Shown here one piece after another: positions 1-47,578 of a DNA stretch of 47,578 nucleotides; positions within the stretch are counted from its first letter, which is position 1; the number at the start of each line of letters is the position of its first letter. The stretch covers positions 1-47,578 of the IMG/VR virus record IMGVR_UViG_3300031566_000073; one strand, written 5' to 3'. The stretch is from a virus. A program made the translations under genes and the position numbers. Under the pieces are notes generated by a model, which was not told the DNA's origin, made no database searches, and saw only the letters and a list, made by a program, of their open reading frames with translations.

Positions 1-158
1 GGACCCATGGAAACGATGGTGCCCCTGGCCTTGACCTCCTGCGCCGCGTCGGGCAGCACGATACCGCCCTCGGTCACTTCCTCCGGCTTCTGCCGGCGGA
101 TGATTACCCTGTCCGCCAGCGGTTCAAGCGTCGTTTTGAGCTTCTTGGCTTTCGCCAT
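1..158 (-). CDS. groES: GroES-like co-chaperonin (cut by window edge)
   Basis: The first 52 residues of a chaperonin-10 protein, which in bacteria caps the GroEL folding chamber. The N-terminal beta strand has the family pattern LADRVIIRR (residues 14-22). It is followed by the mobile loop, with GGIVLPD at residues 31-37; the hydrophobic IVL tripeptide is the part of GroES that docks on GroEL. The ATG at 158 has an AAGGAG ribosome binding site 9 bases upstream. The start lies inside the 3' end of the preceding gene (35-base overlap). The C-terminal half is outside the window. Known family role: phage GroES homologues such as T4 gp31 redirect the host chaperonin to capsid proteins. Use on this phage's capsid is inference; the family call is firm. 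Confidence 0.9.
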   Translation of the reverse strand, partial: MAKAKKLKTTLEPLADRVIIRRQKPEEVTEGGIVLPDAAQEVKARGTIVSMG

Positions 159-474
159 TAGTCCCTTGCTCCTTTCCTGGTGTCATCAACTTCTCCCCAA
201 GGCCGATTCTTTCGGCATCCTCGTAGCAATCCGCGCACATCAGGTCTATGTCCTCGTCCGTTGGCGTCTTGTGCTTTCCGCATCGCTTGCACGTTCCCCA
301 GAGCCAACCTTCCCTAGCACATGCCTTGTGCGGATAATGCGCATACCCGTGGCGTCCCTTTCCGCACGTCCAGCCCCAATCGTGCCCCTTCAAAATGCAA
401 TCCAGGTTGAGACCCACATCCAACCAGACGACGCGCGGAACCTTTACCATTACCGTCTTGCTTTCGCCCGCCAC
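124..474 (-). CDS. Small protein with a C-terminal four-Cys zinc-binding motif
   Basis: Hypothetical protein of 116 residues. I chose the GTG at 474 because AGGAGGG lies 6 bases upstream; the ATG at 549 has no ribosome binding site and would overlap the preceding gene by 58 bases. The C-terminal half has a Cys pair (CKRC) and, about 18 residues later, a second pair (CADC), a likely zinc ribbon. The tail is acidic and Gln/Asn-rich. It lies just before groES and overlaps its start. No specific function is visible. CxxC ribbons also occur in the next three genes upstream, so this end of the genome carries a run of zinc-binding proteins. Confidence 0.65.
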   Translation of the reverse strand: MAGESKTVMVKVPRVVWLDVGLNLDCILKGHDWGWTCGKGRHGYAHYPHKACAREGWLWGTCKRCGKHKTPTDEDIDLMCADCYEDAERIGLGEKLMTPGKEQGTNGESQEAQNDA

Positions 475-491
475 GTTCGCCCTCCTGAAAG

Positions 492-854
492 TCAGTCCCA
501 GAAACGCCGTTCCGGCCCCGGCTTTGCAGATGCCTTCCAGCGTCGGCATACGGAAGTCCAGGGCTGTTCAAGTGGCCGCATCAGAAAATCACACCGCTCG
601 CAGTCGTCCGAAAACGAGGCCCAAGAGATATGCTCGCATGTGGCGCAACAGCGCGGCATAGGAACCGTCTTGAACGTCGGCGCGGCACGTTTCCGGGCGG
701 CTTCGAGCTTGGCCTCGTCCGCAGCCGCTTGTTCGGCCCGCCGGCGCTCTTCTTCCATGATTTCTTCCAGCGTCGGGAGTCTACATTCCCCGGTTACTGG
801 GTCAAAACGGTACTCGGTCTGAGAGCCCGGCGAGACTCCGAAAAAGTCCATCAT
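492..854 (-). CDS. Hypothetical protein with charged helix and Cys cluster
   Basis: 120 residues. The N-terminus is followed by a strongly charged Glu/Arg/Ala helix (about residues 29-57), then CCATCEH, CERC and a last Cys, which could bind a metal. The ATG overlaps the stop of the upstream gene as ATGA, which suggests translational coupling and supports this start. Function unknown. Confidence 0.65.
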   Translation of the reverse strand: MMDFFGVSPGSQTEYRFDPVTGECRLPTLEEIMEEERRRAEQAAADEAKLEAARKRAAPTFKTVPMPRCCATCEHISWASFSDDCERCDFLMRPLEQPWTSVCRRWKASAKPGPERRFWD

Positions 855-1255
855 GCCTTCTTCCCCTTCGTTCGCCCCTTGCCCGCCTTGCCTTCGAGTC
901 GCCTCAGTTCCCGCACCGCCTCGTCGCCCGTCAGGGTGCGCTCAAAACCGCAGCGCTGGCAGCGCTCAAGCACCTCGGCCTCTTGCCAGACCCGGCCTGT
1001 GATGGGCTGCCCCGGAAAGTCTGGTATCCGAGAGCCATCCCAGAGGGGTGCCCAATAGCCGCCCCATTTGCGAGATGTCTGAAACTTATGGCCGTGAAGA
1101 CCGCAGAGTTCTTGGACTGTCTTGATCAAGGAACGGATGGTGCTGCCCTGGTCTATGAAACTCTCGACGAGCGCGTCATGTCGTTTGTGCAAAATACCCA
1201 GTTCAAACTCCAGCGAAGAGACTTTTGCCCGCAAGCGCCAGAATGCCATGTTCAT
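851..1255 (-). CDS. Hypothetical zinc-binding protein, tandem paralogue A
   Basis: 134 residues. An N-terminal heptad-like helix (about residues 10-50) leads into a C-terminal motif CQRCGFERTLTGDEAVRE. The same motif, as CTRCGIEEKLTGDEAVRE, occurs in the protein encoded immediately upstream, and both share a following LEG. The two are therefore tandem duplicates that have diverged through most of their length. The start overlaps the upstream stop as ATGA. The only prediction I support is a small coiled-coil protein with a zinc knuckle; its partner is unknown. Confidence 0.7.
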   Translation of the reverse strand: MNMAFWRLRAKVSSLEFELGILHKRHDALVESFIDQGSTIRSLIKTVQELCGLHGHKFQTSRKWGGYWAPLWDGSRIPDFPGQPITGRVWQEAEVLERCQRCGFERTLTGDEAVRELRRLEGKAGKGRTKGKKA

Positions 1256-1623
1256 TCCCCCAAAAGGCGAGCATTCTTGTTGCCTTCCAAGTTCGCCATT
1301 TCTCGAACTGCCTCATCGCCCGTCAGCTTTTCCTCGATTCCACAGCGAGTGCAGCGCCGGATTAACCACGGCTCGAAGCGCTCTTCATTTCCAAACCAAC
1401 CCGTGCGCCAACCGCCAGATTCCCGTGCTCTTGGGAAGAAATCGTGCCCTTGTCCGGCGCATACCTTCTGCAAGTCAGACTTGAGCGAGTCGATTTGCTC
1501 CTGAAGCCGCGGACGGTCGTCGAGTATCAAGCCTTCCCAAGTTCTCCCGGTTGGCGTCATGGCATTCACGCCCTCCAACTCTGCCACCCGCTTCTTTGCA
1601 TTCCGCCATCGCCAAAGCCACAT
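1252..1623 (-). CDS. Hypothetical zinc-binding protein, tandem paralogue B
   Basis: 123 residues starting MWLWRWRN. The ATG at 1623 has AGGAGA 7 bases upstream and is preferred over an earlier in-frame ATG at 1650. It has an N-terminal helix, a central segment, then a Cys pair and LTGDEAVRE shared with the downstream gene. This is the first gene after the terminator at 1670-1696, so it needs its own promoter. A copy of the GGTTACGGTT repeat lies between terminator and gene. Confidence 0.7.
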   Translation of the reverse strand: MWLWRWRNAKKRVAELEGVNAMTPTGRTWEGLILDDRPRLQEQIDSLKSDLQKVCAGQGHDFFPRARESGGWRTGWFGNEERFEPWLIRRCTRCGIEEKLTGDEAVREMANLEGNKNARLLGE

Positions 1624-1659
1624 CCCCGTTCTCCTAAAATGCCCCCTCATAACAGGCCG

Positions 1660-1669
1660 AACCGTAACC
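1660..1669 (-). promoter_or_regulatory. GGTTACGGTT repeat, copy 1
   Basis: Reads GGTTACGGTT on the minus strand, immediately after the T-run of a terminator and 36 bases before the start of the gene at 1623. Identical copies lie at 9933-9942, 21972-21981 and 32413-32422, all in the same orientation. Placement after a terminator favours a promoter or activator-binding element; that function is inferred. Confidence 0.5.
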
Positions 1670-1696
1670 AAAAAAAATGCCCCGACTAGCGGGGCA
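1670..1696 (-). terminator. Rho-independent terminator
   Basis: On the minus strand a perfect 7-bp stem (TGCCCCG / CGGGGCA) closes a 5-base loop and is followed by eight T. The stop codon of the 45-residue gene at 1686-1823 lies in the loop. It ends the long tail and virion transcript. It is the clearest classical terminator in the window. Confidence 0.9.
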
Positions 1697-1823
1697 CTTG
1701 ATTTCGGGCATTTCCGGCAGGCGGGCCGCGAGCCTTCCGGGTCCGGCCAAACGCCAGTTGCCACCGGCGCTCGTATTGCCGACGCGACACCAGGCAAGGC
1801 CGACGCCTGGACCCCTTTCCCAT
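1686..1823 (-). CDS. Small basic phage protein (45 aa)
   Basis: 45 residues, very Arg-rich, containing RRPCLVSRRQYERRW. The ATG at 1823 has AAGGAG 8 bases upstream and follows the stop of the 1337-residue gene by 3 bases. The stop lies inside the terminator loop. Short peptides with an RR-P-x-V-x-R-x-x-Y-x-R-x-W pattern are common in tailed phages, with no known role. The ribosome binding site and position make it likely real. Confidence 0.6.
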   Translation of the reverse strand: MGKGSRRRPCLVSRRQYERRWQLAFGRTRKARGPPAGNARNQVPR

Positions 1824-1826
1824 CGC

Positions 1827-4800
1827 CTATCTCCTTCCGCCCACGGTCCCCTGAATGGCCCTCGGCACGTCCAGGCCCCATCTGGCCCGTTCCTCCATAA
1901 TCAGGCGGACTTCCGCCGCCCACCGTTGCTGGGCAGGCACGTCGCCCGACTCCATGGCGCGCCTCAATTGACTCCGTACGCGCATCAACCGCTCGCCCAG
2001 TTCCGCCGCCTTGGCCCGCAAAAGCCGTTCGGTCTGAAGTTCCTGCACCCGGCCGCCCATCAGGGCCTTCGCCACAGCCCGGCCCGTAACCTTCTTCTCG
2101 CGGGCAAGCCCCCAAATCCGCTCAATCTCTCGCGGAGCTCGCAACTGCTGGAGGACGTGGCCCAACCCGCCAATCTGGCCCGGAGCCCCGCCGACTTCGC
2201 GCCCGAAGATCGTCCTGCCGAAGACCCGTTCGACCGGCATCTTGATCGCCGGGGTCAGCGCCCGGGCGAACATCTGAAGCGGGTTCTCGATGACCTCGAC
2301 GGCTTCCTGATAGGGCGTGTACATCGCCAAGGGCAACACCACGCCGCCCTCAGACCCGCCCGTGACCTGCACCGGGGCCGACTGCCCGAGCCATGCGGGC
2401 AGCAAATCCTTGGGTATCTGCTGGTCCAGGAACAGGACTTCGAGAAGATTTTGCATCTTCGGCAGGCTGGCGGCGTACCGCGGCCGCTCTACAAGGTCCC
2501 GGAGCTGGCGATAGGTGTTATTCCTGACCCATTTCCAGAACGGGAACAGGCGCTGCATCGTGCTTCGTTCGAGCGGCGTTGCGCGGGCGTAGTCGAAGAT
2601 GAACTCTTTGACGCGCTTCGCCGCATCGGCCCACGAATCGCCCTGGGACACACGCGAGAGAAAGAACTCCATCTTGTCGAGGTTTTCGATGTACCGGCTG
2701 TTCAGGTCGTACCAGCCGTTGAGAATCCGCTGGGGAACCCGAGCCGCCTTGCCCAGTAGCCCCCGCCCCGCCGCCGGGTGCATCGCCATCCGCAACCGCT
2801 TCTCAGCCTCCGTGACAAGGCCGCTCTCCATGCCCTCCTTGAGCATTCCCCAGAAGCCGTGGTCCACGACGCGGTTCTGCTCCAGGAATCGGTAGAGTCT
2901 GTCGCCGCGAACCACCTTGCCGCCGCCGATGTCAAAACTGATATCCCGCAGGGCCTTCATCAGGGCCTTGGGGTTGTCGGCGAAGTCCTTGGCGAGCTTG
3001 GCGACGTGGAACAGGGCCGGGCGGAAGCGGTAGTCCTGCAAGCGGAAGCCGCCGGCCAGCTTGAGCATCTGGTTCGAGAGCATGTTGACCGTCGGCCAAC
3101 TGGGGCCGAGCAGCGCCTGGCCCTTCCAGAGGCCGAGCAACTTGTCGTAGGCCCTGAGAAGCGGCCCGCTCTTGGCCGGGTCGTCGAACCAGCCGATCAC
3201 GTTCTCGGTCTCGGGGATGAGCCACTTCGGTATCGCAACGTCCACCTTGGCCTGCCCCATCTGGAGACCGCGGAACAGGTTGCCCTTCGTGTACGGAACC
3301 TGCCAGCCGGGCATCGTGGCGTTGTGCGGAATCGTCTTGCCGTAGAACTCGGCCAACTCCTGAACCATCCGGGTACTGGCGAGGCGCTTCTCGCTCCGCA
3401 GGATGCGCTCGACGCCCGCGATGGTCGGGTCCGTCACGAACAAGGGACCCTTGTAGTCGCCGAGCAGCCACTTGAACGCCCCTTCGCCGGAAAGTCGGTT
3501 CGCCTCCTGCGTGCTGACGGCGTAGAGTTGCGCCCCCTTGGCGAGCAAGCGGTCGCCGCGCTGCGGGTTGCTGCTGTAGAACGTCCACTTGCGGACACCC
3601 TCGTCGGCCCATTCGACGATGAACAGGCCCCGGTGCTTGGCGTTGGGCAGCCCCTTCTGCAACCGCCCGACGACACGCGAGACGCCTTCGGCGCTGACGA
3701 TGCCCCTGAGCCGCGCCTGGGCAGTCACGGCCTCGTGGGCTTCGGGCCGCATGATGCGGGGCATGTAGTTGTCGAGCAACGTCTTGGTGATACCGGCGCG
3801 TTTCTCGGCCACGCCAACCTGCTTCATGGCCCCGGCGACGTAATCGACCGCCGCCTTCACGTCCACGTCGTCCAGCCAGCGGGACTTCTCGGCTGCGAGT
3901 TTCAGGAAGGCATCGCTTCGCTTGTAGAAGGCCGGAACGCCCTTCGGCCCGACGCCTGCGGCAAGCGCCCCGACCTTGCCCGCCCTGACAGCCTGAATGA
4001 CCGGCTGCGGCGTCTCTGCCACGCCGAAGACGAACTGCATGACCTGCTTGCGGGTCTCAGCGCTGTCGCCGCCCAATCGCTTGACCGCCGGGGCGACATA
4101 GGAGTCCAGTTTGCGCATGAACTCGCCACCCGCTTCCGCCCCGCGCTCGCCGCCGCCCGTCAAGGCCCTGGTCACGCGGGCCTCGATGTCGGTCTGCTGG
4201 CCGGGGATGAGCTTGCGCATCCAACGAGCGGCGCGGCCTGCCGCCGTCTGCTCGGGTGTCACGGCAGGGAGTTTCGCGCCCTGACGCAGTACATTCTCCA
4301 GTTGCCCGAAGATGCCTGCGCCGGGGCGGAAAACCGCCATCTCCTGCACGGCGCGCAGCACATCTGGGATGGTCTTCGATTGCTCCAGTCGGGCGATGGC
4401 CTTGGGAAATGCGGCCACGTCGATGCGGGCCTGCTTGAGGCTCGCCTTCGTCAGTTGAATCGCTTCCTTGACGCCAAGGCGCTCGGCTTTGGCTCCGTAG
4501 ATTCGCCCCGCCTTGCCCAACAGAACATCAATCTTGCCCGGCAGGACCGCCCCCACATGAGCCACACCACGACGCTGGGCTGCCGTGACCTCCGGGCGAA
4601 TGGCCCGCGTCATGGCGGACAGCGCCTTCTTCTCGGCCGAAATGACGCCGGGCAACACAACCTGTTCGGGCACGCGAACCGGTGGCATGGCCTTCCCGAC
4701 AAGTTCGTTGGCCCGCTCCAGGCGGCGGGTCCAGTCGTCCAGTTTTGTCAGGCTTTCGCCCAGGGCGGTTCGCAGGGCCGACGCCTTCGCGGTCTTGCCC

Positions 4801-5840
4801 TCGATGCTCTGCCGGAACTTGCCCAGTCGCTTGATGCCACGGACTCGGGCATTGACTTCCTGCGAAAGCGCCCGAATCTCCTTGCGCAGTGCCGTTGACC
4901 GCGCCTGGTGCGCCAGCAATTTCTCGGGCCCGACCGTGGTGACTTGTGTGGCCGCCTTAAGCCCGCGCTCGACCGTCCGAATCTGCCGCTCGATGCGCGC
5001 GCCCTCGGCCGCCGTGATACCGATGCCGGAAATCGCCTTCTGAAACCGCGCGGCCCGCCCCAGCGGCAACGTGATTTCCGCCGCCGTGAACGGCATGTGC
5101 AGAATCGGAGCGCCCTTGCGTGCGAACTCCGTGAAGAAACTCCGCGCCGCATCCCCCGCAGCGCCCTTCTTGGCGACCTGCCTGAGCAGGTTGCCCTTGA
5201 TGTTCTCGACCAGTTTGGTCGCCAACTGGCCCGCCTTCTTCGGGTCTTTCGCGGCAAGGGCAGCGGCCTTCTTCATGCTGCGAGCGCCGACGTTCGCCAA
5301 TGCACTGTACCGACCGAGAGTCTTGACGGTCCCCGTCTTGAGCGCCGCCCGCACGGCGTCGTCGATGCCCAACATCGCGGCCTTCTTGACCGCCGTACCG
5401 CCCAGGCTGGCGAACTTCGTAGAGCCGCCTGCCAGATACGTCAAGGGGTCAATCGCCACGTCGCCGACGAAACCGGCAACCGCCTTGGCAATCTTGTTCT
5501 TGACGCCGACCTTCTCCAGCACGTCGGACATGTAGACCTTGGGCAGGCCGAACACGTCCTTGGGCTTCTTGGCCCGCTTGACGCCCGCCACTTCGCCGAC
5601 GGCCTGAGCGACCAGGTTCCTGGGCAGGTCCAGGAGGTCGAGCGGATAGTCCCACCACTTCTTCTTGCTGCGCAAGGTCGGGTGCTTCTTCAGTTCCTCC
5701 ATGCCCATGCGGTTGATTTCGTCGATGCTCAGGCGCGGACCCTTCCGCCGGTCAGCGCCTGCGTAGGCCGTCTTCGCCATCGCCGCCAGTTTCGGCAGTT
5801 TGGGCAATTTGAGTTTGGGCAGCGCGGGGAGTCGGGTCAT
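1827..5840 (-). CDS. Large internal virion / DNA-ejection-type protein (1337 aa)
   Basis: The largest gene in the window. The protein begins with a repeated LPKL stretch, then has DPLTYLAGG at residues 131-139 and long Ala/Arg/Lys-rich helical regions. An aromatic motif, LFPFWKWVRNN, lies near residue 1100 with helices around it. These last features recur in very large virion proteins of short-tailed phages, thought to be packed inside the head and ejected with the DNA. I see no peptidase or lytic transglycosylase motif. The start has only a weak ribosome binding site (GGCGG), and the promoter of the opposing gene lies just upstream. The assignment to ejection proteins rests on size, composition, tail-gene context and the FPFWKW motif, not on a proven homologue. 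Confidence 0.65.
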   Translation of the reverse strand: MTRLPALPKLKLPKLPKLAAMAKTAYAGADRRKGPRLSIDEINRMGMEELKKHPTLRSKKKWWDYPLDLLDLPRNLVAQAVGEVAGVKRAKKPKDVFGLPKVYMSDVLEKVGVKNKIAKAVAGFVGDVAIDPLTYLAGGSTKFASLGGTAVKKAAMLGIDDAVRAALKTGTVKTLGRYSALANVGARSMKKAAALAAKDPKKAGQLATKLVENIKGNLLRQVAKKGAAGDAARSFFTEFARKGAPILHMPFTAAEITLPLGRAARFQKAISGIGITAAEGARIERQIRTVERGLKAATQVTTVGPEKLLAHQARSTALRKEIRALSQEVNARVRGIKRLGKFRQSIEGKTAKASALRTALGESLTKLDDWTRRLERANELVGKAMPPVRVPEQVVLPGVISAEKKALSAMTRAIRPEVTAAQRRGVAHVGAVLPGKIDVLLGKAGRIYGAKAERLGVKEAIQLTKASLKQARIDVAAFPKAIARLEQSKTIPDVLRAVQEMAVFRPGAGIFGQLENVLRQGAKLPAVTPEQTAAGRAARWMRKLIPGQQTDIEARVTRALTGGGERGAEAGGEFMRKLDSYVAPAVKRLGGDSAETRKQVMQFVFGVAETPQPVIQAVRAGKVGALAAGVGPKGVPAFYKRSDAFLKLAAEKSRWLDDVDVKAAVDYVAGAMKQVGVAEKRAGITKTLLDNYMPRIMRPEAHEAVTAQARLRGIVSAEGVSRVVGRLQKGLPNAKHRGLFIVEWADEGVRKWTFYSSNPQRGDRLLAKGAQLYAVSTQEANRLSGEGAFKWLLGDYKGPLFVTDPTIAGVERILRSEKRLASTRMVQELAEFYGKTIPHNATMPGWQVPYTKGNLFRGLQMGQAKVDVAIPKWLIPETENVIGWFDDPAKSGPLLRAYDKLLGLWKGQALLGPSWPTVNMLSNQMLKLAGGFRLQDYRFRPALFHVAKLAKDFADNPKALMKALRDISFDIGGGKVVRGDRLYRFLEQNRVVDHGFWGMLKEGMESGLVTEAEKRLRMAMHPAAGRGLLGKAARVPQRILNGWYDLNSRYIENLDKMEFFLSRVSQGDSWADAAKRVKEFIFDYARATPLERSTMQRLFPFWKWVRNNTYRQLRDLVERPRYAASLPKMQNLLEVLFLDQQIPKDLLPAWLGQSAPVQVTGGSEGGVVLPLAMYTPYQEAVEVIENPLQMFARALTPAIKMPVERVFGRTIFGREVGGAPGQIGGLGHVLQQLRAPREIERIWGLAREKKVTGRAVAKALMGGRVQELQTERLLRAKAAELGERLMRVRSQLRRAMESGDVPAQQRWAAEVRLIMEERARWGLDVPRAIQGTVGGRR

Positions 5841-5858
5841 ATTCTTGACACCGCCATA

Positions 5859-5887
5859 TTGACATTTGCCCGCAGGGCGGGATAATA
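5859..5887 (+). promoter_or_regulatory. Sigma70-like promoter for the lone plus-strand gene
   Basis: TTGACA at 5859-5864 matches the -35 consensus; GATAAT (5881-5886) follows after 16 bases, or ATAATA after 17. The spacer contains a CCCGC/GCGGG inverted repeat that could bind a regulator. It sits about 30 bases upstream of the ATG at 5919, in the gap between divergent genes. Confidence 0.65.
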
Positions 5888-5918
5888 GAGTAGGTCGCCG
5901 AAAACGGAGGGAGAATCA

Positions 5919-6188
5919 ATGAATGAGGGTAATTGGCGAATCCTTGCTGTACTCGTTCTGATTGGATTAGTCATCGGCAGTCTGTACGGTGGCTATTGGG
6001 CCTATGACAAGGACCGGCGATACAACAGCACATGGCAGCGCCAGCAACAGAACTACAAGACCGGCGCGATAACTTGGCGACCGAGGGACAACTCGGCCTG
6101 GGTTTTCGCTGGCATCGCCATTGGCGCTAGTTGGATTGGCGGCATTGGTCTACTTGCCGTCACTCGGCCGCGCCACGTCCCAAATTAG
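5919..6188 (+). CDS. Lone plus-strand small membrane protein (moron-like)
   Basis: 89 residues with two hydrophobic segments (about 7-27 and 62-80) flanking a polar, Gln/Tyr-rich middle (GGYWAYDKDRR onward). This predicts a two-pass inner-membrane protein. GGAGGG lies 8 bases before the ATG, and a sigma70-like promoter is just upstream. It is the only convincing plus-strand gene in the window, sits between two large virion genes, and is visibly less G+C-rich than they are. Its 3' end overlaps the convergent gene by 29 bases. An independently transcribed, differently composed gene inserted in the late region fits a moron, for example a superinfection-exclusion or envelope protein. That role is inference. 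Confidence 0.7.
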   Translation: MNEGNWRILAVLVLIGLVIGSLYGGYWAYDKDRRYNSTWQRQQQNYKTGAITWRPRDNSAWVFAGIAIGASWIGGIGLLAVTRPRHVPN

Positions 6189-7443
6189 CAATCGCCCGGT
6201 CGATGATCGGCAGTGTTTGGACCAGAAGTTTCTTGCGAACGGCCGCGCCGCGCTGCATACTCGGAACGGGGAGATGCTTCCAGAACGGTATCGTGGTTTC
6301 CAACGTTTCTGCCGTCCAGCCTGAGGTCAATGCGGTTGAAAGTCGCTCGCCCAACTGGCGCAGTTTGGTTGCCTTGGTCTGGTCGGGAACCTTCGCCTCC
6401 AAGATGCTGCGGACGATACCCGAAACACCGCTGGCAAAGTTCGCCAACTGGCCTTCTGACGACCAAGAATCCGGGTCTGCCGCTAGGAGTTCTTCTACTT
6501 GTCGATCAACGGGTTCTAGTTTCTTCAGTTCCCCGAGTTCCTTCTCCTCCTCGAATTTCAGGCCAGCATATTTCCATTCCGGCGAGGTCTCTCGCTGCAA
6601 TTTCGCCGCCTCGATGCCCATTGCGGCTATCTCTTTCTGGACGCCCAGGCCAGTCGTCTGCATCCGTTCGTCAACAGCCTTCAACTGCATGGCAAGGTCG
6701 CCCTGGGCCTTCTGGAGTTGCATGACCTTTGCGGTGTCGCCCTCCTGTTGGGCCTTGAGCATCGCCATCTGGTTCTGCGCCTGCTTGTCGAGCAATGCGG
6801 TTCGCGCCTGCCGGTCCTTCTCGGCCTCGGCGCTCGTGAATTGCTGGCCCGCCGCAGTTTGCTGTCCAACGAACTGTCGCCCGCGCTCGGCCTCTCCGAC
6901 GGCCGCTTGACGGCCTTCCTGAGTCTGCTGGCGCTCAAAGAGCATCGCCAGGGCCGACATCTGCTGCGGACTCGGACCTGCCGGGCCTTGGGGCGCACCG
7001 CCACGCCCCGCCATCGCCTGAATCGCCGGCGGATAGAAGCCGCCCGCTACGCCCTGTTGCTGTGCGCCGGCAGGGCCGTAACTGTAGGGCCGAACGTACC
7101 GAGATGAAAAGCCCGGCGGAACCCAGGCGCGGTGACTCTGCCTGCCCAAACTCTGGGTGAGCGGCGACACCGGATTCCAGGTCTGCCAAAGGGGCGCACC
7201 GCCCCCCTGCGGCCGGGGTTGCCCCGCGCCGCCCGCCACCCGCATCAAGGCGCGCTCAAGGGGAACTTGAGTCGTACCCGCCTGTGGGCCGGGAATCGGC
7301 GCGGGCATCGGTTGTGCCGTGGCGGCCGGTTGCCGGGCCACTGTCGGCGACGCCGCCTTGGGCCGCTTCTTGGTCTTGCCGTCCTGGTCGTCGAAATACC
7401 TGAATGCGGCCGCCATCGTGGTCCCGAAGTTGACGGGGTCCAT
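6160..7443 (-). CDS. Coiled-coil, Gln/Ala-rich probable virion protein
   Basis: 427 residues. The N-terminal third is a Pro/Ala/Gly-rich linker (about residues 26-150). It is followed by a long Gln/Ala/Glu-rich coiled coil (about 160-290) and a helical C-terminus. GGAG lies 6 bases upstream of the ATG. Its position before the 1337-residue protein resembles the second internal-virion or tail-tip gene of podoviruses, but no family motif was recognised. Confidence 0.6.
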   Translation of the reverse strand: MDPVNFGTTMAAAFRYFDDQDGKTKKRPKAASPTVARQPAATAQPMPAPIPGPQAGTTQVPLERALMRVAGGAGQPRPQGGGAPLWQTWNPVSPLTQSLGRQSHRAWVPPGFSSRYVRPYSYGPAGAQQQGVAGGFYPPAIQAMAGRGGAPQGPAGPSPQQMSALAMLFERQQTQEGRQAAVGEAERGRQFVGQQTAAGQQFTSAEAEKDRQARTALLDKQAQNQMAMLKAQQEGDTAKVMQLQKAQGDLAMQLKAVDERMQTTGLGVQKEIAAMGIEAAKLQRETSPEWKYAGLKFEEEKELGELKKLEPVDRQVEELLAADPDSWSSEGQLANFASGVSGIVRSILEAKVPDQTKATKLRQLGERLSTALTSGWTAETLETTIPFWKHLPVPSMQRGAAVRKKLLVQTLPIIDRAIANLGRGAAE

Positions 7444-7465
7444 GTTCGCTCCTTCGCTACGTGCG

Positions 7466-7843
7466 CTAGTCCGAATTGACTTCGGCGTGAACTGCTTTGG
7501 CGAGAATCGCCGCGCAGGGTTCGATGACTTTGTGTAGGAGTTTCGTCAGGTACTCAGCCTGTGATTCCTTGAAGAAGCCCGAGAAGAACTCCGTCAGGTC
7601 GGCCACTGCCACCTCTAATGCCTCGTGGGCCAAGGTGTCTTCCAGGTCGGCCTGCCCATCGTGCGCCTTGGTGAAGACGTCGATATACGCCATCTGGCGG
7701 CCGATATTGACCTCGGTGCTGCCGAGGCTCTTGTCGTCGCCCACGTTCTTGAATGTCAACTCAAAATTCCAGCTCCCGGCGTTCAATTGCGACAGGCATT
7801 CGCGGAAGAAGCGCTCCGCCCAGAGCTGGTCCGGCTTGTTCAT
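7466..7843 (-). CDS. Small protein with metallopeptidase-like HExxE segment
   Basis: 125 residues. The middle reads YIDVF, then LEDTLAHEALEVAVADL (about residues 67-83). Small phage metallopeptidase-like proteins commonly have TLVHELLHLL at this point; here the third zinc position is Glu, not His (HEALE). It may be a degenerate or variant zincin, or a structural relative without activity. The ribosome binding site is weak (GAGAT). The flanking small genes give no firm role. Confidence 0.5.
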   Translation of the reverse strand: MNKPDQLWAERFFRECLSQLNAGSWNFELTFKNVGDDKSLGSTEVNIGRQMAYIDVFTKAHDGQADLEDTLAHEALEVAVADLTEFFSGFFKESQAEYLTKLLHKVIEPCAAILAKAVHAEVNSD

Positions 7844-7864
7844 GGCAATCTCGCTAGTGCGGGC

Positions 7865-8131
7865 TTAGTGAATGTCGCCTGAGAAATAGACCCCGAAGGT
7901 ATCCCACGGCAATCCGTGCACTATCCCCCGGCTCTCCGGCATCGCAAAGCGCACGGTAGAATACGCGAGCCATCCCTGGACTGAGTCCAAGCAGCCAGGG
8001 GTCGTAGTCGTCGTCTTCGACGCTGAGTCCTGAGAGGGGGGCGAGGTTTTCCCAGTCTCGCCCTTCACGCGGCCGACAACGACCTTGCGGCGGCGTCCGG
8101 GACGGCGCACGACCCTTCGGATGATCGTCAT
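7865..8131 (-). CDS. Hypothetical protein, basic N-terminus
   Basis: 88 residues beginning MTIIRRVVRRPGRRRK, followed by a Thr/Ser-rich middle. I use the ATG at 8131 because AAGGA lies 7 bases upstream. A competing minus-strand frame over the same DNA (7854-8156) has no such start. Third codon positions are strongly G+C-rich in the chosen frame. No family recognised. Confidence 0.5.
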   Translation of the reverse strand: MTIIRRVVRRPGRRRKVVVGRVKGETGKTSPPSQDSASKTTTTTPGCLDSVQGWLAYSTVRFAMPESRGIVHGLPWDTFGVYFSGDIH

Positions 8132-8142
8132 GGCAAGTCCTT

Positions 8143-8361
8143 TCAATCCCTGGCACCGTGCGCCTCCAGAGCGGTGTCCCGCAACCGAGAGCCGACGAGC
8201 CAGAAGAGTTCCGGCAGATTCGTCAGGGCCTCGGTCGCCCGCCGCCCTTCCGCAAGAATCTCCTGGACGTAGAGGATTGCCATGTCGCCCGACGCATGGC
8301 CGAGTTCGTGCGTCAGGGCCGCGAAGTCCCGGGCGATTGCCTCAATCTCTGCCTTGTCCAT
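8143..8361 (-). CDS. Small helical protein containing an HELGH string
   Basis: 72 residues, predicted largely alpha-helical. It contains ALTHELGHASG (about residues 15-25), a perfect HExxH string, but the rest is too short for a known zinc peptidase fold. The ATG at 8361 has AGGA 6 bases upstream. It overlaps the preceding gene's 3' end by 20 bases. The motif may be chance; it is notable because the gene two downstream has a related HEALE string. Confidence 0.5.
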   Translation of the reverse strand: MDKAEIEAIARDFAALTHELGHASGDMAILYVQEILAEGRRATEALTNLPELFWLVGSRLRDTALEAHGARD

Positions 8362-8548
8362 CGGAGTCCTCGCCCCCAATGCCCGTTATGGCAACCACGG
8401 ATTCAGGCATCAAAACCGGCACGGTAAGGCGAATCTCATAGTCGCCGCTCGGCAACTGCCGCCAATGTGTCTGCGTGTCGTCCAGTGGGGAAACGCGAAC
8501 CCAATCCTTGGGCCACTTCACGAGGTAGGCCGATTCGGGTTTCTTCAT
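8342..8548 (-). CDS. Hypothetical protein (68 aa)
   Basis: 68 residues starting MKKPESAYLVKWPKDW, with a beta-rich middle (DYEIRLTVPVLMPE). GGGCAGG lies just upstream of the ATG at 8548. Unrecognised; it is part of a run of small genes between tail fibre and internal virion genes. Confidence 0.5.
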   Translation of the reverse strand: MKKPESAYLVKWPKDWVRVSPLDDTQTHWRQLPSGDYEIRLTVPVLMPESVVAITGIGGEDSDGQGRD

Positions 8549-8558
8549 CGCGCCTGCC

Positions 8559-8771
8559 CTACTGGCCGTTCTTCCCGTTCGCCAGCTTGGTCGCCCCGTC
8601 CTCAATGGCAATCGTCGCCATCAGGGCAATCACAATCGCTACAACCGAAGTCGCAATCTCGTTGGCTTTCTCTTCGCCCACGCCGAACCCGACGGTCGCT
8701 ATGACGACGCCGATGCCCGCCATCCCCAGCCAGAACTTCCGACTTCGCAGCAACGCTTTTACCACCGACAT
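8559..8771 (-). CDS. Small two-segment membrane protein, holin candidate
   Basis: 70 residues with a basic N-terminus (LLRSRKFW), two hydrophobic stretches (about 14-33 and 39-57) separated by a charged turn (GEEKANE), and a polar C-terminus. This is the size and layout of a class II holin. It lies near a lipoprotein gene (9235-9618) and a membrane/coiled-coil gene (9927-10178), as in lysis cassettes. I see no endolysin nearby, so holin is only a candidate assignment. Confidence 0.55.
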   Translation of the reverse strand: MSVVKALLRSRKFWLGMAGIGVVIATVGFGVGEEKANEIATSVVAIVIALMATIAIEDGATKLANGKNGQ

Positions 8772-8773
8772 CG

Positions 8774-9076
8774 TTAACCCTCCTTCGTTTCAGATTCATC
8801 TTCCACGTACTCCACAGACCGCGCCAGTGCCGCGGAGCGAACAAGCATGAGTGCAACGCCCTCGGCCTCCTCCGGTCGCAACTCAACTACGATAGGGCCG
8901 CCGTACCGCGCCTGTTGCCGCTTGTCGAGAATGTAGACCATCGGAACCAATGGGTGGCCCGGTCCGCCGGCATATTCCCCGATTACAGACACATTCTCCG
9001 GGACGCATGGCGAGAACCCCGTGTTTCCCGCATCAGATTTAAGTTTCAGTTGCTTGGGCGGCCACTCCTCTGCCAT
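8774..9076 (-). CDS. Hypothetical protein (100 aa)
   Basis: 100 residues from MAEEWPPKQLKLK, with an acidic C-terminus. The ATG at 9076 is chosen for its GGGGAG ribosome binding site; an upstream ATG at 9139 lacks one. It ends 3 bases before the two-segment membrane gene, so the two are probably cotranscribed. No domain recognised. Confidence 0.55.
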   Translation of the reverse strand: MAEEWPPKQLKLKSDAGNTGFSPCVPENVSVIGEYAGGPGHPLVPMVYILDKRQQARYGGPIVVELRPEEAEGVALMLVRSAALARSVEYVEDESETKEG

Positions 9077-9092
9077 CGCACACTCCCCTTTC

Positions 9093-9269
9093 TTACTCAG
9101 GTTTCGGCACGAGCGCGTCCATCCGGGCCAGCGACGCATCGGCCCGCGCCCGGGCAGCGGCCAGTTGCTCGTCGGTCACGTCCGGTCCCGCCTCCAAGGC
9201 GCGGACGATAGCCGCCAGCAGTTCCATCGCAGCCTTAGCCGCTAACAATATCGCCATCGGGTCGGACAT
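9093..9269 (-). CDS. Small helical phage protein (58 aa)
   Basis: 58 residues: MSDPMAILLAAKAAMELL, then VTDEQLAAARARADASLARM. It is a short hydrophobic helix followed by an Ala/Arg-rich amphipathic helix. Peptides of this type, with DVTDEQL followed by an AxARAD helix, are frequent near lysis genes of tailed phages, with unknown function. AAGGAGA lies 7 bases before the ATG at 9269. The gene overlaps the lipoprotein gene by 35 bases. Confidence 0.6.
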   Translation of the reverse strand: MSDPMAILLAAKAAMELLAAIVRALEAGPDVTDEQLAAARARADASLARMDALVPKPE

Positions 9270-9618
9270 TGGCCTTCTCCTTCATGCTCCGAGTCTCGGT
9301 GCGTATCTTGATGCGAATCAGTTCCCCCAGCGCGGCGTTGAACCGCTCAATCGCCGTCGAATAGGGCTGCCCCGCCACCAACGCCTCGTTCCAGGTGTCC
9401 AGGGCCGTCTTGGCAATGCCCGCCCAGCCCCGAATCTCGACAAACTCCTCGTCCGTCAGGTAGCCCGCCTCGTAGTAATCGCACAGCACGTTCACGACAG
9501 CCGCGAAGCCGTCGTAACTGGTCCGCAACGTCTGTCTGGGCGTCGGCGGCCCGACGATACAGCCCATCAGCCCGACCAGCAGGGCCACAACCAGCAGATT
9601 CCGCGCCATTCGCCTCAT
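9235..9618 (-). CDS. Probable lipoprotein
   Basis: 127 residues starting MRRMARN, with a hydrophobic signal (LLVVALLVGLMGC) ending in a lipobox-like LMGC. It is probably lipid-modified at that Cys and membrane-anchored. The rest is helical. The ATG at 9618 has GGAGAGGA upstream and is preferred to one 15 bases earlier. In a small-gene region with membrane proteins, a phage lipoprotein could be an outer-membrane spanin, which would imply a Gram-negative host; at 127 residues it is longer than typical Rz1. A superinfection-exclusion lipoprotein is the alternative. Confidence 0.6.
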   Translation of the reverse strand: MRRMARNLLVVALLVGLMGCIVGPPTPRQTLRTSYDGFAAVVNVLCDYYEAGYLTDEEFVEIRGWAGIAKTALDTWNEALVAGQPYSTAIERFNAALGELIRIKIRTETRSMKEKANVRPDGDIVSG

Positions 9619-9619
9619 A

Positions 9620-9895
9620 TCATTCCTCTCCAATCAGTCCTTGAGTTGGCACATACCACCACCCTGTCCTCGGCCCGAGATGAAGTTTGCCTCCGCGATA
9701 AATCTGGTACTCTTGGCCGTCGCGGAACCAAGTGGCTGGTGGCGCATCCGGCCAGTGACGGCTCGGGTCTGTGACCGAAACCCACCCCCTACCATCGCAA
9801 CCGTGGCATTTCTGCTTGGTAGGAACCGTGATTCCGCGCGAATCAGGGCCAATTTCTCCCCTTCCCATACAGACCGGACATCGTTCGGCGTGCAT
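9620..9895 (-). CDS. DnaJ-type zinc-finger protein
   Basis: 91 residues. The N-terminal half has two CxxCxGxG repeats, CPVCMGRG and CHGCDGRG, the zinc-binding element of DnaJ-like proteins. There is no J domain. The C-terminus is Trp/Gly-rich. GGAGG lies 7 bases before the ATG, and a GGTTACGGTT element lies 37 bases upstream. Such short CxxCxGxG proteins are common phage accessory genes. Any chaperone link to the phage GroES is speculation. Confidence 0.6.
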   Translation of the reverse strand: MHAERCPVCMGRGEIGPDSRGITVPTKQKCHGCDGRGWVSVTDPSRHWPDAPPATWFRDGQEYQIYRGGKLHLGPRTGWWYVPTQGLIGEE

Positions 9896-9926
9896 CCCCT
9901 ACCTCCAAATTAAGCGCCCCTACTAC

Positions 9927-10178
9927 TCAACGAACCGTAACCTTGCCGTCCAATTTTCTCTCGATGCGGTCCAGCCGCTCGATAACCGCCTTGCGCCATT
10001 CGAGCTGCACCGCCGATTCCACCTCAATGGCCCGCAAGCGGATTTCCTGGCTCTGGAGCTCGCTGCGGTCGGCCTTGCTGGCGGCAAAGGCCACTGCCGT
10101 CCCGATAACGCTGACGCAAGCCACAATCAGGGCCACGATGATCCCGATTCGTTTCCAACCGTTGTCGTTGCTCGCCAC
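9927..10178 (-). CDS. Membrane-anchored coiled-coil protein
   Basis: 83 residues. It starts with GTG at 10178 behind AGGAGG. One transmembrane helix (about residues 11-33) precedes a charged coiled coil (SKADRSELQ to RIERKLDG). This N-in anchor plus periplasmic coiled coil resembles inner-membrane spanins or XhlA-like lysis accessory proteins. It is encoded near a lipoprotein gene, but no embedded Rz1 pair was seen. Lysis accessory function is plausible, not proven. Confidence 0.55.
   Translation of the reverse strand: MASNDNGWKRIGIIVALIVACVSVIGTAVAFAASKADRSELQSQEIRLRAIEVESAVQLEWRKAVIERLDRIERKLDGKVTVR
9933..9942 (-). promoter_or_regulatory. GGTTACGGTT repeat, copy 2
   Basis: Identical 10-mer on the minus strand, overlapping the last codons of the gene at 9927-10178 and 37 bases before the start at 9895. 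See copy 1. Confidence 0.45.
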
Positions 10179-10187
10179 GGCACCCTC

Positions 10188-11060
10188 CTATGGCATGGTT
10201 TCCAGGACCGTCTGATAGATTACCCCTGACCGTTTGGCGCGCAGAATGGGGTTGCTGGCGCGAGTGGGCGTGAACAGGGCGGCATACCGCACGGTGTCGC
10301 TGAAGCGGATTTCGTCCAGGTAGCCGTTCCAACTGTAGTTGTCGGCATCGCGGGCGACCCAGAGGCCGGTACTCGTAAATTTGAATTCCTCGTTGGGCGT
10401 CGTGCCTGCGGACCTCTTGACGTTCGACCCGCCCCACCAGAGTTTCGCGCCGCTGGCGGCGTTGACCTCATAGGTCATCGCCGCGTGGTGCCAAGTCATG
10501 GTCGCGGGGTCAGCCGGAAAGGTATAGGTCACGGTGACTAGGCCCGTCACCGAAGCGTAGGCGTAGCCCTCTAATTTCGTCGTTCCCCCCGTCTTGTAGA
10601 GTCGCAGGCGGGTGTTGTAATATTGGGCCGAAATCGGTCGGTAATCATTATTTACCAAGTTCGAAGTCAGATACAACCATGCCTCGTTCGTGAACTGTGT
10701 CTTGCCACGGATGTTCGGGAAGGTCGTGGCCTTGGCCCATTGGCTGAACGCGCCCACGGAAGAGGCCACGAACGATGCCCCGCCGTTCACAAACGTCGGC
10801 GCGTTGTAGGTCGTCAGGTCATAGTCGTTGTCCGTGCCATCCGTCCAGACTCGGTTGTGGAGATGCCAGAGGCCCATTGTGTTGCCATCGACCGTGTGCT
10901 CCGGCAACTCGCTGAACCACACTTGGCTGTTGGCCGCGCCCGAGGGAACGCCGTCATAGACGGCCATGACGTGGTCGTCGTTCCAGTTGCTCAGCGGCCG
11001 AACTTTCGTGGTGTCGCCGCCATCCGCCTTGGCTGATACAAACTCGTGTCGAAAAGGCAT
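10188..11060 (-). CDS. LamG / concanavalin-type lectin-domain tail protein
   Basis: 290 residues. After an N-terminal segment the protein has the jelly-roll signature of Laminin_G_3 domains: GLWHLHN near residue 63, MTWHHAAMTYEV near 190 and YLDEIRFSDTVRY near 255. These domains bind carbohydrates. As the last gene of the tail block it is a likely tail-tip or fibre adhesin. AGGA lies 7 bases before the ATG. Confidence 0.75.
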   Translation of the reverse strand: MPFRHEFVSAKADGGDTTKVRPLSNWNDDHVMAVYDGVPSGAANSQVWFSELPEHTVDGNTMGLWHLHNRVWTDGTDNDYDLTTYNAPTFVNGGASFVASSVGAFSQWAKATTFPNIRGKTQFTNEAWLYLTSNLVNNDYRPISAQYYNTRLRLYKTGGTTKLEGYAYASVTGLVTVTYTFPADPATMTWHHAAMTYEVNAASGAKLWWGGSNVKRSAGTTPNEEFKFTSTGLWVARDADNYSWNGYLDEIRFSDTVRYAALFTPTRASNPILRAKRSGVIYQTVLETMP

Positions 11061-11069
11061 GATTCTGTC

Positions 11070-12239
11070 CTATACCTGAAATGCGTCGTCTTGGAAGGCG
11101 TCCGCCTGAAATGCGCCAGGGGCCACGAAATCAAATCCAATCTTGACATAGAGAAAGACGCAGGGCCTACCGTGAACGAGCCCATTGATGTAGTCATTCG
11201 CCACGGGGTTCCATGTCCACCCCGCCGGAATGTCCGTCACGTCGTCCATGTAGCGTAACTGGTAGGTGGTGTTGCCGACCTTGTTGATGGCCGCGTCCGC
11301 ACCCGGAATCTCCACGTACCAGTATCCCCTCTGGTACATGCCGCCGATGGCGTCCTTCGTCCCGCTCCACTTGGGAACTCCAATCTGCACTCCGGCATCG
11401 TCAAAGACCGCCCACCAGAAATGGTCGTCGATGTCCACCTGGTCCCAGCAGTCCTGCCCAAGGTCATTCCGGGCGTCGATGACCAGATAGGCTTTCTCGA
11501 TGGTGTAGCCGTTCAGGCCCGCCGTGTTATAGGTGTATTCCAGGTGGTCCGTGTAGTACACGTCCATGTCGATGGTGATTTCATCTTCGTCCCACCAAGC
11601 CCATGTGTAGGTTGCCGCGCGGCCGAGAGACAGGGCGAAAGGCCCGCCCTCCTGCGGAGCGCCCGCCTTGCTCAGGGTGCCGAACGTGTCGGCCTTGGCG
11701 TCCTCGAACTCGGCTACCCGGTCGTCCCACAGGACCGTCCGCGTGTCGCTGGCGTGGTCGCCTTCCTTGGGGTCGATCCCGGTGTAGCGGATGCCTTTCC
11801 ACGTCAGGGCATTCAGGACGAGCCGCATGTCGTTCCAGAGGCCCTTGTGGGGCTCGCACGGTGCCTTGTAGCGGAACCACTGGTTCGGCGTGGCCGGGGC
11901 ACCCCTGACGCCTTGCTCGTCCAGCACGTTGACGTAGGCCGACGGGCTGCCGGGATCGCCCTGGCAATAGTACGCCTTGAAGTGGTCGGGCTGTTCCTTC
12001 GTCCATCCGTCCGGGGGAAGCAGGTTGCCAATGGCGAACACGTCCACGTCCACGAGGTCGATAACCGCCTGCTGGTAGGCCGTGATGCTGCCGAGTTCCT
12101 GACCGGCGTTGACGACCGGCGGCGCGACAATGGCGTTCACGTTCAGGTTGTCGCGCTCGTCCACCGCACTGTAGAGTTCGTCCCACAGTTCGTCCCGGAT
12201 GGTTTCCCCGGCGAAGCATGGCAGCGTGTCCCAGGGCAT
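11070..12239 (-). CDS. Tail/virion structural protein, unknown fold
   Basis: 389 residues, rich in Asp, Trp and Tyr, with long beta-rich stretches in the second half and a repeated C-terminus (AFQADAFQDDAFQV). The ATG overlaps the preceding stop as ATGA. It lies between two tail-type genes and is probably a tail fibre or baseplate component. No domain recognised. Confidence 0.6.
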   Translation of the reverse strand: MPWDTLPCFAGETIRDELWDELYSAVDERDNLNVNAIVAPPVVNAGQELGSITAYQQAVIDLVDVDVFAIGNLLPPDGWTKEQPDHFKAYYCQGDPGSPSAYVNVLDEQGVRGAPATPNQWFRYKAPCEPHKGLWNDMRLVLNALTWKGIRYTGIDPKEGDHASDTRTVLWDDRVAEFEDAKADTFGTLSKAGAPQEGGPFALSLGRAATYTWAWWDEDEITIDMDVYYTDHLEYTYNTAGLNGYTIEKAYLVIDARNDLGQDCWDQVDIDDHFWWAVFDDAGVQIGVPKWSGTKDAIGGMYQRGYWYVEIPGADAAINKVGNTTYQLRYMDDVTDIPAGWTWNPVANDYINGLVHGRPCVFLYVKIGFDFVAPGAFQADAFQDDAFQV

Positions 12240-13579
12240 CAGTTGATTACCAGCGCTTTCAGGCGGTAGTGAACGCCGACGTTACTGCCCGCGTCGTCCT
12301 CGAAGTAGCCGATGACGCACGGACTGCTGGCCGACGCCGGGCCGAGTTTGGGTTGTACCGAGCCGCCGTGGTCGCGGAGCTTGAGAACCACCGCCGCACC
12401 CGGATTGGTCCCATCGTAGTCGCACTCAACCGGGCTGCCGTTCGCCGCGTTGAGGCGGTTCCAGCCCTGGTTGATGGTCGGCGTGGCGGCCGACGTGATG
12501 AGAGCCCATTGGAGCGACGCCGCGATACCGCCGCCCGGCGCGGCACTGAACACCAATCGGCAGACCGGCGAAGCCTGCTGGTCGAGGGACCGACGAACCC
12601 AGACCATTACCCCAGAATTGACATCGTGGGTCCCGGCGTCCAACTCCCCCAAGTTCGTCGCCGTGATAGGCGATGCGACGGCAACCATCGTGGGGGATGA
12701 GTGGGCGCTGCCCGCCGCAGACTGGTCCTCGACGTGAATCACCCAGTACCGGGCGTCCGCGTAGTTCGCCGCCCCGCCGGGACCGGCGGTTGTAATCTCT
12801 CCCCACCAACCGAGCGCCCGGTCCACGACGCAGAGCATGTATCGCCCGCGCTGAAAGACCAGCACCCGGTCATCGGCCTGAAGCTGGTGCGGCTCGTTGT
12901 TCAGCGACGCCAGCGGGCGGACATACTTGAAGTCGTAGTGAATCGCGTCTGTGACCGAAGCCCCGGGCCGCAGGTTGCGATAGTAGGTTCCCGTCGGTGT
13001 GGCGGCGAGTTCCGTCAGGCTCGCCCCGTTGAACCCTGCCGCATCGGGGTCGCCGACCAACTTGAGCATCCGCACATCGACGTAGCTTGCCGCAACCGTC
13101 GTCACGCTGCCGACGAAGGGTTCCCAGCGGGTGCGGAACCAGTCGCCGTAGCCGGTATGCTTGACCCATACGATGTCGCCCTCGACCGCATGGTAGGCGT
13201 CCTGGTCGGGGCATACCTCGTCGGGCATGACGCCGTGGAGCGTCCGCGGTCGGTCGGTGACGAAACTGCAATCGTAGTTGTAGGGATCGACGAGCATCAC
13301 GTCGATGGCTCGCCGGTCCAGTTTGTCCTTGCGGACCCCCGCCGTCCAATAGGTCGCGTCTGTCTTGTCGTAATAGACCTTGAGGACGCGGGCCGGATAG
13401 ACGCCGGATTCCAGCGGCCGGGCCACGCCGCGCAGCGCCCCCTTGTCGAGCGGTCCCTCGTCCAAGCCCAAGTCCGCCACATCCTGAGCGTCGGGTTGCA
13501 CGCTATGGCCCATGACCATGTTCATCAGGTCGTATGGGTCGCGCAACTCGTCCGTCGGCGAACTGGGATGCAGGTTCAT
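12239..13579 (-). CDS. Tail/virion structural protein, unknown fold
   Basis: 446 residues. It has an N-terminal helical segment, then beta-rich sequence with many Val, Gly and Tyr. No catalytic motif is evident. It overlaps both neighbours by a few bases, so it is cotranslated with the tail genes. Probably part of the tail tip or a fibre. Confidence 0.6.
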   Translation of the reverse strand: MNLHPSSPTDELRDPYDLMNMVMGHSVQPDAQDVADLGLDEGPLDKGALRGVARPLESGVYPARVLKVYYDKTDATYWTAGVRKDKLDRRAIDVMLVDPYNYDCSFVTDRPRTLHGVMPDEVCPDQDAYHAVEGDIVWVKHTGYGDWFRTRWEPFVGSVTTVAASYVDVRMLKLVGDPDAAGFNGASLTELAATPTGTYYRNLRPGASVTDAIHYDFKYVRPLASLNNEPHQLQADDRVLVFQRGRYMLCVVDRALGWWGEITTAGPGGAANYADARYWVIHVEDQSAAGSAHSSPTMVAVASPITATNLGELDAGTHDVNSGVMVWVRRSLDQQASPVCRLVFSAAPGGGIAASLQWALITSAATPTINQGWNRLNAANGSPVECDYDGTNPGAAVVLKLRDHGGSVQPKLGPASASSPCVIGYFEDDAGSNVGVHYRLKALVIN

Positions 13580-14892
13580 CGTCTCATGCTTTCCTGCGGA
13601 ATGTAGCGCCCGGCAAAGGCGTCGGCCATGTCGCCCGACAGGTCGGCCGGGTCCTCGAACGTCGCGCCGATGATGTGGGGTTGCGGCGCGGCCATGATTT
13701 CAGGGGCGACCGCCAACGGCGGGCCGTAGAAGACGCTGTTCGCCGGACGGGTGTAGGGTGCGACTTGGCGGCGGACGGCGTAGTAATCGTGGACCGCCCG
13801 GACGCCCGCTTCCAGGATGGCCCAGACGCACGCCTCGTATTCAGCGCCGTAGAAAGGCGCGTGCCAGCCGCTCGGACCCCAGCTTTCCCACTCGACCACT
13901 GGCCCGGGATAGAGGACGAAACCGACGGCACCGCGAGCCATGAGGGCCGTCACGCCCTCGTAGAACCGCTCAGGAGCGACGTAGATGTTCTCCGGGGTGT
14001 CCGCCCAAGCGTTGTAGGCCACCTTGTAGGGCGAGAGCCACGGCACGCTGCCGAGCATCGGCACGTTCGCCAGCAGCGTGTTCATGTAGCCCGGATAGGT
14101 GAACGTGCCGTCCTCGCGCCAGATGTCGTACAGGGCCATCATCGGCAGGACGTTCCCCGTGCCGTGATACCAGCACGGTTCCTGCCCCGGGCGCTGGTTG
14201 CGCTTGTTGAACAGGGCGCTCCAGTTCCACTTGTTGAACCAGTGGACCGGCGCGTCGGGCACCTTCGTCGCTATCGCGCTGGCAAAGGCCGCTCGGATTC
14301 CCTCCCAGCCCGTGTTGTAGCCGGGGTATCCGGCGCAACGGGTGCAACCCGCAATCCACGTCGGCTGGTCGATGGGTGGGGCGACGTAATCGCCCGGAAA
14401 CCATATCTCGGTGTCCAGCATCACGCCTTCGGGGGAAACCACACCCACGGCGTGCTTCAGGAGCGAGATTGTGTTCGTGTACTCGGCCTCGCGGGAGTTG
14501 GTGCAGAAGCCGTATACGTTCGTCGAGGATGCGCTTAGCGTTGGGTTGTAGCTGTCGTGGAAGTTGTTGGCGTTGAATCCCGGCTTGGTCGGCTCGGTGA
14601 TTTTGATGTTGGCCGACCAGTTGACGAGACTAGCCGCGGGCGTGTAGCTGTAGGTGTCGTGGCCCGGGGCACGCTTGAGCATGACCTGCGCGCCGCGGGA
14701 GCGGGTAAGCGAGGCACCCCATGCGGCGATGCCGTCATAACCCGTGGCAAGCGGGGTCCAGTCGAGGCCCATGTTCCGCAGGCGGTCGATGTACTCGGTC
14801 ATCTTGGCGGTGGCAATCGGCCCGCCGTTGTCCAGACGGTAGACGTAGTCCCAGAAGGGCGACCAGCAATAGACCGGCAGCGGGATTGCCAT
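13576..14892 (-). CDS. Glycoside-hydrolase-like (TIM-barrel) tail protein
   Basis: 438 residues from MAIPLPVYCWSPFWDYVYR. The start at 14892 overlaps the upstream stop (TAATG), which rules out a much longer in-frame extension. The layout resembles an (alpha/beta)8 hydrolase: an opening strand (VYCWSP), a mid-protein strand GVMLDTEIWF whose Asp and Glu sit where glycosidases carry acidic catalytic residues, Trp-rich later strands (HWFNKWNW) and VGFVLYPGPVVEW near the C-terminus. In a tail module it could degrade a host surface polysaccharide. The catalytic assignment is inference from fold-like pattern only. Confidence 0.5.
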   Translation of the reverse strand: MAIPLPVYCWSPFWDYVYRLDNGGPIATAKMTEYIDRLRNMGLDWTPLATGYDGIAAWGASLTRSRGAQVMLKRAPGHDTYSYTPAASLVNWSANIKITEPTKPGFNANNFHDSYNPTLSASSTNVYGFCTNSREAEYTNTISLLKHAVGVVSPEGVMLDTEIWFPGDYVAPPIDQPTWIAGCTRCAGYPGYNTGWEGIRAAFASAIATKVPDAPVHWFNKWNWSALFNKRNQRPGQEPCWYHGTGNVLPMMALYDIWREDGTFTYPGYMNTLLANVPMLGSVPWLSPYKVAYNAWADTPENIYVAPERFYEGVTALMARGAVGFVLYPGPVVEWESWGPSGWHAPFYGAEYEACVWAILEAGVRAVHDYYAVRRQVAPYTRPANSVFYGPPLAVAPEIMAAPQPHIIGATFEDPADLSGDMADAFAGRYIPQESMRR

Positions 14893-16790
14893 TATGCCTT
14901 GTCCACGCCGAGTCCGCCGCGAGAGATGGGAACACGGCTGACCCTGAGGCGGGTGATCTCCATCTTCCCGGCCCTCGAATGTGCAATCGCCACGCGGCAC
15001 AGGCGGCCGGTCTGGTGCCCAATCTCGCCAAGCGTGTGCGGGCCGATGTCGTTCACGGGCACGGTCTGGCTGGCCGCGTTGGCGTCGGCGGTGGTCGGCG
15101 AGTTGCAGGCCGAGAGAGTCAGGACGGCGCTCCCCGAACCGCCGCTCGTGAACAGGATGTCGGGGTCGCCCCACTTCTTCGTCAGGTCGAAGTCCGATTG
15201 GCCGAACCAGCCGTACCAGAGGCCGGAGAAGTTGCTGCCCGCGTCCTGCGAACTGGCCGAGTAGTAGTAGGCCGTCGAACCGACCGAAAGGAGCAACTGT
15301 GATTTGGCCGTGCGGCTGGTCAGGTTCGCCATGCTGTAGATGTGGTAACTCGCACCCTGAAACGCCATCGACCAGCGGCCGAAAGTTTCCGTGCGACAAT
15401 CGTAGTAGAGGATGAATCGCGGGTTCGTCCCGGACACCGTACCGTCGGGCGTCTGGGCCAGGAGGTACATGTGCCGTTCGCCGTCGTAGGCGCTGACCGC
15501 CCCGCTGGTGTTGGCCGTCCAAGCCGACCGGCTGGCGCACGTCACCTGGGCCGTGTCGTCGAAGTCGATGCGGTCCTTGGTCAACACCTCGAACCGCCCG
15601 CCCGAGTAGCGGCAGACGCCGACGCTCGAAAGCCAGAACAGGCCGTAGTCGCAAGCGACGATGCTGTGATGGTAGGCACAGCCCGCGCCGAACACGCGGT
15701 AAAGCTGCGCCCCGTGGCCGTCGCCCGCCAGGGCGTAGGTCGCGTCGGTCGTGAAGATGAACAGCCGCCCGCCGTAGACGCCCAGCCCGGTTCCCCGGCC
15801 CGGTACGTGGATGCGGTTCTCGCCGTAAGGTTGCGGCTCGCCGTGCTCGCCGATGAACAGCCGCGTGTCGATTTGCGGAACCATCTCCGGCCGGCCGCGC
15901 TCGCTGTACCACAGCGTAGCCCCGCTCAGGTAATAGGCCCGGTCGTTGTAGTAACAGGAGATGTCCGTGGCCGGCGGGATGCCCCCGATGCCCCGGTACT
16001 GGTCGCCGAGGGCGCTGTCGGGTAGGTCGTCTACGCTCGTGCCGTCGTTGTCCGTAGCCTTGACCATCCGCCAGGCTTCGGCGTAGGTAATCTTACCCGA
16101 CGCCATCAGGATGGCCGGAGCCCGCCACATGATGACCTTGGATGCCGTCGCGCCGCCGATGGTATAACTGGCGGCCGTCCACGTCATGCCGATTACATCT
16201 TTGTCCGGGGCCAGGGCGTAATGACTCGATATCCCGTAGGGAGCCCGCAGACCCCAGCACCGCCGCCCGTCGTCGTAGGCCGACATGGTGTACAGGTATG
16301 TGCCCGGACTGACCCCGCCCGTCCCCGCACCCGCCGCAGTGGCGACGGAGTTGGTCCCCGCGTCGGCACCCATTCGCGTGCAGTGCCAAGCCGCCCCGTC
16401 GTACCAGATGCAGACGTTCTTGTTGCCGCTCGTGTAGTACAGGTAGTTCCCGCGCTGCCAGAAGCTCCCGCGAGTCGCACCCGTGCCTGAGGCTTCGCCG
16501 CCGACGGCCGCAAAGCCTGGACCGCCGCCCGCCGCGCGATACAGCGCCCCGTCGTCGCACTTGCAGATGTCGTACTCGGTGGCGTCGGCCTCGTAGACGT
16601 ACCGCGCCCAGACCTGCGCCGAGGCGCAGCCCGTCAGGGCGTAATCAAGAAAGCCGCCCCGCTTGGCGAGACGGCCGCTCCGCTGGATGAGGTTCAGAAG
16701 CTCGGTGCCCTGCCCCTCCATCAACGGGTCTTCGGCCGGACGAGCCGTGTTCAGCCCGCCCAGGACGATGTCGAGAGGGCGCTTAGCCAT
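14892..16790 (-). CDS. Tail nozzle / tubular-protein-B-like protein
   Basis: 632 residues. The N-terminus (LGGLNTARPAEDP ... NLIQRSGRLAKRGGF) matches the start of beta-propeller tail proteins of short-tailed phages (T7 gp12-like or P22 stabilisation-type), which seal the portal and form the nozzle. Repeated beta blades follow, for example LFWLSSVGVCRYSGG. It is encoded directly after the adaptor-like gene, as in podoviruses. The family assignment rests on the N-terminal motif and order. Confidence 0.65.
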   Translation of the reverse strand: MAKRPLDIVLGGLNTARPAEDPLMEGQGTELLNLIQRSGRLAKRGGFLDYALTGCASAQVWARYVYEADATEYDICKCDDGALYRAAGGGPGFAAVGGEASGTGATRGSFWQRGNYLYYTSGNKNVCIWYDGAAWHCTRMGADAGTNSVATAAGAGTGGVSPGTYLYTMSAYDDGRRCWGLRAPYGISSHYALAPDKDVIGMTWTAASYTIGGATASKVIMWRAPAILMASGKITYAEAWRMVKATDNDGTSVDDLPDSALGDQYRGIGGIPPATDISCYYNDRAYYLSGATLWYSERGRPEMVPQIDTRLFIGEHGEPQPYGENRIHVPGRGTGLGVYGGRLFIFTTDATYALAGDGHGAQLYRVFGAGCAYHHSIVACDYGLFWLSSVGVCRYSGGRFEVLTKDRIDFDDTAQVTCASRSAWTANTSGAVSAYDGERHMYLLAQTPDGTVSGTNPRFILYYDCRTETFGRWSMAFQGASYHIYSMANLTSRTAKSQLLLSVGSTAYYYSASSQDAGSNFSGLWYGWFGQSDFDLTKKWGDPDILFTSGGSGSAVLTLSACNSPTTADANAASQTVPVNDIGPHTLGEIGHQTGRLCRVAIAHSRAGKMEITRLRVSRVPISRGGLGVDKA

Positions 16791-16804
16791 TGCCTACCGC
16801 CAGG

Positions 16805-17479
16805 TTAGTATTCGGGATCGTGGAACCGCCAGTCGCCGCCCGCGCCGCGGTCGCCGACGCCGCGAGCCACCCGTCGCAGTTCGCCTTCGTATTCGCCCTG
16901 AAGCACCTTCCGATCGTCCCGGTTCTTGATGAAGGCGATGTGGTAACAGGCGCGAAGCGTGATAAGATGCAGCACTTGCGGGGGAAACGGAACGGCGGCC
17001 ACATCGTGCGCGGCCGTCAGTTCGCTTTCGATGCGAAAGCCATAGAGCCGCACAGAGTAGACCGCGTCAGGAATGGGCTTGAGGTAGAGCCAGAAGCGGG
17101 CGGTCGCCGGGTCGTAGCGCAACGTGCCCTTGGCCGGTGTGCCCGTATCGGTATATTGCAGGTCGTCCTCGCGGACGAACTCGCCCTGGCCGACCACGCT
17201 CATCACGCTGCCGCCCTCGCTGGTGTAGACAATCGGGTCGGCCGGACCCAGACCGGCGAAGTCCTCGTCCAGCACGATATGCGCCTGATCGGCCGTCGTG
17301 GTGTAGACCACCTCCTCGCGGACGAAGGGCAACTTGAGGTCGGTCATCACGTCGAGGACCGCCTGGTCGATCTTCTCGTTGTAGAGCGCCGTCTCGGTCG
17401 CCGAGAGCGTGCCCGAATAGCCGAGTGCGCCCTGAACCCGGGCGCGGAGTTCCGTCCGCGTCAGATTGAAATAGGCCAT
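16805..17479 (-). CDS. Head-tail adaptor-like protein
   Basis: 224 residues. It opens with helices (LTRTELRARVQGALG and DQAVLDVMTDL), then has a beta-rich middle and a C-terminal helical pair, FPPQVLHLITLRACYHIAF then DRKVLQGEYEGELRR. This alternation is typical of adaptor proteins that dock below the portal ring. It lies immediately before the nozzle-like gene. Function inferred from pattern and synteny. Confidence 0.6.
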   Translation of the reverse strand: MAYFNLTRTELRARVQGALGYSGTLSATETALYNEKIDQAVLDVMTDLKLPFVREEVVYTTTADQAHIVLDEDFAGLGPADPIVYTSEGGSVMSVVGQGEFVREDDLQYTDTGTPAKGTLRYDPATARFWLYLKPIPDAVYSVRLYGFRIESELTAAHDVAAVPFPPQVLHLITLRACYHIAFIKNRDDRKVLQGEYEGELRRVARGVGDRGAGGDWRFHDPEY

Positions 17480-17500
17480 TGGGGGTTACACCCTAAGGGA

Positions 17501-17953
17501 TTAGAACATGCCGGCGTAGATATCGACGGGAATGCCGAGTGTGCCGGTCAGGCGGATGTAAATGGCGGGAACCGCGGCGGCCTGCTGGATGTTGCTTTCG
17601 GCAAGACCGAATACGTCCCACTCAGCGGGGTCGGCCTGAACCAGCGTTGCCGCCCCGATTCGCAGGCGGTGGTCGAGGGTCAGGCTTGCCGGTTCCAGTT
17701 CCCAGAACTTGCCCTGGTCGTCGCGGATGAGCGGCGTCAGCGTGGCGACGTTGGTATTCGACGCCGTGGACGCCTGGCCGCTGCAACACACGACCAGCAG
17801 CCGCGCCCGGCCCGTCTTGGGCTTGACGGCGCGGGCCGCCGCCGCCCAGGTGGCGCTCGCCAGAAGCGACGCCGCCAGCACGGTGTCCGAACCGGCCGCC
17901 TGGCGAATCAGGCGAAGCTCGCATTTCGTGTTGCCCCAGCTAAACTGTTCCAT
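17501..17953 (-). CDS. Hypothetical virion protein (150 aa)
   Basis: 150 residues, Ala-rich and beta-strand-prone, ending IPVDIYAGMF. No motif recognised. It lies between head-type and tail-type genes, so a decoration or joining role is possible. Confidence 0.5.
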   Translation of the reverse strand: MEQFSWGNTKCELRLIRQAAGSDTVLAASLLASATWAAAARAVKPKTGRARLLVVCCSGQASTASNTNVATLTPLIRDDQGKFWELEPASLTLDHRLRIGAATLVQADPAEWDVFGLAESNIQQAAAVPAIYIRLTGTLGIPVDIYAGMF

Positions 17954-18425
17954 CTTTCTTTCTCCGTTTGAAGAACGGTCGGGAATAACGTTTACTGGCC
18001 CAGGCGACGGCGTCCATAGTCTGGTCGTCCGCGTCGGCCATCTCGGCGTCTGTGGCGCGCTGATGCTTCAAGCGCTCGACCTCGTCCTCGGCGTCAATCA
18101 GGCGGTGTTCGACCCAGATGGCCCGGCGGATACCTTCGATGGCGTGCTTGCCCGGCGCTTCCCACTGCCAGCCCTTCGCGCCTGCATAGAAACTCGACCA
18201 GACGCGCATCGGCGGGTCGCGGTCCAGCCGTAGAATCTCGATGCCGCCGGTCTGGAGGCAGAGCATCACGTCCATTCGCGGGTCCAGGCGCTTGACTTCG
18301 CGGCGGAAGGCGTGTGCGTTCATGCCCCACGGCCCGCCGCGCTTGGCATTGCTGCTTAGCGGGTGGACCCAGACATAATCGCCGTCGCAGACGTGGCCCC
18401 GTTTCCAACCGTCGTACTGGTACAC
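17940..18425 (-). CDS. Hypothetical protein next to glycosyltransferase cassette
   Basis: 161 residues. I prefer the GTG at 18425, with AAGGGGAG upstream, giving VYQYDGWKRGHVCDGDYVW; longer ATG starts run deep into the glycosyltransferase gene and read poorly. It overlaps that gene by 70 bases. It is Trp/Arg-rich with a charged helix (DAEDEVERLKHQ) and a basic C-terminus (KKRRK-type). No family recognised. Confidence 0.5.
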   Translation of the reverse strand: MYQYDGWKRGHVCDGDYVWVHPLSSNAKRGGPWGMNAHAFRREVKRLDPRMDVMLCLQTGGIEILRLDRDPPMRVWSSFYAGAKGWQWEAPGKHAIEGIRRAIWVEHRLIDAEDEVERLKHQRATDAEMADADDQTMDAVAWASKRYSRPFFKRRKKDGTV

Positions 18426-19420
18426 TTTCTCCCCTTCCCGTCGAGCATGGGACCGAAGACCTTCTCCCACATCCGTTCGGCAACCGGCTTCAAGCCGTGA
18501 ATCCTCTCCATCCAGTCCCGCGTCGCCTCGCGCTTGGCCCGAAGCTCGGCCTCCGTCCACGACAGCACTTCCCGCAGCGCCGCCTCAAGCTCCTCCGCCG
18601 TGTTCGTCCACATCGGTTCGGCAGCCCCGAACTCCGCATGGAACTGGTCGCGGTACAGGTTGTTGACCATCACCACCTTGCCCAGCGCGGCCGCCTCGAT
18701 GCTGGACGTGCCGAAGTACCCTGCCGGTCTCCCGCCCAGACTCGGCATAATCTGGTCGATGTAGACATCGCATTGCCGCACGCGGTTCATGTGCTGCGGC
18801 CAACTCAGCCGGGCGTCGCCCCGCAAGCCGATGTACTCGAAGCGGTCGGCAACCGTCGGGTCGGCCTTGAGCTTGTCCATGACGGCACAGATGAGGCCGG
18901 TGCCCTTCATGCCCGCATTGCTGGGGAAATGGCCGACCAGCACCTTCTTCGGGTCGCGCCGCTCGTACACGGGGTCAAGTCCCGCCGTATCGACGTGCAG
19001 CGGTATCCAGACCTCGTTCTTTGCCCCTATGCCCATCTCGTCGGGCGCGCCGATCATCGTCACCTCGACGTAGGGGTTGAACAGGTCGTTGCACTGCTTG
19101 GGCCGCATCCGGTAATCGGACCCGCCATGCCACACGGTGCATTTCTTCTCGGCAAGGTTCACGCCCATCTCGACGAACTGACTGGACATGAACATGATGC
19201 AGCGGGCCGCTTCGGCGTAAGGCTTCAGGCGCGGCACGTAGCTGAACGCAGGCGGTCCCCGCCAGTCGCCCGGAATCATCGGCACCTCGTCCGCGTAAGC
19301 GAACTGATGGGGCATTCCCTTGAAGGCCACCACGTCCAAGCCCAGCGAGTCCAATTCCTGCTTGACCCGGTAGGCCCCGTTCGCCCAGTCCGCACAACAG
19401 ACAACCAGTACGTCGCTCAT
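18356..19420 (-). CDS. GT-B fold glycosyltransferase (GT4-like)
   Basis: 354 residues. An N-terminal Rossmann-like half (VLVVCCADWANGAYR) is followed by a donor-binding half with VGHFPSNAGMKGT near residue 163 and a GTSSIEAAALGKVVMV segment near 240, where GT-B enzymes contact the nucleotide sugar. The C-terminal tail is low-complexity and overlaps the next gene. It is first of the downstream pair in a four-gene carbohydrate cassette within structural genes. Acceptor and sugar cannot be read from sequence. Confidence 0.75.
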   Translation of the reverse strand: MSDVLVVCCADWANGAYRVKQELDSLGLDVVAFKGMPHQFAYADEVPMIPGDWRGPPAFSYVPRLKPYAEAARCIMFMSSQFVEMGVNLAEKKCTVWHGGSDYRMRPKQCNDLFNPYVEVTMIGAPDEMGIGAKNEVWIPLHVDTAGLDPVYERRDPKKVLVGHFPSNAGMKGTGLICAVMDKLKADPTVADRFEYIGLRGDARLSWPQHMNRVRQCDVYIDQIMPSLGGRPAGYFGTSSIEAAALGKVVMVNNLYRDQFHAEFGAAEPMWTNTAEELEAALREVLSWTEAELRAKREATRDWMERIHGLKPVAERMWEKVFGPMLDGKGRKCTSTTVGNGATSATAIMSGSTR

Positions 19421-20316
19421 TGTTCCCCCTTTCGGGCAACGATGGTGATGCCCGCTTCCTCAATGTGCATCCGTTCGATGTTCAGCCCCGCCGCGTCGCA
19501 CATCTTCCGCACTTCGTCCGGCGTGTGGCGGTGACAATTCAGCGGCCTGAACCAGTCGGCGTTGCAGCGATGACATTCCTCGAAGGTGTACTCGGGCCGG
19601 TAGAACATCTTGCAGAAGTGCCAGTAGATAAGCCGCTGGATGCTCACCCGTCCCTTGGGGATGCCCAGGAGCGGCACGTCTTCCGGCACGTCCACCTCGC
19701 AGTCCAGTTCGCCCAAGGCGATGCCCAGCTTCGTCAAGGGCATGAGGGCCTTCCAGGCGTCCTCGTCGCTCATCTCGGCTATGGCCTGCCGGATGTGGTC
19801 GTCCGTGAACTCGCGGGCCGGTCCCTTCTTGGCGTAGACGTAGCCGAGGAACAGGCCGCCGGGCTTGAGCTTCCGTGTCAACTCGGCCATCGCAGCCCGC
19901 ACGGAATCGGTGTGGTGCATGACGCCTTCGGCCAGCACAATGTCGGCGGATTCGTCGAGCAACGGAATGTGCATCAGGTCACAATTCACGAACACGCCGG
20001 GATAGTCCAGCGCCCGGAACCGCTGCCGCGCCGCCCGAAGCGCCGTCGCCGACAGGTCTACGCCCACGTAGTAATTGCCGCGCAGTCGCCCGCCGAAAAG
20101 GCCAAGGGCCGAATGTCCTACACCGCAACCGGCATCCAGAATGATCTTCGTCTGGTCGCCCAGCCAGCGGTCAACCACCGCCGAGTCGCCGTCGCAGTAG
20201 CGCTCCAGCAACCATTCCCGGCTGATGCGCTGTATCTCGGCGTGCGGGGCCACGTCCTGCCCTTCGTCCCACAGAAAGTCGTAAGCCTTCTCGGTATGTT
20301 CCAACGTATCAACCAC
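19417..20316 (-). CDS. SAM-dependent methyltransferase (class I)
   Basis: 299 residues. Motif I is IILDAGCGVGHSALGLF (about residues 58-74), followed by acidic motif II (VGVDLSATAL) and the post-motif ADIVLAEGVMHH and LKPGGLF, all typical of small-molecule or sugar methyltransferases of the UbiE/FkbM-like class. A C-terminal Cys/His-rich segment (CHRC, CHRH) is less usual. Flanked by glycosyltransferases with short overlaps, it probably methylates the glycan they build. That coupling is inference. Confidence 0.8.
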   Translation of the reverse strand: MVDTLEHTEKAYDFLWDEGQDVAPHAEIQRISREWLLERYCDGDSAVVDRWLGDQTKIILDAGCGVGHSALGLFGGRLRGNYYVGVDLSATALRAARQRFRALDYPGVFVNCDLMHIPLLDESADIVLAEGVMHHTDSVRAAMAELTRKLKPGGLFLGYVYAKKGPAREFTDDHIRQAIAEMSDEDAWKALMPLTKLGIALGELDCEVDVPEDVPLLGIPKGRVSIQRLIYWHFCKMFYRPEYTFEECHRCNADWFRPLNCHRHTPDEVRKMCDAAGLNIERMHIEEAGITIVARKGEQ

Positions 20317-21361
20317 CTGCCGCCTCCCTTTTCTGCTTCTTCTCTTCCTGTTCCTGCTTGTCCTTGTCCGCCCGCCACTTGCCTATCGCGTGCTCGTAGA
20401 TGGCAATCAGCTTCACCCCCTGCGTCTCGGCCATCAGGTCCTTGCGAATCCGCTTGAGGTTCTTCCGGCAGCGCTGCCACGTCCCTTCGGTCAGGACCTT
20501 CGCCGCATCCTCCGGCTTCTCCAGGACGACGCCGATGTCGCGCTTGGTCACGAACTCGGCGGCCTCGTCGGCCCACAGGACGACGGGCACCACGCCGCGA
20601 GCCAAATATTCAAAGAGCTTGTTGGGCATTGCCGCCTGCCACTGGGGACAGGGGACGCCGCCGCACACGAGGCCCCAGCGGTGCTTGCTGATAATCTCCA
20701 GCATGGCCTCGTAGGGCACGAAATGGTACTGAAGCGCCCGGCTCGTATCGTAGGTGATGCCCGTGCTGTGCCCTGCGGGTTGAATGTGCAGGTCCACGCC
20801 GACGCGGGCCAGGGCTTCCGAGACGTAGCGGTAATCCAGCCAGTAGCCCGCCCGGTTGTCCGCGTTGACGTGCCCCTGGAGAACCAGGTTCTCTTTCGGG
20901 TCGTCGTTCCATCCGAAGTGCCGCTTGCCGCAGAACGAGTAGAGGACCGTGCCCAGTCCCAGGATTTCGCGGTAGCGCTTGCAGGGCAGGATAACCGCCT
21001 CGGCGTGCGCCGCGAGCATCCGCTCTTCCTGCTCGGAGTTCTGGGCACCCGGCATGTGGTCGAAGCGCACGAGGTCCAGGTCGTGAACGTCCCAGACTAC
21101 CGGGCCGCACTGCGATTCGATGGCCTTGGCGACGAGGTAGTTGGGTTCGTTGTGGACGTGGTAGACATCGGCCTGGATGCGCCGGGCCTGCCACGCCAGC
21201 GAGTCGGGGTCATGGAAGTAGTACGCCTCGTCGAAGTAGTCGCCCAGGCTGACGTTCTGAATCGACAGGCTGCCGATCCAGTGCTTGCCGCGGCTCCGCG
21301 CCGCCATCGCCATCTTCTTGACGCGGATACAACAGTTGTCCGAGATGTGCAGGATTCGCAT
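20309..21361 (-). CDS. GT-B fold glycosyltransferase (GT4-like)
   Basis: 350 residues. It begins MRILHISDN, a typical GT4 opening; VYHVHNEPNYL is in the N-terminal domain and PNKLFEYLARGVVPVV (near residue 240) is the conserved donor-site helix of GT4 enzymes. The C-terminus is a charged Lys/Glu coiled coil. It overlaps the methyltransferase gene by 8 bases. Confidence 0.8.
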   Translation of the reverse strand: MRILHISDNCCIRVKKMAMAARSRGKHWIGSLSIQNVSLGDYFDEAYYFHDPDSLAWQARRIQADVYHVHNEPNYLVAKAIESQCGPVVWDVHDLDLVRFDHMPGAQNSEQEERMLAAHAEAVILPCKRYREILGLGTVLYSFCGKRHFGWNDDPKENLVLQGHVNADNRAGYWLDYRYVSEALARVGVDLHIQPAGHSTGITYDTSRALQYHFVPYEAMLEIISKHRWGLVCGGVPCPQWQAAMPNKLFEYLARGVVPVVLWADEAAEFVTKRDIGVVLEKPEDAAKVLTEGTWQRCRKNLKRIRKDLMAETQGVKLIAIYEHAIGKWRADKDKQEQEEKKQKREAAGG

Positions 21362-21377
21362 GTCGCCTCCCCGAAAA

Positions 21378-21953
21378 TTACGCCCCTTGCGGCTGGATTC
21401 GCACCAACGTCGGGTGCGGATACCGCGCGAAATCGCCCCATCCGGCTATCGTCGCAAAATGCCGCCGTTCCAACGGTCGCGGCCATTCCAACTTCTCAAG
21501 CAGCGAGCGGCGGATAAGCGTGCCGCTCGTTTCCAGCCAACTGCCGATTTGCAGGACGCGCTGGGCCTGCTCGAACGCGGGTTCCATCTGGGCGATGATC
21601 CGCTGCTCGTTGCCCGCGATGAGCTGCATGTGCCCGACCGCCGCAACGTGCGTCGGCTGGCAGTCCAATAGCTTGACCATCATGGCGATGGCCGGGAGCG
21701 TCAACTGGTCGCCGGGGTCGAGCCAGCAAAGGTACTCGGCGTCGCCCACCAGTTCCGGCAGGTTGCACTCTTCCACGATGCTGAGCTGCACGCCGGGATG
21801 GGCCGCCTGAAAATCGGTCAGGTCGAATCCCAGACGGCCCTTTCCCAGAATGATCCAGTGAATGCCCGGATGAAACTGCTGGCCGACGGATTCCGCCGTG
21901 CCCCATCCGACCTGCGCCCCTTCGGGCACGTCGGTCACAATCGCTACTCGCAT
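21378..21953 (-). CDS. Small GT-A (GT2-like) glycosyltransferase
   Basis: 191 residues, shorter than typical GT2 enzymes. It has an N-terminal strand (VAIVTDVPEG), then AEYLCWLDPGDQLTLP near residue 77. The LDPGD takes the place of the metal-binding D-x-D, and SGTLIRRSLLEKL near 143 is the usual acceptor-side helix. It is first gene of the carbohydrate cassette, behind GGGAGG and a GGTTACGGTT element that could start its transcription. It may be a minimal sugar-transferring domain. Confidence 0.65.
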   Translation of the reverse strand: MRVAIVTDVPEGAQVGWGTAESVGQQFHPGIHWIILGKGRLGFDLTDFQAAHPGVQLSIVEECNLPELVGDAEYLCWLDPGDQLTLPAIAMMVKLLDCQPTHVAAVGHMQLIAGNEQRIIAQMEPAFEQAQRVLQIGSWLETSGTLIRRSLLEKLEWPRPLERRHFATIAGWGDFARYPHPTLVRIQPQGA

Positions 21954-21971
21954 GTCCGCCTCCCTTAGAGA

Positions 21972-21981
21972 AACCGTAACC
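21972..21981 (-). promoter_or_regulatory. GGTTACGGTT repeat, copy 3
   Basis: The same 10-mer on the minus strand, just after the fibre gene's stop and 18 bases before the first glycosyltransferase start, so it could switch on the glycan cassette separately. The close spacing leaves room for only a very short leader. Confidence 0.5.
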
Positions 21982-21983
21982 TG

Positions 21984-22589
21984 TTACGTGTTGTCGATGA
22001 TGGGGTGCCAATGCCCTTGACTCGCCGTGCCGTCCGGCGGCACATACATCAGGAACAAGGATTGGTTGGGGCCGATGAGGCGGGCACACGTTCCAGACCC
22101 GCTTGTGGCGATGGTCTCGCTGCCTTGCGTGTGCAAGGTGATGGTTGCCGCGCCAGCAGGATGATCGGAATAGGTCATGAAGCCGACCCACGAGACAGCC
22201 GATGAGGGGGTCGTAAGCGTGTAACTGCCGGGGTCTACCCGCACGTCACACCAAATGACCCCGCCGTAGTAACTCTTCGGAATCGTGGCGCTCGCGCTGA
22301 CCGTGTTGAGATTGAACAATCCCTGAAAGTTTTGGACCAGCCCCGTCATCGTCCCGCCCGCCTTGGGCAGGGCCGCAGCCGCCGTGGCACTGGCCGTAAT
22401 TGCCACATCGCTTGCGCGAGCCGCAACGGCCGCCGCCGCAACCGCAGCGGCCGACGCCGTAATCGCAACATCGCTCGCGCGGGATGCCACGTCCTGGGCA
22501 CTGCCAATCGCCGTGCCCACACTGTACTGTTTGAACCGGCGGCATATCTTGTTCAATAGCAGCCGGGAAGCAGCAGTCAGATTCGCCAT
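21984..22589 (-). CDS. Fibre-like protein next to the major capsid gene
   Basis: 201 residues. The N-terminal half is an Ala-rich helical repeat: RASDVAITASA occurs twice (about residues 37-47 and 58-68). It is followed by LPKAGGTMTG, the beta-turn motif typical of tail-fibre shafts, and a beta-rich C-terminal domain. It is encoded between the major capsid gene and the glycosyltransferase cassette. It could be a head fibre or decoration protein and a good acceptor for glycosylation; both are inferences from position. Confidence 0.65.
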   Translation of the reverse strand: MANLTAASRLLLNKICRRFKQYSVGTAIGSAQDVASRASDVAITASAAAVAAAAVAARASDVAITASATAAAALPKAGGTMTGLVQNFQGLFNLNTVSASATIPKSYYGGVIWCDVRVDPGSYTLTTPSSAVSWVGFMTYSDHPAGAATITLHTQGSETIATSGSGTCARLIGPNQSLFLMYVPPDGTASQGHWHPIIDNT

Positions 22590-22616
22590 GTCCTTTCCCT
22601 TTCACGAAGGTTGGGA

Positions 22617-22636
22617 GGGGCGGCCGAAGCCGCCCC
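22617..22636 (-). terminator. UUCG-capped hairpin after the capsid gene
   Basis: On the minus strand GGGGCGGC and GCCGCCCC close a C(UUCG)G tetraloop, 8 bp and very stable, between the capsid stop and the fibre start. No T-run follows, so it may be a partial terminator, RNase barrier or mRNA stabiliser rather than a full terminator. Confidence 0.55.
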
Positions 22637-22645
22637 CCTCAAGAA

Positions 22646-23965
22646 CTACGCGGTGATGGTGTCCAAGGTCAGGTTGCGGTCCGGGCGCATGCAGACGTAG
22701 TTGAAACTCGACCAACCACGGGCCTTGTAGAACCCGTAGTCGTTGTCAAGCTGCCAGATGCCCGCAGCGCCAGGGGCGTTGCCCTGGTCCACGAAGCCCC
22801 ATTCCTGAAGCAAGACGCGCTTCCAGTCCTCGCGCTTCAGGAAGTACATGCGGTCCGCCCACATCGTCGCGTCCGGGACAATCGGCACCCGGCCCTTGCC
22901 GGCCGCAATCCAGGTGTGATTGAAGCCCTGGACGTAGTCCGGCATCTGGTCGGGGGCCAGCGAGAACCGCTGGTTCGCCCGAAGTTCCCGCGACAGCGTC
23001 TTGTAGATGGTCGGGTAGCAGATGCCCAGGTCCGGCACAACGCGGGCCTGGATATCGTGGTTCGTCAGGGCGTCCTCCACGTCCTCCAGGGTCACGGCAA
23101 CGCCGGTCCCGCTGGTCACCGTCGGGTTGAAGAACGTCCAGCCCGCGGTCGCCGAGGTCCGGCTGGCCGCGCCGATGTTGTACGCCGTGAAGTTGGTGGT
23201 CATGAACGTCGAGATGTTGTAGTAGCCCGCGCAAGCCGTGCTGGCCGCAGCGTCGTAGATGAAAACCAGGTCGTTGTTGGCCATCGTCGCCGAAGCGACG
23301 GTCGTACCCGTGCCGTTGGCCGGGGCCGCCACGAACTTGACGACGCCGGTGTTGCGGTTAAGGCTCTCGATCTCGCCGTGCCACTTGATGGTCGTGCTGG
23401 ACTCGGCCACGAAACTGGCCCCGCCGCCGCAGATGTGCAGACCGGGATAGAGGAACTGCGCGCCCGGCGTGTCCACCGTCATCGTCAGGGTGGTGCTGGC
23501 ATAGGTCGCACCGGCGATGTTCGCCAGTACGCCCGTCGAGGGGACCATCGTGCTGAAGTCGGCCTTCCGCGCGGCGTCCTCCCGAATCTGAACCATCTGC
23601 TCGCGCAACTGGTTCTCAACGGTCGCGCCGCCCTTCTTCATCAGGGCCTGGTCCTTGATGTCCAACTTGATGGAACTCATCATTTCCTTGAGGTTGCTCG
23701 GGGCAATCTCAAGCCGCTTGCCGTAGCTGCGGCCAGCGTTCGGCCAAGCCTTGCTCTGGATGTTGCCGATGATCGTGCTGGTGTCGCGCGACCGCTGCAA
23801 CGAGAACTTCATGTAGTCGCCCGCGTTGAACTCGAACCCCTGGTTCGTCATGAACTTCGCCTGGGGCGAGTGCGTGAACATGAACTTGACCACTGTCGGG
23901 GCGAAGTACGTTACAAGCGAGTACCCCACCCGCGCCAGGGTTAGACGATCAGTGTCAATCGCCAT
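22646..23965 (-). CDS. Major capsid protein (HK97-fold candidate)
   Basis: 439 residues. It follows portal and scaffold genes, as major capsid genes do. An N-terminal region (residues 1-60) is followed by a basic/hydrophobic helix region with DIKDQALMKKGGATVENQ, a beta-rich central insertion with many Thr and Gly (about 150-260), and a helical C-terminal half. Size and composition fit a large HK97-type capsid protein with an insertion domain. No unique motif exists, so the call rests on order, size and composition. Confidence 0.75.
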   Translation of the reverse strand: MAIDTDRLTLARVGYSLVTYFAPTVVKFMFTHSPQAKFMTNQGFEFNAGDYMKFSLQRSRDTSTIIGNIQSKAWPNAGRSYGKRLEIAPSNLKEMMSSIKLDIKDQALMKKGGATVENQLREQMVQIREDAARKADFSTMVPSTGVLANIAGATYASTTLTMTVDTPGAQFLYPGLHICGGGASFVAESSTTIKWHGEIESLNRNTGVVKFVAAPANGTGTTVASATMANNDLVFIYDAAASTACAGYYNISTFMTTNFTAYNIGAASRTSATAGWTFFNPTVTSGTGVAVTLEDVEDALTNHDIQARVVPDLGICYPTIYKTLSRELRANQRFSLAPDQMPDYVQGFNHTWIAAGKGRVPIVPDATMWADRMYFLKREDWKRVLLQEWGFVDQGNAPGAAGIWQLDNDYGFYKARGWSSFNYVCMRPDRNLTLDTITA

Positions 23966-23996
23966 CGGTTATGTGCTCCCGGCGAGCGCCGGGCCG

Positions 23997-24830
23997 TTAC
24001 GTCCGAAGTTCAGAGAGGGCTCGTTCCAGCCCCTCGTCTTCCGTGGCGGGATTGAACGCCTGCTGCCCGCTTTCGGGCGAGCCTTCGACGCCTGCGCCCA
24101 TCTCTGCCACGTCCTCGGAGCGCCATCCGGCCAGCGCCGCCTGTGACTTGGTTTGCGGCGGGGCCCAACCAAGGCCCTTCGCAAAGCCGATCAGGTTGCT
24201 GTCTTCCTCGCCCGCAAAGAGCGAATCGGTCTGGTCCTGGGTCGGCGGCTTGCCCTGAGAAATGTCGTAGAGCCGCATCTGGGCTCTGACCTTCAGGGCT
24301 TCGGCAAGGTGCCCCTCGTTGGGGAAACCTGCCGACTTCATCCGCGACGCCAGATACCGTTCTGCGTCCGTGAGCCGCTGGTGCGTGAAGTCCTGCTGCA
24401 ATGCTTCGAGCTTGGTCTGAAACTCGCGTTTCGCCTCGTCGAGCATGGCCTTGAAGGCCGGGGACTCTGTGCCTGCCGTCGGCTCGGTGGTCGGGATGAC
24501 CGGCTCCTGCGGAGTGGACTCGTCGGGGTTCGCCCCGGACAAGTTGGCCCGCAACTGGGTCAACTGGTCTGCCAAGTCCAGTTTCGAGTTCACAAGCTCC
24601 TGGATGATGCCGTAGGCCGCCGAGCGCTGGTTGTCAGGCAGCTTGCCCAGAACGTCTCTCGCGTCCTTGGGAAGTAGTTGCGTGACTTGTGTGTACGCCT
24701 TGTGCGTGTCCTCGTACATCTTCCGGTAATCCTGGGACGCTTGCTGTCCCGCGCCGTCGGCAGCCCCGGCGGGCGTAGTTCCCTGAGCGGGAGCGCCCGA
24801 CTGTGGGGTAGTTGCGTCTGGCTGTGGCAT
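23997..24830 (-). CDS. Scaffold-like capsid assembly protein
   Basis: 277 residues from the ATG at 24830, which has GGAG 8 bases upstream (an earlier ATG at 24878 lacks one). A Pro/Gln/Ala-rich N-terminus is followed by long charged helices (for example KLDLADQLTQLRANL) and an acidic Ser/Glu C-terminus. A coiled-coil acidic protein between portal and capsid is the usual scaffold. No protease domain is visible. Confidence 0.7.
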   Translation of the reverse strand: MPQPDATTPQSGAPAQGTTPAGAADGAGQQASQDYRKMYEDTHKAYTQVTQLLPKDARDVLGKLPDNQRSAAYGIIQELVNSKLDLADQLTQLRANLSGANPDESTPQEPVIPTTEPTAGTESPAFKAMLDEAKREFQTKLEALQQDFTHQRLTDAERYLASRMKSAGFPNEGHLAEALKVRAQMRLYDISQGKPPTQDQTDSLFAGEEDSNLIGFAKGLGWAPPQTKSQAALAGWRSEDVAEMGAGVEGSPESGQQAFNPATEDEGLERALSELRT

Positions 24831-24921
24831 AAGAAAATCTCCAACGGGGAGTCCGAGCAGCCCGGATAGTTCCCGCATCTAACGGCGCGGCTGCTGCGCC
24901 GAGGGGAAACGGCCTAGTCCG

Positions 24922-27012
24922 TCACATGACGGGGGCCGGTGCTACGCCTTTGTCGGCAGGCATCTCCACGCGGTTCTCGCCGCTGGGCATCCCGGACTGC
25001 GCCCCGGTCTGCGCCAGTTGCGAAGCGTCGTTGGCCTGCGGGCCGTATGCCTGGAAACGCTGGTGTGCCTGAGCGTGCCAGATAAGCGTCTGCTTCAGGG
25101 GCTCCGGCCACAGCTCGAACTCCGGGGCGTTGGCCTGAAGCGTGTGCTCGTAGAGGTGTGCGTCGTGAATCTGCAACTCGTGCGGGGCGTGCGGCAGGTC
25201 GTACATCATCATCTCGGCCAGGGCCGCCTGCGCCGCCTCCGGGTCCGGCGCTTCGTCGGCTCCGGCCTTCATGGTCGCCATCAGGGCCTCCACCGCCCCG
25301 GGGTCCAGTTGGCCGATGGCCCGGTTCTCGCGCCGAGCCGCCTCCCGCCCGTAGGCCCACTCCGGGGCAATCTTGTCCACCAGCGGCGAGTTGGTCATCC
25401 GCAGGAACAGGTAGGCCCCGGCCATGCCCATCGGCCCGCCGGCCAACTGGCTGACCTGCATGGCCTCCCGCCGCAAGTCCTGCTCGTTGCGGGGCGTCAG
25501 GGCGCTGTCCGTCACGCGGATGCGGAACCGCGTGGTCTTCATCATCTCTTCGCTCAAGACCTGGACCCGCTCCGGTGTGCCCTCTTCGCCGACAATCTCA
25601 ATCATCTCGTCGGGAGAGGCGTACTGCGAATAGGCCCGCAGCAGACGCCACATCAGGTCTTGCAGCGGGTACTTGAGCGCCCGCAGAATCATGGTCGTGA
25701 TGCTGTCGGACTCGCTCAGCAGAAGGTCGTAGCCGCTCCGCGAGTCCAGGCGGCCGACGGATTCGCCGTAGTTGACCTCGCTGACGCCGACCGTCTCGCG
25801 GATGTTGTTCTTCAGAAGGTCCAGCATCGTCCACGATTGCGGTGACGGGTCGGGAATCTTCAGCGGTTCGACATCGCCGTACCCCGGCTGGTACTCGATG
25901 ACGCCGGGCTCCACGGTCTTGAGCTGTTCGGGATTCGTGACCGCTCCGGCCGCCGCCAGGAGTTTCACGTTGTTGCGGATGTGGAGGTTCTTCATCAGGT
26001 CGCTGAAAATCTGGTTGTAGCCCAGTTGCGTCATCAGGAGAATCGACGCCGTGCTGATGCCCTGCGAGCGGCCCGGCACGACGATGTTGTTCAGTTTGAT
26101 GAGCGGACTTTCGCCGTGGTCCACGTCGAACCGGAACGGCGAATGCCCGCTGCGAACGTACCGGCCGCCCTCCCGGCCCATCAGGATCGTCACGCGGCCG
26201 AACGGGTACTGCTTCAACGTCTCGGGCCGGCGGTCGAAATGCTCGTGGACGATGACGCACGGGGTGCCCGTGCCGCTCGTGGCGTTGGCGCCCAACAGGT
26301 CGTAGGACGCCAGGTCGATGTTCCCGCCGCCCCAGTTGGCCTCCGTGGGCGGCTTCTCAACGCCGAAGCGGTGCTTGGCCTCGTCCGGCGTCAGGACGTA
26401 ACTGTGTATCCACTCGTAATGGTCTTCGAGGAAGGGGCTGGTGTTGACCGGGTCGAGCGTGACTTCCCACGGCCAGACGAGGCACATATCGACTTGCCGG
26501 CCGCTCGGCGTCGGGTTGGCCGTGCCTGCGGGCCGGGTGTACAGTTTCCAGTAGATGCTGCCGCAGTGGGGCAGGCGGTTCGCCAGGGCCACGTACTTCT
26601 GCTGAATGCGGTAGCGGTCCATCAGGTACTTGATGTTGGCCTTGGCCTGCCGCATGGCCTGGATGGCTCGCGGCGTCATGCCGTAGGCGTCCGGCTCGAA
26701 GTCCAGGTCGCGCTGCACCAACTTGGATTCCTGCTTCCGCAGAACCGAGAAGATGATGTTGACGTGGGCCTGGGCCGCGGGCATTCGCGGCAGGCTCTTG
26801 ACGGTGCGAAACGCGATATTGCCCCGGGCGTCCACGTCGAACGTCAAGGGTTGCCGGGTATAGGTGATGTACTGCGAGTGCTTGAACTGGCTGAACATAT
26901 CGTGCCGCATGGCCTCGGCGCGATGGTACAGGTCGAGGATGTGGTTCGACAGTTTCCCCGCCGCGCTGTCGTTTTCCTTGCCGCTCTCGATCAACTCAAA
27001 TGGTTTCGCCAT
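24922..27012 (-). CDS. Portal protein
   Basis: 696 residues, the large size typical of podovirus-type portals. It forms the dodecameric ring through which DNA is packaged. The N-terminal half has VLRKQESKLVQRDLDFEPDA and a beta-rich clip region. Near the middle are LMTQLGYNQIFSDLMKNLHI and VGVSEVNYGES, portal-type motifs. The C-terminus is Gln/Ala-rich. It follows the terminase block in transcription order, with a small gene directly abutting its start. Confidence 0.8.
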   Translation of the reverse strand: MAKPFELIESGKENDSAAGKLSNHILDLYHRAEAMRHDMFSQFKHSQYITYTRQPLTFDVDARGNIAFRTVKSLPRMPAAQAHVNIIFSVLRKQESKLVQRDLDFEPDAYGMTPRAIQAMRQAKANIKYLMDRYRIQQKYVALANRLPHCGSIYWKLYTRPAGTANPTPSGRQVDMCLVWPWEVTLDPVNTSPFLEDHYEWIHSYVLTPDEAKHRFGVEKPPTEANWGGGNIDLASYDLLGANATSGTGTPCVIVHEHFDRRPETLKQYPFGRVTILMGREGGRYVRSGHSPFRFDVDHGESPLIKLNNIVVPGRSQGISTASILLMTQLGYNQIFSDLMKNLHIRNNVKLLAAAGAVTNPEQLKTVEPGVIEYQPGYGDVEPLKIPDPSPQSWTMLDLLKNNIRETVGVSEVNYGESVGRLDSRSGYDLLLSESDSITTMILRALKYPLQDLMWRLLRAYSQYASPDEMIEIVGEEGTPERVQVLSEEMMKTTRFRIRVTDSALTPRNEQDLRREAMQVSQLAGGPMGMAGAYLFLRMTNSPLVDKIAPEWAYGREAARRENRAIGQLDPGAVEALMATMKAGADEAPDPEAAQAALAEMMMYDLPHAPHELQIHDAHLYEHTLQANAPEFELWPEPLKQTLIWHAQAHQRFQAYGPQANDASQLAQTGAQSGMPSGENRVEMPADKGVAPAPVM

Positions 27013-27180
27013 CTACCTTCGCCGCTTTCTGCGTCGGCCCAGAGCGAGCGGGCCCTTCTTCCGCTGAATGCGTTCGGGAAGTTCCGAGTAGGAGCGCGGG
27101 TACTCCTTCTGCCACTTGTGCAGAAGGTCGGGCCGGTCTACGGCCAGTTTGCGCCACTGGGCCTTACTTCGGATTGGCAT
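27013..27180 (-). CDS. Small basic phage protein between terminase and portal
   Basis: 55 residues: MPIRSKAQWRKLAV, then a Lys/Arg-rich C-terminus with SELPERI before it. Peptides with an N-terminal SKAQ(W/R)R and a later LPER occur widely near portal and terminase genes; their role is unknown. The stop abuts the portal start (TAGATG). It overlaps the upstream gene by 17 bases. Confidence 0.65.
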   Translation of the reverse strand: MPIRSKAQWRKLAVDRPDLLHKWQKEYPRSYSELPERIQRKKGPLALGRRRKRRR

Positions 27181-27469
27181 TGGGATACACCGTCAGGCGG
27201 GCCGTGGGCGGGGGGACGATGATGTGCTCTTCGGTTTCCGGTTCCGGCTCGTCCGGGGGCGGGGCTTCGGCTGCCCGCTCAGGCTTGCCCCGAAAGCTCG
27301 CGTACTCGCCGAAGGACCGGGCCATGAACCTCTCCTGCAACTCCCCTTGGTTCGCCAAGACTTCCCCCGCGATGTGTTCCAGCACCCGGAACGACCGCAG
27401 GGCGAACCAGATAACCAACCCCAGCGACACGAGAAAGCCGCCCGCCACGGCAATCAGTTCCATCCCCAT
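27164..27469 (-). CDS. Small single-pass membrane protein
   Basis: 101 residues. One transmembrane helix near the N-terminus (about residues 5-24), a charged helix (HIAGEVLANQGELQERF), then a Pro/Glu-rich tail. It overlaps terminase by 16 bases. It could be an inner-membrane anchor; nothing more specific is supported. Confidence 0.6.
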   Translation of the reverse strand: MGMELIAVAGGFLVSLGLVIWFALRSFRVLEHIAGEVLANQGELQERFMARSFGEYASFRGKPERAAEAPPPDEPEPETEEHIIVPPPTARLTVYPNANPK

Positions 27470-29049
27470 ATCCTCTTTGAAATCGGTTCGGGCATGTCCT
27501 CGCGCTGGGCCTCCCGAAGTTGCTTAATCAAGGAGGTCTTCGGGTCCAGTTCCATCGGGGCCACGTCCGCCTCGCGCTCGGCCTTGGCCCGTGCCCACGG
27601 CTCGACGGCCTTGTGGGCCAGGTAAATCGCCGCGTCGGCCAGGTCGTCCTCGTTCCCGTCGTCGCCCGTGAAATAGTCCAACTGGTGATGCGCCTCGCGC
27701 ATCCGTTCGATAGCCACGAATCCGCCGGCTACCCGCCGGCCCGCAATGCGAATCGTGCCGTCGCCGAAGAACCGCGAGACGCCGCTGCCGCGACTCCGCT
27801 TGTCGGTCCAGCCCCGCCCCGCCTGTTGCGGCTTGGCCGCGATGACCTTGATGCCCCGCTCCCGCAAGGCGTGAACGATCATCCGCTGGGCCACCGCGTC
27901 CTCGACGATGCAGTAATCCGCCCGGTGCTGGCGGCAATAGTCCTCGATGCGGTTTACCAAGAGATGGTCGGGTATCTTCTGGCGAAGGGCGTCATGCAGG
28001 AACGCCCCGCCATGCACGTCCACCCAACCCGCTATCATGCCCGTGTAGTTGCTCTTGCGTTTGGTCGAGAAGGCCGGGTCCACCGCGACGTAGCTGCGGA
28101 ACGGATGCCGCGTCTTGGGGTCGCGCTGAAGGGCCACCATCCCGTCGTAGTCAAAGAACAGTATCCGGGCGAATACCCGGTCGGCGTCCGAGATGACCCG
28201 TAGGCCGAAGGCGTGGCTGAACGCCCGGTCGCCAATCTCCTTGTAGCGAATCCAAAGCCGCTCGGCGGTCCAGTACTCGGGCCATAGCGGATCGAAGCTC
28301 TCCGGTCCCTTGGGCGGGTCGGCATAGACGATGGCCCGCGTCAGGATGACCCAACCGCTGTCCCGCTGCTGGGCCTCCCGGACGATGCGGGCATGGGCGT
28401 CGTCCTCGTGCCACGGCGTATGGGGCACCCAACAGCGCCCGGTCGGCGGCAAGTACTGGAACACGTCGTTGGTGAACCGCTCGTAGACCTTGTCGCGCTC
28501 CCCCGCCGTGCCGGAGTTCTTCAGGTCCACCATGTCGTCGCAGATGATGAGGTCGGCCCGTGCCCCGGTTCCCGAGCCCGTGATGCCGTAGGCGACTACG
28601 CTGGGGTCCACCGGCTCGCCGTCGCGGACCACGCTGAACTCGTTCAGGCGGTCGGACCAGTCGCTATCAATCCTCAAGTGCGGAAAGACGTTGCGAACCC
28701 GCCGGCCGGTCTTGCCGTCAATCAGGCGCTTCAACCGGGTCACGCGGCGGATCGCCATCTTCTCGTTCTGACAGAAAATGGCGACTCGCAGGCTCGAATT
28801 GCGGCCCAGTTCCCATGCCACGCGGGGCAAAATCTGCATGGTCTTCCCGTGGAAGCGCGGCTCCTGAATCAGCGCCAGGCGGTTCGCCGAGAAGAACGCC
28901 TGCATCTCAATGTGGTGCTTGGCCTGGCGGATGGGCTCGCCGGTCTCGTCGTCGGGGATGCGGACGTACTCGATGAAGGCGTTCGGGTCGTTACGGGCGT
29001 CGCGCCGAGCCCTGAGTTCCTTGGCGAGTCTAGTCTTCCTCACCGCCAC
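27454..29049 (-). CDS. terL: Terminase large subunit
   Basis: 531 residues. The packaging ATPase and nuclease. Walker A is EPRFHGKT (63-70), an unusual form with His before GKT; Walker B is LIICDD (167-172). The RNase-H-like nuclease acids are AVDPAF (Asp324), IVED (Glu383) and the DDLADA segment (468-473). The overall form fits Terminase_6-type enzymes. It overlaps the small gene upstream, a probable terminase small subunit. Confidence 0.9.
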   Translation of the reverse strand: MAVRKTRLAKELRARRDARNDPNAFIEYVRIPDDETGEPIRQAKHHIEMQAFFSANRLALIQEPRFHGKTMQILPRVAWELGRNSSLRVAIFCQNEKMAIRRVTRLKRLIDGKTGRRVRNVFPHLRIDSDWSDRLNEFSVVRDGEPVDPSVVAYGITGSGTGARADLIICDDMVDLKNSGTAGERDKVYERFTNDVFQYLPPTGRCWVPHTPWHEDDAHARIVREAQQRDSGWVILTRAIVYADPPKGPESFDPLWPEYWTAERLWIRYKEIGDRAFSHAFGLRVISDADRVFARILFFDYDGMVALQRDPKTRHPFRSYVAVDPAFSTKRKSNYTGMIAGWVDVHGGAFLHDALRQKIPDHLLVNRIEDYCRQHRADYCIVEDAVAQRMIVHALRERGIKVIAAKPQQAGRGWTDKRSRGSGVSRFFGDGTIRIAGRRVAGGFVAIERMREAHHQLDYFTGDDGNEDDLADAAIYLAHKAVEPWARAKAEREADVAPMELDPKTSLIKQLREAQREDMPEPISKRIWGWN

Positions 29050-29386
29050 TCTTGAGTTCGGCCTCCAGTTCGGCGTCGGACATGCTTTCCGCGCCCCGGA
29101 CGCCGGGCGTTCGGTCGGGGGCGAGGTCCTGCGGCTTCTTGACCATGCAGGCCACGATGCGGTTAATCAGTTCGGCAGAGGTTTTCAGGTTGTAGATGTT
29201 GTGCGGGCCGGTACACTCGATGCTGGCCCGGTACATCTTGACGAGTTCGGTTCGCCGCCAGTTGTTGATGATTTCCGGGTCGGCATCGACGCCGGGCGGG
29301 TCGGCCGCGTCGTACAGGGGTTCCTCGGGCCTCGACAATCGGAAGTCCTTCTTCGGCGGCTTGGCCGTCTTGGGTTGTCCGGGCAT
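29030..29386 (-). CDS. Possible terminase small subunit
   Basis: 118 residues ending in an acidic tail. It overlaps the large terminase start by 20 bases, the usual place for terS. It has a helical middle (INNWRRTELVKMYRASIE; SAELINRIVACM) but no clear helix-turn-helix. The gene at 29579 has a better HTH and is an alternative candidate. Confidence 0.45.
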   Translation of the reverse strand: MPGQPKTAKPPKKDFRLSRPEEPLYDAADPPGVDADPEIINNWRRTELVKMYRASIECTGPHNIYNLKTSAELINRIVACMVKKPQDLAPDRTPGVRGAESMSDAELEAELKSGGEED

Positions 29387-29578
29387 GAAATCCCCGCGAT
29401 AACATTAGAGGGGGCGGGCGACCGCGCGGGGCGACCAGGGGGATAATCGCCCCAGGATTCGCGGCGGGGAGGCGCTCCAACCCCCTCCATATCTCTTAAC
29501 GGGTAGCACTTTGGGGGTCGGAACAAATGCGGAAGTTACGTACCGGCAGGGAGTTACATCTTTGAGGAATTTTTCAAC
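29387..29578. other. Intergenic region before terminase: packaging-site candidate
   Basis: 192 bases without a gene. On the minus strand it contains GGTCGCCC twice, 12 bases apart, and the inverted repeat GGGGCGATTATCCCCC, in a very G+C-rich block. Further upstream lies a short A+T-richer stretch with TTGAAA. Packaging sites commonly lie next to terS. The alternative is a late leader. Confidence 0.35.
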
Positions 29579-29923
29579 TTATTCTTCTTGCTGACTCGGA
29601 GGAAGCAAACAGTCCAGCGTTCGCTTCACTTGTCTTGAGACGCGCCCTTTCGCCTTTTCGCGGATGCGTCTGGCCTCTTGGTCGGTAAGAATGTCAGTCA
29701 ATCTTCCGACTTCTTGCTCGATGCAATCGGCGAGAATCCCAGTGATGTCGGCGATTTCCGCCCAACTTTTGCCGCATTGCATACGGAGGTAAAGCATCAC
29801 AAATCGTGCGGCTTTGTCTTTGATCTGACGCCCGGAAGCAAGGGCATCAAAGACGCGGTCCCAATCCAAGTCCGCAGGCGCACCATGCACCCGCTCCAGT
29901 CCATCTTCGCTGAAGATACTCAC
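29579..29923 (-). CDS. Helix-turn-helix protein, small terminase or regulator candidate
   Basis: 114 residues. It starts with GTG at 29923, with AGGA 8 bases upstream. A helical core contains KSWAEIADITGILADCIEQEV (about residues 52-72), a sigma-region-4/HTH pattern. A basic C-terminal helix (RIREKAKGRVSRQVKR) follows. It is just upstream of the candidate packaging region. It could bind that site as a terminase small subunit, or regulate late genes. Confidence 0.5.
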   Translation of the reverse strand: MSIFSEDGLERVHGAPADLDWDRVFDALASGRQIKDKAARFVMLYLRMQCGKSWAEIADITGILADCIEQEVGRLTDILTDQEARRIREKAKGRVSRQVKRTLDCLLPPSQQEE

Positions 29924-29965
29924 CTTTCACGTCCTTTTTCTGCACGGTCCAGCCCCTGTAGCATC

Positions 29966-30052
29966 TCAGAAACGACCTGACCCAATCAGATAGAACACCA
30001 CGAAGACCAGAACGAAAATGAGAATGTAGTGCGCCAAATCCATGTCGCCCAT
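29966..30052 (-). CDS. 28-residue membrane microprotein
   Basis: 28 residues: MGDMDLAHY, then a single hydrophobic helix (ILIFVLVFVVFYLIG). GGGAGG lies 5 bases before the ATG at 30052. It is probably a membrane peptide. The good ribosome binding site supports translation; length alone makes it uncertain. Confidence 0.5.
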   Translation of the reverse strand: MGDMDLAHYILIFVLVFVVFYLIGSGRF

Positions 30053-30081
30053 GTCAGCCTCCCAAGGTTCTTCCTTTCGCC

Positions 30082-30435
30082 CTAGTCAAAAATCTGGTCA
30101 AAGAGTGGCAACGGTTTGGGTGGCGGTGGAACCTTCCGCCGCCCCTCCCAACTCGCATACTGCGCCGCCGTGGACGTGAGAGACCAGAAGTGCGCGATTG
30201 AAGCCCACCCGAAACCCTGAATTCTCAGCAGACGGATGGTCATTATGGCCAGCGCCCGGTCGGACCCAACCTTGCCATTCTCCAAGTCGTCGCCCATGTC
30301 CCGCAGAGCGGACGCCGCAAAACGCAACCGTACCGGCGACACCCACCCGTCCAGACCGCGCGGATGGCGTCGGTCGCATCCCGCCTCGAAGTTGTTAAGC
30401 ACGGCAGGGTCCAACGCACGCCCTCTAGACAACAT
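30082..30435 (-). CDS. Hypothetical protein (117 aa)
   Basis: 117 residues, Arg/Ala-rich, with helices FAASALRDMGDDLENG and ALAIMTIRLLRIQGFGWASI, the latter resembling an HTH. The C-terminus is PPPPKP-rich. It overlaps the phosphoesterase gene by 11 bases. Function unknown. Confidence 0.5.
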   Translation of the reverse strand: MLSRGRALDPAVLNNFEAGCDRRHPRGLDGWVSPVRLRFAASALRDMGDDLENGKVGSDRALAIMTIRLLRIQGFGWASIAHFWSLTSTAAQYASWEGRRKVPPPPKPLPLFDQIFD

Positions 30436-31420
30436 CCCCGTTCACAATCCGGTAGTTGTGAATCCGCCAGCCTTGCGACAACTCCACGACCGCGAACCCG
30501 TGGTTCCACAGATTGAGCGGGCTGTACCGGGGATGCAGGTCGCAGAGACACCCCACGCTCCAGCACGTGACCGTCGTGCCTCGCAAGGTCGGCTCTGTAT
30601 GCTCGCTGGTTCGGTGCTGATGGGCAATGATGCAGCATTCGCGGGTCTTGAGGTACGCCGTTCGGGCGGGGTTGACGGGCGACGAAAAGCCCCCGCGCCA
30701 CTCGTGGCCGTGCAGGATCGTCAGGTTGTGATACTCGATGGGGTGCATGGCATCGACCCAATCAATGCCCATTTCGTCCAGCTTCAGGAAGCTCTTGAAG
30801 GTGAACTGCGGCAGGCCGAAAAGCTCCGGGGCCTGACTCATCAGGTACTTTTCCAGGCGGTCCTCGTGGTTGCCCGCCTTCCAGATGATGCGCTTCGGCT
30901 TGACGACACGCTTCATCTCGCCCAGCATCTGGCCGGCGGCGCTCAGTTCATCCTCGAAGCGCCGCATCCGCGGGTCTTTCAGCCATCGCGACAGGGCGTA
31001 GCAATCCGCGAAGTCGCCCAAGAGAAGCAGCCCATCGCAGCGATTCTTCTTTTGCGCCGCCCAGGCCAGGACAATCTTGATGGCGTCCGAATCGTGATAG
31101 GGCAGATGGAGGTCGGCGAGGACCAGCCATCGGCCGATGTCACCCGGCAACTGGTACTTGGCAAATTCTGTGGGTTCTGGCTCGGGGAGTTCAATGCGGG
31201 GCATACCCGAATTCGCCCCCTCCATCTTCTTGAGATTCGCCTTGCCGCAAGCGCCACGATAGTAGCGTACGGCGGTCCTGGCCGATTCGATCGACGAAAA
31301 GAGGCGCGGGTTGTCCCGTCGGAGCATCCGGGCAAGCTGAAGATTCGAGGAGGTCGGATATTTCTGGCAATACTGCCGTGCCTCATCACCGACAAGGCTG
31401 CGTGGACGACCAGGCATCAT
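30425..31420 (-). CDS. Calcineurin-like metallophosphoesterase with N-terminal HTH-like region
   Basis: 331 residues. All metal-binding blocks are present: ADLH (102-105), GDFAD (135-139), GNHED (183-187), HGHE (237-240) and AHQH (266-269). This is the two-metal calcineurin fold; relatives cleave phosphomonoesters or nucleic-acid phosphodiesters. The first 70 residues are a helical region (LARMLRR ... ARTAVRYY) that could bind DNA. Phage phosphoesterases of this type are often near replication genes. The substrate is unknown. GGAG is 5 bases before the ATG. Confidence 0.85.
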   Translation of the reverse strand: MMPGRPRSLVGDEARQYCQKYPTSSNLQLARMLRRDNPRLFSSIESARTAVRYYRGACGKANLKKMEGANSGMPRIELPEPEPTEFAKYQLPGDIGRWLVLADLHLPYHDSDAIKIVLAWAAQKKNRCDGLLLLGDFADCYALSRWLKDPRMRRFEDELSAAGQMLGEMKRVVKPKRIIWKAGNHEDRLEKYLMSQAPELFGLPQFTFKSFLKLDEMGIDWVDAMHPIEYHNLTILHGHEWRGGFSSPVNPARTAYLKTRECCIIAHQHRTSEHTEPTLRGTTVTCWSVGCLCDLHPRYSPLNLWNHGFAVVELSQGWRIHNYRIVNGDVV

Positions 31421-31465
31421 TTTCTCCTTTCCCGCTGTGGGTCCAAAGCGATTTGGCTTGGGGGG

Positions 31466-31717
31466 TCATCGCAAATCCTTTATCGTTTCCGGCTTCGGCA
31501 GAACGGCCCGCCGCCATTTCCTCAGGCCAATGATATTCACGACAAACAGGCACGCCCAGATAGCCGACTGCGACCATAGGCCGCTCGTCGCCGTGTAGAC
31601 GCACGACCCCGCACTGCTCACGAGCCAGAGCAGGAAGCACCACCAGCGGCCGTACACGTTGGCGACGGCTCCGGCGATGGCGATGGCGCTGAGGATGTAG
31701 ACGTAGCCAGGTTCCAT
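31466..31717 (-). CDS. Small PnuC-like membrane protein
   Basis: 83 residues, with three hydrophobic segments (about 5-22, 25-42 and 50-66). The alternation GAVANVYGRWWCFLLWLVSS then SQSAIWACLFVVNIIGLRKW is like one half of nicotinamide riboside transporters (PnuC). At this length it would need to assemble as a multimer. The start lies inside the 3' part of the upstream gene. Confidence 0.55.
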   Translation of the reverse strand: MEPGYVYILSAIAIAGAVANVYGRWWCFLLWLVSSAGSCVYTATSGLWSQSAIWACLFVVNIIGLRKWRRAVLPKPETIKDLR

Positions 31718-32049
31718 TGTGCCAGCCACTTGACCAGTTCGTGCAACTCCTCGAACACAGGTTGCCCCAGCGACTCGGCGAGTTCGCGTTCGGCCTTGGC
31801 CCCGGTGGAACGCTCCCAACCCGGCATCATCAGCATGGCATCGCAGCGGCGTATCATCTCCAGGTCGCCATCAAGCCATACCCGGTCATCCACGTTGCCG
31901 CCGTAGAACGCCGTGTTCTTGTGCGGGCAGATGGCGACGGCTCCGAGCAGCCAGACCTTGCGGGCCAGTTCTCCCGCTTCGTGGATGTTCAGGTAGACCT
32001 CGTGTTCACAGCAGGCCCGGTAGGGTCCGGCAACGTAGATTACCTTCAT
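31618..32049 (-). CDS. DUF4406-like protein (nucleoside deoxyribosyltransferase relative)
   Basis: 143 residues. VIYVAGPYR at the start, HEAGELARKVWLLG, ICPHKNTAF, DDRVWLDGDLEMIRRCDAML and PGWERSTGAKAERELA together match DUF4406. The family belongs to the nucleoside 2-deoxyribosyltransferase fold and probably acts on nucleotides. The last ~30 residues are Ser/Pro/Ala-rich and lie over the next gene. The start overlaps the upstream stop as ATGA. Confidence 0.75.
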   Translation of the reverse strand: MKVIYVAGPYRACCEHEVYLNIHEAGELARKVWLLGAVAICPHKNTAFYGGNVDDRVWLDGDLEMIRRCDAMLMMPGWERSTGAKAERELAESLGQPVFEELHELVKWLAQWNLATSTSSAPSPSPEPSPTCTAAGGASCSGS

Positions 32050-32390
32050 GCGTCGTCTCCCATATGCTCGATGGCACCGTTAGCCTCGCGAACCATTTCC
32101 ACGACCTCCTCGCCCCGGTCCTCGATCATCTGCACGGTAGCCGCGTATCCCGCAAGGTCCACGAGGTTATCCCGCCTGTGGTTTTCGACCTCGCGGCTCA
32201 ACTTCACCCCGCACATGCAAAAGCCGACCTCCTGAGGCGAGATTTCTACGCCCGCCTGCAACTTGGGCAGGAGGATGCCCGTCCAGATTTTGGCCGTCTT
32301 GGCGAAGTCGTCGGCCGGGTGGCCGTAGTCGGCGTTGCGTTCGCCGTAGACCAGCCGCTGCGCTTCCTGCAAAATCGTTTCGCCTTCCAT
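32046..32390 (-). CDS. DUF6378-like phage protein
   Basis: 114 residues. ILQEAQRLVYGERNADYGHP followed by a helical core ending DNLVDLAGYAATVQM resembles DUF6378-type phage proteins, all-alpha and with a possible nucleotide-handling relationship. It is coupled by ATGA to the DUF4406 gene. GGAGG is 6 bases before the ATG, and a GGTTACGGTT element is 22 bases upstream. Confidence 0.65.
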   Translation of the reverse strand: MEGETILQEAQRLVYGERNADYGHPADDFAKTAKIWTGILLPKLQAGVEISPQEVGFCMCGVKLSREVENHRRDNLVDLAGYAATVQMIEDRGEEVVEMVREANGAIEHMGDDA

Positions 32391-32412
32391 GTCCAGCCTC
32401 CACTAAAGGGCC

Positions 32413-32422
32413 AACCGTAACC
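32413..32422 (-). promoter_or_regulatory. GGTTACGGTT repeat, copy 4
   Basis: The fourth identical 10-mer, 22 bases before the DUF6378-like gene and 3 bases after the closing arm of the structured element at 32426-32475. Confidence 0.5.
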
Positions 32423-32425
32423 TAT

Positions 32426-32475
32426 CCGTGCAAAACTGTCCGCAACCGCGCGGATGTGCCGAGAATATTGCACGG
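32426..32475 (-). ncRNA. Structured leader element with 8-bp closing stem
   Basis: On the minus strand CCGTGCAA and TTGCACGG pair over a 34-base interior that itself holds TCCGC/GCGGA around a 6-base loop. It starts one base after the stop codon of the upstream gene. No T-run follows. It could be a processing site, attenuator or RNA switch. Confidence 0.4.
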
Positions 32476-32476
32476 G

Positions 32477-32680
32477 TCATTTCCGCTCCTCCCACGCATC
32501 GCACGTGCCCTCCGTGTCTACTAACCCTCCGTCAAGAATACATCTGAGTTCTGCCGTGTTCGCCCAACCATCCCAAAGATGCCGACCGCAAGTCCTACAT
32601 GTCTCGGTTGGCGGACACTTGTAGGTCGAACGCGCCACCTTCGCCGCTTCCTTGTCGCTCAATGGTTTTTGCTTGCTCAT
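32477..32680 (-). CDS. Small Cys-rich protein
   Basis: 67 residues starting MSKQKPLSDKEAAKVARS, with Cys at KCPPTETCRTCGRHL, LRCIL and GTCDAW: a possible zinc ribbon. The start overlaps the upstream stop as ATGA. The gene-junction sequence GGGAAATGAGCAAGCA is the same as that at 33336. Confidence 0.6.
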   Translation of the reverse strand: MSKQKPLSDKEAAKVARSTYKCPPTETCRTCGRHLWDGWANTAELRCILDGGLVDTEGTCDAWEERK

Positions 32681-33336
32681 TTCCCACGCCCTTTCTCAAT
32701 CTCCTCATCTCCCGCACGAATCACCCCAACGCAGCGGTCAAACCATCGCCGCCATTGCCTCTCTGTCATCTTCCGATTGCAGCTCATCCCGCGCCCCGGA
32801 TTCTTGTACCAGCGAATCTCCACGTCCTCGAATTTGAAATTCGGCAGGACGAAGGAACACGTTGCGGCATGATTGTGCTCGGCGCTCCATGTCGCCCATT
32901 TTGCCTTTCGTCCGCAGGTGCAGTGAACGACCTCGCCCCGACCATTGTTCCAAGGGATGCCGTGCTTCTTGCACAATCCGCGGGCGGCGCGATTCCAGCG
33001 CTTCTCCTCGGAGAATCGCTTCGGATATGTGTCGCACAGGGCCGCGTAGTCAGCCTGATAACACGTCGCAGCGTGGGGATGCGTCTCTACCCATTCTTCT
33101 TCGTCCTCGTCGTATCCACAGTCGCAGTCGCCCCAATAATAGGGCCGAAATTCGATGCCCGGAATCTTCGGGTCTACAAGCCAGTCCCAGTCCTTTTGCT
33201 CACGGTTCCAATAGGCGTTGCCGACCATGACAAGCAGCGTTTCCAAAAGCGCGCTGGCGAAGTCGGGCATTTCGTGCTCTGACCAGGCGGCCCCAAACAC
33301 GGCTTGGCCGAGTTCTGGCACATACTGCTTGCTCAT
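32677..33336 (-). CDS. Hypothetical acidic/Cys-containing protein (219 aa)
   Basis: 219 residues beginning MSKQYVPELGQAVF. The centre is very acidic (DCDCGYDEDEEEW), with Cys/His residues spread through (CDCG, HCTCGRKAKW, HNHAATCSF). A metal site or nucleic-acid contact is plausible. It is coupled by ATGA to its upstream neighbour. No known family. Confidence 0.55.
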   Translation of the reverse strand: MSKQYVPELGQAVFGAAWSEHEMPDFASALLETLLVMVGNAYWNREQKDWDWLVDPKIPGIEFRPYYWGDCDCGYDEDEEEWVETHPHAATCYQADYAALCDTYPKRFSEEKRWNRAARGLCKKHGIPWNNGRGEVVHCTCGRKAKWATWSAEHNHAATCSFVLPNFKFEDVEIRWYKNPGRGMSCNRKMTERQWRRWFDRCVGVIRAGDEEIEKGRGK

Positions 33337-33518
33337 TTCCCACTCTCCTTCCCCGCCTGATGCGCCAGCACCACACGCCGGATGCTGTCGCGCGTTTCGC
33401 TATCCTCGCAACTTCCATCCGGCACCCTGCCCAATGCCCACCAGATGAGACAATCGCCAGGATCGACTTTGACGCTGAACGGACAGTCACCGCAACTCGT
33501 GATTCGCCGCAGCTTCAT
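33333..33518 (-). CDS. Small Cys-rich protein
   Basis: 61 residues: MKLRRITSCGDCPF, CLIWWALGRVPDGSCEDSE. GGAGG lies 6 bases before the ATG at 33518. The four Cys and the CGDCPF start resemble the CPFARP proteins at 43 kb, though too short to prove kinship. Confidence 0.6.
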   Translation of the reverse strand: MKLRRITSCGDCPFSVKVDPGDCLIWWALGRVPDGSCEDSETRDSIRRVVLAHQAGKESGK

Positions 33519-33520
33519 CG

Positions 33521-33694
33521 CTAGTCCTCCCAGATGCGAACCAGTTTGTCGGCGGTTTCCCACGCGTCGCCAGCCCTGACGTGCCAGCGCCGCCACCACG
33601 ACCACCACCGCTCGCCACGCTCCGGCATGTTGGCGTAGGCACACCGGACCCACAGTTGCCAGAAATACCAGAGCCGCAGATAGAGCGATTTCAT
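33521..33694 (-). CDS. Trp-rich small protein
   Basis: 57 residues with nine Trp, e.g. LWYFWQLWV and RWWSWWRRW, otherwise basic and amphipathic. It could associate with membranes. GGAGG is 7 bases before the ATG, within the C-terminal codons of the upstream gene. Confidence 0.55.
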   Translation of the reverse strand: MKSLYLRLWYFWQLWVRCAYANMPERGERWWSWWRRWHVRAGDAWETADKLVRIWED

Positions 33695-34005
33695 CGCTTG
33701 GCCTCCTTCGCCGCCGAAGGGGCATCGCCGCTCCCGCCAAACTGTTTCCATGTCCTCATGTTCCGGTAGACTCCGATTGAGAATGTCGGAATGCGGTCGT
33801 GTGCCTTGATGCTGATGGTCAGCTTCCGACAGAGGGCCAAGACGCCCCCATCATCAGGTCCAGCAAACGTATCACCATCCCACTTAATGCATCTGCCTAC
33901 TGCCATGCATTCAGCGTGGTCCTCGTTGCTGCACATACCTGTTCTGATTCGCGGGTATGCCTGGTCCAGTTCCGACCACCGGGTTGTCCAGCCTGTCTTC
34001 TGCAT
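33691..34005 (-). CDS. Hypothetical protein (104 aa)
   Basis: 104 residues starting MQKTGWTTRW, with three Cys in its middle (GMCSNEDHAECMAVGRCIKW). It ends in AKEAKR, codons of which form the next gene's ribosome binding site. The ATG overlaps the stop of the preceding gene (TGATG). Confidence 0.55.
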   Translation of the reverse strand: MQKTGWTTRWSELDQAYPRIRTGMCSNEDHAECMAVGRCIKWDGDTFAGPDDGGVLALCRKLTISIKAHDRIPTFSIGVYRNMRTWKQFGGSGDAPSAAKEAKR

Positions 34006-34250
34006 CACTTGGCCTCCTTAATGCCACGCTCCAAGGCCAACAACAAGGCCGCCCCGCCCCGCAATTCGCCAAGTTCGCGCCGCAACATATCGAGTTCGGC
34101 GCGGGCGTCGCGGAGGTCGAGAACACACTTCCGCATGATCTCGCGCGAGGCGTCGTGGATTACGTCGGGGTCTGGTGGCAAATACTCGAATGCCTCAATG
34201 ACGGCAGCCAACTTGTTGACCGTTTCGGTATCGACGCGCTCAAGACTCAT
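34005..34250 (-). CDS. Small coiled-coil protein
   Basis: 81 residues. A long charged helix (KCVLDLRDARAELDMLRRELGELR) dominates. It ends GIKEAK. The ATG at 34250 overlaps the replication gene's stop (TGATG); a GTG one codon earlier is possible. Confidence 0.55.
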   Translation of the reverse strand: MSLERVDTETVNKLAAVIEAFEYLPPDPDVIHDASREIMRKCVLDLRDARAELDMLRRELGELRGGAALLLALERGIKEAK

Positions 34251-34876
34251 CACTTGCCCTCCTTCGCTTTGATGTCCAACGGCGGTCGCTGAGCAAACAG
34301 TTCTGCCGCCTGTTTCCTGAACTTCGCCAACTTGGCTTCTTTCGACTCCACCCCTTCCGGCGGCGGGCGGTCCCCAGAGACCGCACCGTCGCTTCCTGAA
34401 GGAAGTACAGCCCTCTTAGGCTGTACTTCCGTAGAAGAAGAAGAAGAAGAAACAGAAGAGAGGGTGTTTTTGCTCCTTACGCCCTTCTTACAAGAACCTT
34501 TCCCCCGATACCCTTGCATGTATAAAGCCTGATGTTGCCTGTGTTTATGCCGCCTATCCAGCCTGCGGCAAATGAACCTTACTTTGTCTTTACGAAAACG
34601 CACGTTTCCGACATGTGCGTTCCGAACGTGCATGACAAGCGCGTCAAACTCGTGCGCGGTGCATGGCAACCACTGGCACCAGGCGTCCCGGGCCTTCTCA
34701 ACATGACCCACTTTGTTCTGCCACATGGAGCAGAGCATTTTGATCCATGCCCCCTGTACCCAGAGGGGCGTAGACTGCAAGGCATCGTCGCTCAACCAGT
34801 CGCCGGGATAGAAGGCTTCGCTGAATCGGCGTTCGATTCCGGCCTCCTGTTGGCTCTTGCCCTTCCACTTCGCCAT
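34250..34876 (-). CDS. Replisome-organiser-like / DUF1376-like replication protein
   Basis: 208 residues. The N-terminal domain (about 18-105) has FYPGDWLSDDALQS, WVQGAWIKMLCSMW and VRFICRRLDRRHKHRQ, the pattern of helical replication-initiation domains (DnaD/DUF1376-like) that bind origins or load helicase. A poly-Ser linker (SSVSSSSSS) and a charged C-terminus follow. It ends AKEGK. A perfect 12-bp inverted repeat lies in its linker coding region. No helicase gene is in the window, so host or outside genes must supply it. Confidence 0.6.
   Translation of the reverse strand: MAKWKGKSQQEAGIERRFSEAFYPGDWLSDDALQSTPLWVQGAWIKMLCSMWQNKVGHVEKARDAWCQWLPCTAHEFDALVMHVRNAHVGNVRFRKDKVRFICRRLDRRHKHRQHQALYMQGYRGKGSCKKGVRSKNTLSSVSSSSSSTEVQPKRAVLPSGSDGAVSGDRPPPEGVESKEAKLAKFRKQAAELFAQRPPLDIKAKEGK
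34401..34430. repeat. Perfect 12-bp inverted repeat inside the replication gene
   Basis: GGAAGTACAGCC and its exact complement GGCTGTACTTCC flank a 6-base loop. An adjacent shorter repeat, CTTCCT-GA-AGGAAG, overlaps its left side, and a purine-run (AAG)n lies at 34432-34450. All of this lies in the linker region of a replication-initiator-like gene. It may be an origin or an operator. Confidence 0.65.
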
Positions 34877-34896
34877 ATCACACCTCAGAACATGGT

Positions 34897-35712
34897 CTAC
34901 TGCGCCGCCTCGATGCGGCGCTTGGTTAACTCAATCTGTGATTCCCTCACGTCAACGCCGATAGCCTTCCTGCCCCAGCGCAGGGCCACGGCTACGGTCG
35001 TTCCGCTGCCAAGGAACGGATCGAGGACCGTCCCGCCCGGCGGGCAAAAACAGCGGACGAACGGCTCGACCAGGGCCTCGGGAAACGGGGCCTCGCCCTC
35101 GTGAGCAATCTCGTCGCCGATGTTGCCGCCGCCCGCCGCTCCGCAGTCGATGATGTTGCCAGGGTTGGCGAGTTCCGGCGGTTTGTAGTGGCCATGAACG
35201 CGCTGCCCGTCGGCCTGTCGATGCGACGGCCTGCCCCCCGGCTTGTACTTCGGAGGGTGTCCCGTTGCCGTATTCTCTGACCACGGCAGCTCACCGCCAT
35301 TGGTGCAACAGATGATGAACTCGTAGTCATTCCGCCACCAGTCGGGGCCGCCCGAGCCGGGGATGCCGACGCGGCGGTAGACGGGCGGCTTGCGGAGGTG
35401 GACCCCTGCCCGGTGCAGGTCCGCCATGAGCAGCGCCGGCGTTGCAGACCAGCGGAACTTGCGCGTCCGCCCCTCAACGACGAAGCCCACGAGGCCCTTG
35501 CTGACCCGGAGGCTCGCCCGTACCACCTCGACCATCCAGTCAACCCAGTCCTGCCCTTTGAGCTTGAAATCCATGTCGTAGGTTCGCGCGTCCTCGTAGG
35601 GCGGCGAGCCGAACACGAGATCGACCGACGCCGCAGGCATGGCGGCCATGAGCGGCAGCCAGTCGCCGCGGATAAGCTGCACGTCGCCGATGGAGATGCG
35701 GTCAAACGGCAT
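34897..35712 (-). CDS. DNA methyltransferase (N4-cytosine / N6-adenine type)
   Basis: 271 residues. The catalytic motif is SPPY (36-39), the form frequent in N4-cytosine enzymes; the SAM-binding motif is DPFLGSGTT (231-239) near the C-terminus, so it is in the beta arrangement. A 100-residue target-recognition region lies between. The start overlaps the Mom-like gene by 11 bases. No restriction endonuclease gene is adjacent, so it is probably protective or part of genome modification. Target unknown. Confidence 0.85.
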   Translation of the reverse strand: MPFDRISIGDVQLIRGDWLPLMAAMPAASVDLVFGSPPYEDARTYDMDFKLKGQDWVDWMVEVVRASLRVSKGLVGFVVEGRTRKFRWSATPALLMADLHRAGVHLRKPPVYRRVGIPGSGGPDWWRNDYEFIICCTNGGELPWSENTATGHPPKYKPGGRPSHRQADGQRVHGHYKPPELANPGNIIDCGAAGGGNIGDEIAHEGEAPFPEALVEPFVRCFCPPGGTVLDPFLGSGTTVAVALRWGRKAIGVDVRESQIELTKRRIEAAQ

Positions 35713-36220
35713 CGAATATCCTTAATTGTGCATTGCTCGGAAGCATCGGAGTCGGCATCGCCCTTGGCAACATCTGCCAGACCCAGAGACCCTGCTTTGT
35801 GAAGCCCACATGCTCAAAACCTGCTTTCCGATAACACCGGCCGGGGTCGCGCTTATGTCGGACTTTGCGGCCATCTACGAATGTCACGATGCCCAACTCT
35901 GGTACATTGGGCCAATACCACTGGGTAATCGCCACCGCCTCAGTAATCATGTCGCTCGCTCGCTGTCCGCCTTCTCGGCGGAAACATGAGTTGACCCACG
36001 CGCCCGCCCATTCGTGTTTGACATATTGCGCGAAGGGCCACGATGTTACCCACAAGGCTTGCGGACGAAATAGTACGAGACATCGGCCCGGCGGAACGAA
36101 TTGCGGCGTACCGGGCTTTTGGCGATTGTAATGACGGTCAGCTAGGGCGACAGCCGCCGGCTCGGCACGATGCGACACCCGCCAGGCACTCACGTCGCCG
36201 ATGTTCACGCGGTCACTCAC
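35702..36220 (-). CDS. Mom-like / GNAT-fold protein, DNA modification candidate
   Basis: 172 residues from a GTG at 36220 behind GGAGG. It has RHYNRQKPGTPQFVPPGR, WVTSWPFAQYVKHEW, and then ASDMITEAVAITQWYWP, TFVDGRKV and CYRKAGFEHVGF. The last block has the order of the C-terminal half of phage Mu Mom (charged helix, I-x-F-x-D strand, Y-R-x-A/S-G-F), a GNAT-like enzyme that modifies adenine in DNA. Overlapping a DNA methyltransferase gene strengthens a DNA-modification role. Family similarity is by eye, so function is a hypothesis. Confidence 0.5.
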   Translation of the reverse strand: MSDRVNIGDVSAWRVSHRAEPAAVALADRHYNRQKPGTPQFVPPGRCLVLFRPQALWVTSWPFAQYVKHEWAGAWVNSCFRREGGQRASDMITEAVAITQWYWPNVPELGIVTFVDGRKVRHKRDPGRCYRKAGFEHVGFTKQGLWVWQMLPRAMPTPMLPSNAQLRIFDAV

Positions 36221-36633
36221 GCCCGGCCTCCGATTTCAGGGGCCGAAGGATAGTAGCCCAGTGTGATCGCCACCTTTTTCGCGTCATACACCTTGTCTTT
36301 GTACGTGCCCAACTCCCGCGCTATCGCTAGGCCCGACATGCCCCGTCGCAGGCGCTCAGCAACCTGTAAGGCGAAGGCCGGGGTCATGCGGAAGCTCTTG
36401 GGGTGCGTGTTGCCTCGGACGTTGCGGGGAAGAGCGAGGAGCCTCGCCTGCTCGATGCGGTCCAATCGCTGAATCTCCTTGATGCGGGGCTCGCGTGCGG
36501 CGACGATGGCGGCGTTGTGCCGGTGGATAGCCTCGCGCTCCTCGGGCGTCGTCCAGACGGCATCGCTGTCGTGGGCAGTCATAACCAGGCGCCGGTCGTG
36601 CAGAACCTCATTCATCCGTATCCGCAATCGCAT
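36217..36633 (-). CDS. Putative DNA-binding protein with C-terminal HTH
   Basis: 138 residues from ATG 36633, behind GAAGGAGG. A central helix (EREAIHRHNAAIVAAREPRI) leads to an HTH-like segment, MSGLAIARELGTYKDKVYDAKKVA (about residues 104-127). It overlaps the Mom-like gene by 4 bases. A local regulator is likely. Confidence 0.55.
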   Translation of the reverse strand: MRLRIRMNEVLHDRRLVMTAHDSDAVWTTPEEREAIHRHNAAIVAAREPRIKEIQRLDRIEQARLLALPRNVRGNTHPKSFRMTPAFALQVAERLRRGMSGLAIARELGTYKDKVYDAKKVAITLGYYPSAPEIGGRA

Positions 36634-37099
36634 CGCCGCCCTCCTTCGCCGCCTGACCTTGGCATCCGTTGATAATAAATCCACCGCATCCGACGACCTT
36701 CGACGGGTCCAAAACAGCGAACAGGTAGTGTTCTCTGTCTGGCTTGAACGTCTTTTGAAGTTCCATTGGCAGCGGGTCATGGACTATCTTTCCGTCCAGA
36801 CCGACAACGACGTGGCCGAGTCCGCCTGGGTACGTATGACCACACATGATGTGGTGCAGCCCCTTCTGTTTGGCAAAGAACTCGTCCTCAATGCTCTCCG
36901 GGTTTTTCTTGTCGAACTGCACATGCACGAGTGTTATATTGTGGCCTGATAGCCACTCTGCGGCTGCCGCAACATGGTCTTTGTGGTCGCGGCAGAAATG
37001 TGGTATTGACGCAAGAGGGATTTCGAGAATCGAGGCCAAACACGCTGGAAAGCAGTTCCCCTCCAGCCTACCAAAAGAGGTCTGAAATACTCTACGCAC
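36608..37099 (-). CDS. Papain-like fold protein
   Basis: 163 residues from a GTG at 37099. QTSFGRLEGNCFPACLASIL (Cys16) and GHVVVGLDGKIVHDPLP (His95, Asp107) give Cys and His/Asp at the spacing of C39/NlpC-type papain-like enzymes. Such phage proteins are widely annotated but their substrate is unknown. It contains further Cys near the C-terminus (GCGGF, NGCQG). Confidence 0.55.
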   Translation of the reverse strand: MRRVFQTSFGRLEGNCFPACLASILEIPLASIPHFCRDHKDHVAAAAEWLSGHNITLVHVQFDKKNPESIEDEFFAKQKGLHHIMCGHTYPGGLGHVVVGLDGKIVHDPLPMELQKTFKPDREHYLFAVLDPSKVVGCGGFIINGCQGQAAKEGGDAIADTDE

Positions 37100-37322
37100 C
37101 GCCGTCCTCCTTCGCCGCCTTAGCCGCCTCGCGGCTCGCGCAGAATAGGTACTCGCTCTCCCCGCTCGGGTCCGGCCCGGCGTATCCGGGCAGGCACGAG
37201 GCCGGGCTGCCCCCGCAGACGATCAGATCATCCAGCGGGCAGCCGCACTCTGCATAGGGGTTGCACAGTCCGTCATAGCCGTTATCCTTTAACCACGCGG
37301 TCAGAATGTCCTGGCAGTTCAT
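37092..37322 (-). CDS. Small Cys-rich conserved phage protein
   Basis: 76 residues. MNCQDILTAWLKDNGYDGL, then CGCPLDDLIVC and ASCLPGY. Short phage proteins of this form are frequent; role unknown. GGAG is 7 bases upstream. The last codons (AAKEDGGA) contain the SD for the papain-like gene. Confidence 0.65.
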   Translation of the reverse strand: MNCQDILTAWLKDNGYDGLCNPYAECGCPLDDLIVCGGSPASCLPGYAGPDPSGESEYLFCASREAAKAAKEDGGA

Positions 37323-37355
37323 GATTGCTCCTTCCCCATCACCATCGCCCCGGTT

Positions 37356-37559
37356 CTAATCTCCGCACAGGATGCGCCACGCCCGCCTGAACCTATTGCG
37401 CGATGCCTTGCTCTGTGGTTCTGCGGCCCGATACATCGGCATTGGCTGCACGGGCCATTGCCAACCTATCCCCTGGACATGCTCTGGCTCAGCGCCGGCC
37501 CATTTGCCGCTTGGGGTATTCGGATCGTACATGTCGCCATCCAATGCCGCGTCACACAT
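37356..37559 (-). CDS. Hypothetical protein (67 aa)
   Basis: 67 residues, Trp/Pro-rich middle (GWQWPVQPMPMY), basic C-terminus (KASRNRFRRAWR). GGAG lies 8 bases before the ATG. No family recognised. Confidence 0.55.
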   Translation of the reverse strand: MCDAALDGDMYDPNTPSGKWAGAEPEHVQGIGWQWPVQPMPMYRAAEPQSKASRNRFRRAWRILCGD

Positions 37560-37560
37560 A

Positions 37561-38094
37561 CTAATTCTCCTTTCCTAAGACCATCGCCCCGGTTCTCAAC
37601 TGGTCTGCCACAGTTACCGCTATCGCCAGCGCCGCCCACAGGTCGCGCTTGAGGCCGTAGAGCGGGCCGGGCGCGGCCTTAGTGCCGACAGCCTTGTCCT
37701 TGCCGGGTCCGAAGCGGTCGATCAGCGCCGCCCGGACATCGGCATCCTTCGCCCGAACCGAGTTGCACAAGTGGAGCTTCACGTCGCGGCGGTAGATGCG
37801 TTGCGCCGGGGCGAACATGCCCAAATCCCAAGCGTGCGCGAGCCGACCGGCGGCAAAGCAGGTTTCAAAGACTTCCTGACCAACGCGCATCCCGTAGCAG
37901 GCTACGCGCTCGATGGCGCAGGCCTCGGGTCTGTCATGCGCCCCGTTACACGCCATCGCCTCGATGTAGTTCTCTAGGGTATGATTGTCGTGGATAGCGG
38001 AATTGAGGACGATTCCGGGATACGGTTCGCCCTGAAAGACAATCCACGCGCTCTGGACAGGGCCAGGGTCCACGGCGAGTATACTGTGGGTCAC
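37561..38094 (-). CDS. RuvC-like Holliday junction resolvase
   Basis: 177 residues from a GTG at 38094 behind GAGG. RNase-H-fold acids are visible: SILAVDPG (Asp9), ACAIERV (Glu62) and RDLWAALAIAV (Asp151). This is the pattern of phage RuvC-like resolvases, which cut branched DNA before packaging or in recombination. The central HLCNSVRAKDADVRAAL is typical of the phage branch. The RecT-like and nuclease genes lie 1-4 kb away. Confidence 0.75.
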   Translation of the reverse strand: MTHSILAVDPGPVQSAWIVFQGEPYPGIVLNSAIHDNHTLENYIEAMACNGAHDRPEACAIERVACYGMRVGQEVFETCFAAGRLAHAWDLGMFAPAQRIYRRDVKLHLCNSVRAKDADVRAALIDRFGPGKDKAVGTKAAPGPLYGLKRDLWAALAIAVTVADQLRTGAMVLGKEN

Positions 38095-38139
38095 AGCATC
38101 CTCGATTCTTCAGTCGCTACAGGTTACAGCCCCCTTGCG

Positions 38140-38379
38140 TTACGGCATGCGCACGAGTTTCTGCACTTGCGCCCTTACTTCCTCAATCGCGTCATGGCTG
38201 CCCCGGCGGAATCCCGCCTCGAAAGCTTGTTGAATCACGCCGCAATCGAGCACTCCGCATTCGAAACAGAATAGTTTGGCGCACCAACTCCCGTCCGCGG
38301 CGGCTTTAACGTCAATGTCATCAATCGGGTTGCCGCACGTTGGGCATTTCAAAATGTACTCTTGCGAACGCCTCGCCAT
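38140..38379 (-). CDS. Zinc-ribbon protein
   Basis: 79 residues. CPTCGN (Cys 12,15), then LFCFECGVLDCG, give a four-Cys ribbon; the C-terminus is helical. It starts just after the stop at 38381. Confidence 0.6.
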   Translation of the reverse strand: MARRSQEYILKCPTCGNPIDDIDVKAAADGSWCAKLFCFECGVLDCGVIQQAFEAGFRRGSHDAIEEVRAQVQKLVRMP

Positions 38380-38380
38380 C

Positions 38381-38512
38381 TCACGCCTCCTCCGCCTTCT
38401 CGACGGTCACGGTCACGCGGCGGCAATCACGGTATGATTTTATGTTGAATAGCAGCTTGCAATGCGATTCGGCGAGGCATTCTCGATGCTCTTCATCGCC
38501 ACAAAGCGCCAT
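38381..38512 (-). CDS. Small Cys-rich protein (43 aa), overlapping
   Basis: 43 residues: MALCGDEEHRECLAESHCKL, ending VTVEKAEEA. It overlaps the 3' part of the gene at 38440-38643 in another frame. The C-terminal codons supply the GGAGG for the next gene. The ribosome binding site is weak; the reading frame looks protein-like but a frameshift from the neighbour cannot be excluded. Confidence 0.4.
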   Translation of the reverse strand: MALCGDEEHRECLAESHCKLLFNIKSYRDCRRVTVTVEKAEEA

Positions 38513-38643
38513 CGGGGAAATGTTGCCAATTCGCCGTCATAGGGATACGTTGTGCGCTTGCACCCACAGACCGCGCAAGTCTCGACCGTTTCGCCATCCA
38601 CGGGCGTTGTGCCACGCCACAACGGGCTTTCTTCTCGACTCAT
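38440..38643 (-). CDS. Small protein with Cys pair
   Basis: 67 residues: MSREESPLWRGTTP, then CAVCGCKRTTY. GGAGGAG is 7 bases before the ATG. The C-terminal third overlaps the 43-residue frame. Confidence 0.5.
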   Translation of the reverse strand: MSREESPLWRGTTPVDGETVETCAVCGCKRTTYPYDGELATFPRWRFVAMKSIENASPNRIASCYST

Positions 38644-38658
38644 GGTCGGCTCCTCCTT

Positions 38659-38913
38659 TCAACAATATCCTTTATCGTGGGCCTCGATGGCGGCGATGGC
38701 GAGCGCTGCCACCTTGATCATATTCTCTCGGAACTGACAACCCTCGCGCTCGTTGCGGAACACCTTCGCTGCGGCGCGACCGGCATAAGCCATGATGTAA
38801 GCCAGCCAGTCGTTTCGGCTATTGCCTCGGTCGAAGGCATCGGTGTCGCCGCCATGCTTTAACTCCCGCTGCCGATTCCGCTCAGCCACAACTTCTTCCA
38901 GAATGGTGTTCAT
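38659..38913 (-). CDS. Conserved phage helical protein
   Basis: 84 residues from ATG 38913. ILEEVVAERNRQRELKHGGD, NDWLAYIMAYAGRAAAKVF and FRENMIKVAALAIAAIEAH form a small all-alpha protein, a common phage hypothetical near nucleotide or recombination genes. Confidence 0.65.
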   Translation of the reverse strand: MNTILEEVVAERNRQRELKHGGDTDAFDRGNSRNDWLAYIMAYAGRAAAKVFRNEREGCQFRENMIKVAALAIAAIEAHDKGYC

Positions 38914-39031
38914 TGCGTGATTCCTAAAAATTATGCAGTTCAGACAAAAACCACCACGACCACATGCCCCAGCCGCCCCAATGGCGGACAGAATTTGCGC
39001 ATCATTATTTTGTCTCTCTCCGCCTGGCCGC

Positions 39032-39193
39032 TTAGTCGTCGAACTTGACAATCGCATCCTTGAGTTCGGCGAGGGTGATTTCCTTCGTTGTGCCCCCAGT
39101 ACCGTCGCAGGCAGTACACCCATCGTCCTTGCCGTTACAGGCCGGGCAGATAAGCCAGATCATTATCGTCGAATTCAACGGTATCTCGTCCAT
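39032..39193 (-). CDS. Small zinc-finger protein (53 aa)
   Basis: 53 residues from ATG 39193. CPACNGKDDGCTACDGTGG is a CxxC-CxxCxGxG knuckle, DnaJ-like. The upstream stop lies 2 bases before the ATG. GAGGGCGAG is the ribosome binding site. Confidence 0.55.
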   Translation of the reverse strand: MDEIPLNSTIMIWLICPACNGKDDGCTACDGTGGTTKEITLAELKDAIVKFDD

Positions 39194-39194
39194 C

Positions 39195-39413
39195 TCACTC
39201 GCCCTCCGATTGCTTGTCCGCGTGCAAGGGACGTTCAGACCAATGATAGTGGCAACGTTGGCAATGCCGCTCCATGCGCTCGCGATACTCGTCCACATAT
39301 GCCCGCCCATTCAACCAAGAACGTTGTCCGGCCGCGAAATGAGTCGTGGATACATCGCCGCTGCCGCATTTGGGACACTTGCCGGTCGCGTTGAACAGTG
39401 GTAAGTTACCCAT
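39195..39413 (-). CDS. Zinc-ribbon protein (72 aa)
   Basis: 72 residues. CPKCGSGDV and HCQRCHYHWSE give a classic ribbon; the tail is charged. The start overlaps the nuclease gene's stop by 8 bases. Confidence 0.65.
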   Translation of the reverse strand: MGNLPLFNATGKCPKCGSGDVSTTHFAAGQRSWLNGRAYVDEYRERMERHCQRCHYHWSERPLHADKQSEGE

Positions 39414-40608
39414 CGCCTCGTTCTCCTTCCGATTGCTTGCCGCCCAGTCCGAACCGAACCGTCACGTCGGGCTCGCTCAGGTCGCCGACGACCATTGCAA
39501 CCTGGCCGCTCTTGTCACGCTTGACGAGCCGCTTGACCGCCTCGGCGTCGATGCGCAGTACGCCCAGCGGGTCGTCCTCGTCCTCGTTGGGGGATTCGAC
39601 CAGTTCGCCGACGCGCCGGGCCAAGGCCAGGGGGTTGCGGAACTTGCGGCTCTCCGTGGTTGTGAATCGCCACGCTTGGCCGTTGCCGGCCGATACCGCC
39701 CCGCCATTGGCCTCTGCGTAAGTCCTGAGCGACCGTTTGAGTCCCCGTTCCTTCGCGCCCTGGACCGCCAGCCACGCGCCCACGGCCTCGGCCTGCTCGC
39801 GGGTCTCTATGACGTACTGACCGTCCACCTGGGGCAACCTGAGCAGTTCAAAGGTGTCGCCCACGCGAATTACCGGCTCGTCAGGCAGGGCAAGGGGACA
39901 GCGGCCCATGCACGGGCAGACTTTCGATCCGTCCTGCGTGCCACAATTGACGTTGCAGCCCCAGGGCAGGATATGCTCGCGGCCATCAATCTCCGCAAAC
40001 AGCTTGGCAAGCTCCTTCTCGAAGCGCGCCATGTCGTCCCAACCGAACGACGCGGTAGATCGCTTGCCGCCCATCCGCAGATACCAGACCGTGAACTTGT
40101 AGACCTGGAACGAACCCTTGGTCAGTTTCCAGGCACAGTAGGCGTACCACCGGGCCTGAAAGTCTGCCGCCAGGTCGTCGTCGGTCATGGTCGCCCAGCC
40201 GCTTTTCCAGTCGGCGATTTCGAGAACCACATCGTTGTCGGCGCGCACCAAGTCCGGTTGCCAGCGCAGCTCAGACCCGTCACGAAACGGCACATACCGC
40301 AACTCGTCAATCAACTGGAATGTCTCAGGCCGGAACCGCCACTTGCGGAAATCCTGTAGGAACGATTCAACCTCATTGCGCCAGCGGGCAGGCACCGGCT
40401 TCAGGCCCTCCTTGGCAATCCACGACCAGTCCTGAGGCGCGCCGGTCACCTTCAGGTGCCGCAGGTAGGCAGCAATCACCGCGTGCGTCTCGATGCCAAT
40501 CTGGGCCGGGTCGCCGGGATGGTCCTTAACCGCGCCGTCCTCGATTGCCCAGTAGAGCAGCGGGCACTCTCGGTATCGCTGGATGGTTGACCGGCGGCGG
40601 GTGGTCAT
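39406..40608 (-). CDS. PD-(D/E)XK nuclease, Cas4/RecB-like, with Cys cluster
   Basis: 400 residues. The catalytic core is WQPDLVRADNDV (Asp119) and IADWKSG (Asp133, Lys135), then QARWYAY (Gln151, Tyr155), the QxxxY of RecB-family nucleases. Cys15 and the cluster CNVNC ... CPCMGRC (218-237) match the positions of 4Fe-4S ligands in Cas4 and AddB-type enzymes. It likely resects DNA ends for the RecT-like protein two genes upstream. The start overlaps the Cys-cluster gene (TGATG). Confidence 0.8.
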   Translation of the reverse strand: MTTRRRSTIQRYRECPLLYWAIEDGAVKDHPGDPAQIGIETHAVIAAYLRHLKVTGAPQDWSWIAKEGLKPVPARWRNEVESFLQDFRKWRFRPETFQLIDELRYVPFRDGSELRWQPDLVRADNDVVLEIADWKSGWATMTDDDLAADFQARWYAYCAWKLTKGSFQVYKFTVWYLRMGGKRSTASFGWDDMARFEKELAKLFAEIDGREHILPWGCNVNCGTQDGSKVCPCMGRCPLALPDEPVIRVGDTFELLRLPQVDGQYVIETREQAEAVGAWLAVQGAKERGLKRSLRTYAEANGGAVSAGNGQAWRFTTTESRKFRNPLALARRVGELVESPNEDEDDPLGVLRIDAEAVKRLVKRDKSGQVAMVVGDLSEPDVTVRFGLGGKQSEGERGDG

Positions 40609-41108
40609 CAGACTTCAATCCCCATAACCCCGAGAGCCGAAAGGGCTTCATCCAACAGCGGAGTTTTGAGCCATTCCAAACAGGCAAGCCGTTTCTCTAA
40701 ATCGCCGTGGGCATAAGTGCATTCGCCGTTGGCCTCTGGAATCAAAGTACGGCATCCATGCGGCCGATTCCTAGGAGCCAAGGCGCACCCGTCCGATTTC
40801 AAGAAGGTACATTTCCCGCCCCAACTGGCATCGAAGAGTCGCCCTTCCCGGCCCGTCACGGCTGGCCGAACAAAATAGGCTTTCCCATCGCCCGTTTCGG
40901 GCCACGGGATTTGCTCTCGCTCGGCGTCGCTTGTTCGCGGGTCACCTTCCCACCAATCGATGCCGTAGCGGCCACTTGCCAATTTCTCGGCGAGTTCTGT
41001 TGCTGAGGCAAAATCCTGGGGCCGACATTCTCCGGGGGCTCGTTGACAGCAGCGACCGCCGCACTTCGCACATAGCGCCGGATTGGAATGCTCCCCAAGG
41101 GCCGTCAT
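40608..41108 (-). CDS. YkgJ-type Cys-cluster protein
   Basis: 166 residues. CAKCGGRCCQRAPGEC at the N-terminus, then GKCTFLKSDGCAL and HGCRT: the CxxCxxxCC...C pattern of zinc/iron-chelating YkgJ proteins. Their role is unknown. Lying between nuclease and RecT-like genes, it might assist Fe-S loading into the nuclease (inference). Confidence 0.7.
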   Translation of the reverse strand: MTALGEHSNPALCAKCGGRCCQRAPGECRPQDFASATELAEKLASGRYGIDWWEGDPRTSDAEREQIPWPETGDGKAYFVRPAVTGREGRLFDASWGGKCTFLKSDGCALAPRNRPHGCRTLIPEANGECTYAHGDLEKRLACLEWLKTPLLDEALSALGVMGIEV

Positions 41109-42103
41109 GGCTTAGTCCCCTTCTTGGCTTTCGTCCGCTTGGCGATGGACGCCTTGGCGGCTTCGGTCAACGTCTCTTCGGTAAGGGGCGTGCCGTCCGC
41201 CTTGAACTTTTCGATGATGAAGTCAAGCAGTTCGACCGTGCAGCCTGTCACCGAATCGTTGATTTTGGTCTTGAGGTCTAGCAACGGGTCTTTGAACAGG
41301 TCGGCCGGCGGCTCGCTCGGCGCTTCGGCTTCGGGCTCGGCCTCGGCCGTCTCAGTTGCCACCGCCTGCCAATCCTCTGCCGTCTTGGCCTCGTGACCTA
41401 GCGCGCCCTGCTCGGCCTGTTGAACGCGCCGCTCAACCTCGTCCAGATCCGTGGGATCGCCGCCCGCGGCCTTGATGTCCTCGACGACCTTGGCCTCGAC
41501 GATGCGCGTAGCGTCCAGCGGGGCGATGGTCTGGCCCTCGAATTCCTCGGTCAGGTGGATGCCCTTCAGCACATCCGCGAAGTTGTCCCGCAGGTTGAAG
41601 CTCAGGGCGCGGTAGTACAGCATCCGTTCGGGATAGGTAATCCAGGGCGTGTCCTGGCCGTCTTTCCCGCGCTTGCCCCAGAGCTTTGCGATTTTGGCCT
41701 CTTCGATGCCAAAGATCGTGACAAGGGGTTGCTCCTGATCCGTGCGCTTGCTGGTGACGGTACAGGCCCGGTCGCCGCCCTTGAGGGTGCCCGTCCATTG
41801 GGGCGGCTTGATGTACTCGCATACGGCACTGTTCTGGACGAGGGCCTTGGCGAGGTCGCCCATGATGGTCATCTTGCCGTTGATGACCGCCATGTTTTGT
41901 AGGCTGACTATTGCCGAAAGACCCAGTTCGGCCCCGGCCTGGACAGCCACGAGAACCTTTTCGGGTGCATCAAAGCTCTTGGGCGCAAGGCCACTGATGC
42001 AGACCATCTTGGCGAACCGAAAGGCGTCCTCAAGAGTCGCCAGGACCACGCCCCTGCCGTTCATCGGAATCGCGGGCAAATGCTTCTCGCTTTCAGCTCC
42101 CAT
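41105..42103 (-). CDS. RecT-like single-strand annealing protein
   Basis: 332 residues from ATG 42103 with AAGGAGG upstream. VAVQAGAELGLSAIVSLQNMAVINGKMTIMGDLA and later ITYPERMLYYRALSFNLRDNFADVLKG match the RecT annealing core. The C-terminal third is an acidic linker (EAEPEAEAPSEPP) and a helical end, probably an interaction tail. It is paired with the Cas4-like nuclease and the Cys-cluster gene in overlapping order, a complete two-component recombination module. Confidence 0.75.
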   Translation of the reverse strand: MGAESEKHLPAIPMNGRGVVLATLEDAFRFAKMVCISGLAPKSFDAPEKVLVAVQAGAELGLSAIVSLQNMAVINGKMTIMGDLAKALVQNSAVCEYIKPPQWTGTLKGGDRACTVTSKRTDQEQPLVTIFGIEEAKIAKLWGKRGKDGQDTPWITYPERMLYYRALSFNLRDNFADVLKGIHLTEEFEGQTIAPLDATRIVEAKVVEDIKAAGGDPTDLDEVERRVQQAEQGALGHEAKTAEDWQAVATETAEAEPEAEAPSEPPADLFKDPLLDLKTKINDSVTGCTVELLDFIIEKFKADGTPLTEETLTEAAKASIAKRTKAKKGTKP

Positions 42104-42257
42104 CGTTCGCCTCCTTGGCCGACTTGGCGGCTCTTGCCGAAAACCGCACCACGCGCCCCTCGCCGTGCCAGCGCGTCGCCTGCGCCATGGCATCAGCCGC
42201 GCGCCGGAATTCCCTGCGTTCCTTGCCCGCGCGGAGGATGTAGACGATCCGCGTCAT
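42093..42257 (-). CDS. Small basic protein (54 aa)
   Basis: 54 residues: MTRIVYILRAGKERREF, then RRAADAMAQATRWHGEG and a basic tail ending SAKEANDGS. AAGGAAG is the ribosome binding site. It overlaps the RecT-like start by 11 bases. Role unknown. Confidence 0.6.
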   Translation of the reverse strand: MTRIVYILRAGKERREFRRAADAMAQATRWHGEGRVVRFSARAAKSAKEANDGS

Positions 42258-42267
42258 GGGTTCTTCC

Positions 42268-42807
42268 TTAATGGTTTATCCTGATACGTCCCTGTTCCTT
42301 ACACCATTTGCACCGGCACGGCGGCGGCGTATCTTGATCATCATCCGCCTTGCCTGACCACCGCCACCTGTCCTCCGCGCCCATGAGGACGTGGGCTGGC
42401 ACGGTGAGCCCGTTGACGATCCGGGGGTTCTGGTGGTTGAAATCCTTTTTCCGCGCAACAAAGACTTCAAAGCTGGCGAGCGCTTCTTGGTCTGTTTGGC
42501 CGACATCAAAGGTCCAGTGATTAAACCATCCCAAGCACCATGTTTCGCGCTCAACAAAGATTGCTATGATTATTGCATCTGCCGCACCATTCCTAGTGGG
42601 TTGGAATTGAGCCCACCACCGCTCGGCATCTTCGAAAACCCCGTCCATAGTTGGTTCCTCGCGGAACATGATTGTATGACTTGTCGAGTTTCGGATTTTC
42701 CCTGCCGGGACGCCCTCCGTCTGCCACGGCGCGGCGTTATAATTCGGCTTCATGTCTTCAATCCAACGAGCAAGAATTCTGTAAACTGGATATGTCGGCT
42801 CGCTCAT
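42268..42807 (-). CDS. Hypothetical protein (179 aa)
   Basis: 179 residues from MSEPTYPVYRILARWIE, with a Trp-rich centre and two Cys pairs near the C-terminus (CRCKWC). Its AAGGAG directly follows the closing helix of the RNA element at 42821-42997, so translation may be controlled by that RNA. Confidence 0.6.
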   Translation of the reverse strand: MSEPTYPVYRILARWIEDMKPNYNAAPWQTEGVPAGKIRNSTSHTIMFREEPTMDGVFEDAERWWAQFQPTRNGAADAIIIAIFVERETWCLGWFNHWTFDVGQTDQEALASFEVFVARKKDFNHQNPRIVNGLTVPAHVLMGAEDRWRWSGKADDDQDTPPPCRCKWCKEQGRIRINH

Positions 42808-42820
42808 GGCATTCTCCTTA

Positions 42821-42997
42821 TAGAGCGGCCCGGCCGGATTCCCCACCCGGCTCCCGCCACGCGTCATTATGCCTGCGTTCTAGGTTTTCCCTCCGGTGCC
42901 GAGCGTCCATTAAGGTTCGGCAGACCTTGACGCCCTACCCGGCTAGGGCCGCGTGGCGCTTCAGGCTCCTGTCGCTGCCGCGACACGGGCCGCTCTA
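42821..42997 (-). ncRNA. Structured RNA element, copy 1
   Basis: 177-base non-coding element on the minus strand. A 12-bp perfect stem, TAGAGCGGCCCG/CGGGCCGCTCTA, closes it. Immediately inside is a 6-bp hairpin with loop GGCA (TGTCGC/GCGACA). A 9-bp long-range helix (CGCCACGCG/CGCGTGGCG) encloses two to three hairpins, including GCCCTA/TAGGGC. It sits between a stop codon and the SD of the gene at 42807. Copy 2 is at 45057-45122. Confidence 0.6.
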
Positions 42998-42998
42998 T

Positions 42999-43187
42999 TC
43001 ACTTGTCAGCCGCCTCGAACTCCAGAACCGCCTTGCGAACCCTCTCCCGCTCGCGGGGGCAATCGCACTTGCCATCAGCTATTTGGCACCAACTGATTGC
43101 ACAGTAATGGTCGTATGTCGCCTTGCGGCCTCTTGTCGGCCTTGCAAAGGGGCACTGGCCGACCGCACATCGCGCTATCTCACGCAC
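42999..43187 (-). CDS. CPFARP small protein, paralogue 2
   Basis: 62 residues from GTG 43187 behind AGGAGG: CAVGQCPFARP, YCAISWC and CDCPRERERVRKAVLEFE. It is closely related to the gene just upstream (43180-43380), a tandem duplicate. The last codons (ADK and TGA) form the flank of the RNA element. Confidence 0.65.
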   Translation of the reverse strand: MREIARCAVGQCPFARPTRGRKATYDHYCAISWCQIADGKCDCPRERERVRKAVLEFEAADK

Positions 43188-43380
43188 GGGAAACCTCCTC
43201 GAAGTCCAAGACGAGCTTGCGCACGCCTTCGCGCTCGCTCGGGCAATCACATAGGCCAGGCTTCAGATAACCACAGTGGATTACGCACCAAATCATGTTC
43301 TTGGCAACCTCATCGCGCGTGAACGGCGACGGCCTTGCAAACGGGCACTCGCCCAAGGCACATTTCATGATTTCTCGCAT
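43180..43380 (-). CDS. CPFARP small protein, paralogue 1
   Basis: 66 residues: MREIMKCALGECPFARPSP, WCVIHCGYLKPGLCDCPSE and EGVRKLVLDFEE. Six Cys are conserved with paralogue 2 and both end in a VRK-VL-FE helix. Metal binding is likely. It overlaps paralogue 2 by 8 bases. Confidence 0.7.
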   Translation of the reverse strand: MREIMKCALGECPFARPSPFTRDEVAKNMIWCVIHCGYLKPGLCDCPSEREGVRKLVLDFEEVSRA

Positions 43381-43748
43381 GGCTTGTCCTTTCGGTTCGC
43401 CCACTCGCTGAACATCCTGTCCCACCGCTCCTTGCCCTGAATCCGATAGAGGGCGTCCACGGCATTGTCGAGAAAGACTTCTACCCGCTGATACAGTTCC
43501 TCCAACGTGCCGTCGAAGCCCTCAAGTTCGGCGGCCGCATTGGAGCAAATGTTCTGGCCAATGGCATCGAGCAGCAGGGCCAAGGTCTCCGCGCGGGCCT
43601 TGACGTAACAGGGCTCGCAGGCATCGCCGATACGCTCAATCGAATGCGTCTCGCGTTCGAGGATTTCCCGTTCGCAGACTGCGCAGAGCGTGTACCCCGG
43701 CTTGCACAGCGGCGGGGGTTCGACTTTGTAATCGAAGTGCTCAGGCAT
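43365..43748 (-). CDS. Zinc-ribbon protein with helical C-terminus
   Basis: 127 residues. LCAVCERE and CEPCYVKA form a four-Cys zinc ribbon (about 22-51), followed by helices. Coupled by short overlap to the coiled-coil gene upstream; the junction GACGATGCCTGA also recurs elsewhere. Confidence 0.65.
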   Translation of the reverse strand: MPEHFDYKVEPPPLCKPGYTLCAVCEREILERETHSIERIGDACEPCYVKARAETLALLLDAIGQNICSNAAAELEGFDGTLEELYQRVEVFLDNAVDALYRIQGKERWDRMFSEWANRKDKPCEKS

Positions 43749-44397
43749 CGTCGTCCTCCTCGCCGCACAGTTTGATGCGGCCGCGCGAGTCGAGTTCTAG
43801 CGGCGGATCGTCATCGTCGGGCCCGATATTTTCGACGCGCGAGAGCATGCCTAGTCCGTCGATGTATGCGACGATCCATCCAGCCGCCTCTGCGGCGTCG
43901 CGGGCGCTTTTCACAACCTCGTTGTATTCTGTCTCTCGTGTCAGCAGGGGAACGCCGTTCTGCTCGTCGAGCAGGTCCAGAATGGCTATCCGCAACCGCC
44001 TCACAAGTCCCTGCAGCCGTTCGACTTCGCAAGCCAAACAGTCACCACCGTGGAATTTGTCTCGATGGTCGGGGCACAGCGGCATCCGGTCTAGTTGCTC
44101 GGCCTTCTTTTGCAGTTTCACGTTCTCGGCCTTGAGCGGCCGATACGCTGCCCACGCATAGCCGGAAAGCCAGCAATCGTGCATGGTGTCCGGCGGTTCG
44201 TCGGCATCGGATTTGCCATCTTCGTAGGCGTTATACCCGGCATTGAACTCGACTGCCTCCTCGGAGAAGCCATTGATTTTGCCTTGCAGCCTCTCCACCT
44301 CGGCGCGGAGTTCCTTAATCCAAGCATGCGCCGTCGGCAAGTCTATCGGTAGACCCTCATGGGCGGCGGCAAGTTGCGATTTGGTTATTCCTGGCAT
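43741..44397 (-). CDS. Coiled-coil protein with Cys/His middle
   Basis: 218 residues from ATG 44397 with GGGAGGGG upstream. Charged coiled coils (KELRAEVERLQGKI; KAENVKLQKKAEQL) bracket a region with NAGYNAYEDGK and CWLSGYAWAAY, like Rmf-type phage proteins, and a later CPDHRDKFHGGDCLAC metal-like knuckle. The C-terminus is acidic. Confidence 0.6.
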   Translation of the reverse strand: MPGITKSQLAAAHEGLPIDLPTAHAWIKELRAEVERLQGKINGFSEEAVEFNAGYNAYEDGKSDADEPPDTMHDCWLSGYAWAAYRPLKAENVKLQKKAEQLDRMPLCPDHRDKFHGGDCLACEVERLQGLVRRLRIAILDLLDEQNGVPLLTRETEYNEVVKSARDAAEAAGWIVAYIDGLGMLSRVENIGPDDDDPPLELDSRGRIKLCGEEDDDA

Positions 44398-44408
44398 GTC
44401 CCCTCCCT

Positions 44409-44696
44409 TCATAGGCACCAGCACGCGACCGCCCACAAGGCAACGATGCCCGCAGCGGCCATCAAAACGGCCCACAGAACGGTGTCCTCGCGGATGGCCG
44501 GCAGCTTGGCCGCGCGGTAGAACTCCCGCGCCCGGTGCTCAGCGTATGCATCGCGCGCCACGCCGAGTTCCCATGCAGTCAGGTGCGAGCGATAAAGTGG
44601 CGGTGCGGGGAGCGTCCCCCGCAGTGCCGGGTGGGGCCTACACCGGCTTTGTGCTGCCCGGTTCGGTCCCAAGCTATCAGTTGCATCGCGCTTCAT
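44409..44696 (-). CDS. Tail-anchored membrane protein
   Basis: 95 residues. A basic N-terminal half is followed by one C-terminal transmembrane helix (VLWAVLMAAAGIVALWAVACW). AGGAG is 7 bases upstream. Probably inserted in the inner membrane with its N-terminus in the cytoplasm. Confidence 0.55.
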   Translation of the reverse strand: MKRDATDSLGPNRAAQSRCRPHPALRGTLPAPPLYRSHLTAWELGVARDAYAEHRAREFYRAAKLPAIREDTVLWAVLMAAAGIVALWAVACWCL

Positions 44697-44705
44697 GGCT
44701 TGCTC

Positions 44706-45041
44706 CTATCGGACTCGGATCATCAGGGCGTCGGCCTCACGGGTTGTGGGCTCGGCGTTGACCTCATCAATGAGCTTGCCGATTTCGTTGCACCAGCGAA
44801 CAGCAGCGTCCTCTGACACAAAGGTGTAGCAAGCCGCGATATTGTCATGCGAGCGGCCCCCCCCGCGAATCCACAGAGTGAATCCGTCGATAGCAGGACA
44901 GTATGCGGATTTGATGGCCCAGTCGCCGTTTCGGGCGACCGTGCGCTCCAGGAAGTCTGAGCTTCGCAACGACTCGTCCTGATAGAGCACCTTGACCGTC
45001 ACACATCGGCCGCAACGCCAGATTGCCACGTCGAGTTTCAT
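44706..45041 (-). CDS. Hypothetical protein downstream of RNA copy 2
   Basis: 111 residues with a two-Cys start (WRCGRCVTVKV) and a mixed alpha/beta pattern. Its AAGGAG ribosome binding site directly follows the structured RNA copy 2, as for the gene at 42807. No family recognised. Confidence 0.6.
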   Translation of the reverse strand: MKLDVAIWRCGRCVTVKVLYQDESLRSSDFLERTVARNGDWAIKSAYCPAIDGFTLWIRGGGRSHDNIAACYTFVSEDAAVRWCNEIGKLIDEVNAEPTTREADALMIRVR

Positions 45042-45056
45042 GGTTTGCTCCTTATG

Positions 45057-45122
45057 GGGCCGTGCGTTTGGGTACTTCTGGAGACTGCCTCCGCCAAGTC
45101 CCTGCCGGGACTCGCACGGCCC
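45057..45122 (-). ncRNA. Structured RNA element, copy 2
   Basis: 66-base element on the minus strand. A 10-bp perfect stem, GGGCCGTGCG/CGCACGGCCC, closes it; just inside is a 6-bp hairpin with loop GGCA (AGTCCC/GGGACT) and a GGAG/CTCC hairpin. The flanks match copy 1: TGACAAGTGAATA before and ATAAGGAG after. The helices differ in sequence from copy 1 but keep pairing. Confidence 0.6.
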
Positions 45123-45140
45123 TATTCACTTGTCAAAACA

Positions 45141-45181
45141 GTGGGCGCGGCCAGAGCGGACCCTCGTGAACCGCGCCCCAC
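45141..45181 (-). ncRNA. Strong hairpin upstream of RNA copy 2
   Basis: On the minus strand GTGGGGCGCGG and CCGCGCCCAC pair with one bulged G over a 20-base loop. A further 7-bp hairpin (CCTGAGC/GCTCGGG) precedes it. Together with copy 2 it fills a 192-base intergenic region. No T-run. Confidence 0.45.
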
Positions 45182-45233
45182 ATCCCGCAACCCGAGCGCA
45201 CGCGGCTCAGGCATGTAAGAATCGCAGAAGATG

Positions 45234-45428
45234 CTAGATGGGAAACAGGCGATGTTCCTTGCTGTCATCGAGCAAGGCGCCAACGTGGTCCGTACACGCC
45301 TCTGTGTACTCGCCGCGGCCTGGGTCGCCCCAGATTTCCCATTTGGCCTCGTTCTGACAACCTGCCGGATTCGGCTTGCCCTGCTCTTCGTCAGGAATGA
45401 AGCAGCAAAGTCTCTTTTCAGTTGCCAT
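45234..45428 (-). CDS. Small Cys-rich phage protein (64 aa)
   Basis: 64 residues: MATEKRLCCFIPDEEQ, then AGCQNEAKWEIWG and YTEACTDHVGALL. A Cys/His set plausible for metal binding. Its GGGAGAGG lies in a small hairpin (CTCT/AGAG), which may modulate translation. Confidence 0.6.
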   Translation of the reverse strand: MATEKRLCCFIPDEEQGKPNPAGCQNEAKWEIWGDPGRGEYTEACTDHVGALLDDSKEHRLFPI

Positions 45429-45447
45429 TGGACCTCTCCCAAAGAGT

Positions 45448-45479
45448 GGGGGCCGCCGGGTGCAATTCCGGCGACCCCC
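45448..45479 (-). ncRNA. 12-bp hairpin before the 64-aa gene
   Basis: On the minus strand GGGGGTCGCCGG and CCGGCGGCCCCC pair with one U-G wobble over an 8-base loop. No T-run follows. It may slow transcription or protect the mRNA. Confidence 0.5.
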
Positions 45480-45512
45480 GGGCCGAAAGAACGGACGACG
45501 GCTATGAACAGG

Positions 45513-45806
45513 TTATGAGCCAGCGGCCTCGCCGAAAACCGGCGGCAACTGGACACTTGGGAATGTGATGGCAGGCATGTGCTGTAAGTGTTGGTAATGC
45601 AGCCACTTGGCGAATACTGCCGAGTTCCGCTCTTCCGCCCTGGCGTTGACGGCCTCGCGGGTGAAGTCGGCCTGGAACCGCTCGTGGCGCTCCAAAAGAG
45701 CTTCGGGCGTGGCGCCAATCGCTTGCGCGATTCGGCGGGCTCGTCGCATACAACGCCAGCAGAGAACGCCTCGTGCTGCGGCCCCGCACAGGCGGCAGAC
45801 TGGCAT
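45513..45806 (-). CDS. Zinc-ribbon helical protein
   Basis: 97 residues from MPVCRLCGAAARGVLCWRCMRR; a four-Cys ribbon followed by a basic helix and LLERHERFQADFTREAVNARAEER. The start at 45806 has AGGA upstream at a longer distance than usual; an ATG at 45836 has none. First gene after the promoter at 46024. Confidence 0.55.
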   Translation of the reverse strand: MPVCRLCGAAARGVLCWRCMRRARRIAQAIGATPEALLERHERFQADFTREAVNARAEERNSAVFAKWLHYQHLQHMPAITFPSVQLPPVFGEAAGS

Positions 45807-45897
45807 TCGGGACGATCCTGGCCCCCGTAGAGACATAACGTGGTGGAGTCAGCATTGTTCCGGCGAATCCTAGAAATCTGCACATGGGGGAACATCG

Positions 45898-45976
45898 TTT
45901 CGGCCCTCCGTCCCGGTTGTCCGCCCTAAACCCCCTAGGCGGCAGGAACGTCACTTCTGAGCTAGTAGGGCCGAAA
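45898..45976 (-). ncRNA. Structured 5' leader with 10-bp closing stem
   Basis: In the ~210-base leader between the promoter and the gene at 45806, minus-strand TTTCGGCCCT (45967-45976) pairs with AGGGCCGAAA (45898-45907), closing a 59-base interior with further pairing (CCGCC/GGCGG). It may regulate the early transcript. Confidence 0.45.
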
Positions 45977-46023
45977 TCCTCGCAAAGCGACATACATTAT
46001 CGGACTATAGGCCCTGCCAAAGA

Positions 46024-46052
46024 ATACTACGCGCGGCCGGTGCCAGAGTCAA
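46024..46052 (-). promoter_or_regulatory. Sigma70-like promoter (minus strand)
   Basis: TTGACT at 46047-46052 and TAGTAT at 46024-46029 are separated by exactly 17 bases. The -35 overlaps the stop of the 35-residue gene. It would drive the structured leader and the downstream accessory array. Confidence 0.7.
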
Positions 46053-46156
46053 GGGGCTTTCCGGCCTTTGCGGCGGCGATAGCGGCGTGATGGGGGTCGG
46101 ATGAAAAGAATCGTCACCCCCTTGAGCCACTTCGGTGTTCTGTGATTCATGCTCAT
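46049..46156 (-). CDS. Basic microprotein (35 aa)
   Basis: 35 residues: MSMNHRTPKWLKGVTILFIR, then a very Arg-rich tail. The start overlaps the upstream stop as ATGA, with GGAG 7 bases before. Its stop is within the promoter -35. Confidence 0.5.
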   Translation of the reverse strand: MSMNHRTPKWLKGVTILFIRPPSRRYRRRKGRKAP

Positions 46157-46455
46157 GGCTTCTCCTCTCCTGCCCCAGAGTCAAGGGGCGATTCGGGCAC
46201 CCTGCGGAAGACTTCGTCTGTTGCCACAAGGGCTTCCGTTAAGCGAATAGAGACCATCCCTTGCCTGCGCTCTGCCTTCAGCGTGTCGGCGACGACCGTT
46301 GCCAATTGTTGGTAGGCACCCAGAAGACTCTCCAGGGCATTGACCTCATCGAGCAGCCATGATTCTAAATTCATTGTGGTTTGCCCGCACTCTAGTTCAT
46401 GTTGGTGGCGCAGCCGAAGCTCGCGCCTAGTGAATGTCGGTCCTCCGTTGCTCAT
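46153..46455 (-). CDS. Hypothetical helical protein (100 aa)
   Basis: 100 residues, mainly helical (WLLDEVNALESLLGAYQQLATVV), ending in AGEEKP. Its upstream and downstream gene junctions share the sequence GAGGAGAAGCCATGAGCA. Role unknown. Confidence 0.55.
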   Translation of the reverse strand: MSNGGPTFTRRELRLRHQHELECGQTTMNLESWLLDEVNALESLLGAYQQLATVVADTLKAERRQGMVSIRLTEALVATDEVFRRVPESPLDSGAGEEKP

Positions 46456-46814
46456 GGCTTCTCCTCTGCCGCGTTCGCGGCCCGTGCAAATTGCTCAGTT
46501 ACCGGCCAAACTTCAACCTCGCGGGTGTTGATAAGCTTCCGCGCCCCCTTCTCCCCGGTCCACCTTTCCACCACACACTCGGCTACGATTACGCCGCTGG
46601 CGACTGCCAAGGCGCGATAAATGCGGCCTTCGTATGAGCGGTCATATCGAGGTGGTTTTTCTGTGGGATTTGCAACCGCCGCGGGCGGCGAGAGAAAACC
46701 GTCATAGCCTGAATCGCGCGGCGCGAAAAGGTTGCTGAGAAAGCCGAAATCGTCAGTATTCAGGCGAACACCCCGCGTCACGATGAAATATTCGCCGGGC
46801 TCAATCTCAGGCAT
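46452..46814 (-). CDS. Hypothetical protein (120 aa)
   Basis: 120 residues beginning MPEIEPGEYFIVTRGVRL, probably alpha/beta, ending AAEEKP. It overlaps the XRE gene by 8 bases. Confidence 0.55.
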   Translation of the reverse strand: MPEIEPGEYFIVTRGVRLNTDDFGFLSNLFAPRDSGYDGFLSPPAAVANPTEKPPRYDRSYEGRIYRALAVASGVIVAECVVERWTGEKGARKLINTREVEVWPVTEQFARAANAAEEKP

Positions 46815-47055
46815 CGTCGGCCCCCTCTGCCCCCTTCGCGGTCATGGCCCTCTGGGCCTCCCCCATCAAGCGCACGTCCTCAATCGTCAGGCCCAGGGCC
46901 TTGGCGAGCTTCCCGGCCGTACTCGGCCGAATCCGGCGACCGTAGGCGACCGCAGCATGGCAGGTTTGGTAGCTGATACCGGCGGCCTGGGCAAGCGCCC
47001 GGATCGTCATGCCGTGGTCATAGATGTAGAGCGCAAACGGCTTTGCGTCAGGCAT
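46807..47055 (-). CDS. XRE-family (Cro/CI-type) transcription regulator
   Basis: 82 residues. MTIRALAQAAGISYQTCHAAVAYGRRI (about residues 16-42) is a typical five-helix HTH core, followed by PSTAGKLAKALGLTIEDVRL. No C-terminal oligomerisation or cleavage domain, so it is Cro-like in size. It could act on the promoter at 46024 or on one outside the window. Confidence 0.75.
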   Translation of the reverse strand: MPDAKPFALYIYDHGMTIRALAQAAGISYQTCHAAVAYGRRIRPSTAGKLAKALGLTIEDVRLMGEAQRAMTAKGAEGADDA

Positions 47056-47473
47056 CGGATTCCCTCCTGGCCTTGGCGATGGCGGCGCGGATGTCGCGCA
47101 CGGCCTTGGCTGTTATGACAATCTCGACCAAGGCCCCATCATCCAGGCCGTCCGTATCGGGCATGATGCTGTCCAGATACAGAGCGTTCTCATGATGGTC
47201 CGGCGCGGCGGCGATGAGCGCGGCGTTGGCCTTGTCCTCATCGCCGAATCCCTTGATGTACGGACCCAAGGCCAGATTGCTCGAAAGGTAGTCCGAGTAA
47301 AACTCGGCCTTGATACTGGGGGCAACATCGCCCGCGCCCCGCCAGTAGAGGCGATCAAAGACCCCGCGCGCCACCTTGCGCGGAGTATCCAGCGCGCACG
47401 ACCGGCAAAGCGCCTGCCGCTTGCTCGGGTAGTACTGAACATTCCGCTCGTCACCGCAGATTCGGCAAGCCAT
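47048..47473 (-). CDS. Ea22-like phage protein with zinc ribbon
   Basis: 141 residues from ATG 47473. CRICGDERNVQYYPSKRQALCRSCALDTPRKV is a four-Cys ribbon seen in a widespread phage family; the C-terminal half contains KANAALIAAAPDHHENAL, like Ea22-type early proteins. Upstream is an AAAGGG ribosome binding site. The zinc ribbon/Ea22 assignment is by pattern. Confidence 0.65.
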   Translation of the reverse strand: MACRICGDERNVQYYPSKRQALCRSCALDTPRKVARGVFDRLYWRGAGDVAPSIKAEFYSDYLSSNLALGPYIKGFGDEDKANAALIAAAPDHHENALYLDSIMPDTDGLDDGALVEIVITAKAVRDIRAAIAKARRESDA

Positions 47474-47578
47474 CGTTCGCCCTTTCGGTTCAAGCCGCAC
47501 TATTGCGGCAGGCCTATTTCTGGCCGCATGGCGGCCCATGCCGTCGGCCCCCTCCCCCCGGGGGGCCTCGGGCGCAGA
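47474..47578 (-). other. Right-edge non-coding segment with hairpins
   Basis: About 105 bases to the window edge. It contains hairpin GCCGCA/TGCGGC (47494-47509) and a C5/G5 palindromic run near 47550. Probably the leader of the early array; the promoter lies outside the window. Confidence 0.35.

Follow-up and report, generated by a model that had tools for sequence, protein, structure and literature searches.

Nus-dependent antitermination in phages is known chiefly from the lambdoid phages, where boxB, a 5-bp hairpin with a GNRA-like pentaloop, is read by the N protein. HK022 put and Bacillus EAR, comparable to the elements described here in being structured and untranslated, sit within or ahead of operons and allow polymerase to read through terminators; EAR, an intergenic RNA, contains a pseudoknot, and to our knowledge neither of these RNAs has a nut-type flank. 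In bacterial pre-rRNA, boxA recruits NusB and S10, boxC takes NusA and the intervening RNA is looped out (PMC6614801, PMC10250234). Both boxA and the leader–trailer helix have been described for pre-16S rRNA (PMC10250234), and the S1-KH1-KH2 region of Mycobacterium tuberculosis NusA binds boxC, which is also part of the leader–trailer duplex (PMC6614801). A single U-to-G change in the Escherichia coli boxA prevents complex formation (PMC10250234). At E. coli suhB, a boxA lying by the Shine–Dalgarno sequence lets Nus factors repress translation (PMC5725501).

The window analysed here (the whole 47,578-nt stretch of DNA) is an IMG/VR virus record whose minus strand carries terminase, portal, internal virion protein, RecT and exonuclease genes, and in which no tRNA was found. 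Two elements described in an earlier note are present on the minus strand at 42814-43008 (copy 1) and 45048-45136 (copy 2), 4.6 and 2.4 kb from the right end, respectively, amid small genes without assigned function. Common to both are a 14-nt 5′ flank (TGACAAGTGAATAG), a closing helix, a hairpin with a GGCA loop and the segment ATAAGGAG, which holds AAGGAG and sits 6 bases 5′ of an ATG. The parts of the two elements are as follows.

42995-43008, minus strand: copy 1 nut-like flank TGACAAGTGAATAG, a boxC-like half without the U-rich boxA core
42986-42995, minus strand: copy 1 closing helix, 5′ strand GAGCGGCCCG; 13 bp counting the preceding ATA
42970-42985, minus strand: copy 1 hairpin TGTCGC-GGCA-GCGACA
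42855-42958, minus strand: copy 1 interior domain, closed by a predicted 9-bp helix of CGCCACGCG (42958-42950) with CGCGTGGCG (42863-42855); single sequence
42897-42928, minus strand: copy 1 candidate H-type pseudoknot, with an AAGGT/ACCTT stem and a loop TGCCGA that would pair with TCGGCA
42820-42832, minus strand: copy 1 closing helix, 3′ strand CGGGCCGCTC followed by TAT
42814-42819, minus strand: copy 1 RBS AAGGAG, 6 nt before the ATG at 42807
45122-45140, minus strand: copy 2 nut-like flank TGTTTTGACAAGTGAATAG, identical to TTCTTTGACAAGTGAATAG at 17 of 19 positions
45113-45122, minus strand: copy 2 closing helix, 5′ strand GGGCCGTGCG
45097-45112, minus strand: copy 2 hairpin AGTCCC-GGCA-GGGACT
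45057-45066, minus strand: copy 2 closing helix, 3′ strand CGCACGGCCC
45048-45053, minus strand: copy 2 RBS AAGGAG, 6 nt before the ATG at 45041

The closing helices begin at the nut motif and contain no mismatches. In copy 1, positions 42995-42986 pair with 42832-42823, and the ATA/TAT extension lengthens the helix to 13 bp; in copy 2, positions 45122-45113 pair with 45066-45057 over 10 bp. Perfect helices of at least 10 bp that close within 200 nt have about 10 starts per strand in the 47.6 kb, and both copies of the flank fall exactly on one. The two GGCA-loop hairpins are the only ones with a 6-bp stem in the whole window. Compared with 200 dinucleotide shuffles, the folding z-scores are −3.8 for copy 1 and −3.1 for copy 2. 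An ungapped alignment of the shared parts keeps all 16 Watson–Crick pairs (10 from the closing helix and 6 from the hairpin) intact in both copies, and 6 of the 16 differ on both sides; the proposal that these are related structured RNAs with compensatory changes is supported. Sliding the partner strand by 1–3 columns leaves 0–1 two-sided changes, and the observed value was reached by 8 of 500 shuffles. Formal covariation power is low because the alignment has two rows only, and the test is limited to two sequences because no whole-element homologue was found.

Both elements are untranslated RNA features and not coding artefacts. In copy 1 every one of the three frames of the minus strand is interrupted by stops, and copy 2 (45055-45121) lies within no listed minus-strand ORF of at least 50 aa; translation is therefore not the explanation of these segments. 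The interiors of the two copies are unlike. For copy 1, the inner helix and the candidate pseudoknot are a suggestion drawn from one sequence; the pseudoknot turns up in 6 of 1000 dinucleotide shuffles. The copy 1 flank overlaps the stop codon of the gene at 42999-43193, and the earlier note had raised gene duplication as a source of part of the shared flank. That explanation is rejected because the neighbors of the two copies are unrelated, upstream as well as downstream. The genes immediately 3′ of the elements are:

42268-42807, minus strand: gene 3′ of copy 1, 179 aa, with a 40% identical homologue in the huge phage LR756500, where the element is absent
44706-45041, minus strand: gene 3′ of copy 2, 111 aa, with no relation to the gene that follows copy 1

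Just 5′ of copy 1, the minus strand encodes tandem paralogous small cysteine-rich proteins (42999-43193 and 43180-43380) that are 49% identical.

As judged from sequence identity, TTGACAAGTGAATAG represents the 3′ portion of a nut site of the rrn type (boxA/boxC). This 3′ part, GACAAGTGAATAG as it appears in rRNA, tRNA and CRISPR leaders, is present as an exact 14-mer in both copies. Copy 2 keeps 17 of the 19 positions of the full nut site, and copy 1 the 3′ 14 nt only. The mycobacterial rrn sequence TTGTTTGAGAACTCAATAG we take to be the same nut site. In bacterial contigs, (TTCT)TTGACAAGTGAATAG is located 5′ of 16S, 23S and tRNA operons and of CRISPR arrays. For TTCTTTGACAAGTGAATAG, a 16S start lies within 400 nt at 5 of 21 bacterial loci, and Desulfovibrionaceae have it ahead of 16S rRNA; the same sequence is found 5′ of 23S rRNA in two genomes, one from a bipolaricaulote and one from the Phycisphaerales (L127 and L132), and 5′ of a tRNA operon in Thalassospira (L123). 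At four loci (L115, L119, L122 and L131; Planctomycetota and Acidomonas) the rrn-type nut sequence is directly upstream of a CRISPR array. An exact scan of viral contigs for TTGACAAGTGAATAG gave 104 stretches, many of which read TTCTTTGACAAGTGAATAG followed by tRNAs or tmRNA. Of 32 viral copies preceded by TCT, 11 lie no more than 500 nt from a tRNA or tmRNA, compared with 13 of 155 control positions; in a larger viral set the figure is 20 of 105 against 8. In two loci (L008 and L032) TTGACAAGTGAATAG lies between the inverted repeat CCCCAAGCTGG/GCCAGCAAGGGG, with two copies 393 nt apart in L008.

The U-rich boxA core (CUUU, the NusB/S10 portion) is absent from copy 1 and degenerate in copy 2. 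Copy 1 reads GGCGGC where the site has TTCTTT, and copy 2 reads TGTTTT, which is near, with two differences; neither copy is filed as a full boxA for these reasons.

Does the nut-plus-helix layout recur in other viruses? We gathered distinct viral sites of TCTTTGACAANTGAATAG and looked for long helices starting where the motif ends, treating all non-Watson–Crick pairs alike and taking the expectation from other places in the same contigs. We excluded a family of Streptococcus phages from the helix counts, deciding so once the data had been seen, because the motif there is a sigma70 promoter with a −10 element. Helix scores of at least 13 were found at 7 of 91 viral nut sites (0.5 expected) and scores of at least 15 at 5 of 91 (0 expected). 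At the first seven loci listed here the helices are 13–28 bp long and close around one cistron or tRNAs, in the manner of a pre-rRNA leader–trailer helix; an eighth locus is listed last.

L081: 28-bp helix including boxC, closing at 869 nt around a 232-aa ORF
L034: 22-bp helix around a 135-aa ORF
L215: 20-bp helix including boxC, around a 73-aa ORF
L146: 17-bp helix around a 204-aa ORF
L192: among the five best helices
L172: further case, helix around a small ORF
L024: further case, helix around tRNAs
L061: further case, with an 11-bp helix at the motif that closes around about 290 nt lacking any evident same-strand ORF, followed by AAAGGA and a start codon

The layout of a nut sequence plus a closing helix thus recurs in unrelated viruses. 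G-U pairs make up 7 of the 9 mismatches in the five best helices but 1 of 8 in the top controls, an excess that points to the strands pairing as RNA. None of the proteins enclosed by the viral helices matched a curated family above cut-off. The elements of the window look like compact versions of this arrangement, with helices (10–13 bp) shorter than those of the viral comparison set, and L061, where the helix stands directly before an RBS, is the closest to them in plan.

The Streptococcus-type phage loci (L026, L040, L048, L060, L062, L065 and L233) have an organization of their own. Here TTGACAAGTGAATAG is a sigma70 promoter within repeated units, in which a 14-bp inverted repeat closes about 270 nt containing strong hairpins and small ORFs. 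Each unit looks like a convergent-promoter arrangement resembling type I toxin–antitoxin systems.

The description of the element as new is upheld by our searches. Rfam gave no match at gathering score or at E up to 10, the best chance matches having E values of 0.13–4.6, and BLASTN of the region against phages and plasmids returned nothing useful. Searches of phage, plasmid and sampled IMG/VR sequence turned up no homologous element, and exact DNA patterns (the flank with its spacing and AAGGAG, or the flank with the GGCA hairpin) yielded no homologue. The earlier note had looked to a covariance model for further copies, and none came of it: our model R1 gave only weak, flank-driven matches on 879 kb of loci, and two chance matches in GC-rich DNA, with the exact motif absent, on 392 genomes from the phylum of a Phycisphaerales genome (L122). 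Among IMG/VR relatives sought for RecT, terminase and the downstream protein, one weak RecT relative was recovered. The parts of the element are of known kinds, and no match to their combination in phage mRNA leaders was found in the open-access papers searched.

Leftward transcription would start at the right end of the window. In our best explanation, to which we give an even chance, the virus is an uncultured tailed phage and the elements belong to its early operon, which is read leftward. The last 10 kb contain a single minus-strand promoter of sigma70-like form, TTGACT-17-TAGTAT (in the segment 46052-45895), which leads directly into TTCTTTGGCA (46024-46015), a boxA-like core. In the leader that follows, GGCCCT can pair either with AGGGCC just 3′ of it or with AGGGCCGAAA, which holds the RBS region of the gene at 45895; this leader folds no better than its shuffles.

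We favor, with confidence that is evenly poised, a reading of the two elements as nut-like leader RNAs to which Nus factors of the host are recruited, whether for antitermination, for control of the neighboring RBS or for both. Each element consists of the boxC part of an rrn-type nut, the helix with its GGCA hairpin and the RBS of the next gene, in that order. As the RNA emerges, host NusA would bind the single-stranded flank, accompanied on copy 2, where boxA is nearly complete, by NusB and S10; the putative Nus-binding stretch is GACAAGUGAAUAG. The closing helix would loop out the untranslated RNA in the manner of the pre-rRNA leader–trailer helix, and the modified polymerase would be shielded from Rho while traversing both this structured, untranslated RNA and the genes that follow it. 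The helix would also place the Nus site a few bases from AAGGAG, and Nus binding could, as it does at suhB, affect how the next gene is translated. A phage protein may recognize the GGCA hairpin much as N recognizes boxB. A Nus-recruiting leader is favored because the nut-type flank, the closed helix and the RBS combine features of pre-rRNA and suhB. The principal weakness of this reading is the missing U-rich boxA core of copy 1, in view of what a single change does to the E. coli boxA, and it is because of this absence that we infer Nus recruitment and do not assert it. The two differences in that part of copy 2, the shortness of the helices relative to the viral comparison set and the failure to find a whole-element homologue also count against it.

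That the helix ends immediately 5′ of the RBS in both copies would also suit a cis-acting leader, riboswitch-like or protein-binding, that controls translation at AAGGAG and in which the flank is a remnant or part of a binding site. The GGCA loop stays constant between copies whose hairpin stems differ, and copy 1 has an extra domain with a possible H-type pseudoknot, both consistent with such a leader; the RBS, however, lies outside the helix and is not visibly sequestered in predicted folds, and no Rfam riboswitch matched even at the relaxed E value. Translational control of this kind also leaves the identity of the flank with an rrn nut sequence unexplained, and we consider it unlikely, while giving it appreciable weight. 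The earlier note, correct in describing related structured RNAs, had proposed riboswitch-like, processing or mobile roles and missed the rrn-type boxA/boxC flank.

Processing would mean that an RNase III-type activity cuts at the closing helix and frees a non-coding RNA from the operon mRNA that encodes it, with copy 2 as a shortened relative. A helix of 10–13 bp is short for RNase III, barring stacking with the hairpin, and the interiors differ between the copies; the plan of nut, helix and folded RNA is nevertheless that of pre-rRNA, and copy 1 folds far more strongly than shuffles (z −3.8). On these grounds we regard excision as improbable. The flank could instead be a promoter, either a sigma70 −35 element or one for a phage single-subunit polymerase, and the helix merely the start of the mRNA. 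Copy 2 does contain TTGACA, and the same 15-mer serves the Streptococcus phages as a genuine −35 element plus spacer, with TATGAT or TAAGAT 17 nt on, but no −10 hexamer lies 16–18 nt past this position in either copy and copy 1 reads CTGACA. The large ORFs of the window that were searched include no match to a phage RNA polymerase family, and bacterial copies of the motif sit in rRNA, tRNA and CRISPR leaders, all of which makes a promoter very improbable. The phage-polymerase form of the idea was dropped once the motif appeared in rRNA leaders. Least credible of all is the insertion of a mobile or duplicated palindrome at GTGAATA/ATAAGGAG. Two copies that are separated by 2.1 kb and share both boundaries might speak for it, but the genome has two copies only and none was found elsewhere, the 5′ boundary is a known functional motif and not a random target, and compensated stem divergence would be needless for passive insertion.

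Returning to the Nus-recruiting leader, we tentatively suggest a wider possibility, one that we would sooner doubt than accept, in which phages whose hosts are unrelated construct small imitations of pre-rRNA. A nut of the rrn type and a leader–trailer helix would be placed around a single early cistron, a tRNA group or a non-coding RNA, such that host Nus factors, and perhaps RNase III, treat the phage RNA as ribosomal; the elements of the window would then be compact members with a phage-specific GGCA hairpin in the wrapped RNA. If phages do use the host rrn nut with a closing helix, they would have a second, host-derived route to antitermination or leader control. Such a route would be recognizable from sequence alone and testable in standard reporters, and would help to annotate the extended untranslated regions that occur in the early operons and tRNA clusters of phages.

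Compared with the lambdoid nut site (boxA plus boxB), the elements of the window are alike in their phage early-operon position and in placing a small hairpin, its loop conserved, after a linear motif of Nus type. They differ in that the motif is of rrn type and the hairpin, with a 6-bp stem and a GGCA tetraloop, is enclosed in a larger closed helix; it is not of the boxB form, and no N-like protein was recognized among the early genes searched. In the boxA found upstream of CRISPR arrays, an rrn-type motif likewise serves a long untranslated RNA (PMC7862264), but there without a closing helix or an RBS. The suhB gene of E. coli and relatives likewise has a Nus-type motif beside a Shine–Dalgarno sequence (PMC5725501); its boxA is 6 nt from that site linearly, whereas in the window the two ends are joined by a closed helix of 66–177 nt. 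The bacterial rrn nut with its leader–trailer helix shares with the elements the same 5′ motif, followed at once by a helix that closes around folded RNA (PMC10250234). Relative to that arrangement, the elements of the window contain no rRNA, have a helix of 10–13 bp instead of at least 30 bp, carry a U-rich boxA that is degenerate (copy 2) or absent (copy 1), and end, on the 3′ side, in an RBS.
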